Positions 1 to 64,000 of a stretch of DNA of 64,000 nt are shown piece by piece. Each line of letters begins with the position of its first letter. Position 1 is the first letter of the stretch. The notes beneath the pieces were generated by a model, which was given only the letters and a program-made list of their open reading frames with translations, was not told the DNA's origin and ran no database searches. This DNA comes from Rhodococcus rhodnii NBRC 100604. GTDB taxonomy: Bacteria > Actinomycetota > Actinomycetes > Mycobacteriales > Mycobacteriaceae. Position numbers and translations under genes: made by a program. Location of the stretch: contig NZ_BCXD01000001.1 in the NCBI RefSeq assembly GCF_001894925.1, positions 62,001 through 126,000 of the forward strand, given 5' to 3'.

Positions 1-18
1 ACTGTAGAGCCCGGCACG

Positions 19-66
19 GACGACGGCGCCGCCGCTTCCTTCGAGGGAAGCGGCGGCGCCGTCGTC
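19..66. terminator. Strong GC-rich hairpin, probable bidirectional terminator
   Basis: A near-perfect 21-bp stem (19-39 paired with 46-66) closes a short loop around TTCGAG. It lies downstream of the stop codon of the leftward membrane-protein gene ending at 103, where a terminator is expected. It could also end a rightward gene lying before the window. There is no clear T-tract, as is common for actinobacterial hairpins. Confidence 0.75.
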
Positions 67-102
67 ATGAGCGGGAGTCGGTGCCGGATCGGTGACGGGA
101 GG

Positions 103-510
103 TCAGTGCCAGATGACGGCGACGAGGATGTTCACGATCGCGAGGATGCCGACGGCGTGGACGAGCATCGGTGCGACGGCGACGGGCGCCGCAGTCGCAG
201 TCGCGGCCGTCCCGCCCGAGCCGGGGGCAGGCGTCGTCGCCTTGTTCTGCTTGGCGCGCGCCACCTCGGCGAGCGCGACGACGATCAGCGAGATCAGCAG
301 CTTCACACCGATCTTGATGTGGTTGTAGTCCTTGTCGAGCGCAGCCTCACCGAGGCCGACCAGGAACAGGCCGCTCAGGAACTGGATGCGTGCGCCCCAC
401 ACGATCACCTCGGTGACTCGGGGGGTTTTCAGGACCGCGAAGTAACCGCCGACGAGGGCCGCGAGGCCGAGCATGTGGACCACGACCAGCAAGCTGTACA
501 AAAAGGACAT
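103..510 (-). CDS. Small integral membrane protein, function unknown
   Basis: This is a 135-residue hydrophobic protein with about four membrane segments (roughly residues 4-25, 42-58, 66-84 and 112-133). The first helix contains a histidine and a glycine-rich stretch (HMLGLAALVGG). Between helices 3 and 4 is an Ala/Thr/Pro/Gly-rich linker. I do not recognise an enzymatic motif. The size and helix layout resemble conserved hypothetical membrane proteins of Rhodococcus and Nocardia, but no function can be read from it. The ATG at 508-510 has a purine-rich AGGTAGAG upstream. It appears to be a single-gene unit ended by the hairpin at 19-66. Confidence 0.7.
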   Translation of the reverse strand: MSFLYSLLVVVHMLGLAALVGGYFAVLKTPRVTEVIVWGARIQFLSGLFLVGLGEAALDKDYNHIKIGVKLLISLIVVALAEVARAKQNKATTPAPGSGGTAATATAAPVAVAPMLVHAVGILAIVNILVAVIWH

Positions 511-553
511 GGTGTCACTCTACCTGCGTCTACTACAGACTACGTAGTTCGTG

Positions 554-1135
554 TCACCCAATGGTCGTCGTGTCCACGATTCCAGCGTCCGCCGCGGCGG
601 CGCGATACCAGTGGCCGAGGGAGGCGACCGTCTCGTGCGCATTCAGGCCGCTCGGGTTCGGGAGCAGCCAGAGCGCCGCGTTCTCGAACGGCTCGGCCGC
701 ACGTCCGAGCACCGCGTCACGCACACCGAACGCCGTGCGGTAGGCCGTGATGCCGAGAATCGCGACCACCGACGGCGAGATCCGGCGCACGGTCTCGTGC
801 AGTTCCGCACGACCTGCCCGGAGTTCGTCCTTCGTGAGTTCGTCCGCGCGTGCCGTCGCGCGCCGCACCAGATTCGTGATCCCGATCCCCCGCTCGGTGA
901 GGGCGCGCGCGTCGTCGTCCGACATGCCCCGGGACGCGTCGATGGGACGGTCGACGATGCCCGCGGCTGCGAGCGCCGGATAGAAGCGATTGCCGGGCCG
1001 CGCGAAGTGGGCTCCTACGGCCGCCGTCCAGAGGCCCGGATTGATGCCGACGAACAGCAACCGGCATCGTGGCCCGACGAGATCGTGAATCTCCGCGTCG
1101 CGGTAGGCCTCGAGTTCGGCGCGCGTGAATCCCAT
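554..1135 (-). CDS. mug: G/U mismatch-specific uracil/thymine-DNA glycosylase (Mug type)
   Basis: A 193-residue member of the uracil-DNA glycosylase superfamily, Mug/TDG branch. Members remove uracil, ethenocytosine or thymine opposite guanine in base excision repair. The family motif GINPG is at residues 30-34 (Asn is the usual catalytic-loop residue of Mug), followed by the RPGNRFYPAL block. The C-terminal intercalation-loop motif LPNPSGLN is at 158-165. Length matches the family. It is transcribed leftward away from the mycolyltransferase gene and separated from it by a terminator. No partner repair gene is adjacent. Confidence 0.9.
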   Translation of the reverse strand: MGFTRAELEAYRDAEIHDLVGPRCRLLFVGINPGLWTAAVGAHFARPGNRFYPALAAAGIVDRPIDASRGMSDDDARALTERGIGITNLVRRATARADELTKDELRAGRAELHETVRRISPSVVAILGITAYRTAFGVRDAVLGRAAEPFENAALWLLPNPSGLNAHETVASLGHWYRAAAADAGIVDTTTIG

Positions 1136-1167
1136 GCCGGGACCTTCTCACGCAGACGGCCTTCTCA

Positions 1168-1210
1168 CGCACGAGAGGCCCGGACCTCGCGGGTCCGGGC
1201 CTCTCGTGCG
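1168..1210 (-). terminator. Intrinsic terminator after the mycolyltransferase gene
   Basis: A perfect 19-bp inverted repeat (1168-1186 with 1192-1210) and a 5-base loop lie 11 bp beyond the TGA of the mycolyltransferase gene and before the mug start. The arms read CGCACGAGAGGCCCGGACC and its complement. Confidence 0.85.
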
Positions 1211-1220
1211 AAGGAAACGG

Positions 1221-2177
1221 TCAGACGCCGAGCGAGGGCGCGAGCGTTCCGAACCAGGCTTCCTTGAGGCGGTCCTGCCAGTAGTTCCACCAGTGGATGC
1301 CGTCGGCGCTGATGTGCGTCTGGACGCGAGCACCGGCCGCCTGCGCGGCGGGAACGAACAGGCCGCTGCTGATGCCGGACGCCATCTCGAGCGGAACCAT
1401 CTGTGCGAACCACACGGGGTCGAACTCGGCGCTGAGCGGGTTCACCGACGGGTCGCTGGTCGGCGAGCCGCCGCCGGCCGAGATGTAGACGCCCTTGCCG
1501 CGCAGGTTGCCGACGTTCGCGAGCGGATCGTTCGCGAGCCACCGACCGGCGGGCCACACGCCCCACATGTTGAACGGGTTGCCGCCCATCTCGGCGACGG
1601 AGAGCTGAATGCCCTGCGCGAAGCCGGGAGTCGCGGCGGTCGGGTAACCGCTGAACGACGCGACCGCGTTGTACATGTCGGGGTGCTTGGCCGCGAGGGT
1701 CAGCGCCGACGTACCGCTCATCGACAGGCCCGCGATGGCGTTGTTGACGCCGTCGCTGCCGAACTCCGCTGCCATGACGCCCGGGAGCTCGCGCGTCAGG
1801 AAGGTTTCCCACATCTGCCGGCCGAGGTGCGGGTCGTCCCGCTGCCAGTCGGTGTAGAAGGAGCCGCCGCCACCGAACGGGATCGCGACGTTGACGTGCT
1901 TGTCGGCGAAGAACACCTCGACATCGGTGTTGATGAGCCACCCGTTGTCGTTGTCGGGGGCACGCAGCCCGTCGAGCAGATAGAGGGTGGGGGCCGGCCC
2001 GCCACCCGCGGCCCGAAGAACCTTGACCGGGATGGTCTTGTTCATCGAGGGCGAGTGCACGTAGGTCAGGGTGGAGTCAGCGTGCGCGACAGCACCCGTC
2101 CCCAGCACCGTGAAGAAGCCGGTCAACAGCGTTGCGACGATTCCCAGAATCAGGGTTCGAGCGCGACGTAGCACCAT
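1221..2177 (-). CDS. Secreted antigen-85-family mycolyltransferase/esterase
   Basis: A 318-residue secreted alpha/beta hydrolase of the antigen 85 (esterase D/FbpA-C) family. These enzymes move mycoloyl groups onto trehalose or arabinogalactan outside the cytoplasmic membrane. A signal peptide fills residues 1-34 (basic start, hydrophobic core, AHA-DS cleavage-like site). The nucleophile block GLSMSGTSAL puts the serine near residue 152. The C-terminal GIHWWNYW block carries the likely catalytic histidine. The ATG at 2175-2177 is chosen because GAAGGAC lies just upstream and the signal peptide starts there; longer upstream reading has no protein-like composition. Its presence implies a mycolate-bearing envelope. 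The exact acceptor cannot be told from sequence. Confidence 0.88.
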   Translation of the reverse strand: MVLRRARTLILGIVATLLTGFFTVLGTGAVAHADSTLTYVHSPSMNKTIPVKVLRAAGGGPAPTLYLLDGLRAPDNDNGWLINTDVEVFFADKHVNVAIPFGGGGSFYTDWQRDDPHLGRQMWETFLTRELPGVMAAEFGSDGVNNAIAGLSMSGTSALTLAAKHPDMYNAVASFSGYPTAATPGFAQGIQLSVAEMGGNPFNMWGVWPAGRWLANDPLANVGNLRGKGVYISAGGGSPTSDPSVNPLSAEFDPVWFAQMVPLEMASGISSGLFVPAAQAAGARVQTHISADGIHWWNYWQDRLKEAWFGTLAPSLGV

Positions 2178-2478
2178 TCGAGTCGTCCTTCGAGCTCCGG
2201 GCAGAGAGTTCCTGCGAGAGTTGACGGATGCTGAGAGTAACAGCGTGCCGACCGTCCGGCTTCTTCGATCTCCGAATAGTTGCCGATCCGCAATTTCGCC
2301 TCTCCCGTCACACGAGTCACCGACCCGCCGTGTGACCGGGACCACCTCGGCGGGAAAACAACTCGCGACGCCGACGCACGCTGGGATAGCGTCGTCGGGT
2401 CTCCCGGTCGACCCGATCCGGGCTTCGACGACCCCGGCCGTCTCCCCGGTGGTCCCCACCGTGTCCGAAAGGTGTCCC
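2178..2478. promoter_or_regulatory. Divergent intergenic region between mycolyltransferase and MFS exporter
   Basis: About 300 bp separates the two divergent start codons, so promoters for both should lie here. The stretch 2225-2310 is less GC-rich than its surroundings. I see no convincing operator palindrome and no third gene. The reading frame of the exporter stays open through here, but its translation is low-complexity and not protein-like. Confidence 0.4.
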
Positions 2479-3978
2479 GTGTCCGAGTTCGACCGGCAGA
2501 ATTCGAGTGCCGTCGCTGCCGAGCCCGAACCGAACGAGCACGTCTCGAACGACACCGGCACGGCGATTCCCCGTCGGCATCTGCTGCTCATCGGTGTGCT
2601 GCTCGTCGCGAGCTTCGTCGTCATCCTCAACGAGACGGTGATGAGCGTCGCGATCCCCGTGCTCCAGAACGATCTCGGGGTCGAGCCCGCCGTCGGCCAG
2701 TGGCTCACGACCGGTTTCATGCTCACGATGGCGATCGTCATCCCGACGACCGGCTTCCTGCTGAAACGCATCCGCACCCGGACGCTGTTCGTCGCTGCGA
2801 TGTCGCTCTTCTCGGCGGGCACGCTCATCGCGTTTCTCGCACCGGGATTCGAGATCCTGCTGTTCGCCCGGGTCGTGCAGGCGACCGGCACGGCGATCAT
2901 GCTGCCGATGCTCATGACGACGATCATGACCGTCGTCCCGCCCGCACGACGCGGCGCGATGATGGGCAACATCTCGATCGTCATCGCCGTCGCGCCGGCG
3001 CTCGGGCCCACGATGTCGGGGTTCGTGCTCGATCACTTCGGGTGGCGGTGGATCTTCGGTCTCGTCCTCCCCATCGCGCTCGGCGCGCTCGCCCTCGGTA
3101 CGCGGTACGTCGTCCCGGTCGGCGAGATCTCCAAGGTCCGGATCGACCTGCTGTCGATTCCGCTCGCGATCCTCGGATTCGGCGGCCTGGTCTACGGGCT
3201 CGTCAGCATCGGCAAGGCGGCCGGCGAGAGCGCGATCCCGATGTGGCTGCCGTTCGCGATCGGCATCGCGGCGATGGTGGCGTTCGTGGCGCGGCAGCTC
3301 CGCCTCCAGCGTGAGGATCGGGCGCTGCTCGATCTCCGTGTCTTCCGCCAGGCGCAGTTCTCGATCGCCGTCGTCGCGATGCTGCTCGGCTTCGGCACGA
3401 TGATGGGCACGTTCATCGTCGTCCCCTACTTCGCGCAGAGCGTTCTGGGACTCGATCCGCTCCAGACGGGCCTGATCACGCTGCCCGGCGGCCTGCTGAT
3501 GGGTGCTGCGGGCCCGATCATCGGCCGCATCTACGACGCCCGCGGCCCACGTGTGCTGGTGATCCCCGGTTCGCTGCTCGTCGCGGCGGGCGTCGGAATG
3601 CTCACGACCGTCGACACGTCGACCGGTCTCGGATGGTTGCTCGCAGCGAACACGGTGCTGTGCCTGGGCCTGGCGGCGACGTTCACGCCGCTCATGACGT
3701 CGGGGCTCGGTTCGATCGAGCCGTCGCTGTATTCGCACGGCTCGGCGGTCGTCGGCACCTTCCAGCAGGTCGCGGGTGCGGCGGGTACGGCGCTGTTCAT
3801 CACGATCATGACCGTCGTCGCGACCGCGCAGCCGGGTGGCCTCTCCTCCCCCGATGCCGTGGTGGACGGTGTGCGCACGGTCTTCCTGGTGGCGGGCGGC
3901 CTCGCGATCGCCCTCATCGCGGTGTGTGCGCTGGTGCGTCGCCCGGCGACGCAGTCGGTCTCCGTCCCCCTGCACTGA
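2479..3978 (+). CDS. MFS multidrug exporter, DHA2 (EmrB/QacA) type
   Basis: A 499-residue polytopic membrane protein of the DHA2 branch of the major facilitator superfamily, which exports drugs or lipophilic compounds by proton antiport. The N-terminal ~35 residues are cytoplasmic. The first helix ends in the VVILNETVMSVAIPVL block typical of DHA2, and the antiporter motif C-like ALGPTMSGFV is in helix 5. Fourteen helices are plausible. GTG at 2479 is chosen because GAAAGG sits 6 bases upstream and membrane topology starts correctly. The substrate is unknown. No adjacent regulator is present. Confidence 0.85.
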   Translation: MSEFDRQNSSAVAAEPEPNEHVSNDTGTAIPRRHLLLIGVLLVASFVVILNETVMSVAIPVLQNDLGVEPAVGQWLTTGFMLTMAIVIPTTGFLLKRIRTRTLFVAAMSLFSAGTLIAFLAPGFEILLFARVVQATGTAIMLPMLMTTIMTVVPPARRGAMMGNISIVIAVAPALGPTMSGFVLDHFGWRWIFGLVLPIALGALALGTRYVVPVGEISKVRIDLLSIPLAILGFGGLVYGLVSIGKAAGESAIPMWLPFAIGIAAMVAFVARQLRLQREDRALLDLRVFRQAQFSIAVVAMLLGFGTMMGTFIVVPYFAQSVLGLDPLQTGLITLPGGLLMGAAGPIIGRIYDARGPRVLVIPGSLLVAAGVGMLTTVDTSTGLGWLLAANTVLCLGLAATFTPLMTSGLGSIEPSLYSHGSAVVGTFQQVAGAAGTALFITIMTVVATAQPGGLSSPDAVVDGVRTVFLVAGGLAIALIAVCALVRRPATQSVSVPLH

Positions 3979-3986
3979 CCCGGCTC

Positions 3987-4080
3987 GGTTCTGCGGTTCT
4001 GCGGTTCTGCACCCCATTTGTCGTTCTGCACCCCTATCGGCCTGCCGGTAGGGGTGCAGAACGACGACCGGGGTGCAGAA
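3987..4080. repeat. Tandem 8-mers followed by nested inverted repeats (likely terminator)
   Basis: Three tandem GGTTCTGC units (3987-4010) follow the exporter stop codon. The last runs into a nested inverted structure. An outer pair, TTCTGCACCCC at 4005-4015 and its complement at 4070-4080, encloses a 19-bp stem (4022-4040 with 4045-4063, one G:U pair) that repeats the same core. The inner stem is probably the exporter's terminator. Confidence 0.7.
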
Positions 4081-4105
4081 TCGCCTCGCGGTTACGCTCG
4101 AAGGT

Positions 4106-4345
4106 ATGGCAGAACGGCAGCACGATCGCGAGATCAGGCCCGTCCCCCGCTCCCTGTGGGAGCGGATGACGTGGCCGATCGCGTTCGCCGTCGTCGCGAT
4201 CTCCGCATTCGTGCTCAACGGCGTCGTCCACGCGCCGCTGTGGATCTCGATCGTCGTCGCGCTCGTCGTCGGCGCCGTCTGGCTCGGGTACATGCACGCC
4301 CGCGACCTCCGCGCGATACGCCGGTCGCGTCGCGAACGGTCGTGA
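4106..4345 (+). CDS. Small two-helix membrane protein
   Basis: A 79-residue protein with a charged N-terminus (MAERQHDREIRP), two adjacent hydrophobic helices (about 20-39 and 43-61) and an Arg-rich tail (RAIRRSRRERS). This is a common layout for small actinobacterial inner-membrane proteins of unknown role. ATG at 4106 is favoured by the GAAGG directly upstream and because translation before it is not protein-like. It lies just after the nested repeats and converges with the permease gene 20 bp downstream. No family was recognised. Confidence 0.65.
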   Translation: MAERQHDREIRPVPRSLWERMTWPIAFAVVAISAFVLNGVVHAPLWISIVVALVVGAVWLGYMHARDLRAIRRSRRERS

Positions 4346-4365
4346 CGTTCACTCCCCGCACGCTC

Positions 4366-6297
4366 TCACCCCACGTGCACCCGTGGGCGGTGGTGCGGGT
4401 CGGGTTCGGCACGACGCAGCACCTCGTGGGTCACGGCCGCGTCCTGCCCGTTGCCGAGGAACAGGAAGCGCACGAGTTCGGCCGACGGACTGCGCTCGGA
4501 CCAGTCGAAGTACAGGTCGGGCTCGACGCCGGTGACGTCGCGAATCCGCAGCGCGACGGCCGCGATCGCATTGGGGACCGCCGCCGCGCGCACCCGTAGC
4601 ACCCGATACCCGGCGACCTCGCACCCCGTCACGACCAGATCCGTCCCGAACTCGGAGGCGTCCACGACCGTCGCCTCGAGGAAGAGCAGCCGGTGGGAAC
4701 GTGGAATGTGGCTGTGCGCCCGCTCCACCCGTTCCTTGCGCCTGTAGTCCGCCGCCGATCCGTCAGCGCGGTGCGCGACGAGGTCGACGCGCCCGCGCGC
4801 CGCGTCCTCGGTCACGAACCGCGTCGCGGTCTCGTCGAGCCCGATCGACGTGGCGCGCAACTCGAACGAACGGAACGCGCGCGACAGGAACGACACCACG
4901 ACGATCGCAGCGACGAACAGCGACGCGACCTTGACGCCGTCGGGGCGCTCTACGACGTTCGCGGCCGTCGTGTAGACGAACACCACGGCGACGGCACCGA
5001 ACGCGACGACCAGCCGCCGTCGGCGTTCACGGCGTGCCGACAGCGCGACGGCGACCGTCGCGGACGTGATGAGGACGAGAACACCGGTCGCGTAGGCGGC
5101 GCCCTGCGCGTCGACGCTCGCGTCGAAATACACGGTGAGCGCGATCGCGATCGCCCCGAAGATCAGGACGAGCGGCCGCACGGCGCGGGCCCACTCGGGT
5201 GCCATGCCGTACCGCGGGAGATAGCGCGGAACGAGGTTGAGCAGGCCCGCGAGCGCCGAGGCGCCCGCGAACCACAGGATCGCGATGGTCGCGGCGTCGT
5301 ACGCCGTACCGAATCCCGCGCCGAGCCGCTCGTGGGCGAGATACGCGAGCGCCCGGCCGTTCGCGCTGCCGCCGGGTTCGAGCGCGTCGTCGGGGATCAG
5401 AATCGTCGTGACGAGGCTCGACGTGAGGAGAAAACCGCTCATGACGAGCGCGGCCGTCGTCAGCAGCTGCTGCGCGCCGCGGATGCGTCCCGCGGGGTCG
5501 CGTTCGGTGTCGCCCGGTGCTCCCCGGATCGAGGGCATCACCGCGACGCCCGTCTCGAAGCCCGACAGTCCGAGCGCGAGCCTCGGGAACACGAGCACCG
5601 CGGCCACGACGATGAGCAGCGGATTGCCGTGCGAGGTCGTCATCGCGTGCGACCAGTCGACGACGAGATCGGGCGCGGTCGCGATCTCGACGAGGGCGTC
5701 GACGATCACCACCGCGTTGAGCAGCAGATAGACCGGCACGATCACGAGCGCGATGCGGATGGCCTGCGTGAAACCGATGAGGAAGACGGCGACGAGGGCG
5801 AGCACGAGGAGGATCGTCAGCGGCAGCGCGGAGTCGTCGAACCTGCTCGGCGACAACGGGTTCTCGAGGATGTGGGCGCTCGCATCGGCCGTCGAGAGCG
5901 TGATCGTGATCATGAAGTCCGTCGCGGCGAAGCCGAGCAGGACGAGCACGAAGATCTTGCCGTGCCAGCGCGGCAGCAGCCGCGCGAGCATCGCGATCGA
6001 CCCCTCACCGTGCGGGCTCTCACGCGCGACGCGGCGGTAGACGGGCAGTGCGCCGAGGAGGGTCAGTGCGACGAGGACGACCGTCGCGACGGGGGCGATC
6101 GCTCCGGCGGCGAGTGCCGCGATGCCCGGCTGATAGCCGAGCGTCGAGAAGTAGTCGACGCCCGTGAGGCACATGACCTTCCACCACGGATGCCGGTGCT
6201 CGTCCTTCGTGACGACGCGATGCGGCCCCAGGTGCGACGGACCTCGCTGCGACGTTCCCGCCGTCAGCCAGTCGATCACCCGCCGCCGAACCGGCAT
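4366..6297 (-). CDS. APC-superfamily amino-acid/polyamine-type permease
   Basis: A 643-residue transporter with about 12 membrane helices and a ~120-residue cytoplasmic C-terminal region. The segment [25 protein letters not shown] in helix 1 resembles the substrate/cation-binding unwound helix of APC permeases, and [13 protein letters not shown] is the equivalent helix-6 break. ATG at 6297 is preferred because GAGGTG lies 6 bases upstream; a longer frame exists but reads through the neighbouring gene in a non-protein-like way. It sits 61 bp beyond the polymer operon's lipoprotein and on the same strand, so it may be cotranscribed. Substrate unknown; an amino acid is a guess from the family. 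Confidence 0.78.
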
Positions 6298-6358
6298 CGT
6301 CGCACCTCGTCGCCACTGCGGAACGCCTGCCGGTCCAGTGTGCGCGGTGGTGGTCGGG

Positions 6359-7249
6359 TCAGGCGGCCGATTCCAGCGCCTCCGCGAGGATCCGCACGAA
6401 AGCGTCGCGGATGCCCCGGTCGCCGCGGATCCGCTCGTCGACCTCGATGTGCACGAAGTCGGCGCCCACGGCCCGCGCCGCGGCTCCCTCGACGTTGGTC
6501 GTCGCGCCGAGTGCGGCGCACGCGCGGCCGTCGTACACGCAGGTCGTGAACCCGTGATCGCCGAGTACCCGGGCGAGGTGCCGCACGGTCGGCGACGGCT
6601 CGGGCGTACTGCTCGACAGGACGACCTCGCCGATGTCGTCGTGGTTTCCGCTGCCGAATCCGTGCACCTGGACGACCGTGGTCGCCGCGTCCACGAGGGC
6701 GCCGTCGACCGCGGCGAAGGCGCTGTCGGCGCGGTGCGCGGCGTCGCCTGCTCCGTCGCCGGCCGTGCGATGCGCACCGGCGACGAGCAGCGCGCGGGCC
6801 CTGGTCTGCTCGAACAGTGCCGCCGCGAGGTGTTCGCTGTGCAGGTCCGCGACGGGGTGCGGCGCCTCGACGACGAGCGGCGCGGGCGACGACTCGGGCG
6901 GCCGCACGACGTAGAGGCCGTCGCCGCGCATCGGATCGCCGCGTTCGACGAGTGCGCGGAACGACTCGCCCGAGCCACCCGACGCCGCGACGGCCACCGC
7001 CTCGTGCGACGAGACGTCGGCGCCGCCCGCCGTCAGGAGGTCGACGACGCCGGCGGCGATCTCCCGAGCGTGGGCGCGCGACGGCGGTGTGTACTCGTCG
7101 GCGCGGCCGGGTGAGGCGTCGACGACTCGGGCGACCAGTGCGTCGAGCGATTCCGGCTCCTCCGACCCGCACCCGGTGGCGCACGACAGCACGAGCGCCC
7201 CCACCGACACCGCGGCGAGGCCGCACCAGGCCGTGCGGCGTGAACTCAC
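6359..7249 (-). CDS. Lipoprotein resembling a zinc amidohydrolase; candidate poly-gamma-glutamate hydrolase
   Basis: A 296-residue exported protein. A signal peptide ends in ATG-Cys27, a usable lipobox. Residues that could make a carboxypeptidase-like zinc site appear in order: APHP with His131, then Glu139 (DLHSE), His196 in VQVHGF, and Glu269 in VHIEV. This order resembles the phage/Bacillus gamma-PGA hydrolase (PghP) and N-formylglutamate amidohydrolase families (recognition by eye). GTG at 7249 overlaps the capA stop as GTGA, indicating translational coupling. Inferred role: trimming or releasing the polymer made by the PgsBCA-like complex. An unrelated peptidase-like lipoprotein remains possible. 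Confidence 0.6.
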
Positions 7250-9315
7250 GAGCCGGTCACCTCCTGCCGCGACCACGTCGCCTCGTCGGCGAACGGCTCG
7301 GCCGGGCCCTCGGCGTCACCGGTCACGGCGACGGTCACCGATCGCGTCGTCTCGACGGTATCGAAACGCCTGCCCGCCGAACCCTCGGGCGCCCAGGAGA
7401 CGAGCCGAACGTCGTCGACGGCGAGCCGCGGTCCGCTCACGGCGTCGCCGGGCGGGTTGAGCCGGACGAACGGCTGTGCCGCGACGGCGCCGGGCGGGAC
7501 GACGGCGTCGAGCCGCACCTCCGCGCATCCGCCGCTCGTCCGGTCGCGTTCGGGCACCGCGATGTCGTCGGAGCCGATGCTGTGTCCGCTCGCGCCGTCG
7601 TACCACCGGATCTCGAGGATCGATCCGGGTGACGCCGAGCGCACGTCGGCGAGCAACGAGAGGTGCTGTCCCCGAGCGACGTCGACGCGCCCGGCGGGCG
7701 TCGCGTACACGTCCTCGGTGCTGAGCGGGCTGCGGACGAGTTCGAGCCCGTCCCCCGCGCACCCCGCCGTCGGCGTCGTGCGTGCTGCGTCGCCCAGTTC
7801 CCACAGTCCCGCCGCGTCGCCCGGCGCCGGCGCGGCGTCGTCGAAACGTCCCGAGCCCCACAGCAGGTCGGTTCCGACGCGGACACCGGGGCCCGCCGAC
7901 GCCACGAACCATCCCGGCCCGAGGCGCCGCGGCTCGCCCGGGGGCACGCGGGGCGCGGCCTGACGGACAGGAGCAGGAAGAGTCGGGGCGAGTTCGGCTC
8001 CGGCACCCATCAGGCGCGCCGCGCCGTCGACGCTGCCGGCGGCGATCCGCGACGCCGAGTCCGCGAGCGCACCCGTCACGGGAACCGGCCGTCCGCCGAC
8101 GAGGACGAGTGGATCCGCCGAGGCGTGCACGGCCGCACCACCGCGCACGTCGACACGTACGAGATGCGATGGCACCGACGACCACGCCGCCGCGGCGTCG
8201 AGCAGGGTCCCGGTCGACTCGGCGATCACGGTCTCGCCCACGGTGCGGAGTCCGCCGGTCACCCGCGGATGGCCACCCACGACGATCGCCGCACCCGCGT
8301 GCGCCGCGGCGTCGGCCATCCGGCGGATCGTCGGCGACTGCTCGCGCTCGCCCTGTACGCCGCCGTGGAGCACGACGACGACGGTGTCGGCGGCCTCCCG
8401 CGCATCGCGCACGGCGCGCTCGATCCGCGTCGTCGAACACTCGGCGGCTCCGGCACGATCGTCCCGCGCGACGTACGGGATCTCGTGCTGGTCGCCGTCG
8501 ACCGTCGTGCAGCCGACGAAGGCGACCGAGCCCGACGGGAGCCGGACGATCGCCGGCTGCCACGCCTCGTCCGCGGTTCTGCCCGCGCCGAAGTGCGCGA
8601 CGCCCGCGAGGTCGAGGGCGGCGACCGTACTGTCCACTCCGGATTCGAGCGCGTCGAAGACGTGATCGTTCGCGAGCGAGACGACGTCGACACCCGAGAT
8701 GCGCAGCGCCTGAGCCGCTTCCGGAGCGGAGGCGACGACACTCGCCTTGGTGGGATGGAACGGCGCGCGGCGTGGCGGAACGGGATCGGGTGGGGCCGTC
8801 ACGAGCGGGGTCTCGAGATTCACCACAGCGACGTCGGCATCCTGGAGCAACGGCGCCACGGCGGCGAGGGCGTCGGCGTGATCCCCCGCCGTGCCCGGGT
8901 CGGCCGCCCCGTCGGCGGGCGCGAACGAGACGTCACCGCCGAAGCGCAACGCGGCCGATGCATCCGCGTCCGAGGTGAGTTCGATTCTCGTCGGCTCGCC
9001 CGGCGAGACCGCCTGGGTGCGGGCAAGCCGCCCCGGAGCCTGCGCCGACGCGAGTCCGGGACGCTCCGTGGGCAGCGCGAACATCCCGTCTGCGTCGGTC
9101 CTGGCGAGATGACCGCCCACGCGGATCGTCGCGTCCGCGACCGGCGCGCCCGTTTCGTCCACGACGGTCCCGCGCATCGCGTCGTCGCCACCTGCGCCCG
9201 CGCGACCGGGCAGATACGCCGCCGCGGCCACCCCCACCCCGAGCACGACGACGGTCGCCACCGCAGGCGCGAGCCAGCCGTGACTATCTCTTCGGAACAT
9301 GCTCTCGCCGTTCAT
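7246..9315 (-). CDS. capA: PgsA/CapA-type polyglutamate capsule protein with extra domains
   Basis: A 689-residue protein, much longer than Bacillus CapA/PgsA (about 380-410). It has a membrane anchor at about 16-35, then a carboxypeptidase-regulatory-like beta domain (48-112). The CapA metallophosphatase-like core follows, with GGDVS (126-130), NLET (166-169), ANDHVFD (215-221) and a GGHPRVTGG block. About 220 C-terminal residues form a beta-rich region that may bind carbohydrate or polymer. CapA/PgsA acts outside the membrane in polymer export or anchoring. It follows pgsC by 54 bp and is coupled to the downstream lipoprotein by a 4-base overlap. Confidence 0.85.
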   Translation of the reverse strand: MNGESMFRRDSHGWLAPAVATVVVLGVGVAAAAYLPGRAGAGGDDAMRGTVVDETGAPVADATIRVGGHLARTDADGMFALPTERPGLASAQAPGRLARTQAVSPGEPTRIELTSDADASAALRFGGDVSFAPADGAADPGTAGDHADALAAVAPLLQDADVAVVNLETPLVTAPPDPVPPRRAPFHPTKASVVASAPEAAQALRISGVDVVSLANDHVFDALESGVDSTVAALDLAGVAHFGAGRTADEAWQPAIVRLPSGSVAFVGCTTVDGDQHEIPYVARDDRAGAAECSTTRIERAVRDAREAADTVVVVLHGGVQGEREQSPTIRRMADAAAHAGAAIVVGGHPRVTGGLRTVGETVIAESTGTLLDAAAAWSSVPSHLVRVDVRGGAAVHASADPLVLVGGRPVPVTGALADSASRIAAGSVDGAARLMGAGAELAPTLPAPVRQAAPRVPPGEPRRLGPGWFVASAGPGVRVGTDLLWGSGRFDDAAPAPGDAAGLWELGDAARTTPTAGCAGDGLELVRSPLSTEDVYATPAGRVDVARGQHLSLLADVRSASPGSILEIRWYDGASGHSIGSDDIAVPERDRTSGGCAEVRLDAVVPPGAVAAQPFVRLNPPGDAVSGPRLAVDDVRLVSWAPEGSAGRRFDTVETTRSVTVAVTGDAEGPAEPFADEATWSRQEVTGS

Positions 9316-9369
9316 GGTTCGCTCGTCCTTCGCCTGCTCGTCCGTCGTCCTGCCGGCGCGTGCCCGCCG

Positions 9370-10383
9370 TCACAGCAGACCCAGCGCGATCCCCGCGGCC
9401 GCGAGAAAGTTGGTGCCCGCGTACACCCCGCAGGCCGTCAGACCCGCGCCCCAGATCGTGCGTTCCCAGCCCTGCCGCTGCGCGTCGTTCGCGAGCAGCG
9501 CGGGAACCATGAGCGTCGCGACGGTCAGTCCTCGCCACGGGACGTAGTCGCCGCCCGTCGCCCACGTCACGAGAAGCTCTGCGCCCCAGGCCACCAGCGC
9601 CCCGACGAGCACCATCGTCGACAGCTTGCGTCTGCCGAAGATCAGCAGGTTCGGCATCAGCAGATGCACGACGACGAACCGCGTCACGAGCGCGACGAGA
9701 ATCGCGAACAGCAGATCCGGCCAGCGTGGCCCGACCAGCGCGAGGTACGCGCCGGTGATGAAGCCACCCGAACGCAGGCCCAGCTTCGCGAACACGAGCA
9801 TTCCGACGGCGACGCTCAGCGCGACGGCGAGCAGCAGGAGCTCCCGCGGGTAGCCGAGAACGCCTGCCAACTGGACGGTGTCGCTGCTGTCCGGACCCGG
9901 CGCGATCGACATCAGCGACGAGAACAGTACGAGGAACACGACGAGAATCAGTGTCGTCGCAGCGATCGCGGCGACCGTGCGCAGCGGCTTCTGCCGCGAC
10001 ATGTCGTGCGCGACGATGCCGGGCACGAGAAACCCGATGCCGGCGAGCGCGAACCACACCGGATCGAACCGGCCGAGAGCGCCCGCGATCATCGTGCACA
10101 GCAGGATCAGCGCGAGGCCGACGAGCATCTCCCACTCGAACTTGCGGCGGCCGTAGAGGATCATGCGGCGCGCGAGCACCACACTGACCAGGAGGTAGGT
10201 GAGGTACCCGACGCCGACCGTCACGACGATCGCCAGCGGGGCCGTGATGCTGAGGGCGAGATAAGCGGGCACGATCGCGCCGCCCGTCGTCAGCTGCACC
10301 TGCTCGTAGAAGAGCATGCTCAGCACGATGCCCATCACCAACGCGACTCGGACGACCTCCGGCGCGAAGTCATACTCGAGCAT
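9370..10383 (-). CDS. pgsC: PgsC/CapC-type membrane protein, tandem-duplicated form
   Basis: A 337-residue integral membrane protein, a little over twice the length of Bacillus PgsC (149). The two halves look like successive PgsC units. Each has a GG-(A/F)-I-(V/T)-x-A-YLAL loop followed by membrane helices and a (Y/F)GRRK...MLVG-like block, near residues 33-95 and 210-275. PgsC partners PgsB in poly-gamma-glutamate synthesis. ATG at 10383 overlaps the 3' end of pgsB by 14 bp, supporting coupled expression. About 10 helices are expected. Confidence 0.85.
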   Translation of the reverse strand: MLEYDFAPEVVRVALVMGIVLSMLFYEQVQLTTGGAIVPAYLALSITAPLAIVVTVGVGYLTYLLVSVVLARRMILYGRRKFEWEMLVGLALILLCTMIAGALGRFDPVWFALAGIGFLVPGIVAHDMSRQKPLRTVAAIAATTLILVVFLVLFSSLMSIAPGPDSSDTVQLAGVLGYPRELLLLAVALSVAVGMLVFAKLGLRSGGFITGAYLALVGPRWPDLLFAILVALVTRFVVVHLLMPNLLIFGRRKLSTMVLVGALVAWGAELLVTWATGGDYVPWRGLTVATLMVPALLANDAQRQGWERTIWGAGLTACGVYAGTNFLAAAGIALGLL

Positions 10384-11726
10384 CGAGCCCGCCCGTCTCC
10401 GTCTCGTGGGCCCGCGACGCGAGCGCGGCGAAGCGGCGGTGTGCGTCGGCGCGCCGCAGCCGGGCCGCACCGGCGGGTGCCCGTCGCGGATCGCGGGAGA
10501 GGTCGAGTTCGTCGTGATGGTCGTCGCCACGCAGCTGCTCGAAGTGCTCGATGAGCAGTTCCGCCTGGTCGGTGTGGATGTTGATCATCCCGACGAGCAC
10601 GCCCGTGGGACCGGAGACGAGACCCGCAACCGTGTCCAGGATCCGGTCGAGGTCGGGTTGCACCGTCTCGCCCATGTGATGGATCCGTTCGCGTGCGTAG
10701 CCGCGCGAGACCATCGTTCTGGTCACGGTGTCCTCGTACGCACCGAACGTGACGACGTGGTCGAGGTGATCCGACAGATCGTCGGGAACCATGTGCGCGA
10801 ACAACTCTGCTCGCCGGCCTCGATCTCGCCGGTTGTTCAGGATGCCGATCACCGTTGCGCCGGACGGGAACTGGGCCTTCAACGTCTCGAAGGTCAGGAC
10901 GACGCTCTCGCGGTCGTTGGCCGCGAACATCGGAACCCACAGCACCTGCTTGCCGCGAATGTCGTAGGAGCGCAACCGGACGACGCCGACGTCGGGCACC
11001 GACTTCCACATGCCCTCGAGGGCTGTCCGCCTGCCGACGCCGGTGAGTCGTGCGATCGCGAGCCCGATCGCGACGTTCGACTTGAACTGGAGGTAGTCGA
11101 ATCCGCGCATGTCCTCGTCGGACACCGCCTCGGGATCGGCGTAGACCAGCACCGAGCCGCGTGCGCTGGGCGAGCCGTTCGCGCAGGTGCTCGCGATCCT
11201 CCGCCGTGACGACGATGCCGCCGCGCGGGATCGTCACCGACATCGAATCGGCGATCTCCTCGAGCGTCTCCCCCATCTCCTCCTGATGGTCCTCACGAAC
11301 GTTGGTGATGACGGTGATGTCCGACCGCACCATGTACTCCTGCGAATACTGCTGGTAGAGCGGGCGAACCGCCATGCATTCGATGACGAGCGCCTCGACG
11401 TCCTCCCGGACGTGCTCGGCGACGACGTCGATCTGCTCGTTGATGTTCGCTGCGCCGCGGCGGAAGATCGGGGTCTCCTCGCCACTGGGCCCGATCACTC
11501 GTGCCGCACTGCCCGTCGTCTTCGCGACGGTGACGTAGCCGCCTTCGCGCAGGACGCCGGCCACGAGCCGCGTCACCGTGGACTTGCCGCGAATACCGTT
11601 GACGTGCACGCGCACGTCGAGCTGCCGCAGACGACGCTGATGCGCGCGAATCGCGATGCGCCAGTACAGCAGCAGCGCGACGCCGACCAGCGTCAGGAAG
11701 GCGAGCGCGAGGAACGACCGCGTCAT
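10370..11726 (-). pseudogene. pgsB: PgsB/CapB polyglutamate synthase, single-base frameshift
   Basis: The 5' part (11726 to about 11170) encodes a membrane helix and the Mur-ligase-like P-loop VNGIRGKSTVTRLVAG of CapB. It also encodes KTTGSAARVI and the ITNVREDHQEEMG block. The 3' part, in another frame to 10370, encodes VLVYADPEAVS...FDYLQFKSNVAIGLAIA and the conserved ILNNRRDRGRR. The total span is 1357 bp, one base over a multiple of three. Dropping one C from the CCC at 11168-11170 (coding strand) joins both parts into a 451-residue protein of normal length. This is a sequencing error, a recent inactivating insertion, or (less likely) programmed frameshifting. The ATG overlaps the preceding stop as ATGA. 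Confidence 0.85.
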
Positions 11727-12610
11727 GCCCGCACCTCACCGCCGAGCGCAGTCCTCGCGCGACGCAGCATCGCGGCGGCATCCTCGGTGGTCTCGCTGTT
11801 CGCGGTGTGCTCGATGTACACAGTGTGATCGGAGAGCGCGACCAGACCCGCACGAACCTCGGCGCACTCGGCGACGCCGCGCCTCGCTCCGGTGGCGCGA
11901 TCGGTGAACGTGGAGCGCCGCGCCGCGTCGACGATCGGGCCCGCGACGCCCCACGCCGCCGCGAGCGACGTCTCGGGGAGGATCGCACCGAACTCGCTGT
12001 CCGCCAGGGTGAACGGGACGTCCGCGTCGCGCGACAGGCTCTCGACGAGACGTGCCACCGACCGGCACAGCGACGAACGTGCGGCGTCGTCGAGCGCCGG
12101 GTCGGTCGGGTGGACACGGACGAGGAGCAGGGCGAGGTCGCGGTGATGCCCACGCGCGCGGATGATCTCGTCGTCGAGCCGGGGAAGGGCCCACTCCTCC
12201 CCCAGCATCCCCAGCGAGCCGAACGCGGGGCCCAGCGCGTCGTCCGCCGAATCCGCGGCGCGCAGCCGGGTCCGGATTCGCGTTCCGACGACGCCGGACG
12301 TCCACCCCAGGACGACGAGGCATGCCGCGGTGGCGGCCGCGGACACGAACATCTCGCGGCCCCACTCGCTCAGGTATCGCATCGCGACGACCGCTCCCGT
12401 CGCCGCTGCGAGGCCCACGACGACGCCGGCGAAACCGTCGAACGCCGACGCGAGGGCGACGCAGGCGACCGCCGCGACGAGAACGACGACGCGCAGGCCG
12501 CCCGACTGCGCGCCGCCCAGAGTTCCGGCGAGCGCCGCGAGCGCGACGCACAGTGCGATGCCCGTGTGCAGGTCAGTCCAGCCCCACGTCACCCGGCCGG
12601 GCCGACTCAT
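11723..12610 (-). CDS. Membrane protein with degenerate GGDEF-like domain
   Basis: A 295-residue protein. The N-terminal half carries about five hydrophobic helices (residues 14-105). The C-terminal half (about 135-290) has the layout of a diguanylate cyclase domain: LDDEIIRARGHHRDLALLLVRV, then a divergent signature around ADSEFGAILPET, then YIEHTANSETTEDAAAMLRRAR. The GGDEF catalytic motif is replaced by a sequence like DSEFG, so cyclase activity is unlikely; nucleotide sensing or interaction is possible. ATG at 12610 has AGCGAGG upstream; an in-frame ATG at 12715 would add an Arg/Ser-rich segment that does not look like protein. Its stop overlaps the pgsB start (ATGA), placing it in the polymer operon. 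Confidence 0.7.
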   Translation of the reverse strand: MSRPGRVTWGWTDLHTGIALCVALAALAGTLGGAQSGGLRVVVLVAAVACVALASAFDGFAGVVVGLAAATGAVVAMRYLSEWGREMFVSAAATAACLVVLGWTSGVVGTRIRTRLRAADSADDALGPAFGSLGMLGEEWALPRLDDEIIRARGHHRDLALLLVRVHPTDPALDDAARSSLCRSVARLVESLSRDADVPFTLADSEFGAILPETSLAAAWGVAGPIVDAARRSTFTDRATGARRGVAECAEVRAGLVALSDHTVYIEHTANSETTEDAAAMLRRARTALGGEVRA

Positions 12611-12719
12611 CGCGTTCACCTCGCTTCCACCGAAGCCGTGCGGCGGCGAAGGCGACCGCGAACACGCCCGTCGCGGCGAGCCCGCGCAGTGCCGGCTCCA
12701 CCCACGAGACCTCATCCAC
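12573..12719 (-). CDS. 48-residue single-helix small protein, candidate PgsE-like subunit
   Basis: A short frame between the GAF gene and the GGDEF-like gene encodes 48 residues. It begins VDEVSWVEPALRGLAATG, has one hydrophobic helix (about 12-29) and ends in a charged tail (RWKRGERDESARPGD). GTG at 12719 overlaps the stop of the upstream gene, and the frame ends 38 bases inside the next gene. Third codon positions are almost all G or C in the first 26 codons, whereas the alternative frame gives an Arg/Ser-rich product. Bacillus PGA operons carry a similarly small CapE/PgsE; equivalence here is only an inference from size, helix and location. Confidence 0.5.
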   Translation of the reverse strand: MDEVSWVEPALRGLAATGVFAVAFAAARLRWKRGERDESARPGDVGLD

Positions 12720-13797
12720 CGGCGAGCATCCTGTTCACGAGAATCGACGTGCCGTGCCCACCCGTCGTCACCTGCAAGGACGGACTGATCGCGGTGACGC
12801 CGCGCGCGTCGACGCGCAGGGTCGCAGGGCCGCAGGCCGTGCCGGCCGCCGAATCGAAGTCGGCCGCGATGCGAGCCACCTCGGCGGCCGACCACGTGCA
12901 GTTCCCGCACGCGAAGGACAGTCGCGCGTAGGCGCCGTCCGGCTCGAGGCCGACCGAGACCGGACCCGAGCGCGCGTGGTCGAGCAGCGAGCTCACCGCG
13001 TGACGGACGGCGCGTTCGAGCGCGAACTGATCGCCATGCACCATCAACGCTCCGTGGGCGAGCCGGGCGAGGACGTGACGGCCCGTCACGAACTCCGCCT
13101 CCCGCAGTGCGCGGCCGACCGCGAACCGCATGTCGAAGACCCGCTCGTCGCTGCGAGGTGACGTGCGGACGGGGACTGCCGCGAGCACCGAACCGAGCCG
13201 CCGCGGCGCCGTCGCGCCGCACCGGACGAGCACGGGATCGTTGCTCGTCTCGGCGTGATCGGCAAGCGTCAGGACGGCATCCGCGAGAAGCGCCATGTCG
13301 TCGTGCGACGGCGCGGATTCGGTGAGCTCGGCCTCCGCGATGCCGTCGTCCAGTTGCGGGACGAGCAGCTCCGAGAGCTCGGCGAGCTGCAGGTAGTCGC
13401 CGTCGTCCCACGCGCGTTCTACGCGGTCGGCCACGGCGAGAGTGCCCACGACGGTCCCGTCGGCTGTGCGCAACTCGTGCTCCGCGACGGTCACGACGCC
13501 CTCGATCGCGGCGGGATGACGGGGACGCGAACCTTCGCGATCGACGGCGCCGGCGAGGACGTCGCCGCGCTCGCTCGCGATCGAGACGTAGGCGACGGGC
13601 GCGCCGAGAGTCGACGCCGCGACGCGGGCGACGCGCTCGCAGAAGGGGTCGGGTTGTGGGAGGGGGTCGGGTTCCGGGAGGGGGTCCTCAGTGGAAGTGG
13701 CCTGCGTCGACGCGGCGTCTCCCGCGCCGACGGCGCGCAGGGGAACGGTGAGGCAGGCGTCGCCCTCCTCGGGTCCGCGCCGGGTGGGTGTCGTCAT
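12712..13797 (-). CDS. GAF-domain protein with histidine-kinase-ATPase-like C-terminus
   Basis: A 361-residue cytoplasmic protein, the first gene of the polymer operon. After a Pro/Glu/Asp-rich linker comes a GAF-like sensory domain (about 45-150) with VARVAASTLGAPVAYVSIAS and GVVTVAEHELRTADGTVVGTLAVAD. The remaining part includes LARLAHGALMVHGDQFALERAVRHAVSSLLDHA, resembling the H/N-box region of HATPase folds, and ends TTGGHGTSILVNRML. No phosphoacceptor histidine region is evident. ATG at 13797 has GAAGGG upstream. It probably senses a signal for polymer production, but this rests on context. Confidence 0.65.
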   Translation of the reverse strand: MTTPTRRGPEEGDACLTVPLRAVGAGDAASTQATSTEDPLPEPDPLPQPDPFCERVARVAASTLGAPVAYVSIASERGDVLAGAVDREGSRPRHPAAIEGVVTVAEHELRTADGTVVGTLAVADRVERAWDDGDYLQLAELSELLVPQLDDGIAEAELTESAPSHDDMALLADAVLTLADHAETSNDPVLVRCGATAPRRLGSVLAAVPVRTSPRSDERVFDMRFAVGRALREAEFVTGRHVLARLAHGALMVHGDQFALERAVRHAVSSLLDHARSGPVSVGLEPDGAYARLSFACGNCTWSAAEVARIAADFDSAAGTACGPATLRVDARGVTAISPSLQVTTGGHGTSILVNRMLAGG

Positions 13798-14142
13798 GCT
13801 CTGCCCTTCGTGCAGTGGAATCGGGTGTGGGCTGCAACGAAGGTAAGCAGTCGGAGGTGAACGCGATATGGCGTCGCACGGAACCACTGTGCCGGTGGCG
13901 ATCCCGAATCGGACGGCCGCCGCGTTGCCTGGCGGCGGCCCCATTCGGACCGAAACGGAGTGACAACGGCACGATTTCGGAATCCGTTGCGCCCGAACAC
14001 ACTGCGTCCCGAGCGGGACGATTCGGGCGGCGATTCGTCCGAATAATTCGTGGCCGTGATACTTGTCACGAGAAGATATCGGAGCATCACGACGTCGTAA
14101 TACCCACTGCCCGTGCGTATTACAGGCTTGGACGAGCTCGGC
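13798..14142. promoter_or_regulatory. Upstream region of the polymer operon with two palindromes
   Basis: This 345-bp non-coding stretch precedes the leftward polymer operon and holds unusually AT-rich patches for this genome. Two symmetric elements stand out: CGAATAATTCG at 14040-14050, and an inverted repeat GTAATAC (14097-14103) / GTATTAC (14117-14123) whose arms are two helical turns apart. Either could bind a dimeric regulator. No gene is seen here. Confidence 0.4.
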
Positions 14143-14715
14143 TCAGGTGTCTCGAGTGCGCCGCAGCTCGCTGCCCCGGCGGCGATAACGCCACACGAAC
14201 AACGCGAGCGCGATCGCCACCACGACGGCGATGATCGCACCCCACAGCGACGCGGCGCGGAAGCCGGGCGCCTCGACGTCGAAGATGCGCTGGCCCGCGT
14301 GTGCGCCGTTTCCGCCGCCGAGGACGACGGTCAGCGTGAGGAGATTCGGGACCGCGAGCGCGACGCCGAGGACGGCGAGGATCAGTGTCGGAAGGTTGCG
14401 GAGGCGCCCGTGGTACAACACGGCGAAGCCGATGAGCACGAGCGGCGCCAGCGTGCAGACCAGGCCGAGCGCCAGCCCCGTCCCGATGCCCCGGCCGAAC
14501 GAGCCGTCGACGCTACGGCCGATGACACCCGCCCACCACCTCGGCAGGAACGCCGCGAGGATGAAGTACAGGATCACGGCGAGGACGACGGCGCCGAGAA
14601 TCAGCCCGCCCTTGCGCATGAGTGCACGGGACCGATCACGCGCGCTCGGGTGGCGGTCCTCGCTTCCGCTCGCAGTTGCTGGCCCGTTCGGGGGTACTGC
14701 CGGATCTCCGGTCAT
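14143..14715 (-). CDS. Integral membrane protein, about four helices, unknown function
   Basis: A 190-residue protein with a polar N-terminal ~35 residues (Pro/Ser/Asp/Arg-rich), then four hydrophobic helices (about 36-58, 80-103, 108-131 and 155-177) and an Arg-rich tail (RYRRRGSELRRTRD). A glycine-rich loop with NGAHAGQ lies between helices 3 and 4. I do not recognise a family. It is on the same strand as the EthD-like gene, 69 bp downstream of it, so cotranscription with paaZ is possible. The ATG at 14715 lacks a clear ribosome-binding site. Confidence 0.65.
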   Translation of the reverse strand: MTGDPAVPPNGPATASGSEDRHPSARDRSRALMRKGGLILGAVVLAVILYFILAAFLPRWWAGVIGRSVDGSFGRGIGTGLALGLVCTLAPLVLIGFAVLYHGRLRNLPTLILAVLGVALAVPNLLTLTVVLGGGNGAHAGQRIFDVEAPGFRAASLWGAIIAVVVAIALALFVWRYRRRGSELRRTRDT

Positions 14716-14784
14716 GGATTCGACCGTGGCACACCGGCAGGGCGCCGCAGGCGGATTCCGCAGGATCGCGCAGGATCCCGGCCC

Positions 14785-15137
14785 TCAGCCGCCGTCCACG
14801 TCCACGTCCACGTCCACGTCCACGTCCACGTCCACGTCCACGAGACGCTGCGTGAACATCGTGGTCCCGCCGGTCGCGAACTCCCGGAGGTCCCGTCCTG
14901 CCGCCTTCATCTCGGGTGACCCGAGCGCGGCGGCGAGGTCGTCGTCGCTCCCGAACTCCATGTACGCGATCATGTGATGCGGGGGTTCGGCATTCCCGAG
15001 CGACTCGCACGGGCCCCAGGTCAGCCGCCGCAGTCCGGGAACCTTCGCCGCCAGTGGCGCTGCGTCGTGCGGTAGTACTCGTCGAACGCCGCGGGATCGT
15101 CCGGGCGCCCGTAACAGATGCACAGCTGGGCGGTCAT
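14785..15137 (-). pseudogene. EthD-family protein, frameshifted, with (Val-Asp) repeat tail
   Basis: The start, [24 protein letters not shown], matches the EthD dimeric alpha/beta-barrel family, but the frame then closes early. One base out of frame the sequence continues with APLAAKVPGLRRLTWGPC and on to FATGGTTMFTQRL. Adding one base in ACGACG near 15063-15070 gives a continuous 117-residue protein (353 bp present, 354 needed). The C-terminus is (Val-Asp)8-Gly-Gly, from the hexamer repeat at 14794-14841. The ATG overlaps the paaZ stop as ATGA, so it is coupled to paaZ. EthD proteins are often found with paa genes; their role there is not established. Confidence 0.75.
14794..14841. repeat. 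Perfect hexanucleotide microsatellite, (GTCCAC)8
   Basis: Eight uninterrupted GTCCAC units span 48 bp. Read leftward they encode eight Val-Asp pairs at the C-terminus of the EthD-like protein, just before Gly-Gly-stop. Because the unit is six bases, copy-number change would lengthen or shorten the tail without shifting frame. Confidence 0.95.
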
Positions 15138-17218
15138 CGCTGCGCGCCCACCAGTTGCTGATCGGCGGCCGCGGCGTCCTCGTTCTCATCGGGCTTCGCG
15201 ACGAGCGTCAGGACGTCGTACTCGGCGACGGCCTCGCCCTTCTGGTTGGTGACCGTCGCGTCCCACCGCACCTCGCCGTAGTCGGCGTTCGTCCGTGGCG
15301 TGATCTGCTTCGCGGTCAGGGTGACCGTCAGTTCGTCCTCGGCGGCGACCGGCGTCAGGAAGCGCAGGCCGTCGACGCCGAAGTTCGCGAGCACCGGTCC
15401 CGGTGCGGGATTGACGAACAGTCCGGCCGCGAGCGACACGACGAGGTAGCCGTGGGCGACGATGCCGCCGAAGAGCGGATTGGCCGCGGCGGCCTCGGGG
15501 TCGGTGTGGGCGTAGAAGGTGTCGCCGGTGAACTCTGCGAAGTGATCGATGTCGGAGCGCGTGACTCGCCGAGGGCCCGCGACGATCGTGTCGCCCAGCG
15601 TCAGCTCACCCAGGTTCTTGCGGAACGGGTGCACGTCGCCTTCGGTGCGCGTCGCGCCGGGCACCCAGCGGCGTCCCACCGCGGTGAGCACATCCGGCGA
15701 ACCCTGAATCGCGGTGCGCTGCATGTGATGCAGCACCCCGCGGATACCGCCGAGCTCCTCGCCGCCGCCGGCGCGCCCCGGTCCGCCGTGGACGAGGACC
15801 GGCAGCGGTGAGCCGTGCCCCGTCGATTCGCGGGCGTCGGTGCGGTCGAGCACGAGGACGCGACCGTGATACGGCGCGAGCCCGAGCACGATCTCACGGG
15901 CGATCACGGGGTCGGCCGTGACGAGCGAGGCGACGAGGCTGCCCTTGCCTCGCGCGGCGAGCTCCACGACGTCCGCGGCGTCGCGATAGCCGAGCACGGT
16001 GCTGACCGGCCCGAAGGCCTCGATGTCGTGTGGTTCGGTCGCGTCGCGGTCGTCGCAGCGCAGCAGGATCGGCGACAGGAAGGCCCCGGTCGCGGCGTCT
16101 GCGCCGACGACGTCGACCGAGTCCGGATCGCCGTACACGATCCGCGCCGTCGCGCTCAGGGCGCGCACCGACTGCCGGACCTCGTCCCGCTGATCGACGC
16201 TCGCGAGAGCGCCCATCGTGACGCCCTCGACCCTCGGATCGCCGACGACGACCTCGCTCAGCCGACGCGAGGCCGCGTCGACGACGTCGTCGACGAGATT
16301 CTCGGGCACGAACGCGCGACGGATCGCGGTGCACTTCTGACCCGCCTTGACGGTCATCTCGGTGACGAGTTGCTCGACGTACAGCTCGAACTCCTCGCTG
16401 CCCGCGGTGACGTCGGGGCCGAGGATCGAGGCGTTGAGCGAATCGGCTTCGCCGTTGAACCGGACGACGCCCGAGACGACGCCGGGGTGTGCGCGCAGCA
16501 TCGCGGCGGTGTCGGCCGAGCCGGTGAACGCGACGGAGTCCTGTTCACCGAGGTGGTCGAGGACGCCCCGGGCGCTGCCGCAGAGCAATTGCACCGATCC
16601 CTCGGGCAGTAGTCCCGATTCGACGATGCGGCGGAACACGAGCTCGGTGAGGAACGCGGACGGGCTGGCCGGCTTCACGATCGACGGCACACCCGCAACG
16701 AAGGCGGGCGCGAGCTTCTCGAGAAAACCCCAGACGGGAAAATTGAACGCGTTGATCTGCACGGCGACCCCTCGTCGCGTCGTGTAGACATGCTGCCCGG
16801 CGAAGGTCCCCTTCTTGCCGAGCTTTTCGAGCGCGCCGTCGAGATACACGGTGTCGTTGGGCAATTCACGACGAGCCTTGCTCGCGTAGCTGAGCAGCGT
16901 GCCGAATCCGCCGTCGATGTCGACGCCGGAATCGCGTGCGGTCGCGCCGGTCTCGGCGGACAGTTCGTAGAACTCCTGCTTGCCGGCCATCAGGGTGAGC
17001 GCCAGCGTCTTGAGGGCCGCCGCACGCTCGTGGAACGTCATCGCGGCGAGGGCGGGGCCGCCGACCGTCCGTCCGTACTCGATCGCTCCGGCGACGTCCA
17101 CCCCGGTCGACGAGATCCTCGCGATCTCCCGGCCGTCGACGGCGCCGAGCAACGGCCGTCCCTCGTCGGGCGCCGTGTGCCAGCCCCCCTGAACGTAGCT
17201 CTGCAGCATGCGACTCAC
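15134..17218 (-). CDS. paaZ: PaaZ, oxepin-CoA hydrolase / semialdehyde dehydrogenase
   Basis: A 694-residue two-domain enzyme of the aerobic phenylacetyl-CoA pathway. The N-terminal ~520 residues are an aldehyde dehydrogenase with [10 protein letters not shown] near 156-165, catalytic Glu257 (FNGEADSLN) and nucleophile Cys296 ([10 protein letters not shown]). It oxidises 3-oxo-5,6-dehydrosuberyl-CoA semialdehyde. The C-terminal MaoC-like hotdog domain (about 550-680; [38 protein letters not shown]) hydrolyses the oxepin ring. GTG at 17218 is chosen over an ATG three codons in because GGGAGA is correctly spaced. A PaaR-type palindrome lies 19 bp upstream. Confidence 0.95.
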
Positions 17219-17236
17219 GTCTCGTCTCCCGTCTTA

Positions 17237-17250
17237 CCGTCCGTTCGGTC
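17237..17250. promoter_or_regulatory. Candidate PaaR operator upstream of paaZ
   Basis: The 14-mer ACCGTCCGTTCGGT is an imperfect palindrome. It matches the ACCGAACGTTCGGT-like consensus with both outer ACCG/CGGT quartets intact. It lies between the repressor gene and the paaZ start, where it could block a paaZ promoter, and closely resembles the site at 17999-18012. Confidence 0.7.
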
Positions 17251-17325
17251 AGTAATTACTGTCGGGGAGTGACCCTGCGCATGTCAAGAGGGCATCGTGA
17301 TGGGGACCTCGTTCGCGACACACGA

Positions 17326-17937
17326 TCAGGAGCGACGCAGCCCCTCGAACACGATCGCCGCGACCGTTGCGGACAGTTCGTCGGCCGACGCACCCGCCCT
17401 CGGCCGGTACCACTCGACGATCGAGTTGACCATGCCGAACACGAGTCGGCCGACGAGCGCAGGATCGGCGGCGCCGGGCAGGTCACCCTCGTCCGCGGCG
17501 CTCTGCACCAGCTCGCTCACGAAGGTGTCGAACTCGCGCCGCCGCGCGAGCGCCTTGCGTTCGACCTCGGTGTTGCCCCGAACCCGAAGCAGCAGCGTCA
17601 CGTACGGAAGCTCTGCGACCAGCACCTCGACGCTGCGACGGACCACATACTCGAGCCGGTCGATCGCCGGCCCCGAGGTGGCGCCCTCCTCGGTCGTCAC
17701 GGCGAACAGGGCGTTGAGCGCGCGCGCGAGGGCGAGGTCGAGGAGTTCCGCTTTGCCGGAGACGTGGTGATAGATCGCCGATTTCGTGATGCCGAGCCGC
17801 TGTGCGAGCACCTCCATGCTGGTGCCGTCGTAGCCCTTGTCGTTGAAGACCTTGACGGCGACCGCCAGGAGCGAGTCGAGGTCGTACCCGGGCCTGCCGG
17901 GTCGCCCCGGCCGCCGTTCCGCGCGTGCCGATGTCAT
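17326..17937 (-). CDS. paaR: TetR-family repressor, probable PaaR
   Basis: A 203-residue TetR-family regulator. The helix-turn-helix lies at about 25-65 (AVKVFNDKGYDGTSMEVLAQRLGITKSAIYHHVSGKAELLDLAL). The C-terminal ligand domain is all-helical. It is divergent from paaF and upstream of paaZ, with matching palindromes in both gaps. This fits the actinobacterial PaaR model in which phenylacetyl-CoA relieves repression (known for the family; ligand inferred here). ATG at 17937 follows the HTH numbering of the family; a longer frame runs into the divergent gene. Confidence 0.88.
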   Translation of the reverse strand: MTSARAERRPGRPGRPGYDLDSLLAVAVKVFNDKGYDGTSMEVLAQRLGITKSAIYHHVSGKAELLDLALARALNALFAVTTEEGATSGPAIDRLEYVVRRSVEVLVAELPYVTLLLRVRGNTEVERKALARRREFDTFVSELVQSAADEGDLPGAADPALVGRLVFGMVNSIVEWYRPRAGASADELSATVAAIVFEGLRRS

Positions 17938-17989
17938 GGAGCCATCTTGAACCACGCGGCCTCGCCGCACCAGCACATCGCATCCGGTC

Positions 17990-18018
17990 TTGATACTGAC
18001 CGAATGTTCGGTTATAAA
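17990..18018 (+). promoter_or_regulatory. paaF promoter with embedded PaaR operator
   Basis: A -35-like TTGATA (17990-17995) and -10-like TATAAA (18013-18018) are separated by exactly 17 bp. The palindrome ACCGAATGTTCGGT (17999-18012) fills the end of that spacer. Repressor binding there would directly exclude RNA polymerase. The paaF start codon is 31 bp beyond the -10 box, with ACAAGGA as ribosome-binding site. Confidence 0.8.
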
Positions 18019-18048
18019 TTGAGTGTGATCCACGACAAGGATGAGCCG

Positions 18049-18825
18049 ATGAGTGAGGTGACTCTCGCTCCGAGTGTCGGAGGCGCCACCGGCGTCTTCG
18101 AGACACTCACCTTCGACGATCTCGGCGACCGCGTCGTCGTCGCACTCGACCGGCCGGCACGACGCAACGCGATCGACGCCGCGATGATCGCCGAGTTGCA
18201 CGAGGTGTGCGCGCGGATCGAGGCTGACCCGAAGCCGCTGCTGCTCACGGGCACCGGCGAGCACTTCGCCGGGGGCGCCGACATCGCAGAGCTCCGGGCC
18301 CGTACCCGAAGCGATGCGCTCGCCGGCATCAACCGCACCCTGTTCGACCGTGTGGCCCGGCTGGCGCTCCCCACCGTCGCCGCGGTGAGTGGCTGGGCGC
18401 TCGGCGGCGGTGCCGAACTCGCCTACGCCTGCGACATCCGTATCGGCACGACGACGGCGCGGTTCGGCAATCCCGAGCCTGGCCTGGGAATTCTCGCCGC
18501 TGCCGGGGCGAACTACCGCCTCCCGAGCCTCGTGGGGACGTCCGTGGCGAAGCAGATGCTGCTCGCCGGCCGAGTCCTCGACGCCGAGACCGCGCTGCAG
18601 CTCGGACTGCTGGCCGAGGTCGTCGAACCGGGCGAGCACATCGACGCCGCCCACGTCGTCGTCGACCGGATCCTTCGGTCGTCGCCGTTGGCGCTGCGCT
18701 TGACCAAGACGATCCTCGACGCTCCCGGCACCCACGCGTTCGCCGACGACATCGCACAGGCCGTGCTCTTCGAGACCGAGGACAAGCACGACCGCATGAC
18801 CGCCTTCCTGGAGAAGAGAGCATGA
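18049..18825 (+). CDS. paaF: Enoyl-CoA hydratase, PaaF type
   Basis: A 258-residue crotonase-superfamily enzyme. The oxyanion-hole segments are HFAGGADIAEL (around 78-88) and SGWALGGGAELAYACDIRI (around 115-133). The glutamate of NPEPGLGILAAAGANYRLPSLVG corresponds to a hydratase catalytic acid. In the Paa pathway PaaF hydrates 2,3-dehydroadipyl-CoA. It is the first gene of the rightward operon. ATG at 18049 is chosen for its position after ACAAGGA; the frame upstream is not protein-like. Its stop overlaps the start of paaH. Confidence 0.87.
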   Translation: MSEVTLAPSVGGATGVFETLTFDDLGDRVVVALDRPARRNAIDAAMIAELHEVCARIEADPKPLLLTGTGEHFAGGADIAELRARTRSDALAGINRTLFDRVARLALPTVAAVSGWALGGGAELAYACDIRIGTTTARFGNPEPGLGILAAAGANYRLPSLVGTSVAKQMLLAGRVLDAETALQLGLLAEVVEPGEHIDAAHVVVDRILRSSPLALRLTKTILDAPGTHAFADDIAQAVLFETEDKHDRMTAFLEKRA

Positions 18826-19673
18826 CCGACACCCAGTACCCCGCCCGCGTCGCCGTGATCGGCGGTGGACGCATGGGCGCCGGAATCGCGCAGGTGTTCG
18901 CGACCATCGGCAGCCGCATCGAGATCGCCGAATCGGGCGACCGCGAGGCCGCCACGAACCGCGTCGCGACCGGTCTGCGCCGCGCCGCCGAACGAGGCAA
19001 GCTCGAGGACGCCTCGCCCGAGGACGTGCTCGCCCGCGTCAGCACGGTCGCGTCGCCCGCCGATATCGATGCGGAGACCGACCTGGTCGTCGAAGCCGTG
19101 CCCGAGGACGCACGCCTCAAGATCGACGTCCTGACGCAGGCGGAGAAGGTCGTCGCACCGACCGCGGTGCTCGCGAGCAACACCAGTTCGTTGTCGATCG
19201 CCGAACTCGGTTCGGTTCTCGTCGACCCGAGCAGATTCCTCGGGATGCACTTCTTCAATCCGGTTCCCGTCTCCGAACTCGTCGAGATCGTCACGACGCC
19301 GGTGACGTCGAGCGACGTCGCCGATCGCGCCATCGCATGGGTTCACCTGCTCGGCAAGGTCGAGGTCGTCGTCCGCGACTCCCCCGGGTTCGCCACCAGC
19401 CGCCTCGGGGTCGCACTCGGTATCGAGGCGATCCGGATGCTCGAGGAGGGTGTCGCCGACGCCGCCTCGATCGACCGTGCGATGGAGCTCGGCTACCGGC
19501 ACCCGATGGGACCGCTGCGCTCGACGGACCTCGTCGGTCTCGACGTGCGGCTGGCGATCGCCGACCATCTCGCCGCGACTCTCGGACCCCGCTTCGCACC
19601 ACCACAACTGCTGCGCGACAAGGTCGCACGCGGCGAGCTCGGCCGCAAGAGCGGCCGGGGATTCCACGACTGA
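18822..19673 (+). CDS. paaH: 3-hydroxyacyl-CoA dehydrogenase, PaaH type
   Basis: A 283-residue NAD-dependent 3-hydroxyacyl-CoA dehydrogenase. The Rossmann motif VIGGGRMGAGIAQVFA is near residue 12. SNTSSLSIAELG and the GMHFFNPVPVSELVEIV block carry the catalytic histidine, and PGFATSRLGVALGIEAIRMLEEGVA starts the C-terminal domain. It oxidises 3-hydroxyadipyl-CoA in phenylacetate breakdown. The ATG overlaps the paaF stop codon by four bases. Length is typical of single-domain family members. Confidence 0.92.
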   Translation: MTDTQYPARVAVIGGGRMGAGIAQVFATIGSRIEIAESGDREAATNRVATGLRRAAERGKLEDASPEDVLARVSTVASPADIDAETDLVVEAVPEDARLKIDVLTQAEKVVAPTAVLASNTSSLSIAELGSVLVDPSRFLGMHFFNPVPVSELVEIVTTPVTSSDVADRAIAWVHLLGKVEVVVRDSPGFATSRLGVALGIEAIRMLEEGVADAASIDRAMELGYRHPMGPLRSTDLVGLDVRLAIADHLAATLGPRFAPPQLLRDKVARGELGRKSGRGFHD

Positions 19674-19699
19674 ACGACTCCGGACTCGGGAGGAACACG

Positions 19700-20497
19700 A
19701 TGACCACACAGCTCACCCACCCCGTGGCGGTGGAGATCACCGACGGACTGGTGACCGTGACGCTCGCACGTGCGGACGCGTCCAACGCCCTCGACGTCGC
19801 GACCAAGACCGCGCTGGCGGCCGCGATCGATCGGGTCGGCACCGACCCGGACGTCCGTGCCGTTCTGCTCGCCGCCGACGGCAGGCACTTCTGCGTGGGC
19901 CAGGATCTCGGCGAACACGTCGAGGGACTGCGCGCCGACCCGTCGACGGCGATGTCGACGGTGGGCGAGCACTACAACCCGCTGATCAGCGCCCTCGCCG
20001 CCGTGGCGGTCCCGGTCGTCGTCGCGATCCACGGCGCGTGTGTGGGCGCGGGGCTCGGACTCGCCCTCGCCGGCGACATTCGCGTCGCCGGTGAGTCGTC
20101 GACCTTCTCGACCGCCTTCACCGGCATCGGGCTCGCGAGCGACTCCGGGCTCAGCCACACCCTCGTCGGCGCCGTGGGCGCGAGCCGGGCCGCGGGCCTG
20201 ATGCTGCTCGGCGACCGCTTCGGCGCCGCCGACGCCTTCGAGTGGGGCCTGGTCCACCGCGTCGTCCCGGACGACACCGTGGACGAGACCGCGCGCACCC
20301 TCGCGGAGCGCCTCGCGCACGGCCCCACCGCCGCCTACGAACAGGTGAAAGCACTCCTGGGGGCCACCACTCCCGGGCTGCCCGACGCTCTCGAACGTGA
20401 GCGCACGGCGCAGGAACTGCTCGGTGCCAGCGCCGATCACACCACCGCGGTCGAGGCGTTCCTCACCAAGGACCGTCCCACCTTCGTGGGGCATTGA
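19700..20497 (+). CDS. paaG: PaaG, 1,2-epoxyphenylacetyl-CoA isomerase
   Basis: A 265-residue crotonase-fold protein. [15 protein letters not shown] (around 61-75) and [23 protein letters not shown] (around 112-134) form the oxyanion hole. [25 protein letters not shown] has an aspartate where PaaG isomerases carry the catalytic acid. PaaG converts the ring-epoxide to the oxepin form before PaaZ opens it. GGGAGGA lies 6 bases before the ATG. The stop codon is the start of a tandem repeat. Confidence 0.88.
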
Positions 20498-20574
20498 CCT
20501 CTCGTGGGGCATTGCTTTCGTGGGCATTGCTTTCGTGGGCATTGCTTTCGGGGGCATTGCTTTCGGGGGCATTG
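20483..20574 (+). repeat. Six degenerate 15-18-bp tandem repeats starting at the paaG stop
   Basis: Units of the form CTTTCGTGGGCATTG recur six times, with periods of 18, 16, 15, 15 and 15 bp. The first copy contains the last paaG codons and TGA; the last two read CGGGGG for CGTGGG. The array sits in the paaG-paaA spacer and could influence transcript processing or be neutral slippage. Confidence 0.9.
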
Positions 20575-20621
20575 ATCGGCCCGGCGTCCTGCTTCCGTCT
20601 TCTCCACCGAATCGAGGTCAC

Positions 20622-21596
20622 ATGACAACGGCGACACCGTCGGGCGACCCACTGGCCGCCGACGCATCCGCACTGCAACAGCATTTCGACGACACCATCG
20701 CGAGCGATCAGCGGATCGAACCTCGCGACTGGATGCCCGACGGCTACCGCAAGACGCTGATCCGGCAGATCGCGCAGCACGCGCACTCCGAGATCATCGG
20801 CATGCAGCCCGAGGGCAACTGGATCACGCGCGCGCCGTCGTTGCGCCGCAAGTCGATTCTGCTCGCCAAGGTGCAGGATGAGGCGGGACACGGCCTCTAT
20901 CTGTACTCGGCCGCCGAGACTCTCGGCGCGGACCGAGCCGATCTCACGGATCAGCTGATCTCGGGGAAACAGAAGTACTCGTCCATCTTCAACTACCCGA
21001 GCCTCACGTTCGCCGACGTCGGCGTCATCGGATGGCTCGTGGACGGCGCGGCGATCTGCAATCAGGTCCCGCTGTGCCGCAGCAGCTTCGGCCCGTACGG
21101 CCGGGCCATGATCCGGGTCTGCAAGGAAGAGTCCTTCCATCAGCGGCAGGGCTACGAGCTGCTCATGTCGATGATGCGCGGCACCCAGGCACAACGAGAC
21201 ATGGTGCAGGAGGCCGTCGACCGCTGGTGGTGGCCCGCTCTCATGATGTTCGGGCCGCCCGACGACCGGTCACCGAACACGGAACAGTCGATGCAGTGGA
21301 AGATCAAGCGCCACACCAACGACGAACTTCGTCAGCGCTTCGTCGACATGAGCGTTCCGCAGGCGAAAGCACTCGGCGTGACGTTCCCCGACCCAGCGCT
21401 CGTGTGGAACGCCGAGCGCGGTCACCACGACTTCGACGAACCCGACTGGAGCGAGTTCATGGCGGTGATCGGGGGCAACGGTGCGTGCAATGTCGAGCGC
21501 GTCGCGAATCGCCGTGCAGCACACGAGGAGGGCGAATGGGTCCGAGCGGCCGCAGTCGCCTTCGCGAACCGGCAACGAGAGGAAGCGCAGTCGTGA
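20622..21596 (+). CDS. paaA: PaaA, catalytic subunit of phenylacetyl-CoA 1,2-epoxidase
   Basis: A 324-residue ferritin-like diiron oxygenase subunit. Helical iron-ligand segments are visible: [41 protein letters not shown] and [16 protein letters not shown], with Glu and E-x-x-H pairs. PaaA with PaaB, PaaC and reductase PaaE epoxidises the aromatic ring of phenylacetyl-CoA. ATG at 20622 has GAGG upstream. The frame reads open through the tandem repeat before it, but that stretch is not conserved-looking. Length is normal for PaaA (about 310-330). Confidence 0.96.
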
Positions 21597-21913
21597 ACAC
21601 CCCCGAGAACACCACGGAGACCGCTCCCGTGAAAGCCCAGTGGCCGCTGTACGAGGTCTTCGTCCGCGGCAAGCGGGGCCTCAACCACGTCCACGTCGGA
21701 TCCCTGCACGCCCCCGACGACGACATGGCGCTGCGTCACGCGCGTGACGTCTACACGCGTCGCAACGAGGGCGTGAGCATCTGGGTGGTGCGGGCGGCGG
21801 ACATCACCGCGTCGAGCCCGGCGGAGAAGGACCCCTTCTTCGCGCCGAGCGGCGACAAGGTCTACCGTCATCCGACTTTCTACGACATCCCCGACACCAT
21901 TCCCCACATGTGA
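21593..21913 (+). CDS. paaB: PaaB, epoxidase small subunit
   Basis: A 106-residue protein with the PaaB pattern [52 protein letters not shown] and the C-terminal PFF...[10 protein letters not shown] block. PaaB bridges PaaAC heterodimers in the epoxidase complex. The GTG start overlaps the paaA stop as GTGA and ensures coupled translation. Length fits the family (about 95-110). Confidence 0.95.
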
Positions 21914-21922
21914 GGCTCTGCG

Positions 21923-22840
21923 ATGACCGACCACGACAATCCCCACGGCGCGCTGCTGGACGAGGAAGCCCACGGGCAGTGGGCGTTCGGCACCATCTTC
22001 GACGATCCGCTCGCCGGCGTCGACACCACGGTCCCGCACGACGTCGACCTGCCGGCCCTGGCACGGTACTGCATCGCGCTCGGTGACGACGCCCTGATCT
22101 CGGCGCATCGGCTGTCCGAATGGTGCTCGCGCGCACCGGAGCTCGAAGAAGAGATGGCGCTGGCCAACATGGGGCTCGACCTGCTCGGACAGGCGCGGCT
22201 CCTGCTCGCCCGCGCGGCCGCCGCGGATCCCGGTGTCGTGCCGGCCGTCTCCGAGACGTCGCCCGCCCCGGCCGAGGACGCACTGGCGTTCTTCCGGTCC
22301 GAGACGCAGTTCCGCTGCGTCCGGCTGTGCGAACTCGACAACGGCGACTTCGCGCGGACGATCGCACGCTGCCTGGTGCTGTCGACGTGGCGGCTCGCGG
22401 TGTTCGCGGAACTGCGGACCTCCCGGGATCCCGTTCTCGCCGCTGTCGCCGCCAAGAGTGTCAAGGAGCTGACATATCACCGCGACTACGCCGCACGGTG
22501 GGTCGTGGTGCTCGGCTGCGGAACGGACGAGTCGCGTCGCCGGATGGCCGACGGCTTCCGGTTCGTGTGGCCGTTCGTCGACGAACTGTTCACGCCCACG
22601 ACCGACGAGCTCGCACTCGCCGACGCCGGAGTCGGCGTCGACCCCGCCACCGTGCGTCCCGAGTTCGATTCGGTGCTGGGGCGCGTACTGCACGCGGCCG
22701 AGCTCGAGCTGTGCGAGACCGCGTCGATCGGCACCGTCGGCGGCCGCGGCGGTCGCTCCGGCATCCACACCGAATCGCTCGGACGTCTGCTCGCCGAGAT
22801 GCAGTCGATCGCGCGAGCACACCCGGAGGGGACGTGGTGA
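21923..22840 (+). CDS. paaC: PaaC, structural subunit of the epoxidase
   Basis: A 305-residue ferritin-like protein that pairs with PaaA but lacks catalytic iron. Typical segments are LGDDALISAHRLSEWCSRAPELEEEMALANMGLDLLGQARLLL and KSVKELTYHRDYAARWVVVLGCG. It begins 9 bp after paaB and ends overlapping the likely GTG of paaD. Length is above E. coli PaaC (248), with a longer C-terminal region. Confidence 0.93.
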   Translation: MTDHDNPHGALLDEEAHGQWAFGTIFDDPLAGVDTTVPHDVDLPALARYCIALGDDALISAHRLSEWCSRAPELEEEMALANMGLDLLGQARLLLARAAAADPGVVPAVSETSPAPAEDALAFFRSETQFRCVRLCELDNGDFARTIARCLVLSTWRLAVFAELRTSRDPVLAAVAAKSVKELTYHRDYAARWVVVLGCGTDESRRRMADGFRFVWPFVDELFTPTTDELALADAGVGVDPATVRPEFDSVLGRVLHAAELELCETASIGTVGGRGGRSGIHTESLGRLLAEMQSIARAHPEGTW

Positions 22841-23349
22841 CGATGATCTCGCCCACCCGGACCGACGCGCGAACACTCGTCGACGCCGTCCTCGACCCCG
22901 AGATGCCGATGCTGACCCTTGCCGATCTGGGTGTCGTGCGCGACGTCGACGTCGACGACGAGGCCGTCGTCGTGACCATCACGCCCACCTACTCCGGCTG
23001 CCCCGCCCTCGCGACGATGCGCGACGACATCACGCGCGTGCTCACCGAGGGCGGCTACCGCGACGTTCGCGTAGACACGTCGCTGACACCGGCGTGGAGC
23101 AGCGACTGGATCACCGAGACGGGACTGCGCAAACTCCACGAGGCCGGCTACTCGGCGCCGGGACCCGTGCCACGCCCGTCCGCCGGCCCCGTACCGCTGA
23201 CCCTGACCGTCCGTCCGCGAGCGGTGGCATGCCCCCGCTGCGGTTCGACGCAGACCCGCCTGGTCTCGGAGTTCGGGGCCACGCTCTGCAAAGCCCACTA
23301 CACGTGCAGCTCGTGCCTCGAGCCGTTCGACCACGTGAAGGAGATCTGA
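22837..23349 (+). CDS. paaD: PaaD, Fe-S assembly-type accessory protein
   Basis: A 170-residue protein with an N-terminal MIP18/DUF59-like domain (DAVLDPEMPMLTLADLGVVRDV, ITPTYSGCPAL). The C-terminal zinc/iron-binding motif is CPRCGSTQTRLVSEFGATLCKAHYTCSSC. PaaD is needed for a functional epoxidase, probably in maturation of the PaaE Fe-S centre. GTG at 22837 is chosen because it overlaps the paaC stop as GTGA and has GGAGGG 6 bases upstream; an ATG two codons later is an alternative. Confidence 0.92.
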   Translation: MTMISPTRTDARTLVDAVLDPEMPMLTLADLGVVRDVDVDDEAVVVTITPTYSGCPALATMRDDITRVLTEGGYRDVRVDTSLTPAWSSDWITETGLRKLHEAGYSAPGPVPRPSAGPVPLTLTVRPRAVACPRCGSTQTRLVSEFGATLCKAHYTCSSCLEPFDHVKEI

Positions 23350-23350
23350 C

Positions 23351-24442
23351 ATGACCACCGTCGAGAAGACCCGGACTCGGCAGCTGTCGCGCGAGTTCCA
23401 CACGCTCACGGTCGCCGACGTCGAGCAGTTGTGCGACGACGCCGTCGCGGTCACGTTCGACGTTCCCGCGGAGCTCACCGCGGATTTCGAATTTCTCCCC
23501 GGACAGTCGCTGACACTGCGGCGCACCGTCGACGGGGTCGAGCACCGGCGGACGTACTCGATCTGCTCGCCCGTCGGCGCACCGCCTCGTGTCGGCGTCC
23601 GGCAGGTGCCAGGCGGGGTGCTGTCGACGTGGCTCGTCGAGGAACTCCGGACCGGTGACACCGTGGACGCCGCACCGCCCGGCGGCACGTTCGCAGCGGA
23701 TCCCACCGCGTCGGGGGTGCATCTGCTCGTCGCCGCCGGCTCCGGCATCACGCCGATCCTGTCGATTGCGGGTTCACTTCTCGCCGAGTCGGATTCGACC
23801 GTCATCCTGCTGTACGGCAACCGCCGAACGCGATCGGTGATGTTCGCCGAGGAGATCGCAGATCTCAAGGACCGCTACGGCACTCGCTTCGAGGTGATTC
23901 ACGTCCTCTCGCGCGAACCTCGCGACGTCGAACTGTTCAGCGGCCGCCTCGACGCCGACCGGCTCCGCGACATCCTCCACGCCGTCGTCCCCGTGAGCAG
24001 CATCGACGACGTGTGGCTGTGCGGACCCTTCGGGATGATCAGCGACGCGAAGAAGGTCCTCGGTGCCGCCGGCGTCGCCACGAGCGCGATCCACCACGAA
24101 CTGTTCTACGTCGAGGACACGGCACCGATCCGCGACATCGTCCGTGAGCCCGGCACCGAAGGCCCTGTCAGCGAGATCACGATCGTTCTCGACGGACGCA
24201 CCACCACCGATCCGCTGCCGCGCGATCAGGCGGTGCTCGACTCCGCCGAGTCGGTCCGCTCGGACCTGCCGTTCGCCTGCAAGGGAGGGGTGTGCGGCAC
24301 GTGCCGCGCGAAGGTCACCGCGGGCACGGTCGACATGCTCCGCAATTTCGCACTGGAGGACGACGAGGTGGCGGACGGGTTCGTGCTCACCTGCCAGACG
24401 CTGCCCACCAGTGACGCCGTCACCATCGACTTCGACGCGTGA
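23351..24442 (+). CDS. paaE: PaaE, NADPH-dependent reductase of the epoxidase
   Basis: A 363-residue flavin and 2Fe-2S reductase. The FAD-binding domain (about 20-125) has RRTYSICS, and the NAD(P)-binding domain has VAAGSGITPILSIAG and LYGNRRTRSVMF. The C-terminal plant-type ferredoxin domain has CKGGVCGTCRA plus a distal cysteine in LTCQT, giving four iron ligands. It passes electrons to PaaA. The start codon follows the paaD stop by one base. Confidence 0.96.
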   Translation: MTTVEKTRTRQLSREFHTLTVADVEQLCDDAVAVTFDVPAELTADFEFLPGQSLTLRRTVDGVEHRRTYSICSPVGAPPRVGVRQVPGGVLSTWLVEELRTGDTVDAAPPGGTFAADPTASGVHLLVAAGSGITPILSIAGSLLAESDSTVILLYGNRRTRSVMFAEEIADLKDRYGTRFEVIHVLSREPRDVELFSGRLDADRLRDILHAVVPVSSIDDVWLCGPFGMISDAKKVLGAAGVATSAIHHELFYVEDTAPIRDIVREPGTEGPVSEITIVLDGRTTTDPLPRDQAVLDSAESVRSDLPFACKGGVCGTCRAKVTAGTVDMLRNFALEDDEVADGFVLTCQTLPTSDAVTIDFDA

Positions 24443-24523
24443 CCCGACGCGATGCTCCCGCCGAGTCCCGGCTCTCCCGAACCCCCAGCGCCAGCCCCTG
24501 AAGCAGCACGAGGAGTAACCCCC

Positions 24524-25828
24524 ATGACCACGGTGCAGGACCGCCCCACCATCGGGGCGATCGAACACGCGTCCCGCGACGAGATCTCCGCCCTCCAACT
24601 CGACCGGTTGCGATGGTCGCTGCAGCACGCCTACGACAACGTCCCGCACTACCGTGCGTCGTTCGACGCCGTAGGCGTGCACCCGTCGGATCTCCGCGAT
24701 CTCGCCGACCTCGCGAAGTTCCCCTTCACTGCGAAAGCCGATCTGCGAGCGAACTACCCGTACGGAATGTTCGCCGTGCCACACGAGAAGATCTCACGTA
24801 TCCACGCGTCGTCCGGAACGACGGGCCGACCGACCGTCGTGGGTTACACCACGCGCGACCTCGACCACTGGGCTGACCTCGTGGCCCGCAGCCTGTACGC
24901 CGCTGGGGTGCGCGCGGGCGACAAGGTCCACGTGGCCTACGGATACGGACTGTTCACCGGTGGCCTCGGCGCGCACTACGGAGCAGAACGCCTCGGCGCG
25001 ACGGTGATTCCGATGTCGGGCGGCATGACCGACCGGCAGGTCCAGCTGATCGAGGACTTTCGACCCGACGCGATCATGGTCACGCCGTCCTACATGCTCA
25101 CCCTCGTCGATGCGATGGTCGCGAAGGGCATCGACCCTGCGGCCACGTCGTTGCGCACCGGAGTGTTCGGTGCAGAGCCGTGGACCGAGCAGATGCGCGT
25201 GGAGATCGAGCAGCAACTCGCGATCGACGCCGTCGACATCTACGGACTCTCCGAAGTCATGGGCCCGGGTGTCGCGATGGAATGCATCGAGACGAAGGAC
25301 GGACTTCACATCTGGGAGGACCACTTCTACCCCGAGATCGTCGATCCCGTGACCGGTGACGTACTTCCCGACGGAGAAGAGGGCGAACTAGTGTTCACCT
25401 CGCTCACGAAGGAGGCGTTCCCCATCGTGCGGTACCGCACGCGGGATCTGACGCGACTGCTTCCCGGAACCGCGCGCACCATGCGGCGGATGCAGAAGAT
25501 CACCGGCCGCACCGACGACATGATCATTCTTCGCGGCGTCAATCTCTTCCCCACTCAGATCGAAGAGCTCATCCTCACGATTCCGGCGCTCGCGCCGCAG
25601 TTCCAGTGCGTTCTCGCTCGACCAGGACGTATGGACACACTCACGGTGCGCGTGGAAGCGCGTGGCGAGGCCACCAACGAGGACCACGCCGCCGCCGCCG
25701 CGTCGCTGCAGAAGCTCGTGAAGAACCGGATCGGCGTCACCATCGCTGTCGAGGTTCTCGAACCGACCTCGCTCGAACGCTCGATCGGAAAAGCGCGGCG
25801 CCTCATCGACAATCGGCCTACCGGCTGA
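24524..25828 (+). CDS. paaK: PaaK, phenylacetate-CoA ligase
   Basis: A 434-residue adenylate-forming enzyme that activates phenylacetate to phenylacetyl-CoA, the pathway entry step. The ATP-binding loop is IHASSGTTGRPTVVGYT (around 95-111). The core motif YGLSEVMGPGVAMEC and the late GRTDDMIILRGVNLFPTQIEE block follow, then a C-terminal lysine in SIGKARRL. ATG at 24524 follows AGGAG. The spacer after paaE is 81 bp, so a weak separate promoter is possible. It ends 20 bp before the convergent HNH gene. Confidence 0.95.
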   Translation: MTTVQDRPTIGAIEHASRDEISALQLDRLRWSLQHAYDNVPHYRASFDAVGVHPSDLRDLADLAKFPFTAKADLRANYPYGMFAVPHEKISRIHASSGTTGRPTVVGYTTRDLDHWADLVARSLYAAGVRAGDKVHVAYGYGLFTGGLGAHYGAERLGATVIPMSGGMTDRQVQLIEDFRPDAIMVTPSYMLTLVDAMVAKGIDPAATSLRTGVFGAEPWTEQMRVEIEQQLAIDAVDIYGLSEVMGPGVAMECIETKDGLHIWEDHFYPEIVDPVTGDVLPDGEEGELVFTSLTKEAFPIVRYRTRDLTRLLPGTARTMRRMQKITGRTDDMIILRGVNLFPTQIEELILTIPALAPQFQCVLARPGRMDTLTVRVEARGEATNEDHAAAAASLQKLVKNRIGVTIAVEVLEPTSLERSIGKARRLIDNRPTG

Positions 25829-25848
25829 GGGAATCCCGAATACGCCGA

Positions 25849-27138
25849 TCAGGCTCCGGTTGCCCAGAAGGCGGGTGAGTCGGGTTCGGTGTCGTGGACC
25901 TTCCCGTCGGGCATGGTCCAGCGCAGCAGCCCGTCGCCGAGTTGCTGTACGGCCATGCGGCCCTGGGTTTTCCAGCGATGATGGCGTCGACACAGGCAGG
26001 CGAGGTTCGCTTCCTCCGTCCTGCCGCCCTTCTCGGGATGCTCGTGGTCGAACGGGATCGTGTGGTCGATATCGCACGACGATGCCGGGACCGGGCAGTG
26101 CGGGAAGCGGCACACCCCGTCACGCGCCCGGATCCGGTCCGCCAGCGAGTGCGGGATGCGATACCGCAACGCCGCGACGTCCGGTGCCGGCTCGACCGGA
26201 TCGACCGCGCTGACGTGGATACGCTGCGTCGCCGAGTGCGCGATCGCTGCACGTACAGTCTCGGGATCGAGCGGACCCACACCCGGCAAGAACCCGACCA
26301 GCACCGAACCGTCCGAGCCGGTACCAGCAGTGAATCCACCACCGAACGATCCGTCGCTCACGACGATCTGCACCAACGGGCCACGCTTGCCCGCAGCCGG
26401 AACAGCGGTCGCACAGTCGTCGCGTCCACAGCCGCACGTGAGCCGCCCACTGCCGTCCGCGAGAGCAACCAACGCATCGGCATGACGCTGACTCATGGTT
26501 CTCTCGTCACCGGCGCACACGTCGCCGATCGCCATCTCCTTCAGCCGGTTCCAGACCGTGGCCACATCCAGTGACGGCAGCTCACCCGAGAGGAACGCCA
26601 TCCCGTCGTCGCACTGCTTGACCGAGATGTACCGCTCTTCCTTCGCGCGCGCCGAGCGTTCGGCGAACCCGTCGCGGTCGTAGCGCGCCACCAAACGCCG
26701 GAGTCGCCCGCTCAAGCGTGCCGGTGGCAACCTGTCGATCGGACCCCGCGCGAACAACGCAGCCTCCACGATCCGGGCCTTCTCGTCCGACAGATTCTGC
26801 AGGAGGTGATGGATCGTGCGGACCTGCGCCAGATCCAGCTCACCCACCGAGAACGCGGTATTCGTGAGCGGCAGCCGGGTATCGAGGTCCTCGCACAGCG
26901 TGATCGCGAACCACACCCGCCCCTCGCTCATCCCCAACGCCAGCGCAACCTCGTTCGCTGCCGACTCACCAGGAATCACCGCCGGACCGTTCGCTTCCGC
27001 CGCCACGCGTGCCGCGTGGAACCCGCCGATCACACGGATCTGCCGATACTCCGCACACGCCAGCACGCGTTTGGACTCGACCAGTCCCCATGTCTCTACC
27101 AGCTCGTTTCCCGAGCCGCCCCCACCCGAATCGAACAT
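25849..27138 (-). CDS. DUF222 / 13E12-repeat-family protein with HNH nuclease domain
   Basis: A 429-residue protein with the two-part layout of the actinobacterial 13E12/REP family. A DUF222 helical region (about 30-290; ELDLAQVRTIHHLL, RLRRLVARYD) is followed by an HNH endonuclease motif: CRFPHCPVPASSCDIDHTIPF and later ANLACLCRRHHRWKTQG. Such genes are often multicopy and linked to repeated DNA, but their biological role is unknown. ATG at 27138 is followed by a Gly/Ser-rich start. It converges with paaK and marks the left edge of the accessory region. Confidence 0.85.
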   Translation of the reverse strand: MFDSGGGGSGNELVETWGLVESKRVLACAEYRQIRVIGGFHAARVAAEANGPAVIPGESAANEVALALGMSEGRVWFAITLCEDLDTRLPLTNTAFSVGELDLAQVRTIHHLLQNLSDEKARIVEAALFARGPIDRLPPARLSGRLRRLVARYDRDGFAERSARAKEERYISVKQCDDGMAFLSGELPSLDVATVWNRLKEMAIGDVCAGDERTMSQRHADALVALADGSGRLTCGCGRDDCATAVPAAGKRGPLVQIVVSDGSFGGGFTAGTGSDGSVLVGFLPGVGPLDPETVRAAIAHSATQRIHVSAVDPVEPAPDVAALRYRIPHSLADRIRARDGVCRFPHCPVPASSCDIDHTIPFDHEHPEKGGRTEEANLACLCRRHHRWKTQGRMAVQQLGDGLLRWTMPDGKVHDTEPDSPAFWATGA

Positions 27139-27283
27139 GAGTACGACACTACAACCACCCACCGACAACGACGCTCGACCCGGATCGACGAGGTCGAGGC
27201 CTTCCGCACCACAACGAGATGCGCTACCGTTCCGTCCCGGTACATCGGGTCCGCGGCGTTCGTGCCGCGGCGTCCAGCACCCG

Positions 27284-28141
27284 ATGCGAATCATGACCCG
27301 CGTTTCTCCGCCTTCGGAGACACTGTCCGTATCCATCGATTTCTGGGAATACGGTTGCTGCGGCACCGTTCCCGCCGTCGGCGCTCCACTGGCTGCAACT
27401 CTCACCGCCCAGCCACTCGACAGCGGGGATCCGAGAATGTCGGCACCCGGCGTCGTCGAGTGGGATGAAGACCTCGAACTCGTTCGCTTCGCGACCTGTT
27501 CGGCGCGATGGGACCCTGCCGGAGGCGACCCTCGGTCACGGTCGCTGTTCGTCGTCGCCTCGTGGCATGACAACGACGAGATTCCTGCACCGTCGATCAT
27601 CGGCGAGATCACGGACCTGTACGAGAGATCCGCGCTCTACCGGCTCGACGGGCGGGAATCGCACATGCTTCCGGGAAGCCTCCGCTACCGGCGTGTCCCC
27701 ACGGTGCCGCGATTCCCACGGGAACGGAGCAGCGGCAACGTTCAGCGACAGTTCACCGGCGTCGTCGCCACGCTGCGTGTCGATGCCTGCACCGAGCCGA
27801 CCACCGAGGACATCGCCGCTCACCACACCCGGATCGAGCGTCGCCGGCGAACGCTGTATCTCACCGGCCCCGCATCGTCGTTCGGCGCGACGGTACCTGC
27901 GGCCGGTGGCCAGTTGTCCATCGATCTCGGCGACCCGCGCATCACCAAGCGTGGGCACCACGCGTCTGCAACCGGCGTCGTGCGGGGCACCCTCCAGCAG
28001 GTCGGAGTAGCGGTCGGGGTACCCGAGGGATACTCCACGATCAGCCGCGTCGAGGCCGGAATTCCGGCGGGCAACGTCACCGCCCCGCTTTTCGTCGTGT
28101 TGACGATCGATGCGACCGGAATCCCGGGAACCCCGCCATGA
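27284..28141 (+). CDS. Uncharacterised protein with a DUF6578-like start
   Basis: A 285-residue soluble protein. Its start (SIDFWEYGCCGTVPAVGAPLAATL) resembles the DUF6578 pattern of a tryptophan, CCG and a VG block seen in actinobacterial hypotheticals; this is by eye. A second part (about 150-280) contains LTGPASSFGATVPAAGGQLSIDLGDP. This resembles the spacing of the first block, suggesting an internal duplication. ATG at 27284 or 27293 is possible, with no strong ribosome site. It is divergent from the HNH gene and convergent with the next. No function is assigned. Confidence 0.55.
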   Translation: MRIMTRVSPPSETLSVSIDFWEYGCCGTVPAVGAPLAATLTAQPLDSGDPRMSAPGVVEWDEDLELVRFATCSARWDPAGGDPRSRSLFVVASWHDNDEIPAPSIIGEITDLYERSALYRLDGRESHMLPGSLRYRRVPTVPRFPRERSSGNVQRQFTGVVATLRVDACTEPTTEDIAAHHTRIERRRRTLYLTGPASSFGATVPAAGGQLSIDLGDPRITKRGHHASATGVVRGTLQQVGVAVGVPEGYSTISRVEAGIPAGNVTAPLFVVLTIDATGIPGTPP

Positions 28142-28169
28142 GGCGAAGCACATCCTGCGGCGGCCGTGC

Positions 28170-28496
28170 TCAGCCACCGAGTGGCCAGGGCTCGTACTTC
28201 ACATCGGCGAAGTCCGCGACCTCCACGCGAAGCCGAGCAAGGATGTCGTCGCCGTCGACGCGCCACTTCTCGCGACTCTCGTCGCAATCCCATCCACGCT
28301 CGTGGTGAAAGTGGCGTTCCCAGAAGTTGTGCCACGATGCCATGTCGACGGTGAGAGGGGCCGAGAGACCGTAGATGTCCGGTTCGGTCGCGTAACCGGC
28401 GTCCCCCGTCGGCGTCGAGTTCTCCCACAGCGGCCAGTCGTGGCCGTAGTCGGGGAACAAGCGGATCGTGCGCCTCTTCGGCGGTATTCCGTACAC
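28170..28496 (-). CDS. Hypothetical 108-residue soluble protein
   Basis: A small acidic, tryptophan-rich protein. It includes IRLFPDYGHDWPLWENSTPTGD, SWHNFWERHFHHERGWD and a C-terminal VADFADVKYEPWPLG. The (I/L)RLxPDYGxxPLW opening is seen in many short actinobacterial hypotheticals, often in accessory DNA. Function is not known. The start at GTG 28496 is uncertain and lacks a clear ribosome site. The gene converges with the DUF6578-like gene. Confidence 0.6.
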   Translation of the reverse strand: MYGIPPKRRTIRLFPDYGHDWPLWENSTPTGDAGYATEPDIYGLSAPLTVDMASWHNFWERHFHHERGWDCDESREKWRVDGDDILARLRVEVADFADVKYEPWPLGG

Positions 28497-28657
28497 AGCA
28501 GCGCCAGTGTTCCGGTATCCATCGAATAACTCTTGTTTCCAGGATAATTCGCATTACGAGACCTTGAAATCGTACCGACGACGCATATGCGAATCCGGGA
28601 TCACACGGTGCCGCGGCGCCGGGCGAGGAGCAACACCCCGCAACACTGGGCAGTGGG

Positions 28658-29122
28658 TCACTCGATGTCGCGCCTCATCGCGACGACATCGTAGTGCCCG
28701 GCCGATTCACGCCCCGTCTCACGAAAGCCGAAGCGCCTGTACAGGCGAAGATTTCCCACGCTCCGTGAGCCCGTGAACAATTCGACTCCGCGAACGGAAT
28801 CGGGAAGCACAGAATCGACCGCTTTCAGGAGCCGACTCCCCAGCCCTCGCCCCTGGAGGTCCGGCACCACCATGAGCCGCCCGAGGTCGGCGACATCGCC
28901 GCGCACATGGATTCGTGCCGACGCGACCAACCGGCCGACGACGCGAATCCCGAGAACGATCACGGCCGGATTCGCCAGGTCGGCGAGTAGTTCGTCCATC
29001 GTCTGGGTCAGCGCCGGGAGTGCGAGATCGTCGTGCAACTGCGCCTCCGCCACGAAAGCTGCGCGTTGCAGCGTCAGAATCTCACCCGCGTCGGACACTC
29101 CCAGTCGCGATATCTCCGTCAT
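28658..29122 (-). CDS. GNAT-family N-acetyltransferase
   Basis: A 154-residue GCN5-related acetyltransferase. Motif A, which binds acetyl-CoA pyrophosphate, is LGRLMVVPDLQGRGLGSRLLKAVD (around 80-103). The C-terminal LYRRFGFRETGRESAGHYDVVAMRRDIE is a standard motif-B ending. The substrate is unknown. ATG at 29122 is plausible. It lies downstream of the MarR gene on the same strand, 33 bp apart, so the two may form one unit. Confidence 0.85.
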   Translation of the reverse strand: MTEISRLGVSDAGEILTLQRAAFVAEAQLHDDLALPALTQTMDELLADLANPAVIVLGIRVVGRLVASARIHVRGDVADLGRLMVVPDLQGRGLGSRLLKAVDSVLPDSVRGVELFTGSRSVGNLRLYRRFGFRETGRESAGHYDVVAMRRDIE

Positions 29123-29155
29123 CCCCCACCTCGTGCTGCGCTCAGGCGACTCAAC

Positions 29156-29587
29156 CTACTCTCTCGCGGCCGCCGTGTACGCCTCCATGGCTGCCCGAAA
29201 ATACGCGACGAGCCCTTCTTGCTGCTCCTCGGTCAGCGACGCCACGGCCTCGCCGATCGGTCCACGAACCCGATCGAGCAACTCGGCGAGCCCGTCGGGC
29301 AGATGCCCCGTGTGCGCGACGACGGTTCGCCGCCGGTCGGTGGGGTCCACCCGACGTTCCGCGATGCCTGCGGCGACGAGGCGGTCGACCACGCGGGTCG
29401 TCGCACTGGGCGAGAGCCCGAGGTTCTCGGCGAGTTGTCCGGTGGTCAGTGGTCCGTCGAGGTCGATCATGCTGCTGGCCTGGTAATCCGACGGCCCGAG
29501 ACCGCCGGCCTCTGCCGCCGCGAGGTGGAAGTGAACGACGGATGCCAGGTACGTCCGATAGGTCCGCGTCATGTCGGAGGGATTCAC
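29156..29587 (-). CDS. MarR-family transcriptional regulator
   Basis: A 143-residue winged-helix protein. Recognition segments are LTTGQLAENLGLSPSATTRVVDRLVAAGIAERR and VDPTDRRRTVVAHT, the wing. GTG at 29587 is preferred over ATG 29611 because AAAGAG lies 6 bases upstream and the ATG falls inside the operator palindrome, which is probably promoter DNA. The divergent SnoaL-like membrane protein is the likely target along with its own gene. The ligand is unknown. Confidence 0.85.
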   Translation of the reverse strand: MNPSDMTRTYRTYLASVVHFHLAAAEAGGLGPSDYQASSMIDLDGPLTTGQLAENLGLSPSATTRVVDRLVAAGIAERRVDPTDRRRTVVAHTGHLPDGLAELLDRVRGPIGEAVASLTEEQQEGLVAYFRAAMEAYTAAARE

Positions 29588-29609
29588 CGTTGACTCTTTC
29601 TGTGCATAC

Positions 29610-29624
29610 ATGCAATTATTGCAT
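29610..29624. promoter_or_regulatory. Perfect palindrome, likely MarR operator
   Basis: ATGCAAT-T-ATTGCAT is a perfect 15-mer dyad in the intergenic region between the MarR gene and the divergent gene at 29663, flanked by further TGCATACAT-like sequence. Such AT-rich dyads are typical MarR binding sites. Its position allows control in both directions. Confidence 0.8.
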
Positions 29625-29662
29625 ACATACAAACACCACTCACCGTAGGGACGGTACGCCAG

Positions 29663-30325
29663 ATGACACGCGTCGAAGTATCCGCTCACGAGAACCCCAC
29701 ACCCGACACGGAACGCGATCGGCCACGACGACGACTGTGGATCGGCGTCGGCTCGGCAGTCGCCGCAGCAGCACTCGTGGCAGGCGCCGGTTACTGGTGG
29801 TTGATGTCGGGGTCCGCGGTCGCGGCGACGGGCGCCACCGAATGCCGCGACGTCCCCACCGACAGCACGATGAGCCCGCCCGACGAAGCAGCGGCGCGCG
29901 CCGGAATCTGCGACACCCTCGCAGGACTCGCCTCCGCGTGGGGTGAGCACGACGCCGACGCCTATGGCGCACACTTCACCGAGAACGCGACGTACACGAC
30001 CTTCGCAGGGACCTACTACGACGGACGAGAGGACATCGTTCGCAGTCACGCAGCGCTGTTCGACGGGCCACTGTCCGGAACCCGCCTCGCGGACAGCTAC
30101 CTGTCACTGCGGCTCCTCACCGAGGACGTCGCCGTTCTCACCACCCGCGGAGACACTTACGACGGCGACACGCCCGGCGAACTGAGCAAAGTGCAGACCT
30201 ACACGATGATTCGCGACGGCGACGACTGGCAGGTCGCCGCCTTCCAGAACACGCAGCGCAAGAAGCTCATGGAGCAGGTGCAGTTCCGGTGGATGGACGA
30301 GACGGTGCCCGCCGCCGAGCGGTGA
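29663..30325 (+). CDS. Membrane-anchored SnoaL/SgcJ-like (NTF2-fold) protein
   Basis: A 220-residue protein with a short basic cytoplasmic start, one membrane helix (about 25-47) and an exported NTF2-like domain (75-210). The pattern LAGLASAWGEHDADAYGAHFTENATYTTFAGTYYDGREDIVRSHAALF is typical of SgcJ/EcaC or DUF4440-type proteins. YTMIRDGDDWQVAAFQNTQ is the closing strand pair. These bind small hydrophobic molecules, with diverse or no catalysis. It is divergently transcribed from the MarR gene across the palindrome and is probably regulated by it. Confidence 0.8.
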   Translation: MTRVEVSAHENPTPDTERDRPRRRLWIGVGSAVAAAALVAGAGYWWLMSGSAVAATGATECRDVPTDSTMSPPDEAAARAGICDTLAGLASAWGEHDADAYGAHFTENATYTTFAGTYYDGREDIVRSHAALFDGPLSGTRLADSYLSLRLLTEDVAVLTTRGDTYDGDTPGELSKVQTYTMIRDGDDWQVAAFQNTQRKKLMEQVQFRWMDETVPAAER

Positions 30326-30350
30326 TCGACGACATACACCGGAGCACAGT

Positions 30351-30887
30351 TCAGTCGAGCGCGATCTCCGCCTGAATCTCCCGGATCGTCGTGCCCAGGA
30401 TTCCGCGGGACAGCAGTCCGACGCCGAGCGGCCCAGCGGAATCGGACCCGAGCGGCGGGAGCAGACGCAAGACCGCCCGTTCCGCTTCGGTCAGCTCCGC
30501 CAACTGCCATCGAATCTCCGCCTCGACCACTTCATGTCGGTCGGGGGCTGCCAACGAGACCGCCTTCGCCGCGTACGCAGCGGCCCCCAGCGCATGCGCG
30601 CCCATGTGCGCGACGGCGGCGGCCTGAGCCACCGCCCTCGCTGCGGCCGCGCCCGCCGGAGTGACCGCAGCACTCGCCGCCTTCACGGCGACCATCCGCT
30701 GACCGATCTCCTCGGCTGCGTTACTCCGCCCTGCGCTGTACGCACGCGTTCGTGCAACCGCATCCTCGATGGTGCTCGATGCGTCGGCATCGCCGTCGAA
30801 CACCGGGAGCACTCGCTCGGCGCATGCGACGGCCCACCGCGCGAGCACACACCTGTCCGCATCGGCCAGAGTCTGGATCGAGGTCAT
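30351..30887 (-). CDS. Imm-5-like putative immunity protein
   Basis: A 178-residue, strongly alpha-helical, alanine-rich protein. It opens LADADRCVLARWAVACAERVLPVFDGD, then AIEDAVARTRAYSAGR, then repeated AAxAAHxA-type helices (AVAHMGAHALGAAAYAAKAV). This layout matches the Imm-5-like putative immunity family (recognition by eye). No matching toxin gene is visible nearby. It ends next to the SnoaL-like gene and starts 54 bp from the ychF fragment at the left edge of the inserted segment. Confidence 0.6.
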   Translation of the reverse strand: MTSIQTLADADRCVLARWAVACAERVLPVFDGDADASSTIEDAVARTRAYSAGRSNAAEEIGQRMVAVKAASAAVTPAGAAAARAVAQAAAVAHMGAHALGAAAYAAKAVSLAAPDRHEVVEAEIRWQLAELTEAERAVLRLLPPLGSDSAGPLGVGLLSRGILGTTIREIQAEIALD

Positions 30888-30940
30888 CGCTCGATGATCG
30901 CCGATCGGCAGGCGAATGCGCAGATGCCGACGCGCAACCG

Positions 30941-31502
30941 ACTACACGTTGAAGCGGAACTCGACGACGTCCCCGTCCTGCATGACGTAGTCTTTGCCTT
31001 CCATCCGGACCTTGCCGGCGGCCTTGGCCGCTGCCATCGATCCGGCCTCGACGAGATCGTCGAACGAGACGATCTCGGCCTTGATGAAGCCGCGCTCGAA
31101 GTCCGTGTGGATGACGCCCGCCGCCTGCGGCGCGGTGTCGCCCTTGTGGATCGTCCAGGCACGCGCTTCCTTGGGCCCCGCCGTGAGGTACGTCTGCAGG
31201 CCCAGAGTGTGGAAGCCCGTACGCGCCAGCGCATGCAGCCCCGGCTCCGTCTGGCCGATCGACTCGAGCAGTTCGAGCGCCGACTCGTCGTCGAGCTCGA
31301 GCAACTCCGCCTAGACCTTCGCGTCCAGGAAGACGGCATCCGCCGGTGCGACCGCCGCCTTCAACTCGGCCTTGCGGTCCTCGTCCGTGAGCACCGACTC
31401 GTCCGAGTTGAAGACGTACAGGAACGGCTTCGTCGTCATCAGGTTGAGCTCGCGCAGCAACGAGAAGTCGAGCGAGTCCTTCGCGCTGAACAGCGTCCGC
31501 CC
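30941..31502 (-). pseudogene. ychF 3' fragment (left copy of direct repeat), nonsense-mutated
   Basis: This stretch matches 37257-37818 at 559 of 562 positions by direct comparison. It corresponds to ychF residues ~174 to the stop codon. The three differences are at 31313, 31364 and 31431. The first turns a GAG (Glu236) into TAG. It has no start region and cannot make YchF. Similarity begins at the ychF stop codon (plus one chance base) and ends abruptly at 31502. Confidence 0.95.
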
Positions 31503-31859
31503 CAGCACCAGCAGAATCTCGACGTCGCAAAGCTCCACGACGCCCCCATGCCCCATGCCTCCGCTTGCTCGCAGAACGCGCCACGCTACCCGCAGCGGAG
31601 TGGGCCACCTACTGCGCCCTCGGCCGCACCGGCTGCTCGGCGCCGACTTCGGCACGGGTCGAGGTCCATCGGATCGTCGAGTACTAGGCAGTCGGCTTCT
31701 GGCCACTCGGCAAGGCGCGACGGTGAGACGTTGCTGCCGGAAGAGGCTCACCGCCACTGCCGGCAAACGGGAGACATCGCGAGTAGTTGAGGCTCCGGCA
31801 TTCCCCCTGAGCTACCTCGAGTTGTGCAGAGCCCCATTTGTCAAGTCCCACCGGCACTT
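31503..31859. other. Non-coding left end of the inserted segment
   Basis: These 357 bp contain no supported gene. One rightward frame, RLLAERATLPAAEWATYCALGRTG followed shortly by a stop, looks protein-like and may be the tail of a broken gene. I cannot name it. A small CCGGCA/TGCCGG hairpin (31851-31869) spans the end of the first reductase gene. Confidence 0.4.
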
Positions 31860-32780
31860 TCATTGCCGGGGATCGTCCCGCTTCCGCATCAGCTCGAAAA
31901 CGCTGGAGAAACTGTCCTTGCCGCGCCCGTTGTCCGAGCTCCGATGCAACAGGTCGCGCAGGGGCTCGTGGGTGGCCGCGGATACCCCGCTCGCCCGGCC
32001 GAGCTCGACGATCCCGTCGACGGCGGCACGGTTGAGATCGATGGTCGAGATCCCGTCCGTATAGTGCGCGGCGTCGATTTCGCGGGCCAGCTCCGGAAGG
32101 AAGGCGGCCAGGCCGTTCAGCCAGCGCGCGGCCAGCGCGGCGAAATGCTCGGGGCTCGTGCCCGTCCCGTGCAGGATCGCAAGCGAGTGCAGGAAGCCTG
32201 AAAGCGCACCGTATCCGGTGCCCAGCACCGCGAGGTCGTGGATCTCCGCCCCGCCCGGATCGGCGCCGAAGTAGTGTGCGGGCGCCATGACTTCCAACGC
32301 ACTGCGGTAGCGCGTGAACGCTTCCTCCGAACCGCTGTAAAGGAAGAAGCCCTCTCGCGTGGCGACGCTGTCCGGCAGCGCCATCATGGCCCCGTCCAGA
32401 TACGCGGCACCGTGCCCGGCCACCCAAGCGGCGAGGTCGCGCGCCTGGTCCGGTGTGCTATTGGCGAGGTTGACCACCGTACGACCCTGTAGGGCGGCTG
32501 TGGCCGGGACCAAGGTTTGACGTACGGCGACGTGGTCGAGCAACGGGGCGACCACCAGCGGCGCGGCGGCGACCGCCTCGGCGGCGGTGGCCGCGGGCTC
32601 GGCCCCTCGCGAGGCCAGCGCATCGGCCTTTCCCGGGCTGCGATTCCAGACGATCGTTCGGTATCCGGCGTCGATGAAGGCGGCGGCTATCGGCGTGCCC
32701 ATTCGCCCTAGGCCGAGCACGGCCACACCGGGCTGCTCGGCGGACGGGCCAGCAGCCACATGGTGCAGTTGCTCAGGCAT
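31860..32780 (-). CDS. Imine-reductase-like NAD(P)-dependent oxidoreductase 1
   Basis: A 306-residue member of the 6-phosphogluconate dehydrogenase-like / imine reductase (IRED) group. The Rossmann motif is VAVLGLGRMGTPIAAAF (GLGRMG at 23-28), followed by TIVWNRSPGKADALASRGA, the NADPH-preference segment. The all-helical C-terminal half carries GALSGFLHSLAI and forms the swapped dimer in IREDs. Asp182 (HDLAVLG) sits where R-type IREDs carry an aspartate. The ATG overlaps the upstream reductase by 8 bp. It may reduce a cyclic imine or a beta-hydroxyacid-like substrate. Confidence 0.75.
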   Translation of the reverse strand: MPEQLHHVAAGPSAEQPGVAVLGLGRMGTPIAAAFIDAGYRTIVWNRSPGKADALASRGAEPAATAAEAVAAAPLVVAPLLDHVAVRQTLVPATAALQGRTVVNLANSTPDQARDLAAWVAGHGAAYLDGAMMALPDSVATREGFFLYSGSEEAFTRYRSALEVMAPAHYFGADPGGAEIHDLAVLGTGYGALSGFLHSLAILHGTGTSPEHFAALAARWLNGLAAFLPELAREIDAAHYTDGISTIDLNRAAVDGIVELGRASGVSAATHEPLRDLLHRSSDNGRGKDSFSSVFELMRKRDDPRQ

Positions 32781-33669
32781 CGCGCCCGCCCTTCGCGATC
32801 GCCCCGATGACGCTGGCGATACCGCTCGCGCCGTGCCCCTCGGCCGCCGTCTGCCGCAGGAGGGAGCGGAACAGGGCGGGCACCTGCGTACCGATTCCCT
32901 GGGTATCGCTGGTGTCCGACAGGTGCTCGATCGCGGCCAGGTGGACGTCGACGGTGCCATCGTCGTCGGGGAAGACGCCCTCGTCGGCCTGCCGCGCGTG
33001 ATCTGTCATCAAGGAGGTCACGAACGGCATGTGCGCGGTTGCCACTGCACCGAACTCGGCCGGGTCGACACCTGCCGACCGCACCAGCGCGAGGGAGTGG
33101 TAGAAGCCGGCCAGCGCGCCCCACGCCAGACCGAACAGCGCGGTGTCGTACACCGAGGCCAGGGCCGGATCGGCGCCCAGGTACGTGGAGTTGCCCAGGC
33201 TTCGCAGCACCGTCCGGTGGCGCTCGAAGGCGCCGCGTGAGCCGCTGAGCACGAACAGCGCCTCGGGGCGTCCGACCAGCCGGGTACCGCTCATGGCGGC
33301 ACCGTCGACATAGGCCGCACCGTGCCCGGCTGCCCACGCAGCCGCAGCGGTGGCGTCGTGCGGAGTCCCCGAGGTGAGGTTCACCAGGGTCCGGCCCCGC
33401 AGTTGCCCGGCTACCGGGTCGAGTACCGTCCGCACGGTCGCATAGTCCGGCAGGCTCACCACGACCAGTGAACTGGCGGCGACAGCCTCGCCCGCGTTCG
33501 CTGCGCGGGTGGCACCCTGGGCGGCAAGCGCTTCGGCTTTCGCGGGGGAGCGGTTCCAGACCGTGGTGCTGTACCCGCCCGCCAGGAAAGCCTGGGCGAG
33601 GCGGGTGCCCATCTGCCCCAGACCGATGACCGCTGCTGCGGTCGGCTCAACGTTGATTTCGTCCGACAT
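32773..33669 (-). CDS. Imine-reductase-like NAD(P)-dependent oxidoreductase 2
   Basis: A 298-residue paralogue of the preceding enzyme. AAAVIGLGQMGTRLAQAF (GLGQMG at 16-21), TTVWNRSPAKAEALAAQGA and LVNLTSGTPHDA form the NADPH domain. YDTALFGLAWGALAGFYHSLAL is the IRED active-site helix, with Asp175 in the R-type position. The two proteins are clearly related but differ throughout, so this is not a recent duplication. GGGAG lies before ATG 33669. It is the first gene of a two-gene unit divergent from the SARP regulator, its likely controller. Confidence 0.78.
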   Translation of the reverse strand: MSDEINVEPTAAAVIGLGQMGTRLAQAFLAGGYSTTVWNRSPAKAEALAAQGATRAANAGEAVAASSLVVVSLPDYATVRTVLDPVAGQLRGRTLVNLTSGTPHDATAAAAWAAGHGAAYVDGAAMSGTRLVGRPEALFVLSGSRGAFERHRTVLRSLGNSTYLGADPALASVYDTALFGLAWGALAGFYHSLALVRSAGVDPAEFGAVATAHMPFVTSLMTDHARQADEGVFPDDDGTVDVHLAAIEHLSDTSDTQGIGTQVPALFRSLLRQTAAEGHGASGIASVIGAIAKGGRDA

Positions 33670-33801
33670 GTGGTGGCTCCCGATTCGCGGAACTGTCGCA
33701 CCGGGGTGGTGCGTTCGATGTGCCTCGATCGTGCCCGGTACCGCTGTCGGAGCTCTGTCGGATCGTTGGCGGTCCCCGGTCGGGTACTGTCGGTTCAGCT
33801 C

Positions 33802-33817
33802 TATAGCCTTGCGGTCA
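33802..33817 (+). promoter_or_regulatory. -10-like element directly upstream of the SARP gene
   Basis: TATAGC (33802-33807) lies 9 bases before the ATG at 33817, and no ribosome-binding sequence is visible between them. This arrangement fits a leaderless transcript beginning at or next to the A of the start codon, a frequent situation in actinobacteria. Confidence 0.5.
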
Positions 33818-36800
33818 TGTACTTCTCGGTACTCGGGCCCGTCCCTGCCTGGACCGCCGACGGGCGTGAGGTCGACATCCCGGAGGCGAAAGTACGTGCC
33901 CTGCTGGGCGCGCTGCTCGCCGACGCCGGGCGAGCAGTCTCCGTGGACCGGTTGGTCGACGCCCTCTGGGGCGAGCAGCTGCCGCGGAACCCGGCCGGTG
34001 CGCTCCAGACGAAGGTGTCGCGGCTGCGGCGCGCGCTGAGGTCGGCCGAACCGGGCACGGAGGCCCTGGTGGAGTCGACGCACCACGGTTACCGGTTGCG
34101 GATCGACCCCGAGTCCCTGGATTCCCGGCGGTTCGTCGGCCTCGCGGCCGCCGCGGCGGAACAGCCCGACCTTCGTACCAGGTCCGCGTTGCTGACGGAC
34201 GCGGTGGCGCTGTGGCGCGCGGAACCGTTCTCCGCGCTGGGGACCCCGCAGACGGTGCACGCTGCGGCTGAGCATCTGTCCGAACAGCGGCTCACCGTCC
34301 TGGAGATGCTCGCCGAGACCCGGCTCAACCTCGGCGAACACCACGCTGTCGCCGATGAGTTGGCTGAGGTAGTGGCCCGACATCCACTTCGGGAACGGTT
34401 GCGTGCCCTTCAGATCACGGCCCTGTACCGAGCGGGGCGCCAGTCCGATGCGCTGGCTGTCTACGACCAGGTACGCCGGCAGCTGGCCGACGATCTGGGC
34501 GTCGATCCAGGGCCTGAACTGGCCGCACTCCACCAGGCGGTCCTGGCCCACGCGCCTGCTCTGGGTGTGCCACCGGCCCGGACCGCGGCCCCCGACTGGC
34601 GGTCGGCCCGGAACACAGCTCCAAGTACCGCCCTGTCCGACCTGATCGGGCGGCGCGACGCCGTGTCAGCCGTGTGCGACCTGCTGAGCACCCACCGTCT
34701 GGTGACGCTGACAGGCCCCGGCGGCGTCGGCAAGACGCGCCTCGCGCAGGAAGCGGCACGTCAGATGGCCACCGACCTCCCCGACGGCATGCACATGGTC
34801 GGCCTCGCCGGCTCCGCAGAGGCGACCGAGCAGATCGGCGCCGCACTGGGCATCAGGGAAGAAGGTCCCGCCGGGCTCGAGGACGCCCTGCGCACCAGGC
34901 GGATGCTGCTGCTCGTGGACAACTGCGAGCACCTGATCGAGTCCGCGGCCGAGGCAGTACGCCAACTCCTGGCCGCCGCGCCGGGCCTGACGATCCTCAC
35001 CACCAGCCGCGAACCGCTCGGCCTGGCCGGTGAATCCGTGTGGACTGTTCCCCCGCTGTCGCAACAGGATGCCGAGCGACTGTTCGCGGAGCGGGCGGCG
35101 TCCGCGGCCCCTGGATTCACCGCCACCGCCGCCAACGCCCCATCCGTAGCAAAGGTCTGCCGCCGCCTGGACCGCATCCCTCTCGCCCTGGAACTGGCTG
35201 CAACCCGAGTCCGTGCCCTGGGAGTCGAGGAACTCGCAGTCCGGCTCGACGATCGGTTCCGGCTGCTGTCCGGCGGCGCCCGAGGAGTGCCGCCGCGCCA
35301 ACGCAGCCTCAGAGCAGTGATCGACTGGAGTTGGGAGCTGCTGAGCGAGCAGGAGCAGCACGTACTGCGCAGCCTGGCGGTCTTCACCGGCGGCTGCACC
35401 ATCGAAGCGGCCGAAGCCGTATGCCCAGGCGGCCTGGCCGTCCTCGGTGCGCTGATCCGCCTGGTGGACTGCTCGATCCTGACCGCGGCGGACGGCCCCC
35501 GGTACCTCCTGCCGGAAACCGTCGCGGCCTACGCACAAGAGCGCCTCTCCGAGACGCGCGAAACACCGGCCCTCCACCTGCGCCACCACGCCCACTACGC
35601 CGAGCTTGCCGCCCGCACGGCGGCCGGGTTGCACGGTCCGGAGCAGCATCGACTGCTTGCCCTCCGGGACCCAGAGCAGGCCAATGTCCAGTCGGCCCTG
35701 GCCCGCGCCGTACACCGCAAGGACACCGACCAGGCGCTGCGGCTGGCGCTCGACTCGGCCTGGTACTGGTACCTGCGCGGCCGCCTGGGCGAAGCCCGGC
35801 GCTCGTTTGCCGACGTGCTGAGCCTGGACGAAGGCGATGCGGGCGGACTTCGCGCGCAGGCCGTCCTGTGGCATGCCGGATTCGCTCACCTCACCGGTCG
35901 GACGGCCCGCAGCCCGGCGCCCGCACCTGTCCCTGAGACCGGAAGCGGATCCGGCGACGCACGCGCGCAGTGGTTCCTGGGCCATGCCTGCCTCAAGGCA
36001 GGAGAAGACCTGCCCCGCAGCGAGGCCCTCGTCGACCGCGCGCTGGACGGCGCCCGGTCGAGCGGCGACCAGTGGGGCATCGCGGCGGCGCAGAGCAGCC
36101 GATCCGTGCACGCTCTGCTGCGCGGCGACCTGAGGGCGGCCAGGAGCCGCGCAGAGGAAGCGCACCTCATCTTCGTGGAACTCAGCGACAACTGGGGCCA
36201 GTTGCAGACCACCTACCCCCTGGCCTCGCTTGCGGCCATCGCCGGCGACTACGCGATGGCCACCCGCCTGCACCAGGAAGGGCTCCGGCTGGCACAGGAT
36301 CTCGGATTCCCGGCCGAAGCCGCCGACCGGATCAGCGGCCTGGGCCGCGTCGCCCTCCTGACCCGCGACTTCGCCAAGGCCGACGAACTCCATCGCAAGG
36401 CCCGCGCCCTGGCCGCCGAGCACGGCTACTCCGCGGGCGAGGTACACGCCGAGATCGGGTTGGCCCTCGGCGCCCGCCGACAGGGCGATTTCGACGTCGC
36501 CGAGCAACTGCTCGACAAGACTCTCGCCTGGCACCGCGAGACAGCGTTCGGTCCCGGCCCCGCCCTGTTGCTCGCCGAGTTGGGTTTCCTTGCCGAACAG
36601 CGCGGCGATGCGACCGAGGCCCTCGCCCGGCATCGTCAAGGGCTCGTCGTCGCCCGCGAGAGCCAGGATCCAAGGGCCGTGGCACTCGCACAGGAGGGCC
36701 TCGCCGGCGCTCACGCCCTCGCGGGCAGACCGGAGCGGGCAGCTCGTCTGCTGGCCAGCGCCAGACGGGCCCGCGAGCGCGCCGGGGCACCCTTACCGGA

Positions 36801-36912
36801 CGCCGAGCGCGACGATGTCGACCGGATCACGGCCCAGATCCTGGTCGCACGGCGGACGGAACGCTCCTTCGCCAAGCCGTCGGCGAAAGGCACCCGCGAG
36901 AACGACGCATGA
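33817..36912 (+). CDS. Large SARP/AfsR-type transcriptional regulator with NB-ARC and TPR
   Basis: A 1031-residue regulator. The N-terminal OmpR-type winged helix (1-95; KVRALLGALLADAGRAVSVDRLVDALWG) leads to a bacterial transcriptional activation domain (98-245). The NB-ARC ATPase has the P-loop TGPGGVGKTRLA (299-310) and Walker-B-like LLLVDNCEHL (about 365). The C-terminal half is made of TPR-like helices (LHQEGLRLAQDLG, ALARHRQGLVVARESQDPRAVALAQEGLAGAHALAG). SARPs usually activate antibiotic or secondary-metabolite genes. Here the only neighbours are the two divergent reductases. Codon use is CTG-rich, unlike surrounding core genes. It looks intact. Confidence 0.9.
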   Translation: MYFSVLGPVPAWTADGREVDIPEAKVRALLGALLADAGRAVSVDRLVDALWGEQLPRNPAGALQTKVSRLRRALRSAEPGTEALVESTHHGYRLRIDPESLDSRRFVGLAAAAAEQPDLRTRSALLTDAVALWRAEPFSALGTPQTVHAAAEHLSEQRLTVLEMLAETRLNLGEHHAVADELAEVVARHPLRERLRALQITALYRAGRQSDALAVYDQVRRQLADDLGVDPGPELAALHQAVLAHAPALGVPPARTAAPDWRSARNTAPSTALSDLIGRRDAVSAVCDLLSTHRLVTLTGPGGVGKTRLAQEAARQMATDLPDGMHMVGLAGSAEATEQIGAALGIREEGPAGLEDALRTRRMLLLVDNCEHLIESAAEAVRQLLAAAPGLTILTTSREPLGLAGESVWTVPPLSQQDAERLFAERAASAAPGFTATAANAPSVAKVCRRLDRIPLALELAATRVRALGVEELAVRLDDRFRLLSGGARGVPPRQRSLRAVIDWSWELLSEQEQHVLRSLAVFTGGCTIEAAEAVCPGGLAVLGALIRLVDCSILTAADGPRYLLPETVAAYAQERLSETRETPALHLRHHAHYAELAARTAAGLHGPEQHRLLALRDPEQANVQSALARAVHRKDTDQALRLALDSAWYWYLRGRLGEARRSFADVLSLDEGDAGGLRAQAVLWHAGFAHLTGRTARSPAPAPVPETGSGSGDARAQWFLGHACLKAGEDLPRSEALVDRALDGARSSGDQWGIAAAQSSRSVHALLRGDLRAARSRAEEAHLIFVELSDNWGQLQTTYPLASLAAIAGDYAMATRLHQEGLRLAQDLGFPAEAADRISGLGRVALLTRDFAKADELHRKARALAAEHGYSAGEVHAEIGLALGARRQGDFDVAEQLLDKTLAWHRETAFGPGPALLLAELGFLAEQRGDATEALARHRQGLVVARESQDPRAVALAQEGLAGAHALAGRPERAARLLASARRARERAGAPLPDAERDDVDRITAQILVARRTERSFAKPSAKGTRENDA

Positions 36913-37256
36913 GCGGCCGTCCGCCGTACACACCGGGGCCTGAGGCCGGCTTCTTACGACGATCCGTCCTCGAGGTGAGCCACCCAGCGTCAACCAGCCG
37001 GGGTCGCAGGCGGAAGGGCCGTCGCCATCGCCGTCTCGGCCTTGCCCTGCTTCAGGGTGGGGTGCGCACCCGATTCCCGGAGTGTGTATGCCATCGAGAC
37101 CAGGATCCGATGCTGTTCAGCGACGGGCCGGTGCAGCAAGCGCCCGGACCATGGGTCAGCGGGATCCCCGATTACCGAAACCGGGGATCCGCCGAACAGT
37201 TGTAGATCACCGCCACTTCCTGTCCGCCCGTAGAAGGGCAGCAGTCAACGTCAGCC
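36913..37256. other. Non-coding right end of the inserted segment, with a hairpin
   Basis: No gene is supported in these 344 bp. A 9-bp inverted repeat, GGATCCCCG (37162-37170) with CGGGGATCC (37182-37190), could terminate transcription from the SARP gene or from leftward ychF. The sequence changes abruptly to ychF at 37257. Confidence 0.5.
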
Positions 37257-37818
37257 ACTACACGTTGAAGCGGAACTCGACGACGTCCCCGTCCTGCATG
37301 ACGTAGTCTTTGCCTTCCATCCGGACCTTGCCGGCGGCCTTGGCCGCTGCCATCGATCCGGCCTCGACGAGATCGTCGAACGAGACGATCTCGGCCTTGA
37401 TGAAGCCGCGCTCGAAGTCCGTGTGGATGACGCCCGCCGCCTGCGGCGCGGTGTCGCCCTTGTGGATCGTCCAGGCACGCGCTTCCTTGGGCCCCGCCGT
37501 GAGGTACGTCTGCAGGCCCAGAGTGTGGAAGCCCGTACGCGCCAGCGCATGCAGCCCCGGCTCCGTCTGGCCGATCGACTCGAGCAGTTCGAGCGCCGAC
37601 TCGTCGTCGAGCTCGAGCAACTCCGCCTCGACCTTCGCGTCCAGGAAGACGGCATCCGCCGGTGCGACCGCCGCCTTCAGCTCGGCCTTGCGGTCCTCGT
37701 CCGTGAGCACCGACTCGTCCGAGTTGAAGACGTACAGGAACGGCTTGGTCGTCATCAGGTTGAGCTCGCGCAGCAACGAGAAGTCGAGCGAGTCCTTCGC
37801 GCTGAACAGCGTCCGCCC
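37257..37818 (-). repeat. Right copy of the 562-bp ychF direct repeat
   Basis: This is the copy inside the intact ychF gene, 6316 bp to the right of its partner at 30941-31502 and in the same orientation. The first 372 bp are identical in the two copies; all three differences fall in the half next to the left junction with inserted DNA. Confidence 0.97.
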
Positions 37819-38337
37819 GTCGTCGAGGACCGCCTGAGCCTTGGCGGCCTCGTCGCGCTGCGGGCCGAGCTCCTTGTTCTTCTTCGCTTCCTTCTCGAGC
37901 CGCGGAAGCGCCTTCTCCAGGGTCTGGATGTCCGCGAGGATCAGCTCGGTCTCGATGATCTGGATGTCGGCGAGCGGATCCACCTGGCCGTCGACGTGCA
38001 CGACGTCGTCGTCGGCGAACACACGCACGACCTGACAGATCGCGTCGGCCTCGCGGATGTTCGCGAGGAACTTGTTGCCGAGCCCGGCGCCCTCGGACGC
38101 GCCCTTGACGATGCCGGCGATGTCGACGAACGACACCGTCGCGGGCACGAGCCGCTCGGAACCGAAGATCTTCGCGAGCTCGCCGAGCCGCGGATCGGGC
38201 AGCTCGACGACGCCGACATTGGGCTCGATCGTCGCGAACGGATAGTTCGCGGCGAGCACGTCGTTCTTGGTCAGCGCGTTGAAGAGGGTCGACTTACCGA
38301 CGTTGGGCAGTCCGACGATTCCGAGAGTAAGGCTCAC
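37258..38337 (-). CDS. ychF: YchF/Obg-like ATPase
   Basis: A 359-residue P-loop ATPase of the Obg-HflX group that binds ribosomes and acts in stress and redox responses. Walker A is GIVGLPNVGKSTLFNALT near residues 6-23, followed by the switch block SFVDIAGIVKGASEGAGLGNKFL. The nucleotide-specificity segment reads YVFNSDES (NxxE), the signature of ATP rather than GTP preference. A TGS domain with GWTIHKGDTAPQAAG-like sequence lies at the end. It is full length and in frame, so the duplicated right copy remains functional. Confidence 0.97.
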   Translation of the reverse strand: MSLTLGIVGLPNVGKSTLFNALTKNDVLAANYPFATIEPNVGVVELPDPRLGELAKIFGSERLVPATVSFVDIAGIVKGASEGAGLGNKFLANIREADAICQVVRVFADDDVVHVDGQVDPLADIQIIETELILADIQTLEKALPRLEKEAKKNKELGPQRDEAAKAQAVLDDGRTLFSAKDSLDFSLLRELNLMTTKPFLYVFNSDESVLTDEDRKAELKAAVAPADAVFLDAKVEAELLELDDESALELLESIGQTEPGLHALARTGFHTLGLQTYLTAGPKEARAWTIHKGDTAPQAAGVIHTDFERGFIKAEIVSFDDLVEAGSMAAAKAAGKVRMEGKDYVMQDGDVVEFRFNV

Positions 38338-38403
38338 GGTTATCCGATTCTACGGGTCGCACGCAACGCCGTCTCCGGCCCTCGCCCCAGCCCCACCGAA
38401 AGC

Positions 38404-38805
38404 TCAGCCGTACCGGTAGGGCGTCGGCGAGGGCGCATCCACCGCAGCCGACACCGCCACCGCGACGATGGCGACGTAGAACACGATGAGCAGGACGAAC
38501 AGCAGCGCCCACACGAGCAGCGCGATCTTGCCGAGCTTCTTGGCCCGATCGGAGGCGTACTGCGCCGCCTGATAGTTGCCTTCGAGCCACCGCGGCACGA
38601 CGTCGTGGACGTGATTCCAGGCCGCGAACGCGAGCGGCCAGAAGAAGAGGGTGGCTGCAACAGCCCACCCGGCGTTGCGTGGCGGAACGCCGGGTGTCCC
38701 CGGAGTCCGCTGAATCGGCGGTTGCGTCGTGATCGCCGACTGCTCCGCCCCGTACTGCGGGTAGCAGTAACCGGCACCGTAATTCTGCATGGACGTATCA
38801 CTCAT
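38404..38805 (-). CDS. CD225/dispanin-like small membrane protein
   Basis: A 133-residue protein with a Tyr/Pro/Gln-rich N-terminal ~40 residues. A re-entrant hydrophobic segment follows (NAGWAVAATLFFWPLAFAAWNHVHDVVPRWLEGNYQAAQYASDRAKKL), then a C-terminal membrane helix (LLVWALLFVLLIVFYVAIVAVAVS). The short cytoplasmic stretch with NYQAAQYAS and a basic pair is the CD225 hallmark. Bacterial members have no defined role. ATG at 38805 is chosen because a G-rich site precedes it and MSDTSM is a natural start. Confidence 0.75.
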   Translation of the reverse strand: MSDTSMQNYGAGYCYPQYGAEQSAITTQPPIQRTPGTPGVPPRNAGWAVAATLFFWPLAFAAWNHVHDVVPRWLEGNYQAAQYASDRAKKLGKIALLVWALLFVLLIVFYVAIVAVAVSAAVDAPSPTPYRYG

Positions 38806-38892
38806 GAAGCCCCCCAGATGATGCACCGGACCACTCCGGTGTCCGCGCAGAATATAGCCCGTCGCAACGACACTCGGCGAACCGACTCCTGT

Positions 38893-39471
38893 TCACTCCG
38901 CCCGTGCCACCGTCACCCGCCAGTCGCTGCCCGGCGCCCACGGCTCCATCGCCCATCCACCGAACCGGTGGACGACGGCGAAACCCTCGGCGGCGAGGTC
39001 GTCGTCGAACCGCTCGGGGGTGTAGCGGGCGCTGCTCGTGAAACCAGCGACGAACAGACCGCCGGCATCCAGATGCGCGCGGACCCGTCCGACGACGCGC
39101 CGCTCGCTTCCCGGCTCGAGGAACACCATGACGTTTCCGGCAGCGACGACGGCATCGAACGTGCAGCCGAGATCGAGTGTCGCGAGCTCGGCACGCCGGA
39201 CGTCGAGCGACGGATCCTGCCGCGCTCGGGCCAGCAACACGTCGTCGAGATCGACCGCCGTCACCGCGTGGGAACGACGCGCCAGTTCGGACCCCACTCG
39301 GCCCGTCCCGCACCCCGCGTCGAGAACCGCCGAGTCACGCGGCAGCAACGCGTCCACGAACCGTGCCTCGCCGTGCAGGTCCTCCCCGGCGTCGGCGAGT
39401 TCGTCGAAACGTTCGACATAACGCTGCGAATCGTCCTGGGAGCGTTCGGCTTCCCATCTCGTCTGCGCCAC
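38893..39471 (-). CDS. Class I SAM-dependent methyltransferase
   Basis: A 192-residue methyltransferase. Motif I is AVLDAGCGTGRVGSELARR (around 47-66), motif II is VTAVDLDDVLLARAR, and the acidic strand is FDAVVAAGNVMVFL. The remaining C-terminal strands (LFVAGFTSSARYTPERFDDDL) complete the Rossmann-like fold. The substrate is not predictable. The start is a GTG at 39471. It is divergent from cstA. Confidence 0.85.
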   Translation of the reverse strand: MAQTRWEAERSQDDSQRYVERFDELADAGEDLHGEARFVDALLPRDSAVLDAGCGTGRVGSELARRSHAVTAVDLDDVLLARARQDPSLDVRRAELATLDLGCTFDAVVAAGNVMVFLEPGSERRVVGRVRAHLDAGGLFVAGFTSSARYTPERFDDDLAAEGFAVVHRFGGWAMEPWAPGSDWRVTVARAE

Positions 39472-39587
39472 GACTCCACCCTACGTGCGGCGTCGGACAC
39501 GCCGACGAGACGGCCGCCGGCGAACTCTGTCCTTTCCCACGCGAAAGGAATACAGTGACGGGCGCCACAAGCCTCGAGAGGACATTC

Positions 39588-41882
39588 ATGACGTCGTCGC
39601 GCTCGTCTCACCACCCCGACATCGACCTCGTTCGCACCGACCCCGACCTGCCCCCGGTCGCCGTCGACGACGACTCGCCGATGAGTCCGCTCGCCCGCAT
39701 CGTGCTCGTTCTCGTGGGACTGCTCGGCGGCGTCGGCTGGTTCATGATCGCCGTGGTCCGCGGCGAGAACCCGAACTCGGTGTGGTTCGTCGTCGCTGCG
39801 GTCTGCACGTACATCGTCGCGTACCGGCTGTACTCGAAGTTCGTCGAACGCCGCATCGTCCGGCCCCGCGACGACGAGGCGACTCCCGCCGAGGAATTCG
39901 AGAACGCCAAGGACTACATGCCGACGGACCGCCGCGTCCTGTTCGGCCACCACTTCGCCGCGATCGCCGGCGCCGGCCCGCTCGTCGGACCCGTCCTCGC
40001 CGCGCAGATGGGGTATCTCCCCGGCACGCTGTGGATCATCGTCGGCGTTGTGTTCGCGGGCGCCGTTCAGGACTACCTCGTGCTGTGGCTGTCGACGAAA
40101 CGTCGTGGCCGCAGCCTCGGTCAGATGGCGCGCGACGAGATCGGCACCGTCGGCGGCGTCGCGGCCATGATCGCGGTGTTCGTCATCATGATCATCCTCA
40201 TCGCCGTGCTCGCGCTCGTCGTCGTCAACGCTCTCGCCGAAAGCCCGTGGGGCGTCTTCTCGATCGCCATGACCGTGCCGATCGCGATCTTCATGGGTAT
40301 CTATCTGCGCTACCTGAGACCGGGACGCGTGGCGGAAGTGTCGGGTATCGGCGTCGTGCTGCTGCTCCTCGCGATCATCGCGGGCGGCTGGGTGGCCGAA
40401 ACCGACTGGGGCACGGAGTGGTTCACGCTCTCCAAGACGACCATCGCCTGGTTCATCATCGGTTACGGCTTCGCCGCCTCCGTCCTGCCCGTGTGGTTGC
40501 TGCTCGCGCCCCGCGACTACCTGTCGACGTTCATGAAGATCGGCACCATCGCCCTGCTCGCCGTCGGAATCCTGGTGGCGCAGCCCGCGATCCAGATGCC
40601 CGCCGTGTCCGAATTCGCGATCGCCGGCAACGGCCCCGCCTTCGCAGGATCGCTCTTCCCGTTCCTGTTCATCACCATCGCGTGCGGTGCCCTGTCCGGC
40701 TTCCACGCCCTCATCTCGTCGGGCACCACCCCGAAACTTCTCGCGAAGCAGAAGCAGGCCCGGTTCATCGGCTACGGCGGCATGCTCACCGAGTCGTTCG
40801 TCGCGATCATGGCGCTGGTCACGGCGTGCATCATCGATCAGCACATCTACTTCGCACTCAACGCGCCGGCGACGCTGACCGGTGGAACACCGGAAACGGC
40901 AGCCGAATACGTCAACGGGCTCGGTCTCTCCGGCCCCGACATCGACCCGTCGGTGCTCAGCAACGCCGCGGCCGACGTCGGAGAGGAGTCGATCATCTCG
41001 CGGACCGGCGGCGCGCCGACGCTCGCGTTCGGCATGTCCGAGGTCCTCCACCAGTTCCTCGGCGGTGAATCGCTGAAGTCGTTCTGGTACCACTTCGCGA
41101 TCATGTTCGAGGCGCTGTTCATCCTCACGACCGTCGACGCCGGAACCCGCGTCGCGCGGTTCATGCTCTCCGACACGCTCGGCAACATCCCGGGCCGCGC
41201 GCGCCGTTTCAAGGACACGTCGTGGCGGCTCGGCGCGTGGGTGTGCTCGGCGATCGTCGTCGGGCTGTGGGGCGCGATCCTGCTCATGGGCGTCACCGAT
41301 CCCCTCGGCGGCATCAACACCCTCTTCCCGCTGTTCGGCATCGCCAATCAGCTGCTCGCCGCGATCGCGCTCACCGTCGTGCTCGTCGTCGTCGTGAAGA
41401 AGGGCCTCCTCAAATGGGCCTGGATTCCCGGTGTCCCGCTCGCGTGGGATCTCGTCGTGACGATGACGGCGTCGTGGCAGAAGATCTTCTCGGGCGACAC
41501 CTCCGTCGGCTACTGGTCCCAGCACCGCGCCTTCGTCCGCGCCAAGGCCGAGGGGCTCGAGACGTTCGGATCGGCGCGAAGCCCCGAAGCGATCGACGCC
41601 GTCATCCGCAACACCTTCGTGCAGGGAACACTCTCGATCGTGTTCGCCGTCCTCGTGCTCGTCGTCGTCGCGGCGGGCCTGTGGATCTGCTGGCGCGCCG
41701 TCCGCGCGGGCGGCCTGCCGACGACCGAGGCCCCCACCACACCCTCGCGGATCTTCGCACCCGCCGGGCTCGTCGCGACGCCCGCCGAGCGCGCCGTCCA
41801 GAAGGAATGGGACGACCTCGTCGCGCAGGGCAGGGTGCGCGCGCCCGGAGCGGCGTCGCACGGTGAGGAGGTGAGCACGTGA
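39588..41882 (+). CDS. cstA: CstA-type carbon-starvation/pyruvate transporter
   Basis: A 764-residue polytopic membrane protein of the CstA family, used for peptide or pyruvate uptake on starvation. The family blocks HHFAAIAGAGPLVGPVLAAQMGYLPGTLWIIVGVVFAGAVQDYLVL and FHALISSGTTPKLL are present. So are ESFVAIMALVTACIID and the C-terminal FPLFGIANQLLAAIAL. About 16-18 helices are expected. ATG at 39588 has GAGAGGA 5 bases upstream and gives a family-like start. Its stop overlaps the start of the small YbdD-type gene. Confidence 0.95.
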   Translation: MTSSRSSHHPDIDLVRTDPDLPPVAVDDDSPMSPLARIVLVLVGLLGGVGWFMIAVVRGENPNSVWFVVAAVCTYIVAYRLYSKFVERRIVRPRDDEATPAEEFENAKDYMPTDRRVLFGHHFAAIAGAGPLVGPVLAAQMGYLPGTLWIIVGVVFAGAVQDYLVLWLSTKRRGRSLGQMARDEIGTVGGVAAMIAVFVIMIILIAVLALVVVNALAESPWGVFSIAMTVPIAIFMGIYLRYLRPGRVAEVSGIGVVLLLLAIIAGGWVAETDWGTEWFTLSKTTIAWFIIGYGFAASVLPVWLLLAPRDYLSTFMKIGTIALLAVGILVAQPAIQMPAVSEFAIAGNGPAFAGSLFPFLFITIACGALSGFHALISSGTTPKLLAKQKQARFIGYGGMLTESFVAIMALVTACIIDQHIYFALNAPATLTGGTPETAAEYVNGLGLSGPDIDPSVLSNAAADVGEESIISRTGGAPTLAFGMSEVLHQFLGGESLKSFWYHFAIMFEALFILTTVDAGTRVARFMLSDTLGNIPGRARRFKDTSWRLGAWVCSAIVVGLWGAILLMGVTDPLGGINTLFPLFGIANQLLAAIALTVVLVVVVKKGLLKWAWIPGVPLAWDLVVTMTASWQKIFSGDTSVGYWSQHRAFVRAKAEGLETFGSARSPEAIDAVIRNTFVQGTLSIVFAVLVLVVVAAGLWICWRAVRAGGLPTTEAPTTPSRIFAPAGLVATPAERAVQKEWDDLVAQGRVRAPGAASHGEEVST

Positions 41883-42058
41883 TCGTGCGCACGGCCCGCC
41901 GCGCGTGGTGGTGGGTCGCCGAACTCATGGGAGATCACGACTACGCGCGCTACGTCGAGTTCACCCGCCGCGACGACCCGGCCGCCGCCGTCCTGACCGA
42001 ACGCGAGTACTGGCGGCAGCGTCACGACGACTCGCAGCCGCAGAGCCGCTGCTGCTGA
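41879..42058 (+). CDS. YbdD/YjiX-type small protein (DUF466)
   Basis: A 59-residue protein, VIVRTARRAWWWVAELMGDHDYARYVEF, followed by EYWRQRHDD and a Cys-Cys end. This matches the YbdD/YjiX (DUF466) family, whose members lie after cstA-type genes and are needed for transport by their partner in studied bacteria. The GTG overlaps the cstA stop as GTGA. The genetic pairing and the ...YWR(Q/x)R(H/Y) pattern make the call secure. Confidence 0.92.
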   Translation: MIVRTARRAWWWVAELMGDHDYARYVEFTRRDDPAAAVLTEREYWRQRHDDSQPQSRCC

Positions 42059-42182
42059 GATCGCGCAACGCTCGGGAGGTGGCGCGCCGCGGTGTCGATC
42101 ACCCCGCAGCCCCACCGTCGATCGCTACGATCGCCGGTGCGAGGTCTCGCGCACCGGGCGCGAGTGATCCGGAAGGACAGCT

Positions 42183-43400
42183 GTGAGCGAGAGCACTCCA
42201 TCGAGCCGGCGCCGTACCAACCCGTCACGGTTGCAACGCGACCGCGGCGATCTGATCGGCGCGGGCGGAATGTGGCTCGGGAAATGGTCGATCATCGTCA
42301 TCGCCGTCGCCGCGGCGGCAGCGGTCCTCGGGTGGGTCATCGGCGAACTGTGGGTCATCATCCTGCCGGTGCTGCTCGCCATCGTCGTGAGCACCGTCCT
42401 GTGGCCGCCCGCCCGCTTCCTCATGAAGCGCGGCGTCCCACCGGCCCTCGCCTCGCTCTCGACGCTGCTGCTCGCCCTCGCGGTCTTCGGTGGTGTCGTC
42501 GCATCGATCGTTCCTGCCGTCATCAATCAGGTCCCCGAGCTGATCGACAAGGCCACCGAGGGGATCGAGCAACTGCAGGACTGGGTGCAGGGACCGCCGA
42601 TCAACCTGCAACAGGAGCAGATCGAGAACGCGATCGGCAACGTGGTCGACTGGATGCAGAACCAGGGATCGCAGATCGCGTCCGGCGTCTACACCGGCGT
42701 GAGCACCGTCGGCTCCAGCATCATCACGCTCGTCATGGTGGTCGTCCTCACTTTCTTCTTCGTCAAGGACGGCCAGCGCTTCCTGCCGTGGCTGCACACC
42801 ATCAGCGGCAGCCGCGCCGGCCGACACGTCGAGGCCGTGTCGATCCGCATGTGGGACACGCTCGGTGGCTTCATCCGCACCCAGGCGCTCGTGAGCCTCA
42901 TCGACGCCGTGTTCATCGGCGCAGGCCTGCTCATCCTCGGCGTCCCGCTCGCCCCGGTGCTCGCGATCATCACCTTCATCGGTGGCTTCATCCCGTTCGT
43001 CGGTGCCTTCGTCGCGGGTGCGCTCGCCGTGCTCGTCGCGCTCGTCGCGAACGGCTTCACGACGGCGCTCATCGTCCTCGCGATCATCATCGCGGTGCAG
43101 CAGATCGAGGGGAACGTGCTGCAGCCGGTCCTGCAGAGCCGCAGCATGAACCTCCACGCCGTCGTCGTCCTGCTCTCGGTGACCGCCGGCGGCTCGCTGT
43201 TCGGCATCATCGGCGCGTTCCTCGCCGTGCCCACCGCGGCGGTCGCGGCCGTCGTCCTGCGCTACATCAACGAACAGGTGGACGTTCGCACCTCGGACAA
43301 CATGGAGACGCCACCACGCGGCGAGGAACCCGAGCCCGACCCGGATCCGGACGGGACGATCCGTGACAACGACCCGAGTTCGTCACGCGTCGAGGACTGA
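42183..43400 (+). CDS. AI-2E-family (PerM/YdiK-like) transporter
   Basis: A 405-residue protein with eight membrane helices in the AI-2E/PerM pattern. Two N-terminal helix pairs are followed by a soluble amphipathic segment (about 115-175; LIDKATEGIEQLQDWVQGP). A C-terminal core has FFFVKDGQRFLPWL, IDAVFIGAGLLILGVPLAPVLAIITFIGGFIPFVGAF and a VQQIEGNVLQPVLQSR motif. Members export signals, alkali cations or unknown metabolites. GTG at 42183 follows AAGGA. The Asp/Glu/Pro-rich C-terminal tail is acidic. It runs into the terminator shared with sbcC. Confidence 0.88.
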   Translation: MSESTPSSRRRTNPSRLQRDRGDLIGAGGMWLGKWSIIVIAVAAAAAVLGWVIGELWVIILPVLLAIVVSTVLWPPARFLMKRGVPPALASLSTLLLALAVFGGVVASIVPAVINQVPELIDKATEGIEQLQDWVQGPPINLQQEQIENAIGNVVDWMQNQGSQIASGVYTGVSTVGSSIITLVMVVVLTFFFVKDGQRFLPWLHTISGSRAGRHVEAVSIRMWDTLGGFIRTQALVSLIDAVFIGAGLLILGVPLAPVLAIITFIGGFIPFVGAFVAGALAVLVALVANGFTTALIVLAIIIAVQQIEGNVLQPVLQSRSMNLHAVVVLLSVTAGGSLFGIIGAFLAVPTAAVAAVVLRYINEQVDVRTSDNMETPPRGEEPEPDPDPDGTIRDNDPSSSRVED

Positions 43401-43410
43401 CACCCGGCGG

Positions 43411-43441
43411 GATGATCGCGGGCGATCAGCCCGCGATCATC
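43411..43441. terminator. Shared bidirectional terminator
   Basis: A perfect 13-bp stem, GATGATCGCGGGC (43411-43423) with its complement at 43429-43441 and a 5-base loop, lies between the convergent transporter and sbcC genes. It overlaps the last codons and stop of sbcC. Confidence 0.85.
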
Positions 43442-46401
43442 TCGAGGGTCGACCCCGCCCGCCCGTGGACGACGTGCAGCCGGTTCGGAATCCGCTGGCG
43501 CATCTCGTCGACGTGGCTGACGATCCCGACGACACGGCCGCCGTCGCGCAGTTCGTCGAGCACTGCCATCACCTGATCGAGCGTGTCGGCGTCGAGCGTG
43601 CCGAAGCCCTCGTCGATGAACAGCGTGTCGAGGACCACTCCACCCGACTCGGCGGCCACGACGTCGGCGAGGCCCAGCGCGAGCGAGAGCGACGCGACGA
43701 ACGACTCGCCGCCCGAGAGCGTCTTGGCCGAGCGAACGACACCCGTGAAGTCGTCACGAATGTCGAGCCCGAGACCGCCGCGTTTCCCACGAGGTCCGGC
43801 GTCGTCGCTGTGCACGAACTCGTAGCGGCCGTTCGACATCCGGCGCAGGCGTGACGACGCCGCGACCGCGACCTCCTCGAGCCGCGCCGCGAGTACGTAC
43901 GACCGCAGCGACATCCGCCTCGAGTTGCTGCCGCGGCCCGCGACGACGTCGGCGAGCGCCGCGAGTTCGTCGTGCTCGGCGCGGATCGGTTCCAGCCGCG
44001 TGAGCGCGGCCGCGAGCTTGGCCGCATAACGCTCGAGGTCGGCGACCCGCCGATCCGCATCCGACGCCGCGGCGACCGCGAGCTCGGCGTCCCGGGAGGC
44101 GGCCGCGGCGACCGCCTCGGCTGCCGCGACGTCGACCTCGATCTCCGCCGCCTCACGGACGGCGTCCTCCGCGAGCACCGCGCGCGCAGCGGCCTCGTCG
44201 GCACGCGCGCCATCGAGGATCGCAACGATCTCGTCGCGGCGATCCGCCGAACGGACGGCGGCGCCGGCTGCCTCGAGGTCGGCGAAGCCCGCCTCCGCGG
44301 CGAGCCGAGCGGCCCGCGCGGTGGCATCGACGGCGCGCTCCCCCGCGCGCACGGCGTCGTCGCGTACTTCGAGCAGATTCGCGCCCGCGACCGCGAGCGC
44401 GTCGACACGAGTCCGTCGCGCGGCCACGGTGCCGTCGTCTCCGGCCGCCCGCGTGAGCGTCTCCGCGATCCGTTCGCGCTCGGTCTCGGCCGAACCGATC
44501 CGCTCCGTGAGCGTCGCGCGCTCGGCGGTGAGCTCCGCGAGTCGCGCCGTCAGCCGCGTGTCCGCGACGTCGAGTTCGGCGACCCGCGCGAGCAGCTCGT
44601 CGAGCCGGCCCGCGCGCGTGCGCAGATCGGCGAGGGCGGCGTCGGCGGTGGCGAGGAGGTCCGCGAGTTCGCTCGGATCGCCGTCGCCACCGCGCGCCGC
44701 CAGCACGTCGAGCGCGCGGTCGAGTTCCGCGAGACGCATACGCACGGCATCGGCCTCCTCGGCCCGCGCCTTCTCGGCGTCGACGGCCGCACGCTCCTGG
44801 GCGTCGGTCACCGGATCCCCCGTGGGCTGCGCGGGCTCGGGATGCTCGCGCGCACCGCACACCCCGCACGGCTCGCCCGGCACGAGTGCGGCGGCGAGCT
44901 CGGCCGCCATTCCCGTGATCCGCCGTTCGGTGAGATCGAGCCGGTGCGCGCGCGCATCGAGGTGGCGGGCCTCGGCCCTGTGCACATCCTCGGCGACACC
45001 GGCACGCTCGGCACTGCGCGCCCGCCACTGCTCGCTCGCCGAAACCCGGTCGGCCGCCGCCTCGCGCGCGGCGCTCGCGGCGTCGAGTGTCGCGGCGGCG
45101 TTGCGCGCGTCGTCGACGTCCGCTCGGGCACGCGCGAGCCGTTCGGGCAGGCCCGCGAGCTCCGTCTCGACGGCCTCGGCCTCACGAGCGATTGCATCGA
45201 GGCGCTCGGTCCCGGCGGCGACCGTCCGTGCGAGATCGCGTGCCCTGCCCTCGTCGGCCGCGAGCGCGTCGAGCCGCACGAGCTCGTCCGTCCACGAGCG
45301 CACCGCCGCGCGCAATCGCTCGCGGTCCTCCGGCGACGGCGGCCACGCGCTCGCGCCCAGCCCCGCGGCGCCGGGCTCGCGTACGAAGCGGGCCTCGCAG
45401 TCGGCGGCGCGCCCCCGCGAGTCCTCCGCGTCACGGGAGACGCGGACACTCTCGGCGACGGCATCGGCGACGGGCTCCGCCCGGCGTGCAGCGGCGAGTT
45501 CGGCGTCGAGCGCCGCGCGCCGCTCCGCCGCCGCCTCCCAGTCGGCGAGATCGGCAGCGGCGCGATCACGGCGCGCGTGCAGTTCCGCGATCCGCTTCGC
45601 CCGCTCGTACGCCTCGCGTGCCCCCGCCGCGCGGCCCCGCGCATCCGTGAGCTCCCCGGCAGTTCGCTCGCGCACCTCGCGCGCATCCGCCAGGACCTTC
45701 TCGGCCCAGTCGCCGGGCGCGGCGTCGGCACCGGCCTCGATTCCCGACGCAGCGGCGATCCGCGCCTCGAGCAGTTCGACATCGCGCGTCGCCTCGGCGA
45801 GCGACGCCGCCGAGGCTCGTCTGCGACCGACGAACCAGTCCTCGACACGTCCGAATCTCGTCGTGTCGAACAGTCGCTCGAGCAGCACACCGCGCTCGTC
45901 GTTGTCGGCGCGGAGGAACCGCGCGAACTCACCCTGCGGCAGCAGCACGACCTGGAAGAACTGATCGGCGCTCATGCCGAGCAGCCGCGACACCTCGTCC
46001 GCGATGTCGGGGATGCGGGAGAGGTTCTCGCCGGAGCCGTCGAGCCACTCCAGCGTCGCCTTGGCGTTCTCGGTGATCGTGCCCGTGCCGCGCTTCTTGG
46101 GCCGCGTGAACTCGGGACGGCGCTCGAGGCGCACTCGCCGCCCACCCACCGTCGCCTCGAGCTGCACGCGCGGAACGGCACCGGACGGCGCGTGATCCGA
46201 CAGCAGCCGCTTGCCCTCGCGCCGCGCCCCCGGGACCGTGCCGAACAGGGCGAAGGCGACGCCGTCGAGCACCGTCGTCTTTCCCGCGCCCGTACGGCCG
46301 TGCAGCAGGAACAGGCCGTCCGCGCCCAGCGTGTCGAAGTCGACGCGAACGGTGTCGCCGAACGGGCCGAACGCGTGCATTTCGAGCGAGTGCAGCCTCA
46401 C
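43426..46401 (-). CDS. sbcC: SbcC, SMC-like subunit of the SbcCD nuclease
   Basis: A 991-residue ATPase of the Rad50/SbcC type. Walker A is LLHGRTGAGKTTVLDGVAFA near residues 32-51. A long Ala/Arg/Glu-rich coiled coil on each side meets at the zinc hook EPCGVCGAREHPEP. The ABC signature KTLSGGESFVASLSLALG and Walker B VLDTLFIDEGFGTLD are at the C-terminus. With SbcD it cuts DNA hairpins and processes ends. GTG at 46401 overlaps the sbcD stop by four bases (GTGA). Confidence 0.97.
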   Translation of the reverse strand: MRLHSLEMHAFGPFGDTVRVDFDTLGADGLFLLHGRTGAGKTTVLDGVAFALFGTVPGARREGKRLLSDHAPSGAVPRVQLEATVGGRRVRLERRPEFTRPKKRGTGTITENAKATLEWLDGSGENLSRIPDIADEVSRLLGMSADQFFQVVLLPQGEFARFLRADNDERGVLLERLFDTTRFGRVEDWFVGRRRASAASLAEATRDVELLEARIAAASGIEAGADAAPGDWAEKVLADAREVRERTAGELTDARGRAAGAREAYERAKRIAELHARRDRAAADLADWEAAAERRAALDAELAAARRAEPVADAVAESVRVSRDAEDSRGRAADCEARFVREPGAAGLGASAWPPSPEDRERLRAAVRSWTDELVRLDALAADEGRARDLARTVAAGTERLDAIAREAEAVETELAGLPERLARARADVDDARNAAATLDAASAAREAAADRVSASEQWRARSAERAGVAEDVHRAEARHLDARAHRLDLTERRITGMAAELAAALVPGEPCGVCGAREHPEPAQPTGDPVTDAQERAAVDAEKARAEEADAVRMRLAELDRALDVLAARGGDGDPSELADLLATADAALADLRTRAGRLDELLARVAELDVADTRLTARLAELTAERATLTERIGSAETERERIAETLTRAAGDDGTVAARRTRVDALAVAGANLLEVRDDAVRAGERAVDATARAARLAAEAGFADLEAAGAAVRSADRRDEIVAILDGARADEAAARAVLAEDAVREAAEIEVDVAAAEAVAAAASRDAELAVAAASDADRRVADLERYAAKLAAALTRLEPIRAEHDELAALADVVAGRGSNSRRMSLRSYVLAARLEEVAVAASSRLRRMSNGRYEFVHSDDAGPRGKRGGLGLDIRDDFTGVVRSAKTLSGGESFVASLSLALGLADVVAAESGGVVLDTLFIDEGFGTLDADTLDQVMAVLDELRDGGRVVGIVSHVDEMRQRIPNRLHVVHGRAGSTLEMIAG

Positions 46402-47567
46402 GCGCCCGCCTGCGCCTGCGCGCCGGCCTCGGCCGCCTCCCGCTCCGACACCGCGGCCGCGAGTGCCGATTCGAGCAGCCGCAGCTCGCTACCGGACGGA
46501 TCGCTGCGCACGTCCGTGACGAAGCTTCTCGCGATCTCGATGTCGGTGCGTCCGCGCACCTTGCGGCGGTACTCCAACTCGTCCTGTCCGCCCGGGCGCT
46601 GCCATTCGAGGTGGACGGCGTGCGGGAAGCGATCCCGTAGCCGCCGCATCGCGTCGACCGGACGCACCGGGTCGGTCAGCACCGCCGTGACGTAGTGATC
46701 GTGTGCGTACGCGAACGACGGCTCCGACACGAGCGCGTCGAGCTCGCCGACGAGTTCGGTCAGCTCCCGCACGATCGGCAGATCGACGCGCTCGACCGCA
46801 CCGAGGCCGTCGGCGTCCAGATCCACGACGAACACCGCCTTGCGGTGGCTGCGCTCGCCGAACGAGTACGGCAGCGGCGAGCCGCAGTACCGCACGGCGT
46901 CCGTCACGGTCTGCGGCGAGTGCAGATGCCCGAGCGCGACGTAGTCGGCTCCCGAGAACACGCTCGCGGGAACCGTCTCGACGCCGCCGACCGAGATCGA
47001 CCGTTCCGAACCGGTCGCCTCCGCACCGACGACGAACGCGTGCGCGAGCACGACCGACCGCGCGCCGCGCGCCGCGACGTCGGCGCGGACCAGGCCCATC
47101 GCGGCATCGACGATCTCGGCGTGCGAACGCGCCGAGGGGACCCCGAGCCGGGTGCGGGTGATCTCGGGCTCGAGATACGGGATCCCGTAGAAGGCCACGG
47201 GCCCGTGTGCGTCCTCGAGCACGACGGGCCGGTCGATGCCGGTGACCGTCGTGAGCAGGTGCAGACCGCCCGCCGCGGTGAACCCCGAGCCGGCGCCGAG
47301 CCGCGTGGGCGAGTCGTGATTGCCCGACGTCGCGACGATGACGGCCCCCGCGTCGCGAATCTCCTCGAACCCCCGCTGGCACACCGCGACGGCGTCCGCG
47401 CTGGGGATCGAGCGGTCGTACACGTCCCCCGGCACGACCACCACGTCCACCGCGCGCTCGCGCACGATCGCGGCGATCTCGGAGAGGACCTGCCGCTGAT
47501 CGGCGAGCAGGTCGACGCCGTGGAAGGTCCGGCCGATGTGCCAGTCGGAGGTGTGCAGGATGCGCAT
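46398..47567 (-). CDS. sbcD: SbcD, nuclease subunit of SbcCD
   Basis: A 389-residue Mre11-like metallophosphoesterase. The phosphoesterase motifs are complete: LHTSDWHIGRTFHG, VVVPGDVYDRSIP, VATSGNHDSPTRL, VLAHAFVVG and DYVALGHLHSPQ. A capping domain follows for binding SbcC. It starts at ATG 47567 and is cotranscribed with sbcC. The gene is divergent from rmuC, another recombination-linked gene, across 80 bp. Confidence 0.97.
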   Translation of the reverse strand: MRILHTSDWHIGRTFHGVDLLADQRQVLSEIAAIVRERAVDVVVVPGDVYDRSIPSADAVAVCQRGFEEIRDAGAVIVATSGNHDSPTRLGAGSGFTAAGGLHLLTTVTGIDRPVVLEDAHGPVAFYGIPYLEPEITRTRLGVPSARSHAEIVDAAMGLVRADVAARGARSVVLAHAFVVGAEATGSERSISVGGVETVPASVFSGADYVALGHLHSPQTVTDAVRYCGSPLPYSFGERSHRKAVFVVDLDADGLGAVERVDLPIVRELTELVGELDALVSEPSFAYAHDHYVTAVLTDPVRPVDAMRRLRDRFPHAVHLEWQRPGGQDELEYRRKVRGRTDIEIARSFVTDVRSDPSGSELRLLESALAAAVSEREAAEAGAQAQAGA

Positions 47568-47647
47568 GATGCGAACGGTAGATCACCCTCACGACACACT
47601 TCCCCGTCGGCCCGCGAGCCGCGGGCGTGTCGGAGGCGGCGGGCATC

Positions 47648-48820
47648 ATGTGTCCCATGAGCGCACTCACGTCACTTGCTCTCGTCGTCGCGCTCGCGGT
47701 CGGCGCCGCGATCGGATGGCTCGCTCACTCCGCCCGCGCCGGGGCGGCGCTGGCCGCCGCACGCGCCGAACTCGCCGCTGCCCGCGGCAACGAGAACCTG
47801 TTGCGCGACTCGCTCGCGGCGGCGAGCGAGGACTCCGCCCGCAGGCACTCCGGTGCCTTCGGCGAGCAGATCCATCGGCTCGTCGGGCCGCTCGAGCAGG
47901 CGGTCGGCGCTCTCTCGCGCCATGTCGACGACGTCGAACGCAGCCGCATCCACGCGTACGCGGGCCTCACGGAACAGGTCGCCGGGATGCACCGCACGTC
48001 GCAGTTGCTCGAAACCCAGACGACGCGTCTCGTCACGGCGCTGCGGGCACCGCAGATCCGCGGCCGATGGGGCGAGATCCAGCTCGAGCGCGTCGTCGAA
48101 CTCGCGGGAATGATGCGGCACTGCGACTTCGACACCCAGGTCACCCGCGAGAACGCGCGGCCCGACCTCGTCGTCTATCTCGCGGGCGGCAAGCAGATCG
48201 TCGTCGACGCGAAGGTCCCGCTCGCCGCGTATCTCGACGCCACCCAGGCCGAGGACCCCGCCGAGCGCGACGGCCACGTCACGCGCCACGCGCGGCAGTT
48301 GCGCACGCACGTCGATCAGCTGTCCGCGAAGTCGTACTGGGAACTGTTCGATCCCACGCCCGAGTTCGTCGTGCTGTTCGTTCCCGGCGACTCGTTCCTC
48401 GACGCCGCGCTCGGCTCCGATTCGGGGCTGCTCGAGTACGCGTTCGCCCGGAACGTGATCCTCGCGACGCCGACGACGCTCGTCGCGCTGCTGCGCACCG
48501 TCGCCCACACGTGGAAGCAGGAGGCGCTCTCCCAGGACGCCGCGACGATCCACCGGCTCGGCCGGGAACTGTATGCGCGCATCGACACCGTCTCGGGCCA
48601 CCTCGACCGGCTCGGATCGCAGCTCGGCAAGGCCGTCGACTCGTTCAACACGACCGTCGCGTCGATGGAGTCACGCGTGACGGTGACGGCGCGCAAGCTC
48701 TCCGAACTCGATGTCTACGACGGCGAACCCACCGAGATCTCACGGGTCGACGCCTGGCCGCGACGAGCGACGAGCACGGCCGCCGCGCCACGCCCCGACG
48801 CCGCCGACGAAGCCGGGTGA
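47648..48820 (+). CDS. rmuC: RmuC-family DNA recombination protein
   Basis: A 390-residue membrane-anchored RmuC-family protein. One N-terminal helix (about 4-25) is followed by a coiled coil (LAAARAELAAARGNENLLRDSLAAA). The PD-(D/E)XK-like nuclease core follows, with APQIRGRWGEIQLERVVELAGM and RPDLVVYLAGGKQIVVDAKVPLAAYL. ATG at 47648 is chosen because GGAGG sits 11 bases upstream; ATG 47657 is an alternative. The family is linked to limiting DNA inversions. The tail is low-complexity. Confidence 0.92.
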   Translation: MCPMSALTSLALVVALAVGAAIGWLAHSARAGAALAAARAELAAARGNENLLRDSLAAASEDSARRHSGAFGEQIHRLVGPLEQAVGALSRHVDDVERSRIHAYAGLTEQVAGMHRTSQLLETQTTRLVTALRAPQIRGRWGEIQLERVVELAGMMRHCDFDTQVTRENARPDLVVYLAGGKQIVVDAKVPLAAYLDATQAEDPAERDGHVTRHARQLRTHVDQLSAKSYWELFDPTPEFVVLFVPGDSFLDAALGSDSGLLEYAFARNVILATPTTLVALLRTVAHTWKQEALSQDAATIHRLGRELYARIDTVSGHLDRLGSQLGKAVDSFNTTVASMESRVTVTARKLSELDVYDGEPTEISRVDAWPRRATSTAAAPRPDAADEAG

Positions 48821-48843
48821 GAGTTTCCGGATAGGGTTTTCGT

Positions 48844-49737
48844 GTGGCTGTGAACCAACGTGCTCGCTCGAGGGTCCCCCTCGATCACCGGTCGCTGTTT
48901 CCCGGCGTCCCCGGCCTGCCGTGGTGGGGTGTCGTCGCCGCGGCGGCGGTACCGACCGCGCTCGGTGTCGTCGTCGACGGGTTCCGAGGTGACGAACTCA
49001 CCGCGACGACGTCGGTCCTCTACGTCCTCGGCTGCATCGTCGCGGCGGTATGCGCGTCGCGCCGAGCGATCTTCACGTCGATGGTCCAGCCCCCGATCCT
49101 CATGTTCGTGCTCGTTCCGCTCGGCGCGACCCTCGTGGCTCCCGAGCGATCGGTCGCGCTGCGCGATCTCGCGATCACGACCGCCTATCCGCTGGTGGAC
49201 CGCTTCCCGGTGATGCTGCTCGCGACCGCCGTCGCGGCGGCGATCGGCGGAACGAGGCTGTTCCTGGCCTCGCGGAGCACCGCGGGACCGAGCCGGACAC
49301 GATCGACGTCGCGGTCACGCTCCCGGACCGAGCGCACCGGCTCTCGCCGGGCGGGACGCGCAGCGACCACTCGCGGCGCCACCGAGACCACGGATCGGAG
49401 CAGACGGAGCGACCGGAGCGGGGGCACCCGCACGACGTCACGACGCTCGGCGGCAGCAGGCGACGACTCCCGGCAGCCGCGTTCGCGCCGCTCCGCACCG
49501 CGTTCCGACCGGATTGCACCGATCACCGACAAGACCCCGCCCTCGGCGTCACGCACGGAAGCGGCGGGTCGTCCGTCGGCGCCGCCCGTGCCGCCCACTG
49601 CGCCGCGCCGTCGTCCTGCGGGTCCCGGAGCCCCGGGCGCTCCCGGGGCCGGTCGGGGTGCCGCTCCGCGGCGATCCGATCCGCCGCCGCCGCCGCGCAG
49701 GCGTGAGCAGCCCGAGCCGCCCGTCGGGCGCCCCTGA
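48844..49737 (+). CDS. DUF6542 membrane protein with long disordered tail
   Basis: A 297-residue protein. The first ~145 residues carry four membrane helices (LPWWGVVAAAAVPTALGVVVDG, TSVLYVLGCIVAAVCAS, PPILMFVLVPLGATLVA, FPVMLLATAVAAAIGG), matching the DUF6542 region conserved in mycobacteria and relatives. The remaining half is Arg/Ser/Thr/Pro-rich and disordered, ending in polyproline. The function is unknown. Its synteny beside ispH and the lipid-droplet gene is typical of the order. Confidence 0.85.
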   Translation: MAVNQRARSRVPLDHRSLFPGVPGLPWWGVVAAAAVPTALGVVVDGFRGDELTATTSVLYVLGCIVAAVCASRRAIFTSMVQPPILMFVLVPLGATLVAPERSVALRDLAITTAYPLVDRFPVMLLATAVAAAIGGTRLFLASRSTAGPSRTRSTSRSRSRTERTGSRRAGRAATTRGATETTDRSRRSDRSGGTRTTSRRSAAAGDDSRQPRSRRSAPRSDRIAPITDKTPPSASRTEAAGRPSAPPVPPTAPRRRPAGPGAPGAPGAGRGAAPRRSDPPPPPRRREQPEPPVGRP

Positions 49738-49763
49738 CCCCCGCTCGGCAGACCCGGCCGGCT

Positions 49764-49799
49764 CGATCAGCGGCGCGATCAGTGGCGCGATCAGTGGCG
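49764..49799. repeat. Three 12-bp tandem repeats across the ispH stop codon
   Basis: Units CGATCAGCGGCG, CGATCAGTGGCG and CGATCAGTGGCG cover 36 bp. On the ispH strand each unit contains TGA, so three in-frame stop codons follow one another. Confidence 0.92.
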
Positions 49800-50792
49800 C
49801 GGGGCGCGCAGCTCTCGCGGCAGTGCGAAGACCAGCGTCTCGTTGGCCGTCGTGACCGACTGGATCTCGCTGAACTCGTGGTTCGCGAGTTCGTCGATGA
49901 CGCCGCGCACGAGGATCTCGGGAACCGAGGCGCCGGACGTGATGCCGACGGTGTTCACGCCGTCGAGCCAGGCCGGATCGATCTCGGCCGCGTAGTCGAC
50001 GAGGTACGACGCGCGGGCACCGGCCTGGAGGGCGACCTCGACGAGCCGGACGGAGTTCGACGAGTTGCGCGAGCCGACCACGATGACGAGATCGCACTCG
50101 GGCGCCATCGCCTTCACCGCGACCTGACGGTTCTGCGTCGCGTAGCAGATGTCGTCGCTCGGCGGATCCTGGAGCTTCGGGAACCGCTCGCGCAGGCGCG
50201 CGACGGTCGCCATCGTCTCGTCGACGCTGAGCGTCGTCTGCGACAGCCAGATGACCTTGTTCTCGTCGCGCACGGTCACGCCGTCGACGGCGTCTGGCCC
50301 GTCGACGAGCTGCACGTGATCGGGTGCCTCACCGGCGGTGCCCTCGACTTCCTCGTGCCCTTCGTGACCGATGAGCAGGATGTCGAAGTCGTCGCGCGCG
50401 AACCGCTTGGCCTCCTGATGGACCTTGGTCACGAGCGGGCACGTGGCGTCGATCGTCTGCAGGCTGCGTGCGGAGGCCTCGGCGTGCACCGCCGGGGAGA
50501 CGCCGTGCGCCGAGAACACGAGAAGGGAACCTTCGGGCACCTCGTCGGTCTCGTCGACGAACACGACACCGCGCTCGGACAGCGTGTCGACGACGTGCCG
50601 GTTGTGCACGATCTCCTTGCGCACGTAGATCGGGGCTCCGTGCTTCTCGAGCGCCTTCTCGACGGTTTCGACGGCGCGGTCGACGCCGGCGCAGTATCCG
50701 CGTGGCTCGGCGAGAAGAATGCGCCTGCCACGCGCGGCGCCGGAATCGGCGGAGCGGGAGATACCGAGGTCGAGTGGAACGGCCGATGACAT
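49791..50792 (-). CDS. ispH: IspH/LytB, HMBPP reductase
   Basis: A 333-residue 4Fe-4S enzyme making IPP and DMAPP in the last step of the MEP isoprenoid pathway. All three iron-ligand cysteines are present: [25 protein letters not shown] and [10 protein letters not shown]. The conserved HGVSP and [12 protein letters not shown] are also seen. ATG at 50792 gives a start like mycobacterial LytB2 ([10 protein letters not shown]); a longer frame to 50951 reads into the divergent gene's promoter. It is divergent from the lipid-droplet gene. Confidence 0.97.
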
Positions 50793-50917
50793 ACCGTCAA
50801 GGGTACGGGTTCCCGGGCGGAGGACGGGTGCCGAGTCGCCGCGGCCGTGGGCGACTCGCCCGGCTCGCCGGGGTGTCCCGACTACCGAAATGCGACGGTC
50901 TCGTGCACTCTTGTCAC

Positions 50918-51508
50918 ATGATCCGGCCACCGTTCGCAGCCCGCGTCGCACTCGGACTCGCCGTCACCGCAGTGGACGAGGTCCGCCGCCTCCCCGGCGC
51001 TGCCGCCGCTCTCCCCATGACCGCCGTCAGCCAGGTGCTGCAGACCTCGATGCGTGTGCAGCAGTCGATCACGACGCTCGCGATCCGCGGCGACGAGGCG
51101 CTCGAACTCGCGGGATGCGGCCCTGGCGACGGCGAACTCGCGGTGTTCGACGACGCCGCCGATTCGTCGAACCGCGATTCACCGAACGGGCAGTCGCCGA
51201 ACGGCGAGGCTCCGGACCGAGGCGACGCTCCCGCCGGACGGTTCGCCCTCTACACCGTGGCACCGGACCGTTCCGAGGCCGACGAGTCCGCGTCGTCCGG
51301 ATCGGGCGGCGGCGGCGAGGTCGGCGTCCCCGAGATCGCCGAGTACCTCGACTACGCGTCGCTCACGCTCGCCCAGCTTCGAGCGCGGCTGCGCACGCTG
51401 TCGGTGGACGAACTCGCCGCGCTGCTCGAGTACGAGAACGCGACGGCCTCGCGCGCACCGTTCCAGACCATGCTCGAGAACCGCATCACCACCGCGCGCG
51501 CCAAGTGA
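50918..51508 (+). CDS. Lipid-droplet-associated protein (Rv1109c-like)
   Basis: A 196-residue protein. The N-terminal ~60 residues form an amphipathic/hydrophobic helix region ([47 protein letters not shown]). A Ser/Asn/Gly-rich linker follows. The conserved C-terminal helix pair is [53 protein letters not shown]. Location upstream of xseA is conserved in mycobacteria and rhodococci. The family is named for association with lipid droplets. Its stop overlaps the xseA GTG. Confidence 0.85.
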
Positions 51509-52800
51509 ACTCCGCTCGACCCGAATCGTCACGACCCGAACCCCTCCGCCCGGAATCCCCCGCACAGTCGACTCCCCCACCGAACTCGGCCGACCATCCG
51601 TGGCCGGTCCGGTCGGTTGCGCTCAAGGTGGCGCAGTGGATCGACCGGCTGGGCAGCATCTGGGTCGAGGGCCAGATCACGCAGATCAACGCCCGCCCCG
51701 GCACGCGGACGGCTTTTCTCGTGCTCCGTGATCCCGCCGCCGACATGTCGCTCTCGCTGACGTGCTCGCCGCGGCTGCTCGAGGAGTCGCCGGTGCCCCT
51801 CACCGAGGGCAGCCGCGTCGTCGTCTTCGGCAAGCTGTCGTTCTTCACCGGCCGCGGCACGGTGTCGCTGCGGGTCACCGAGATCCGGCCCGTCGGCGTC
51901 GGTGAACTGCTCGCCCGCATCGAACGGCTACGCGCGCTTCTCGCCGCCGAGGGCCTGTTCGATCCCCGGCTCAAGCGGCCGCTGCCGTTCCTTCCCCGGT
52001 CGGTCGGCCTCGTGACCGGTCGGGCGAGCGCGGCCGAGCGCGACGTCCTGAAGGTCGCGCAGAGCCGCTGGCCCGCGGTGCGGTTCGAGATCCGCAACAC
52101 CGCGGTGCAGGGGCCGACCGCGGTGCCGCAGATCCTCACGGCGTTGCGCGAACTCGACGCGGCGGACGACGTCGACGTGATCGTGCTGGCCCGCGGCGGC
52201 GGCAGCGTCGAGGATCTGCTGCCCTTCTCGGACGAGACGCTGTGCCGGGCGATCGTGGCGTGCACGACGCCGGTCGTCAGTGCGATCGGGCACGAACCCG
52301 ACAGCCCGCTCAGCGATCACGTCGCCGACGTGCGGGCGGCGACTCCGACCGACGCCGCCAAGCGGGTCGTCCCCGACGCCGCGGCCGAGCGTGCGCTCGT
52401 CGCCGACCTCACCGAGCGTGCCGCGGCGGCGCTGCGCCGCTGGGTCAGCCGCGAAGAGCGCGTCGTGGCAGGACTGCGCAGCAGGCCCGTGCTCGCGCAG
52501 CCGTGGCGCGCCCTCGACGAGCGAGCGAACGACGTCGACCGAATGCTCGCGGCGATCCGTCGCGACGTGCGGCGTGTGGTCGACGCGGACGGCACCGAAC
52601 TGGCTCACCTGAGGGCACGCCTGACGACGCTGGGCCCGGCCGCTACCCTCGCCCGTGGCTATTCGGTCGTGCAGCGCGTCACCGCGGGCAGTGCTCCCGA
52701 AGTCGTACGCGAGGTCGGCGAGATGCCGCCCGGAACCCAACTGCGCGTGCGCGTCGCCGACGGCGCCGTGCGCGCGGCGGTGATCGGAAAGGACAAGTGA
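51505..52800 (+). CDS. xseA: Exonuclease VII large subunit
   Basis: A 431-residue XseA. After a Pro/Ser-rich start comes an OB-fold ([25 protein letters not shown]). The catalytic domain follows, with [36 protein letters not shown] and [29 protein letters not shown] coiled-coil region leads to the C-terminal [13 protein letters not shown] at 51505 overlaps the previous stop (GTGA). XseA with XseB degrades single-stranded DNA in repair. Confidence 0.96.
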
Positions 52801-52804
52801 GATC

Positions 52805-53053
52805 GTGAGCGAAGCCGGCGAGAACGCCGACCGGGACGAGCCGACGCCTGTCGCCGAACTGGGCTACGAGGCGGCGCGGGACGAACTCGTCGACGTCGTG
52901 CGCATCCTCGAGCACGGTGGGCTCGACCTCGATGCGTCGCTCGCGCTCTGGGAGCGCGGCGAGGCACTGGCCACCCGCTGCGAAGAGCACCTGGCAGGCG
53001 CGCGCAAGCGGGTCGAGGACGCGATCGCGCGCACCGAGATCGAGGACGAGTAG
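52805..53053 (+). CDS. xseB: Exonuclease VII small subunit
   Basis: An 82-residue protein with the XseB helical-hairpin pattern [55 protein letters not shown]. It starts at a GTG 4 bp after the xseA stop, so the two are cotranscribed. The first ~15 residues are acidic and variable. Confidence 0.96.
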
Positions 53054-53070
53054 CCGCGGTCTCGGGAGGC

Positions 53071-53115
53071 CCGACTCAGGGTTCGCCGACTCAGGGTTCG
53101 CCGACTCAGGGTTCG
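53071..53115. repeat. Three perfect 15-bp tandem repeats across the DUF4245 stop
   Basis: CCGACTCAGGGTTCG is repeated three times without change. The stop codon of the leftward DUF4245 gene lies in the copy nearest that gene, so further in-frame TGAs occur downstream at 15-bp steps. It sits between the convergent xseB and DUF4245 genes. Confidence 0.95.
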
Positions 53116-53675
53116 AGGATCGGTGCGTTCTCGACGGCCGTCGCGAGCGTCACGAACGACTCCTCGCCCGCGCTGCCCGAGATCAGGATCCGGCTCTGGC
53201 CGAAGTCGGCGACCCAGATCGGCTCGACGCCCTGACCGCCGTAGACCACCCATGTCCGGCCAGCGATGTCCTCGCTGCCCTCGGCGTAGCGCGGTTCACC
53301 CGCGACGAACCCGACGAGCGGGAGTTCGTCGGCCGAGCTCTGCGTGTACTGCAGGTAACGGCCACCGGCGTCGATGAATCCGACGGTCGTGGCGTCGCCA
53401 CCCGCGTCGCCCGCGACGACGGCACGGCTGCCCGAGTTCGTCTGCCAGCCGTCGGGGACGACGGGTTCACGAATGGGGAAGTCGAGCGATTGCGCGTCGT
53501 ACTGCAGTCCCGCACTCATGTCGAAACTCGGCACCGGACCGGCTGTCGGCCCGCCCGGGCTCAGGGTGCACTGGTTCGCGATCGCCGCGATGACGACGCA
53601 GAACGCGCCGAGCGCGAGCAGCGACCAGAGCATGTCGCGACCGCCCTGGAGGATGCGGGGTTTATCCGATGCCAC
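53106..53675 (-). CDS. DUF4245 membrane-anchored protein
   Basis: A 189-residue protein with a short cytoplasmic start ([15 protein letters not shown]), one membrane helix ([18 protein letters not shown]) and an exported domain. The [14 protein letters not shown] and [18 protein letters not shown] blocks are typical of DUF4245, found near glpX in mycobacteria (Rv1100-like). Its function is unknown. GTG at 53675 is chosen because the family starts just before the helix. It is divergent from glpX. Confidence 0.85.
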
Positions 53676-53796
53676 GGGATCCAGTATCCAGGTGCGCGTC
53701 GGCGGGTCACCATCCGACCCAGCCCGCTGGCCCGGCCGCCATTCTGCGACAATGAGCGCACGTTCCCGTCCGTACCGCAGCAGGAGGCACACGCCC

Positions 53797-54837
53797 ATGA
53801 CGGCCAGCACCGAGCCGAGTCGCCGCGAGGCCCCGGACCGCAACCTCGCCCTCGAACTGGTGCGCGTCACCGAAGCCGGTGCACTCGCGGCCGGCCGCTG
53901 GGTCGGGCGCGGTGAAAAGGAGGGTGGCGACGGCGCTGCCGTCGATGCGATGCGTGAGCTCGTCTCGACCGTCTCGATGAACGGCATCGTCGTCATCGGC
54001 GAGGGCGAGAAGGACGAAGCGCCGATGCTCTACAACGGCGAGCACGTCGGCAACGGCGACGGCTCGGACTGCGACTTCGCCGTCGATCCCGTCGACGGTA
54101 CGACCCTCATGTCCAAGGGCATGCCCAACGCGATCTCGGTGCTGGCAGTCTCCGAGCGCGGCACGATGTTCGATCCGTCCGCCGTCTTCTACATGCGCAA
54201 GATCGCCGCGGGCCCGGACGCCGCGGACGTCGTCGACATCACGGCGCCGGTCGCCGAGAACATCAAGCGCGTCGCGAAGGTCCGTCGTGCGTCGACGTCC
54301 GACGTCACGGTGTGCATCCTCGATCGTCCCCGCCACGCCGAGCTGATCCAGGAGGTCCGCGACACGGGTGCGCGCATCCGGCTGATCTCCGACGGCGACG
54401 TCGCGGGCGCCATCGCCGCGGCACGCCCCGACTCGGGCACCGACCTGCTCATCGGCACGGGCGGCACCCCCGAGGGCATCATCGCCGCGGCCGCGATGCG
54501 CTGCATGGGCGGCGTCCTGCAGGGTGTCCTCGCGCCGAAGGACGACGAGGAGCGGCAGAAGGCGATCGACGCCGGACACGACGTCGACCGCGTGCTCGGC
54601 ACCGAGGATCTCGTGTCGGGCGAGAACGTCTTCTTCTGCGCGACGGGCGTCACCGACGGGGATCTGCTGAAGGGCGTGCGCTACTACGGCGGCGGCGCGT
54701 CGACGCAGTCGCTCGTGATGCGCAGCAAGTCGGGCACGGTCCGCATGATCGAGGCCTACCACCGCCTCGAGAAGCTGCGCACCTACTCCGCAGTGGACTT
54801 CGACGGCGTCGACGGCGCGGTTCCCCCGTCCTTCTGA
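53797..54837 (+). CDS. glpX: Class II fructose-1,6-bisphosphatase
   Basis: A 346-residue GlpX-type FBPase for gluconeogenesis. Metal/substrate motifs are [47 protein letters not shown] and [28 protein letters not shown] is well placed before ATG 53797. It is followed by a strong terminator and then fumC. Essential for growth on fatty acids in relatives; it complements the phenylacetate and lipid metabolism seen elsewhere. Confidence 0.97.
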
Positions 54838-54866
54838 GCGCCCCTCCCCGACGAGATCGGTCAAGC

Positions 54867-54904
54867 ACCCCAAACCCTGCCACGACAGTGGCAGGGTTTG
54901 GGGT
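54867..54904 (+). terminator. glpX terminator hairpin abutting the fumC start codon
   Basis: A perfect 17-bp stem (54867-54883 with 54888-54904) and a 4-base loop end one base before the ATG of fumC. The only purine-rich ribosome-binding candidate for fumC, AGGG at 54893-54896, lies in the right arm, so the folded hairpin would hide it. Confidence 0.85.
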
Positions 54905-56320
54905 ATGAGTGACGACACCGATCAGCAGTTCCGCATCGAACACGACACGATGGGCGAGGTCCGGGTTCCGGTGGACGCGCTGTGGAAGGCGCAGACGCAG
55001 CGTGCCGTCGAGAACTTCCCGATCAGCCATCGCGGGCTCGAGAGCCAGCAGATCCGGGCGCTCGGTCTGCTCAAGGCCGCGTGCGCACGCGTCAACCGCG
55101 ACCTGGGGAAACTCGATCCCGCGAAGGCCGACGCGATCGTCGCGGCCGCCGAGGAGATCGCCGCCGGCGAGCACGACGATCAGTTCCCGATCGACGTCTT
55201 CCAGACGGGGTCGGGCACGAGCTCGAACATGAACGCCAACGAGGTGATCTCGTCGATCGCCGCGAACGCCGGCGTCTCGGTGCACCCGAACGACGACGTG
55301 AACATGTCGCAGTCGTCGAACGACACCTTTCCCACGGCGACGCACGTCGCGGCCGCCGAAGCCGCTGTCGCACATCTCATTCCCGCGCTCGACCACCTGC
55401 GGCTCGCGCTGCACGACAAGGCGCACGAGTGGCGCGAGGTCGTGAAGTCGGGACGCACGCACCTCATGGACGCGGTGCCGGTGACGCTCGGCCAGGAGTT
55501 CAGCGGGTACGCGCGGCAGATGGAAGCCGCGATGGAGCGCGTCCTCGCGACGCTGCCACGGCTCGGCGAACTGCCGATCGGCGGCACTGCGGTCGGCACG
55601 GGACTCAACGCGCCGGCGGAGTTCGGGGAGCGCGTCGTCGCCGAACTCGTGAAGTCCACCGGACTCGATTCGCTGAGCCACGCGAAGAACGCCTTCGAGG
55701 CGCAGGCGGCGCGCGACGGCCTCGTCGAAGCGTCCGGTGCGCTGCGGACGGTCGCCGTCTCGATCACCAAGATCGCCAACGACATTCGCTGGATGGGCTC
55801 GGGTCCACTCACGGGGCTCGCCGAGATCCATCTGCCCGATCTGCAGCCGGGCAGCTCGATCATGCCGGGCAAGGTCAATCCCGTTCTGCCCGAGGCGGTC
55901 ACGCAGGTCGCGGCGCAGGTCGTCGGCAACGACGCCGCGATCGCATGGGCCGGAGCCGGCGGCGCCTTCGAGATCAACGTGTACATCCCGGTCATGGCAC
56001 GCAACCTGCTCGAGTCGTACCGGCTTCTGACGAACGTCTCGCGACTGTTCGCCGATCGCTGCATCGCGGGCCTCGAGACCGACCACGAGCGGTTGCGCTT
56101 CCTGGCCGAGTCGTCGCCGTCGATCGTGACGCCGCTCAACTCGGTGATCGGCTACGAGAAGGCCGCCGCCGTCGCGAAGACCGCGCTGAAGGAGAAGAAG
56201 ACGATCAAGCAGACCGTCATCGACATGGGCCTGCTGACCGACGACTTCACCGAAGCAGACCTCGACGAGAAGCTCGACGTCCTCGCGATGACGAACCTCG
56301 ATCGCAGCAAGGATCTGTAG
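54905..56320 (+). CDS. fumC: Class II fumarase
   Basis: A 471-residue fumarase of the aspartase/fumarase superfamily. Signature blocks are [47 protein letters not shown] and the [15 protein letters not shown] loop with the catalytic serine. It interconverts fumarate and malate in the TCA cycle and takes up succinyl-pathway flux from phenylacetate breakdown. ATG at 54905 follows the glpX terminator directly. Confidence 0.97.
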
Positions 56321-56410
56321 GGGAATCCACCGTGTGACGGCGAGCACTCACCACCGCGCGTCGCGGCGACGTAGCATTCGCGAGTCCGTTTCGTCCGATC
56401 GGAGATCGCG

Positions 56411-57604
56411 ATGCGCCCTCACGTGCTCGACCGACTGCACCGTGGTGTCCGGGTCAGGTCGCTCATGGGACCGGTGCCGCTCGCCGATCTCGGCACCGTC
56501 CGCGACCGGCTCGCCCGCTCGGGACATCCCGGGATCGGCGTCGTCCCGACCGCCGCGCGGACGTGGGATCGCGACCCGCACGCCGTGCAGGTGCGCAGCG
56601 TCGCCGCTCCGCAGGATCCCGCGACGCTCTTGACGAGCGCTCCCACGTGCGCCCGCACGGCGCCGATCGACGTCACCGTCGCGGGAGAATGGCTGCTGAC
56701 CGAACACGATCACGGGCTCGGCGAGATCGACTTCGGGCTCACGGTGCACGAGACCGTGCTCGGCGAGCCGGTTCCGGCACCACGGCGGGTACGCGCCCCG
56801 CTGACACGGGCCGCGCTGCGGACCTTCGCGACCGATCCGCGGCGCGCCGCCCGTGTCGCCGGCGACGCTCGCCGCTCCGAACCGACGCCCGACCCGTACC
56901 CGTCCGGGCTCCGCGAGGTGGGCGCCGTCGAGATCGTGCACGCCGTCCAGCCCGCATCCGTGCGGCGCGAGTTGCGCGCCTTCCGGGATCGCCACCATCC
57001 CGGCACGTCGATGTTCGCGCTGTCCGTCGTCGGTCTCCGCCGGGCGCTCGCCGAGCGGATGCCGCTCGATCCGGTCACCACCGTTCCGTTCGACGCCCGC
57101 CGCTATCTGCCCGGTCGCGCCGCGCCCGCCGGGAACTTCGCCGCGGGACTGCGTTTCGCGTTCGACGACGACCCGGATGCCGTCCACGCAGCGCTGCGGC
57201 GTGCGGCGAGCAGCGGCAGGCCCGTCGCGACACTCGCGATGACGTGCCTCGCCGCACGATCGCGGCGCATCCCCGACGCTCCCCCGTCTCGACCTGCGCG
57301 CGTGCTGCTCTCGCACGTCGGCGAGGTTCCCCGGCGCACCCCGCGCGCGTGGTCGGGCACCGATCCGCAGCATCTCGCGCCGCTGTATCTCGCACAGAGC
57401 GATCCGGCCGCACCCGGCGACCTCACCATCGTGTCGACACTCGTGGCCGGCAGCCTCCAGCTCACCGCGTCCTTCCACGGCGGGGCATTGACGACCCGCG
57501 ACGTCGCGGATGCACTGTCGCGGTTCGCGAACGAGCCTGTCGCCCTGCTGGCGACCGGCGCCACGACGTCGGTGACCATCGCCGCCCCACGTCCGCTAAG
57601 GTAG
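56411..57604 (+). CDS. Condensation/PapA-like acyltransferase-fold protein
   Basis: A 397-residue soluble protein that looks like a CoA-dependent acyltransferase (condensation, PapA5 or WS/DGAT-type) by overall pattern. LLTEHDHGLGEIDFGLTVHE may be a divergent HHxxxD region. GNFAAGLRFAFDDDPDAVHAALRRA and SFHGGALTTRDVADALSRF are like the family's second half. No clean catalytic HHxxxDG is seen, so activity is unsure. GGAGA lies 6 bases before ATG 56411. It opens the glycan cluster and may add an acyl group to the product. Its stop lies within an iron-box-like site. Confidence 0.5.
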   Translation: MRPHVLDRLHRGVRVRSLMGPVPLADLGTVRDRLARSGHPGIGVVPTAARTWDRDPHAVQVRSVAAPQDPATLLTSAPTCARTAPIDVTVAGEWLLTEHDHGLGEIDFGLTVHETVLGEPVPAPRRVRAPLTRAALRTFATDPRRAARVAGDARRSEPTPDPYPSGLREVGAVEIVHAVQPASVRRELRAFRDRHHPGTSMFALSVVGLRRALAERMPLDPVTTVPFDARRYLPGRAAPAGNFAAGLRFAFDDDPDAVHAALRRAASSGRPVATLAMTCLAARSRRIPDAPPSRPARVLLSHVGEVPRRTPRAWSGTDPQHLAPLYLAQSDPAAPGDLTIVSTLVAGSLQLTASFHGGALTTRDVADALSRFANEPVALLATGATTSVTIAAPRPLR

Positions 57605-57618
57605 GCAAGCCTTTCCTT
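57597..57618. promoter_or_regulatory. IdeR/DtxR-like iron box upstream of the glycosyltransferase gene
   Basis: The core AGGCAAGCCT is flanked by TAAGGT on the left and TTCCTT on the right. This resembles the IdeR/DtxR box (TTAGGTTAGG followed by an inverted half); by eye, 9 of 12 left and 8 of 12 right positions agree. It overlaps the stop of the acyltransferase-like gene and lies 24 bp before the next start codon. Confidence 0.55.
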
Positions 57619-57642
57619 GCCCCTCCTCGATCCGGAGCCCTC

Positions 57643-59586
57643 GTGACCCCGTCCCTCGACGTCGTCGTGTGCTGCTACACGACGGAGCGAGACGCGCTGC
57701 TCGTGCGCAGTATCGACTCCGCCCGCACCCAACTCGGCGACGCCGACCGGCTCGTCGTCGTCGTCGACCACAACGACACGCTCGCCTCGGACCTGCACGA
57801 ACGCGGCATCGCCACCGTGGCCAACAGCGGCCCGCGCGGACTCTCGGGGGCACGCAACACCGGTCTCGAGAATGCGCGGGGCGACGTCGTGGTGTTCCTC
57901 GACGACGACGCCGCGCTGCGGCCCGGTGCCCTCGACGCCGTGCGCCGCGCCTTCGCCGACCCCGACGTCGTCGCGATCGGCGGCGCGGTCCACGCCGACT
58001 GGGAATCGTCCCGGCCCGCGTGGTTTCCGCCCGAGTTCGGCTGGGTCGTCGGGTGCGACTACCGCGGCCTGCCCGACGACGGCGCGACGATCCGCAACCC
58101 GATCGGCGCCGCGATGGCAGTGCGGCGCGACGCCCTCGTCGCCGTCGGCGGCTTCTCCAGCGAACTCGGCCGCGTCGGAACGGTGCCCGCCGGCTGCGAG
58201 GAGACGCTAATGGGCATCGAGCTGACGGCGCACGACGCGCGGACGCGGATCGTGCGCGTCACGGATTTCGCCGTCGACCACGCTGTTCCGGAATCGCGTG
58301 CGACGTGGCGCTACTTCACCTCGCGCTGCCGTCACGAAGGGCGCTCGAAGGCGATCCTGTCGTCCATCACCGGCCCCGGCGCGGGGCTGTCGTCCGAGCG
58401 CACCTACGTGACGCGCACGCTCCCGTCGGGCGTGCTGCACGCTGTGCGTGACGCGGCCCGCGCCCGGTCCGTCGCTCCCCTCGCCCGGGTCGTTGCGCTC
58501 GCGCTCGGTCTCGTCGCCACGGCGGCGGGACTGCTGACGACGCGCCGCCGCCGGGCCACCCCGTCGCGTGCCGTCACGGCGACGCCGATCCGCGCCGACG
58601 AACTCGTCTCCGTCGTCATCGCGACGGTCGGACGCGATTCGCTCGCCCACGCCGTGCACTCGGTGCTCGACCAGAAGCACCGCGAGTTCGAGCTTCTCGT
58701 CGTCGACAATCGGTGCGACGGCAACGTCGACCGCGTCGTGGGCGGCATCGACGACCCCCGGCTTCGCATCCTTCGGCAGCCCGTTCCGGGTGTGTCCGCG
58801 GCGAGAAATCTCGGCGTCGCGGCAGCGCACGGACGCATAGTCGCCTTCACCGACGACGACGCGACACCCGAGATCGACTGGCTGGACCGGATTCTGGCGA
58901 CGTTCGCGGCGGACACGCACGGTCGACTCGCGGGCGTGACCGGCCGAGTCCTCGGCACCGAATCGGGCACCCGGGAACAGCGGTGGTTCGAGGACGCCGG
59001 CGTCTTCGACAAGGGCACGACGGCGACCGTGTGGGCGATGCGGGACGCGGGCGATCTCGGCGGGCTCGGCCGCTTCGGCGAGCACGGGCCGTTCTTCCCG
59101 TTCACCGCGGGCGAGTGCGGTACCGGCAACAACATGGCCTTCCGCACCGATGCGCTGCGCGAGATCGGCGGCTTCGACGAGCATCTCGGCACCGGAACCC
59201 CCGCCCACGGCGGCGAGGACCTCGACCTCTACCGCACCGCGCTGCTCGCGGGGTGGGCGATCGCCTATGCGCCGGACGCCGTCGTGCGCCACTACCACCG
59301 CGACAATCTCGCCGACCTGCGCGTCCAGAGCTACGGGTACGGGACCGGGATGGCGGCGTCGCTGACCAAGCTCGCGTTCACCGGTCCCCGGCACACGTTC
59401 GACCTGGTGCGACGGTTCCCCCGCGGACTGCACATGCTGCTGTCGCCGAACTCCACAAAGAACGAGAACGTACCCACGGACTGGCCCGTACATCTGCGGC
59501 TCCTCGAGGTGTGGGGATACCTCGTGGGCCCGGTTCTCTACGCTCGCAGCCGCGTTCGGGCCGGACGCGCCCGCACCCGCTCATGA
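57643..59586 (+). CDS. Tandem double GT2-family glycosyltransferase
   Basis: A 647-residue protein made of two GT-A domains. Domain 1 (about 1-265) has SLDVVVCCYTTERDALLVRSI, GLSGARNTGLENARGDVVVFLDDDAAL and a late EETLMGIEL. A hydrophobic segment around 285-305 may touch the membrane. Domain 2 (about 320-600) has VSVVIATVGRDSLAHAVHSVL, GVSAARNLGVAAAHGRIVAFTDDDATP and GGEDLDLYRTALLAG. Each has an Asp-rich metal site. GTG at 57643 follows GGAG. It probably adds two sugars in sequence to a lipid- or polymer-linked glycan. The stop overlaps the next gene. Confidence 0.85.
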   Translation: MTPSLDVVVCCYTTERDALLVRSIDSARTQLGDADRLVVVVDHNDTLASDLHERGIATVANSGPRGLSGARNTGLENARGDVVVFLDDDAALRPGALDAVRRAFADPDVVAIGGAVHADWESSRPAWFPPEFGWVVGCDYRGLPDDGATIRNPIGAAMAVRRDALVAVGGFSSELGRVGTVPAGCEETLMGIELTAHDARTRIVRVTDFAVDHAVPESRATWRYFTSRCRHEGRSKAILSSITGPGAGLSSERTYVTRTLPSGVLHAVRDAARARSVAPLARVVALALGLVATAAGLLTTRRRRATPSRAVTATPIRADELVSVVIATVGRDSLAHAVHSVLDQKHREFELLVVDNRCDGNVDRVVGGIDDPRLRILRQPVPGVSAARNLGVAAAHGRIVAFTDDDATPEIDWLDRILATFAADTHGRLAGVTGRVLGTESGTREQRWFEDAGVFDKGTTATVWAMRDAGDLGGLGRFGEHGPFFPFTAGECGTGNNMAFRTDALREIGGFDEHLGTGTPAHGGEDLDLYRTALLAGWAIAYAPDAVVRHYHRDNLADLRVQSYGYGTGMAASLTKLAFTGPRHTFDLVRRFPRGLHMLLSPNSTKNENVPTDWPVHLRLLEVWGYLVGPVLYARSRVRAGRARTRS

Positions 59587-61838
59587 CGATCGCTCCGCCG
59601 GCTCCGGCGCCGCCCACCACCGAGCCCGCCGGGGCCGACTCGGGCCTGGGCTCGACCCGCTCGGTCGCGACGTGCGGCATCGTCGTCGCGACGACCGTCC
59701 TGCTGCTGAACCTGCTCGTGGCAGCGGACATCCACGACTGGATCCCGCTGCCCCTGCGGGCCGCGATCGTCGTGATCGGCGCGCTCGCGATGCCCGGTCT
59801 GCCCGTCACCGCCGCCCTGCGGATCCCGGGGTTCGCCCTCGCCACCTCCGTCACGATCTCGACGTCGCTCGCCGTGACGATCGTCGCGACCCAGACGGCA
59901 GTCGTGATCGAGGCGTGGTCACCGGCCGTGCTGCAGACCCTCCTCGCCGTCGCCGCGATCGCGGTGTGTGCCGTCCTGCTCGGCCGCGCGGGCAACGCGC
60001 CGCGGCCGAAGCGCGCACCGCGTCATTCCCTCCGGGTGCGTGCGGCATCCCTCGCCGCCCTCGCCGTCGCACTCGTGCTGTTCGTCGTCGCGGCCCGCAC
60101 CCTCGACACCGCGGCCGCACATCGCTTCGGGATCGTCACCGAGATCGGGCCCGCCTACGTCGCCGGGCTCGTCGTCGTGGCAGGGGTCCTCGTGACGACG
60201 CTGCGCCGCACCAGGATCGATCACGTCGTCGCCACGGCGTCGGTCGCGGTACTGGTGACGTACTCGACCCTCCTCGTCGGCGTCGCGACGGGGCACACGT
60301 CCGTCCCGACGGCCTTCGTCCACCGCGGTTTCGTGTCGACGATCGCCGAGGCAGGCTTCCTGCCGTCCGGGATCGACGCGCGGTTCAGCTGGGCCGGATT
60401 CTTCGCCGCGTCGGCACATCTCGTGACGACGGGAGGCCTTCCCGACACCGAGGCGCTGATGACCTACGCGCCACTGGCGTTCGGCATGATCATGTGCGCG
60501 CCCGTCTACGCGATCGCGCTCGTCGTGACGCGGCGAGCACGCCTGGCCTGGGTCGCCGTCGTCGTGTATCAGGCGTTCAACTGGTACCAGCAGGACTATT
60601 TCGCGCCGCAGGCCGTCGCCGTCGTGTTCTACGCGACGATCGTCGCCGTCCTGCTGTGGCAGTTGCGCTCGGCTCCGCTGCCGGCCATCAGGCCCGGCTT
60701 CCGCGGCCTCGTGCTCGACGGGCCGCGCCGCACACCGGGACTCGTCCCGGGCTGGTCGTCGGGCAGGACCCTCGCGCTGGGCGCGGTTCTGCTGCTCGTC
60801 GTTCTCGCGAACACGATGAGCCACCAGATCACGCCGATCCTCACCGTCATCGCGCTCGCGGCGTTCGCGGCCTGCGGCGTGACCCGCTACCGCACACTGT
60901 GGATCGCCGCGGGGCTGATGTTCGCGGCGTGGTTCAGCTACGGCGCGACCGACTACTGGCTCGGCCACCTCCACGCGCTCTTCGCCGAGATCGGCCAGGT
61001 CGGCACCGCCGTGGGCCGCGGCGTGCAGGACCGGCTCGCCGGTGACCCCGTGTACCAGCAGATGCAGTATCTCCGCATGGGCGCGTCCGGCGTCTTCGGG
61101 CTCGTGGCGTTCGGCGGCTGGGTGGCGACGGGGGTGCGCCGGACTCGCGGCCGCGCCTGGCTCGTCGCCGGAGTGCTGTGCGCCGCACCGTTCTCGATGG
61201 TCGCGCTGCAGAGCTACGGCGGCGAGATGATCATCCGGTGCTTCGTGCTCGCGTCGCCCGTCCTCGCGCCCTTCGTCGCGCTCGCGCTCGCGTACTCCGC
61301 CCGTGCCCTGCGTCGTGCCCCGGCCGTACGGGGCTTCGCGGCGGTCCGCGGACTCGCGGCGGCGGTGGCGATCGTCGGCCTCGTCGCGACGATGCTCGTG
61401 CTCACGACGAACCGCGGCCTCAACACGGCGTTCGAGGCGTCGACGGACGAGGAGGTCACGGTGTCGGGCGCGCTCGTCGAGCGGGCCCCCGGCGACGCGA
61501 CGATCATGACGTGGAGCCACGCGCCCCACACCGTCGGTCCCCGCCGCTTGCTCGAACGCGAACCCCGCGTGTGGTTCATCGACAGCTATCCGTGCCTCGA
61601 CGACCTCGCGGGATGTGCCGAGGATCGCTGGCCGTCGTACATCCTCGTCACGTCGCAGGCGATCGGGATGCTCGAACTGCAGTACGGCATGAGCCGCGAG
61701 TACCTCGACGCGTCGCTCGCCGGCGTGGCCGAGATCGGTTACGTGCCGATGTACGAGAGTGCTTCGGTGCTCGTGCTGCGGCGCGCCGACGCTCCCCCGC
61801 TCGCCCTCGACGATCCCGCACCGACAGGAGCCCGATGA
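59583..61838 (+). CDS. Polytopic membrane protein, GT-C-like
   Basis: A 751-residue protein with about 13 membrane helices and a C-terminal exported domain of ~150 residues (after the last helix, near 605). A large loop between helices holds HRGFVSTIAEAGFLPSGIDARFSWAGFFAAS, and WYQQDYFAPQAVAVVFYATI lies between the next helices. This architecture fits polyprenyl-sugar-dependent GT-C transferases or mannosyl/arabinosyltransferase relatives, but no diagnostic motif is certain. It starts with ATGA overlapping the glycosyltransferase gene and ends overlapping the next gene, so the four-gene unit is coupled. Confidence 0.75.
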   Translation: MTIAPPAPAPPTTEPAGADSGLGSTRSVATCGIVVATTVLLLNLLVAADIHDWIPLPLRAAIVVIGALAMPGLPVTAALRIPGFALATSVTISTSLAVTIVATQTAVVIEAWSPAVLQTLLAVAAIAVCAVLLGRAGNAPRPKRAPRHSLRVRAASLAALAVALVLFVVAARTLDTAAAHRFGIVTEIGPAYVAGLVVVAGVLVTTLRRTRIDHVVATASVAVLVTYSTLLVGVATGHTSVPTAFVHRGFVSTIAEAGFLPSGIDARFSWAGFFAASAHLVTTGGLPDTEALMTYAPLAFGMIMCAPVYAIALVVTRRARLAWVAVVVYQAFNWYQQDYFAPQAVAVVFYATIVAVLLWQLRSAPLPAIRPGFRGLVLDGPRRTPGLVPGWSSGRTLALGAVLLLVVLANTMSHQITPILTVIALAAFAACGVTRYRTLWIAAGLMFAAWFSYGATDYWLGHLHALFAEIGQVGTAVGRGVQDRLAGDPVYQQMQYLRMGASGVFGLVAFGGWVATGVRRTRGRAWLVAGVLCAAPFSMVALQSYGGEMIIRCFVLASPVLAPFVALALAYSARALRRAPAVRGFAAVRGLAAAVAIVGLVATMLVLTTNRGLNTAFEASTDEEVTVSGALVERAPGDATIMTWSHAPHTVGPRRLLEREPRVWFIDSYPCLDDLAGCAEDRWPSYILVTSQAIGMLELQYGMSREYLDASLAGVAEIGYVPMYESASVLVLRRADAPPLALDDPAPTGAR

Positions 61839-62032
61839 CCGTCGCCGTCACATCGCTCGTCCTCTCCGGCGTGCTGCTGCTCGCCTCGATCGCCCTGCGC
61901 GAGCGCGAGGTTCCCGCGACGGGAGTCGTCGGACGCGGCCGCAGTGCGCATCTGCTCACCGCCGCCGTCGCCGTGTGCGTCGTCGTCGCGGCGGCCGCCA
62001 CACTCGACCGGCTGATCTCGCTCGCCGGATGA
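61835..62032 (+). CDS. 65-residue two-helix membrane protein
   Basis: A small protein with two hydrophobic helices (about 3-21 and 40-60) joined by a basic loop (REREVPATGVVGRGRS). Start and stop codons each overlap neighbours by four bases (ATGA), which supports it as a real gene. No family recognised. It may be an accessory subunit of the GT-C-like protein, an inference from tight coupling. Confidence 0.72.
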   Translation: MTVAVTSLVLSGVLLLASIALREREVPATGVVGRGRSAHLLTAAVAVCVVVAAAATLDRLISLAG

Positions 62033-62931
62033 GACGACCGCTCGCGACAGCAACTGCGGCCGTGCTCGGTTCGGCGCTCCTGGCGGCGTGCGCGCCGTCG
62101 TCGGCAGCACCTGATCCCGATGCCGAGAAGAGCAGCGCCGACGCCCCCGTGGTCAGCGCCGGCGGAGTCCCCGTCCCCCGCGGCGACCTGCGCGGCTGGC
62201 ACCAGATCTTCACCGACGAGTTCGACCGAGCGGAACTCGGCGACAGGTGGGGTACGTACGAGGGAACGCCCGGGGGCAATCCGCATTCGTGGTGGGACCC
62301 GTCGATGGTCACGCTGTCCGACGGAGCGCTGCGCCTCGGCGCCGAGCGCGTCGACGGCCGGTGGATCACCGGCGGCGTCTCCAACTATCCCGTGACACAG
62401 CGCTACGGGCGCTGGGAGATCAGGATGCGCGCGGACCGCAGCGAGGCGATCTCGTACCACATGCTGCTGTGGCCGCAGGACGAGAACTGGCCGCCCGAAA
62501 TCGATTTCGCGGAGTCGGTGAGCCCGGATCGCACCGAGACGACGGCCTTCCTGCACTGGGTGGACGAGAACGGCGAGAACGACAAGGACGACGCCGAGAT
62601 CACCGGCCGCTTCGACGAGTGGCACACCATCGGTGTCGAGTGGCTGCCCGGCCTCGTCCGCTACCTGCTCGACGGCGAGGTGTGGGCGGAGGCACGCGGC
62701 GACGACATCGTGCCGGACGTCCCGATGTGGCTCGGGCTGCAGGCCGAGGCCGGTGCGTGCGAGCGGCGCCTCGACTGGGGCCTCACGCCCTGCAGCGGGT
62801 CCCCGGATCCTGCGGCACCCGTCGTCGAGATCGACTGGGTCACCGTCTACGCGCCGATCGAATCCGAACTGCGCGAGATGGAGTCCGAGGGGCTGTTCGA
62901 GCCGGCACCGGACGCCGCGCCGATCGGCTGA
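62029..62931 (+). CDS. Secreted GH16-family glycosidase lipoprotein
   Basis: A 300-residue lipoprotein (LLAAC, Cys21) with a GH16 domain. WHQIFTDEFDRAELGDRW opens the fold, and the catalytic signature EIDFAE (157-162) supplies nucleophile Glu157 and acid/base Glu162. HTIGVEWLPGLVRYLLDGEVW closes it. GH16 enzymes cut or transfer beta-1,3/1,4-linked glucans and galactans. It is the last gene of the coupled unit, so its substrate is probably the glycan made by the neighbours (inference). Its 3' end overlaps the convergent flippase gene. Confidence 0.88.
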   Translation: MRRPLATATAAVLGSALLAACAPSSAAPDPDAEKSSADAPVVSAGGVPVPRGDLRGWHQIFTDEFDRAELGDRWGTYEGTPGGNPHSWWDPSMVTLSDGALRLGAERVDGRWITGGVSNYPVTQRYGRWEIRMRADRSEAISYHMLLWPQDENWPPEIDFAESVSPDRTETTAFLHWVDENGENDKDDAEITGRFDEWHTIGVEWLPGLVRYLLDGEVWAEARGDDIVPDVPMWLGLQAEAGACERRLDWGLTPCSGSPDPAAPVVEIDWVTVYAPIESELREMESEGLFEPAPDAAPIG

Positions 62932-64000
62932 GCCGCCGACCGCAGCATTCGCCTGAGCGGGACGACGAGCACGACCGCCGCGAGCGCCTCGGCCACGACG
63001 TAAGACCAGCCGATCGCCCGAATCCCGTGCTCCGGCAGGAACAGTGCACTACCACCCAGCACGACGACGGCGACGAGCAGCTGCACGCCGACGGCGAGCC
63101 GGAGACGACGCGTGACACGGGCGAGTGCGTTGTAGACGAGCGCGACGATCGCGAGCGGGAACGCCCACGCGACGATGCGCAGCAGCGGCACGCCCTCCTC
63201 CTGGTAGGCGGGGTCGAGCAGGCCGAGCAGCATCGGTGCGATCCCGGCGCACCCGAGCACGCCCGCGACAGCGACGGCGCCGAGAATCGTGACGTACCGG
63301 CGGGTCTCACGGCGGATCGCCGGTGCGCGCTCGGCCTCGGGTGCCGACACCACCGACGCGACGAACGGGCCGGTCAGCATCGTCATGAGAACCAGCACCG
63401 CGGACACGAGCGACCAGCAGATCGCGAAATACGCGTTGGCCTCCGCGCCGAGGGTCGCGATCACGACGATCGGCAGGACGAGCGGCGCGATCGCGCCGAC
63501 GACGTAGATGCCGTACGACGCCGCGAGAAAGCCTCGCATCTCGCGGCGCGGCGGCAACGTCACGGGCCCGTCGCGGTACTCCGTCCCCACGCGCCGCGCC
63601 ACCACGACTGCGAGAACGACGGCGCACCCGGCCGCGAGAAGCAGCCACGTCCAGACCATTCCGGCGCGCGACGCCGTGAACGCGAACGCGACGAGAGCCA
63701 CGAGCTTCGCGACGGAGTGGACGATGTTCTTCGTCGCCGCCCACCCGGCCTCGCGCAGGCCGACGACGGTGTGATCGAGCAGCGCGAACCCCGACAGGAT
63801 CGCCACGGCGAGCGGGAACAGCGCGGCGTCGAGCGGCCCGGTGAACATCTCGTCGGCCGGCCCGACCACGACGAATCCTGCGCCGAGCACCGCCCCGCAC
63901 AAGGCGCCGACCGTGAAACCGCGCGTCAGCATCGCGCGGGCACGCGCCCCCGCCTCGGGGAGGAAGCGCTCGAAAAGCGCGCCGAGCGAGAGATTTCCGA
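62847..64000 (-). CDS. Wzx/MurJ-like polysaccharide flippase, 5' end outside the window
   Basis: At least 384 residues of a multi-helix membrane protein in the MATE-like polysaccharide-transporter superfamily. Segments are GNLSLGALFERFLPEAGARARAM, YGIYVVGAIAPLVLPIVVIATLGAEANAYFAICWSLVSAVLVLMTMLTGPFVASV and LGLLDPAYQEEGVPLLRIVAWAFPLAIVALVYNALAR. It should move lipid-linked glycan across the membrane. The N-terminus lies beyond base 64000. Its 3' end, encoding a Ser/Pro-rich tail, overlaps the GH16 gene by 85 bp. Confidence 0.8.
   Translation of the reverse strand, partial: GNLSLGALFERFLPEAGARARAMLTRGFTVGALCGAVLGAGFVVVGPADEMFTGPLDAALFPLAVAILSGFALLDHTVVGLREAGWAATKNIVHSVAKLVALVAFAFTASRAGMVWTWLLLAAGCAVVLAVVVARRVGTEYRDGPVTLPPRREMRGFLAASYGIYVVGAIAPLVLPIVVIATLGAEANAYFAICWSLVSAVLVLMTMLTGPFVASVVSAPEAERAPAIRRETRRYVTILGAVAVAGVLGCAGIAPMLLGLLDPAYQEEGVPLLRIVAWAFPLAIVALVYNALARVTRRLRLAVGVQLLVAVVVLGGSALFLPEHGIRAIGWSYVVAEALAAVVLVVPLRRMLRSAAQPIGAASGAGSNSPSDSISRSSDSIGA

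Follow-up and report, generated by a model that had tools for sequence, protein, structure and literature searches.

The locus described here raises the question of how a block of foreign DNA came to begin at the stop codon of ychF, with the 3' part of the same gene repeated on the far side of the block. The window, the whole stretch of 64,000 nucleotides from Rhodococcus rhodnii NBRC 100604 (genome label G000), contains the following features around ychF:

37258..38337, minus strand: intact ychF, 359 aa (NCBIfam TIGR00092)
37257..37818, minus strand: right (proximal) ychF copy, the 3' part of the intact gene
37258..37284, minus strand: last 27 bases of the intact ychF, the dock motif (G000:C1:99258-99284)
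31503..37256: foreign insert of 5,754 bp, without a second copy in the assembly
30941..31502, minus strand: left (distal) ychF copy, a truncated 3' part with the stop codon and an internal nonsense change
30942..30968, minus strand: the 27-base ychF end within the left copy; in relatives this motif recurs behind ychF (G000:C1:92942-92968)

The two ychF copies are in direct orientation at an offset of 6316 bp and are identical at 559 of 562 positions, exactly as an earlier sequence-only reading of this DNA had described them, and similarity ends abruptly beyond both edges. That reading placed the start of the left copy at the ychF stop codon, and the repeat edge indeed lies one base outside it (CTA at 30942-30944 and 37258-37260). 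The three mismatches, at left-copy positions 31313, 31364 and 31431, include the nonsense change that had been noted, GAG to TAG at codon 237. The sense base occupies this site in all 25 of the same-genus ychF genes that were compared, whilst the other two left-copy bases occur in 2/25 and 8/25 of them (25 of 27 other same-genus genomes were used, the two omitted having ychF in pieces or at a contig end). All three mismatches do fall in the insert-side third of the left copy, a placement with a chance of about 4%, so that the clustering toward the insert that had been proposed is weak. Elsewhere in the window, exact 30-base repeats were found in two places only, both of them short-period tandem runs.

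The foreign character of the segment, which had been put at about 5.75 kb, was borne out. The G+C content of the insert interior is 69-73% (windows 32250 to 36999), compared with 62-70% in the flanks (windows 28000-31500 and 37000-41500). None of the 27 other same-genus genomes has the insert (eight gave no match and 19 gave short partial matches only), and an old insertion with diverged repeats was not seen among them. No recombinase was found among the genes of the insert, again in agreement with the sequence-only reading. Integration at a tRNA was ruled out, as no tRNA was found in the window.

The ychF end is also occupied in other members of the genus. When each of 28 fetched loci, drawn from 27 genomes, was compared with itself, four proved to have the ychF end repeated behind unrelated DNA. 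Reading the sequences by eye, we identified a HigBA-like pair in the insert of G022 and a YefM/YoeB-like pair in that of G002 (the pooled Pfam scan holds one YoeB match); the insert of G025 encodes a helicase-like protein. The fourth locus, G011, carries a 744-nt partial ychF behind unrelated cargo, and the sequence beyond this distal copy is almost the same as the sequence directly after ychF in G016, giving an occupied and an empty version of the same site. A tyrosine recombinase was considered as the agent near ychF in this genus and rejected: a motif search of 14.5 kb downstream of ychF in the 28 genus loci and the window matched in four loci only (G015, G018, G023 and G001), and the matched proteins were judged from printed fragments to be non-recombinases.

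The 27-base ychF-end motif was then used to survey 301 family genomes, among them that of the window. The motif was present in 267 of the 301 and occurred at least twice in 34, in 32 of which all copies lie on one strand of one contig; in G027 and G280 they are on separate contigs. The reversed motif was repeated in none of the 301 genomes. Among the 32 same-strand genomes, ychF was seen upstream in the fetched stretch for 28, motif coordinates put it upstream in G228, G237 and G153, and G107 is the only one without such a placement. An internal ychF control motif, present in 292/301 genomes, occurred at least twice in four: on the same strand only in G011, where it marks the known partial copy, and on opposite strands in G013, G291 and G318. 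By the listed coordinates, the end motif and the internal motif are normally about 849 bases apart, yet in at least ten genomes (G225, G327, G029, G175, G150, G135, G316, G232, G266 and G330) the sole end motif is 2-25 kb away from the internal one, which would be expected had an insert replaced the ychF end. Repeated or displaced ychF ends were thus counted in at least 42 of the 301 genomes. Across this bacterial family, insertions recur at the ychF 3' end, and the position of the insert in the window is non-random.

This recurrence bears on whether the window's structure could be an assembly artefact or a laboratory construct. The assembly is a draft of 70 contigs, and a repeat that ends at a stop codon resembles a designed homology arm. 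However, the left copy carries a nonsense change and two further differences, related architecture exists in other genomes of the genus and family, the contig runs at least 190 kb past the insert, and Pfam scans of the three main insert genes and one junction ORF revealed no vector gene. We consider either origin very improbable.

What acts at the ychF end in relatives is suggested by the neighbouring genes. In G186 a truncated large serine recombinase adjoins a distal copy of the ychF-end core, and relatives of this protein at E <= 1e-8 were found in 73 of the 301 family genomes. Adjacency was judged on the 29 best hits: for six, the open frame starts within 45 bp of a core; for two, 16-25 bp separate the start of the frame from the point where the ychF match ends; the other 21 showed neither arrangement. 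A tree was built from 28 of these hits, leaving out the G186 fragment. The seven adjacent integrases fall into a single clade of nine (support 100/99) together with those of G135 and G235, which we had counted as non-adjacent; the G135 gene lies between ychF and a displaced core, and that of G235 is on the ychF contig. The adjacency label requires two changes on this tree, a value as low being reached in none of 500 shuffles; the tree contains two long branches, one of which (G266) is inside the ychF-adjacent clade. All three of the adjacent integrases that were checked have Resolvase and Recombinase domains. Where an integrase directly follows ychF, the YchF C-terminus has other residues (VVEFRTGLTSKK, VVEFRSGVPSKK), as if the newcomer supplied the last codons of the gene.

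The sequence next to the cores is consistent with this picture. In 40 loci we found 52 distal and 29 proximal cores, under a classing rule that counted the partial ychF copies of G011 and G293 as proximal. A CGGAAC-like half-site (five of six bases or better) precedes 25/52 distal cores and none of the 29 proximal ones; as 27 distal cores are without it, the half-site is not universal. CGGAAC and GTTCCG stand inverted around a central GT, an arrangement that would suit a serine-integrase site. An IMG/VR contig carries a ychF-type integrase about 55 bp from such a core. Phages were examined as a source and rejected: the 118 phage records that match the integrase at E <= 1e-20 are all below 60% identity, and the two Microbacterium phage loci opened revealed no ychF-type core near the integrase. 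The nucleotide query L101:1501-3200 had no phage match, and the integrase matched five plasmid records, all of them below 60% identity. From sequence comparison, recombination within the final ~25 bases of ychF is most likely carried out by one clade of large serine integrases.

Several of the ychF-end inserts bear toxin–antitoxin genes. We scanned 113 predicted proteins from 30 loci (174 were first called; 62, from eight loci with large islands, were excluded and one more was included), using gene calls from a simple composition rule, some of which will be wrong. The top 25 of 62 Pfam families in this cargo included HTH_3 (11 matches), PIN (seven), Phd/YefM (three), FitA-like (two), VapB (two), YoeB (one) and Abi_2 (one), and a defence-library scan gave scattered matches, for example to AbiD and DarG. 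A comparison set of 118 of the 187 proteins beyond the last core contained HTH_3 (five), Phd/YefM (four), ParE (four) and PIN (two). Since toxin–antitoxin families are also present there, the difference between cargo and flank is modest and we claim no enrichment; the flank beyond the last core may itself hold old cassettes. In Mycobacterium tuberculosis, ychF (Rv1112) adjoins vapBC32.

The cargo of the window is of a different kind and consists of three main genes:

33817..36912, plus strand: SARP/AfsR-type regulator (BTAD, AAA and TPR; Pfam)
32773..33669, minus strand: imine-reductase-like enzyme B (RedAm-like_C)
31860..32780, minus strand: imine-reductase-like enzyme A (RedAm-like_C and NAD_binding_2; Pfam), start codon picked by eye, following the Streptomyces alkaliterrae homologue

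Both enzymes combine a Rossmann NAD(P) domain with a RedAm-like C-terminal domain in Pfam, a domain content like that of an imine reductase or reductive aminase, and among solved structures the best matches to enzyme B are imine reductases. Scanning genomes with enzyme B gave 18 loci, in Streptomyces, Nonomuraea, Actinomadura, Actinopolymorpha, Plantactinospora, Saccharopolyspora, Microtetraspora and Nocardia. Twelve of these gave a single continuous match of about 5 kb at 69-83% identity, beginning at window positions 31865-31890 and ending at 36828-36876, and the remaining six match piecewise or partly. When three of the loci were aligned with the rest, full-length matches again stopped near common edges. 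This shared pair of edges suggests that the SARP regulator and the two imine-reductase-like genes form a sharply bounded unit that seems to move together among many actinomycetes. The best relative, in S. alkaliterrae, has 83% nucleotide identity over window positions 31865-36876, leaving the outer 362 and 380 bases of the insert outside the match, and no closer donor was found. Among 296 class-level genomes, one other genome matched at E <= 1e-100, with 65% identity over part of the regulator. None of the 18 module-bearing loci was found to contain ychF; the module was seen there only without ychF, and a donor molecule carrying a ychF segment was not found.

The window insert sits at the ychF 3' end in the dock orientation, as the ychF-type inserts do, and yet its repeat is 562 bp long, compared with ~25 bp in the integrase-linked inserts. 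No element half-site precedes the left (distal) core, which is preceded instead by native ychF sequence, and no integrase of the ychF-adjacent clade was found in the insert or, at E <= 1e-8, in the whole G000 genome. With neither of these two defining features present, we did not place the insert in the integrase-borne class and regard it as a variant at the dock, to which it is linked by its position.

The same observations weigh on a two-step history, in which the module was first inserted, with a short repeat, by a ychF-type serine integrase, after which copying from ychF, through ectopic gene conversion or break repair, extended the distal repeat to 562 bp. Such a history would match the position and orientation of the integrase-linked inserts with their ~25-base repeats, and gene conversion would account for the 559/562 identity; it requires two events, however, and has left no trace of an element half-site and no such integrase in the genome, and we consider it improbable.

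Among the loci looked at, long ychF copies were noticed only in the window and in G011, and G011 is informative as to their origin. Of 489 positions, 21 distinguish its functional copy from its distal one; at 13 of these sites the consensus of seven relatives is shared by the distal copy, and at six by the functional copy. The functional copy is therefore the poorer fit to its clade, which suggests that its 3' part arrived with the cargo. The two copies in the window are too alike to separate donor from recipient, and this near-identity implies that the ychF part either derives from the same species or arose by duplication in place.

Duplication in place would follow if the donor had no ychF sequence and a foreign linear molecule became end-joined to two sister chromosomes with breaks at different points, one just after the ychF stop codon and the other 562 bp upstream, giving a long target duplication. 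This would yield near-identical copies within one strain with no need for a donor ychF end, and the inner end of the left copy indeed bears no recognisable site. Against this, end-joining leaves the repeated use of the same gene end unexplained and makes a boundary one base from the stop codon a coincidence. We regard it as unlikely, if less so than the two-step history.

The long repeat, the native ychF sequence before the distal core, the lack of an integrase and the pattern in G011 together favour homologous recombination. The interpretation towards which we lean, with slightly more than even confidence, has two layers: the ychF 3' end is an insertion dock used across the family, and the window contains a homologous-recombination variant at that dock. 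The dock in relatives offers an account of why the foreign DNA begins at the ychF stop codon, a boundary that could also be a product of chance and selection for an intact ychF. In the first layer, we infer that a serine integrase recombines in the last ~25 bases of ychF, the newcomer providing a replacement ychF end and the old end being left at its far side, and small integrase-less inserts, carrying toxin–antitoxin or single genes, would also pile up there. In the second, the incoming DNA would have comprised a ychF 3' end followed by the SARP and imine-reductase module, and would have recombined homologously with ychF.

The sequence-only reading proposed a single-crossover circle for this step. 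The geometry fits, with a direct repeat and one intact gene; the circle itself is not demonstrated, because a linear fragment with homology at one end, its far end joined illegitimately 562 bp upstream of the stop codon, would give the same product, namely intact ychF, then cargo, then a 562-bp ychF remnant that is now decaying. RecA-type recombination between the copies would be predicted to restore a single ychF and release 6,316 bp; neither an excised state, nor such a circle, nor a sister strain with an unoccupied site was observed.

A broader version of this model, on which our judgement is evenly balanced, would have the dock hold serine-integrase islands together with integrase-less cassettes (toxin–antitoxin pairs and defence-like genes with matching half-sites) that are mobilised in trans and line up in arrays, each replacing the last codons of ychF with its own. 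The system would then be a serine-recombinase counterpart of integron arrays, and the window would indicate that homologous recombination also loads the dock with metabolic modules. If the ychF end is a shared serine-integrase dock, it would offer one mechanism by which toxin–antitoxin and defence genes build up in and move between actinobacterial genomes. It would also amount to a natural cassette system whose recombinases are of the serine and not the tyrosine type, and give a defined location at which to search for active integrases and the sites they use. For the window, the model predicts an excision that would restore ychF.

In the excerpts of the open-licence literature covered by our search, including those of PMC8637289 and PMC1796617, we recognised no report of the actinobacterial ychF 3' end as an integration site. 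The only ychF-adjacent integration met in these excerpts is that of pneumococcal prophages, whose attB lies between a DUF951 gene and ychF (PMC8637289); as given there, this attB is an unrelated A+T-rich sequence and not the ychF 3' end. Actinobacterial serine-integrase phages and islands are alike in having Resolvase and Recombinase enzymes beside an attachment-type site, and differ in that the two Microbacterium phages opened showed no ychF-type core near the integrase. Integrons use a tyrosine integrase and folded attC sites. Their arrays resemble the ychF dock in stacking small cassettes, many with toxin–antitoxin genes, behind a fixed site, whereas the ychF dock has linked serine recombinases and a repeat that consists of a gene end. 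Campbell insertion-duplication and homology-facilitated illegitimate recombination both produce an intact gene, an insert and a truncated second copy, which is exactly the geometry of the window, although donor DNA with a ychF end was not found in our case. Finally, staphylococcal cassette chromosome (SCC) elements use serine recombinases and insert at the 3' end of rlmH. The title of PMC10581047, for example, names rlmH and ccrDE. The SCC system differs in its target gene and hosts and presumably in its recombinase clade, in that the ychF dock has very small inserts of one or two genes, and in that the repeat of the window insert is 562 bp long and no recombinase site accompanies it. The two systems have in common serine recombinases, a conserved gene whose 3' end receives the insertions, gene-end direct repeats, tandem accretion and some inserts without a recombinase, and by analogy the family-wide ychF system may work like SCC at rlmH or other gene-end islands.

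The insert between the two ychF copies (window 31503-37256) holds a unit of about 5 kb with sharp edges, comprising a regulator and two predicted imine reductases, which is present across many actinomycetes (the 18 loci with enzyme-B matches, L034-L051). The features considered are as follows.

Window 31503-37256; L034-L051: three-gene unit, regulator and two predicted imine reductases
Window 30351-30887: Imm-5-like gene, first past the distal ychF copy
L053:4409-7263 (same-genus genome G011): partial, internally deleted ychF (744 nt) and unrelated cargo
L140:329-1757: integrase of the ychF-linked type and ychF-end core, IMG/VR viral contig
Window 14793-14811 and 53071-53086: tandem repeats of short period, stepping by 6 and 15 bases

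The tandem runs contain exact 30-base repeats.

The Imm-5-like gene is perhaps an earlier arrival at the same ychF-end spot. In G011, the unrelated cargo separates the partial ychF from the functional gene. The functional end looks like the newcomer, because across the 21 sites at which the copies differ it matches the clade consensus at 6, versus 13 for the distal copy.

On one viral contig, the ychF-end core adjoins the integrase. At nine loci (L052, L073, L086, L087, L096, L112, L113, L115 and L118), a ychF-end core is immediately followed by CGTTATTGAC or CGTTAATGAC. This sequence resembles a promoter/operator belonging to a HigBA-type pair, for which the gene end would serve as left border.
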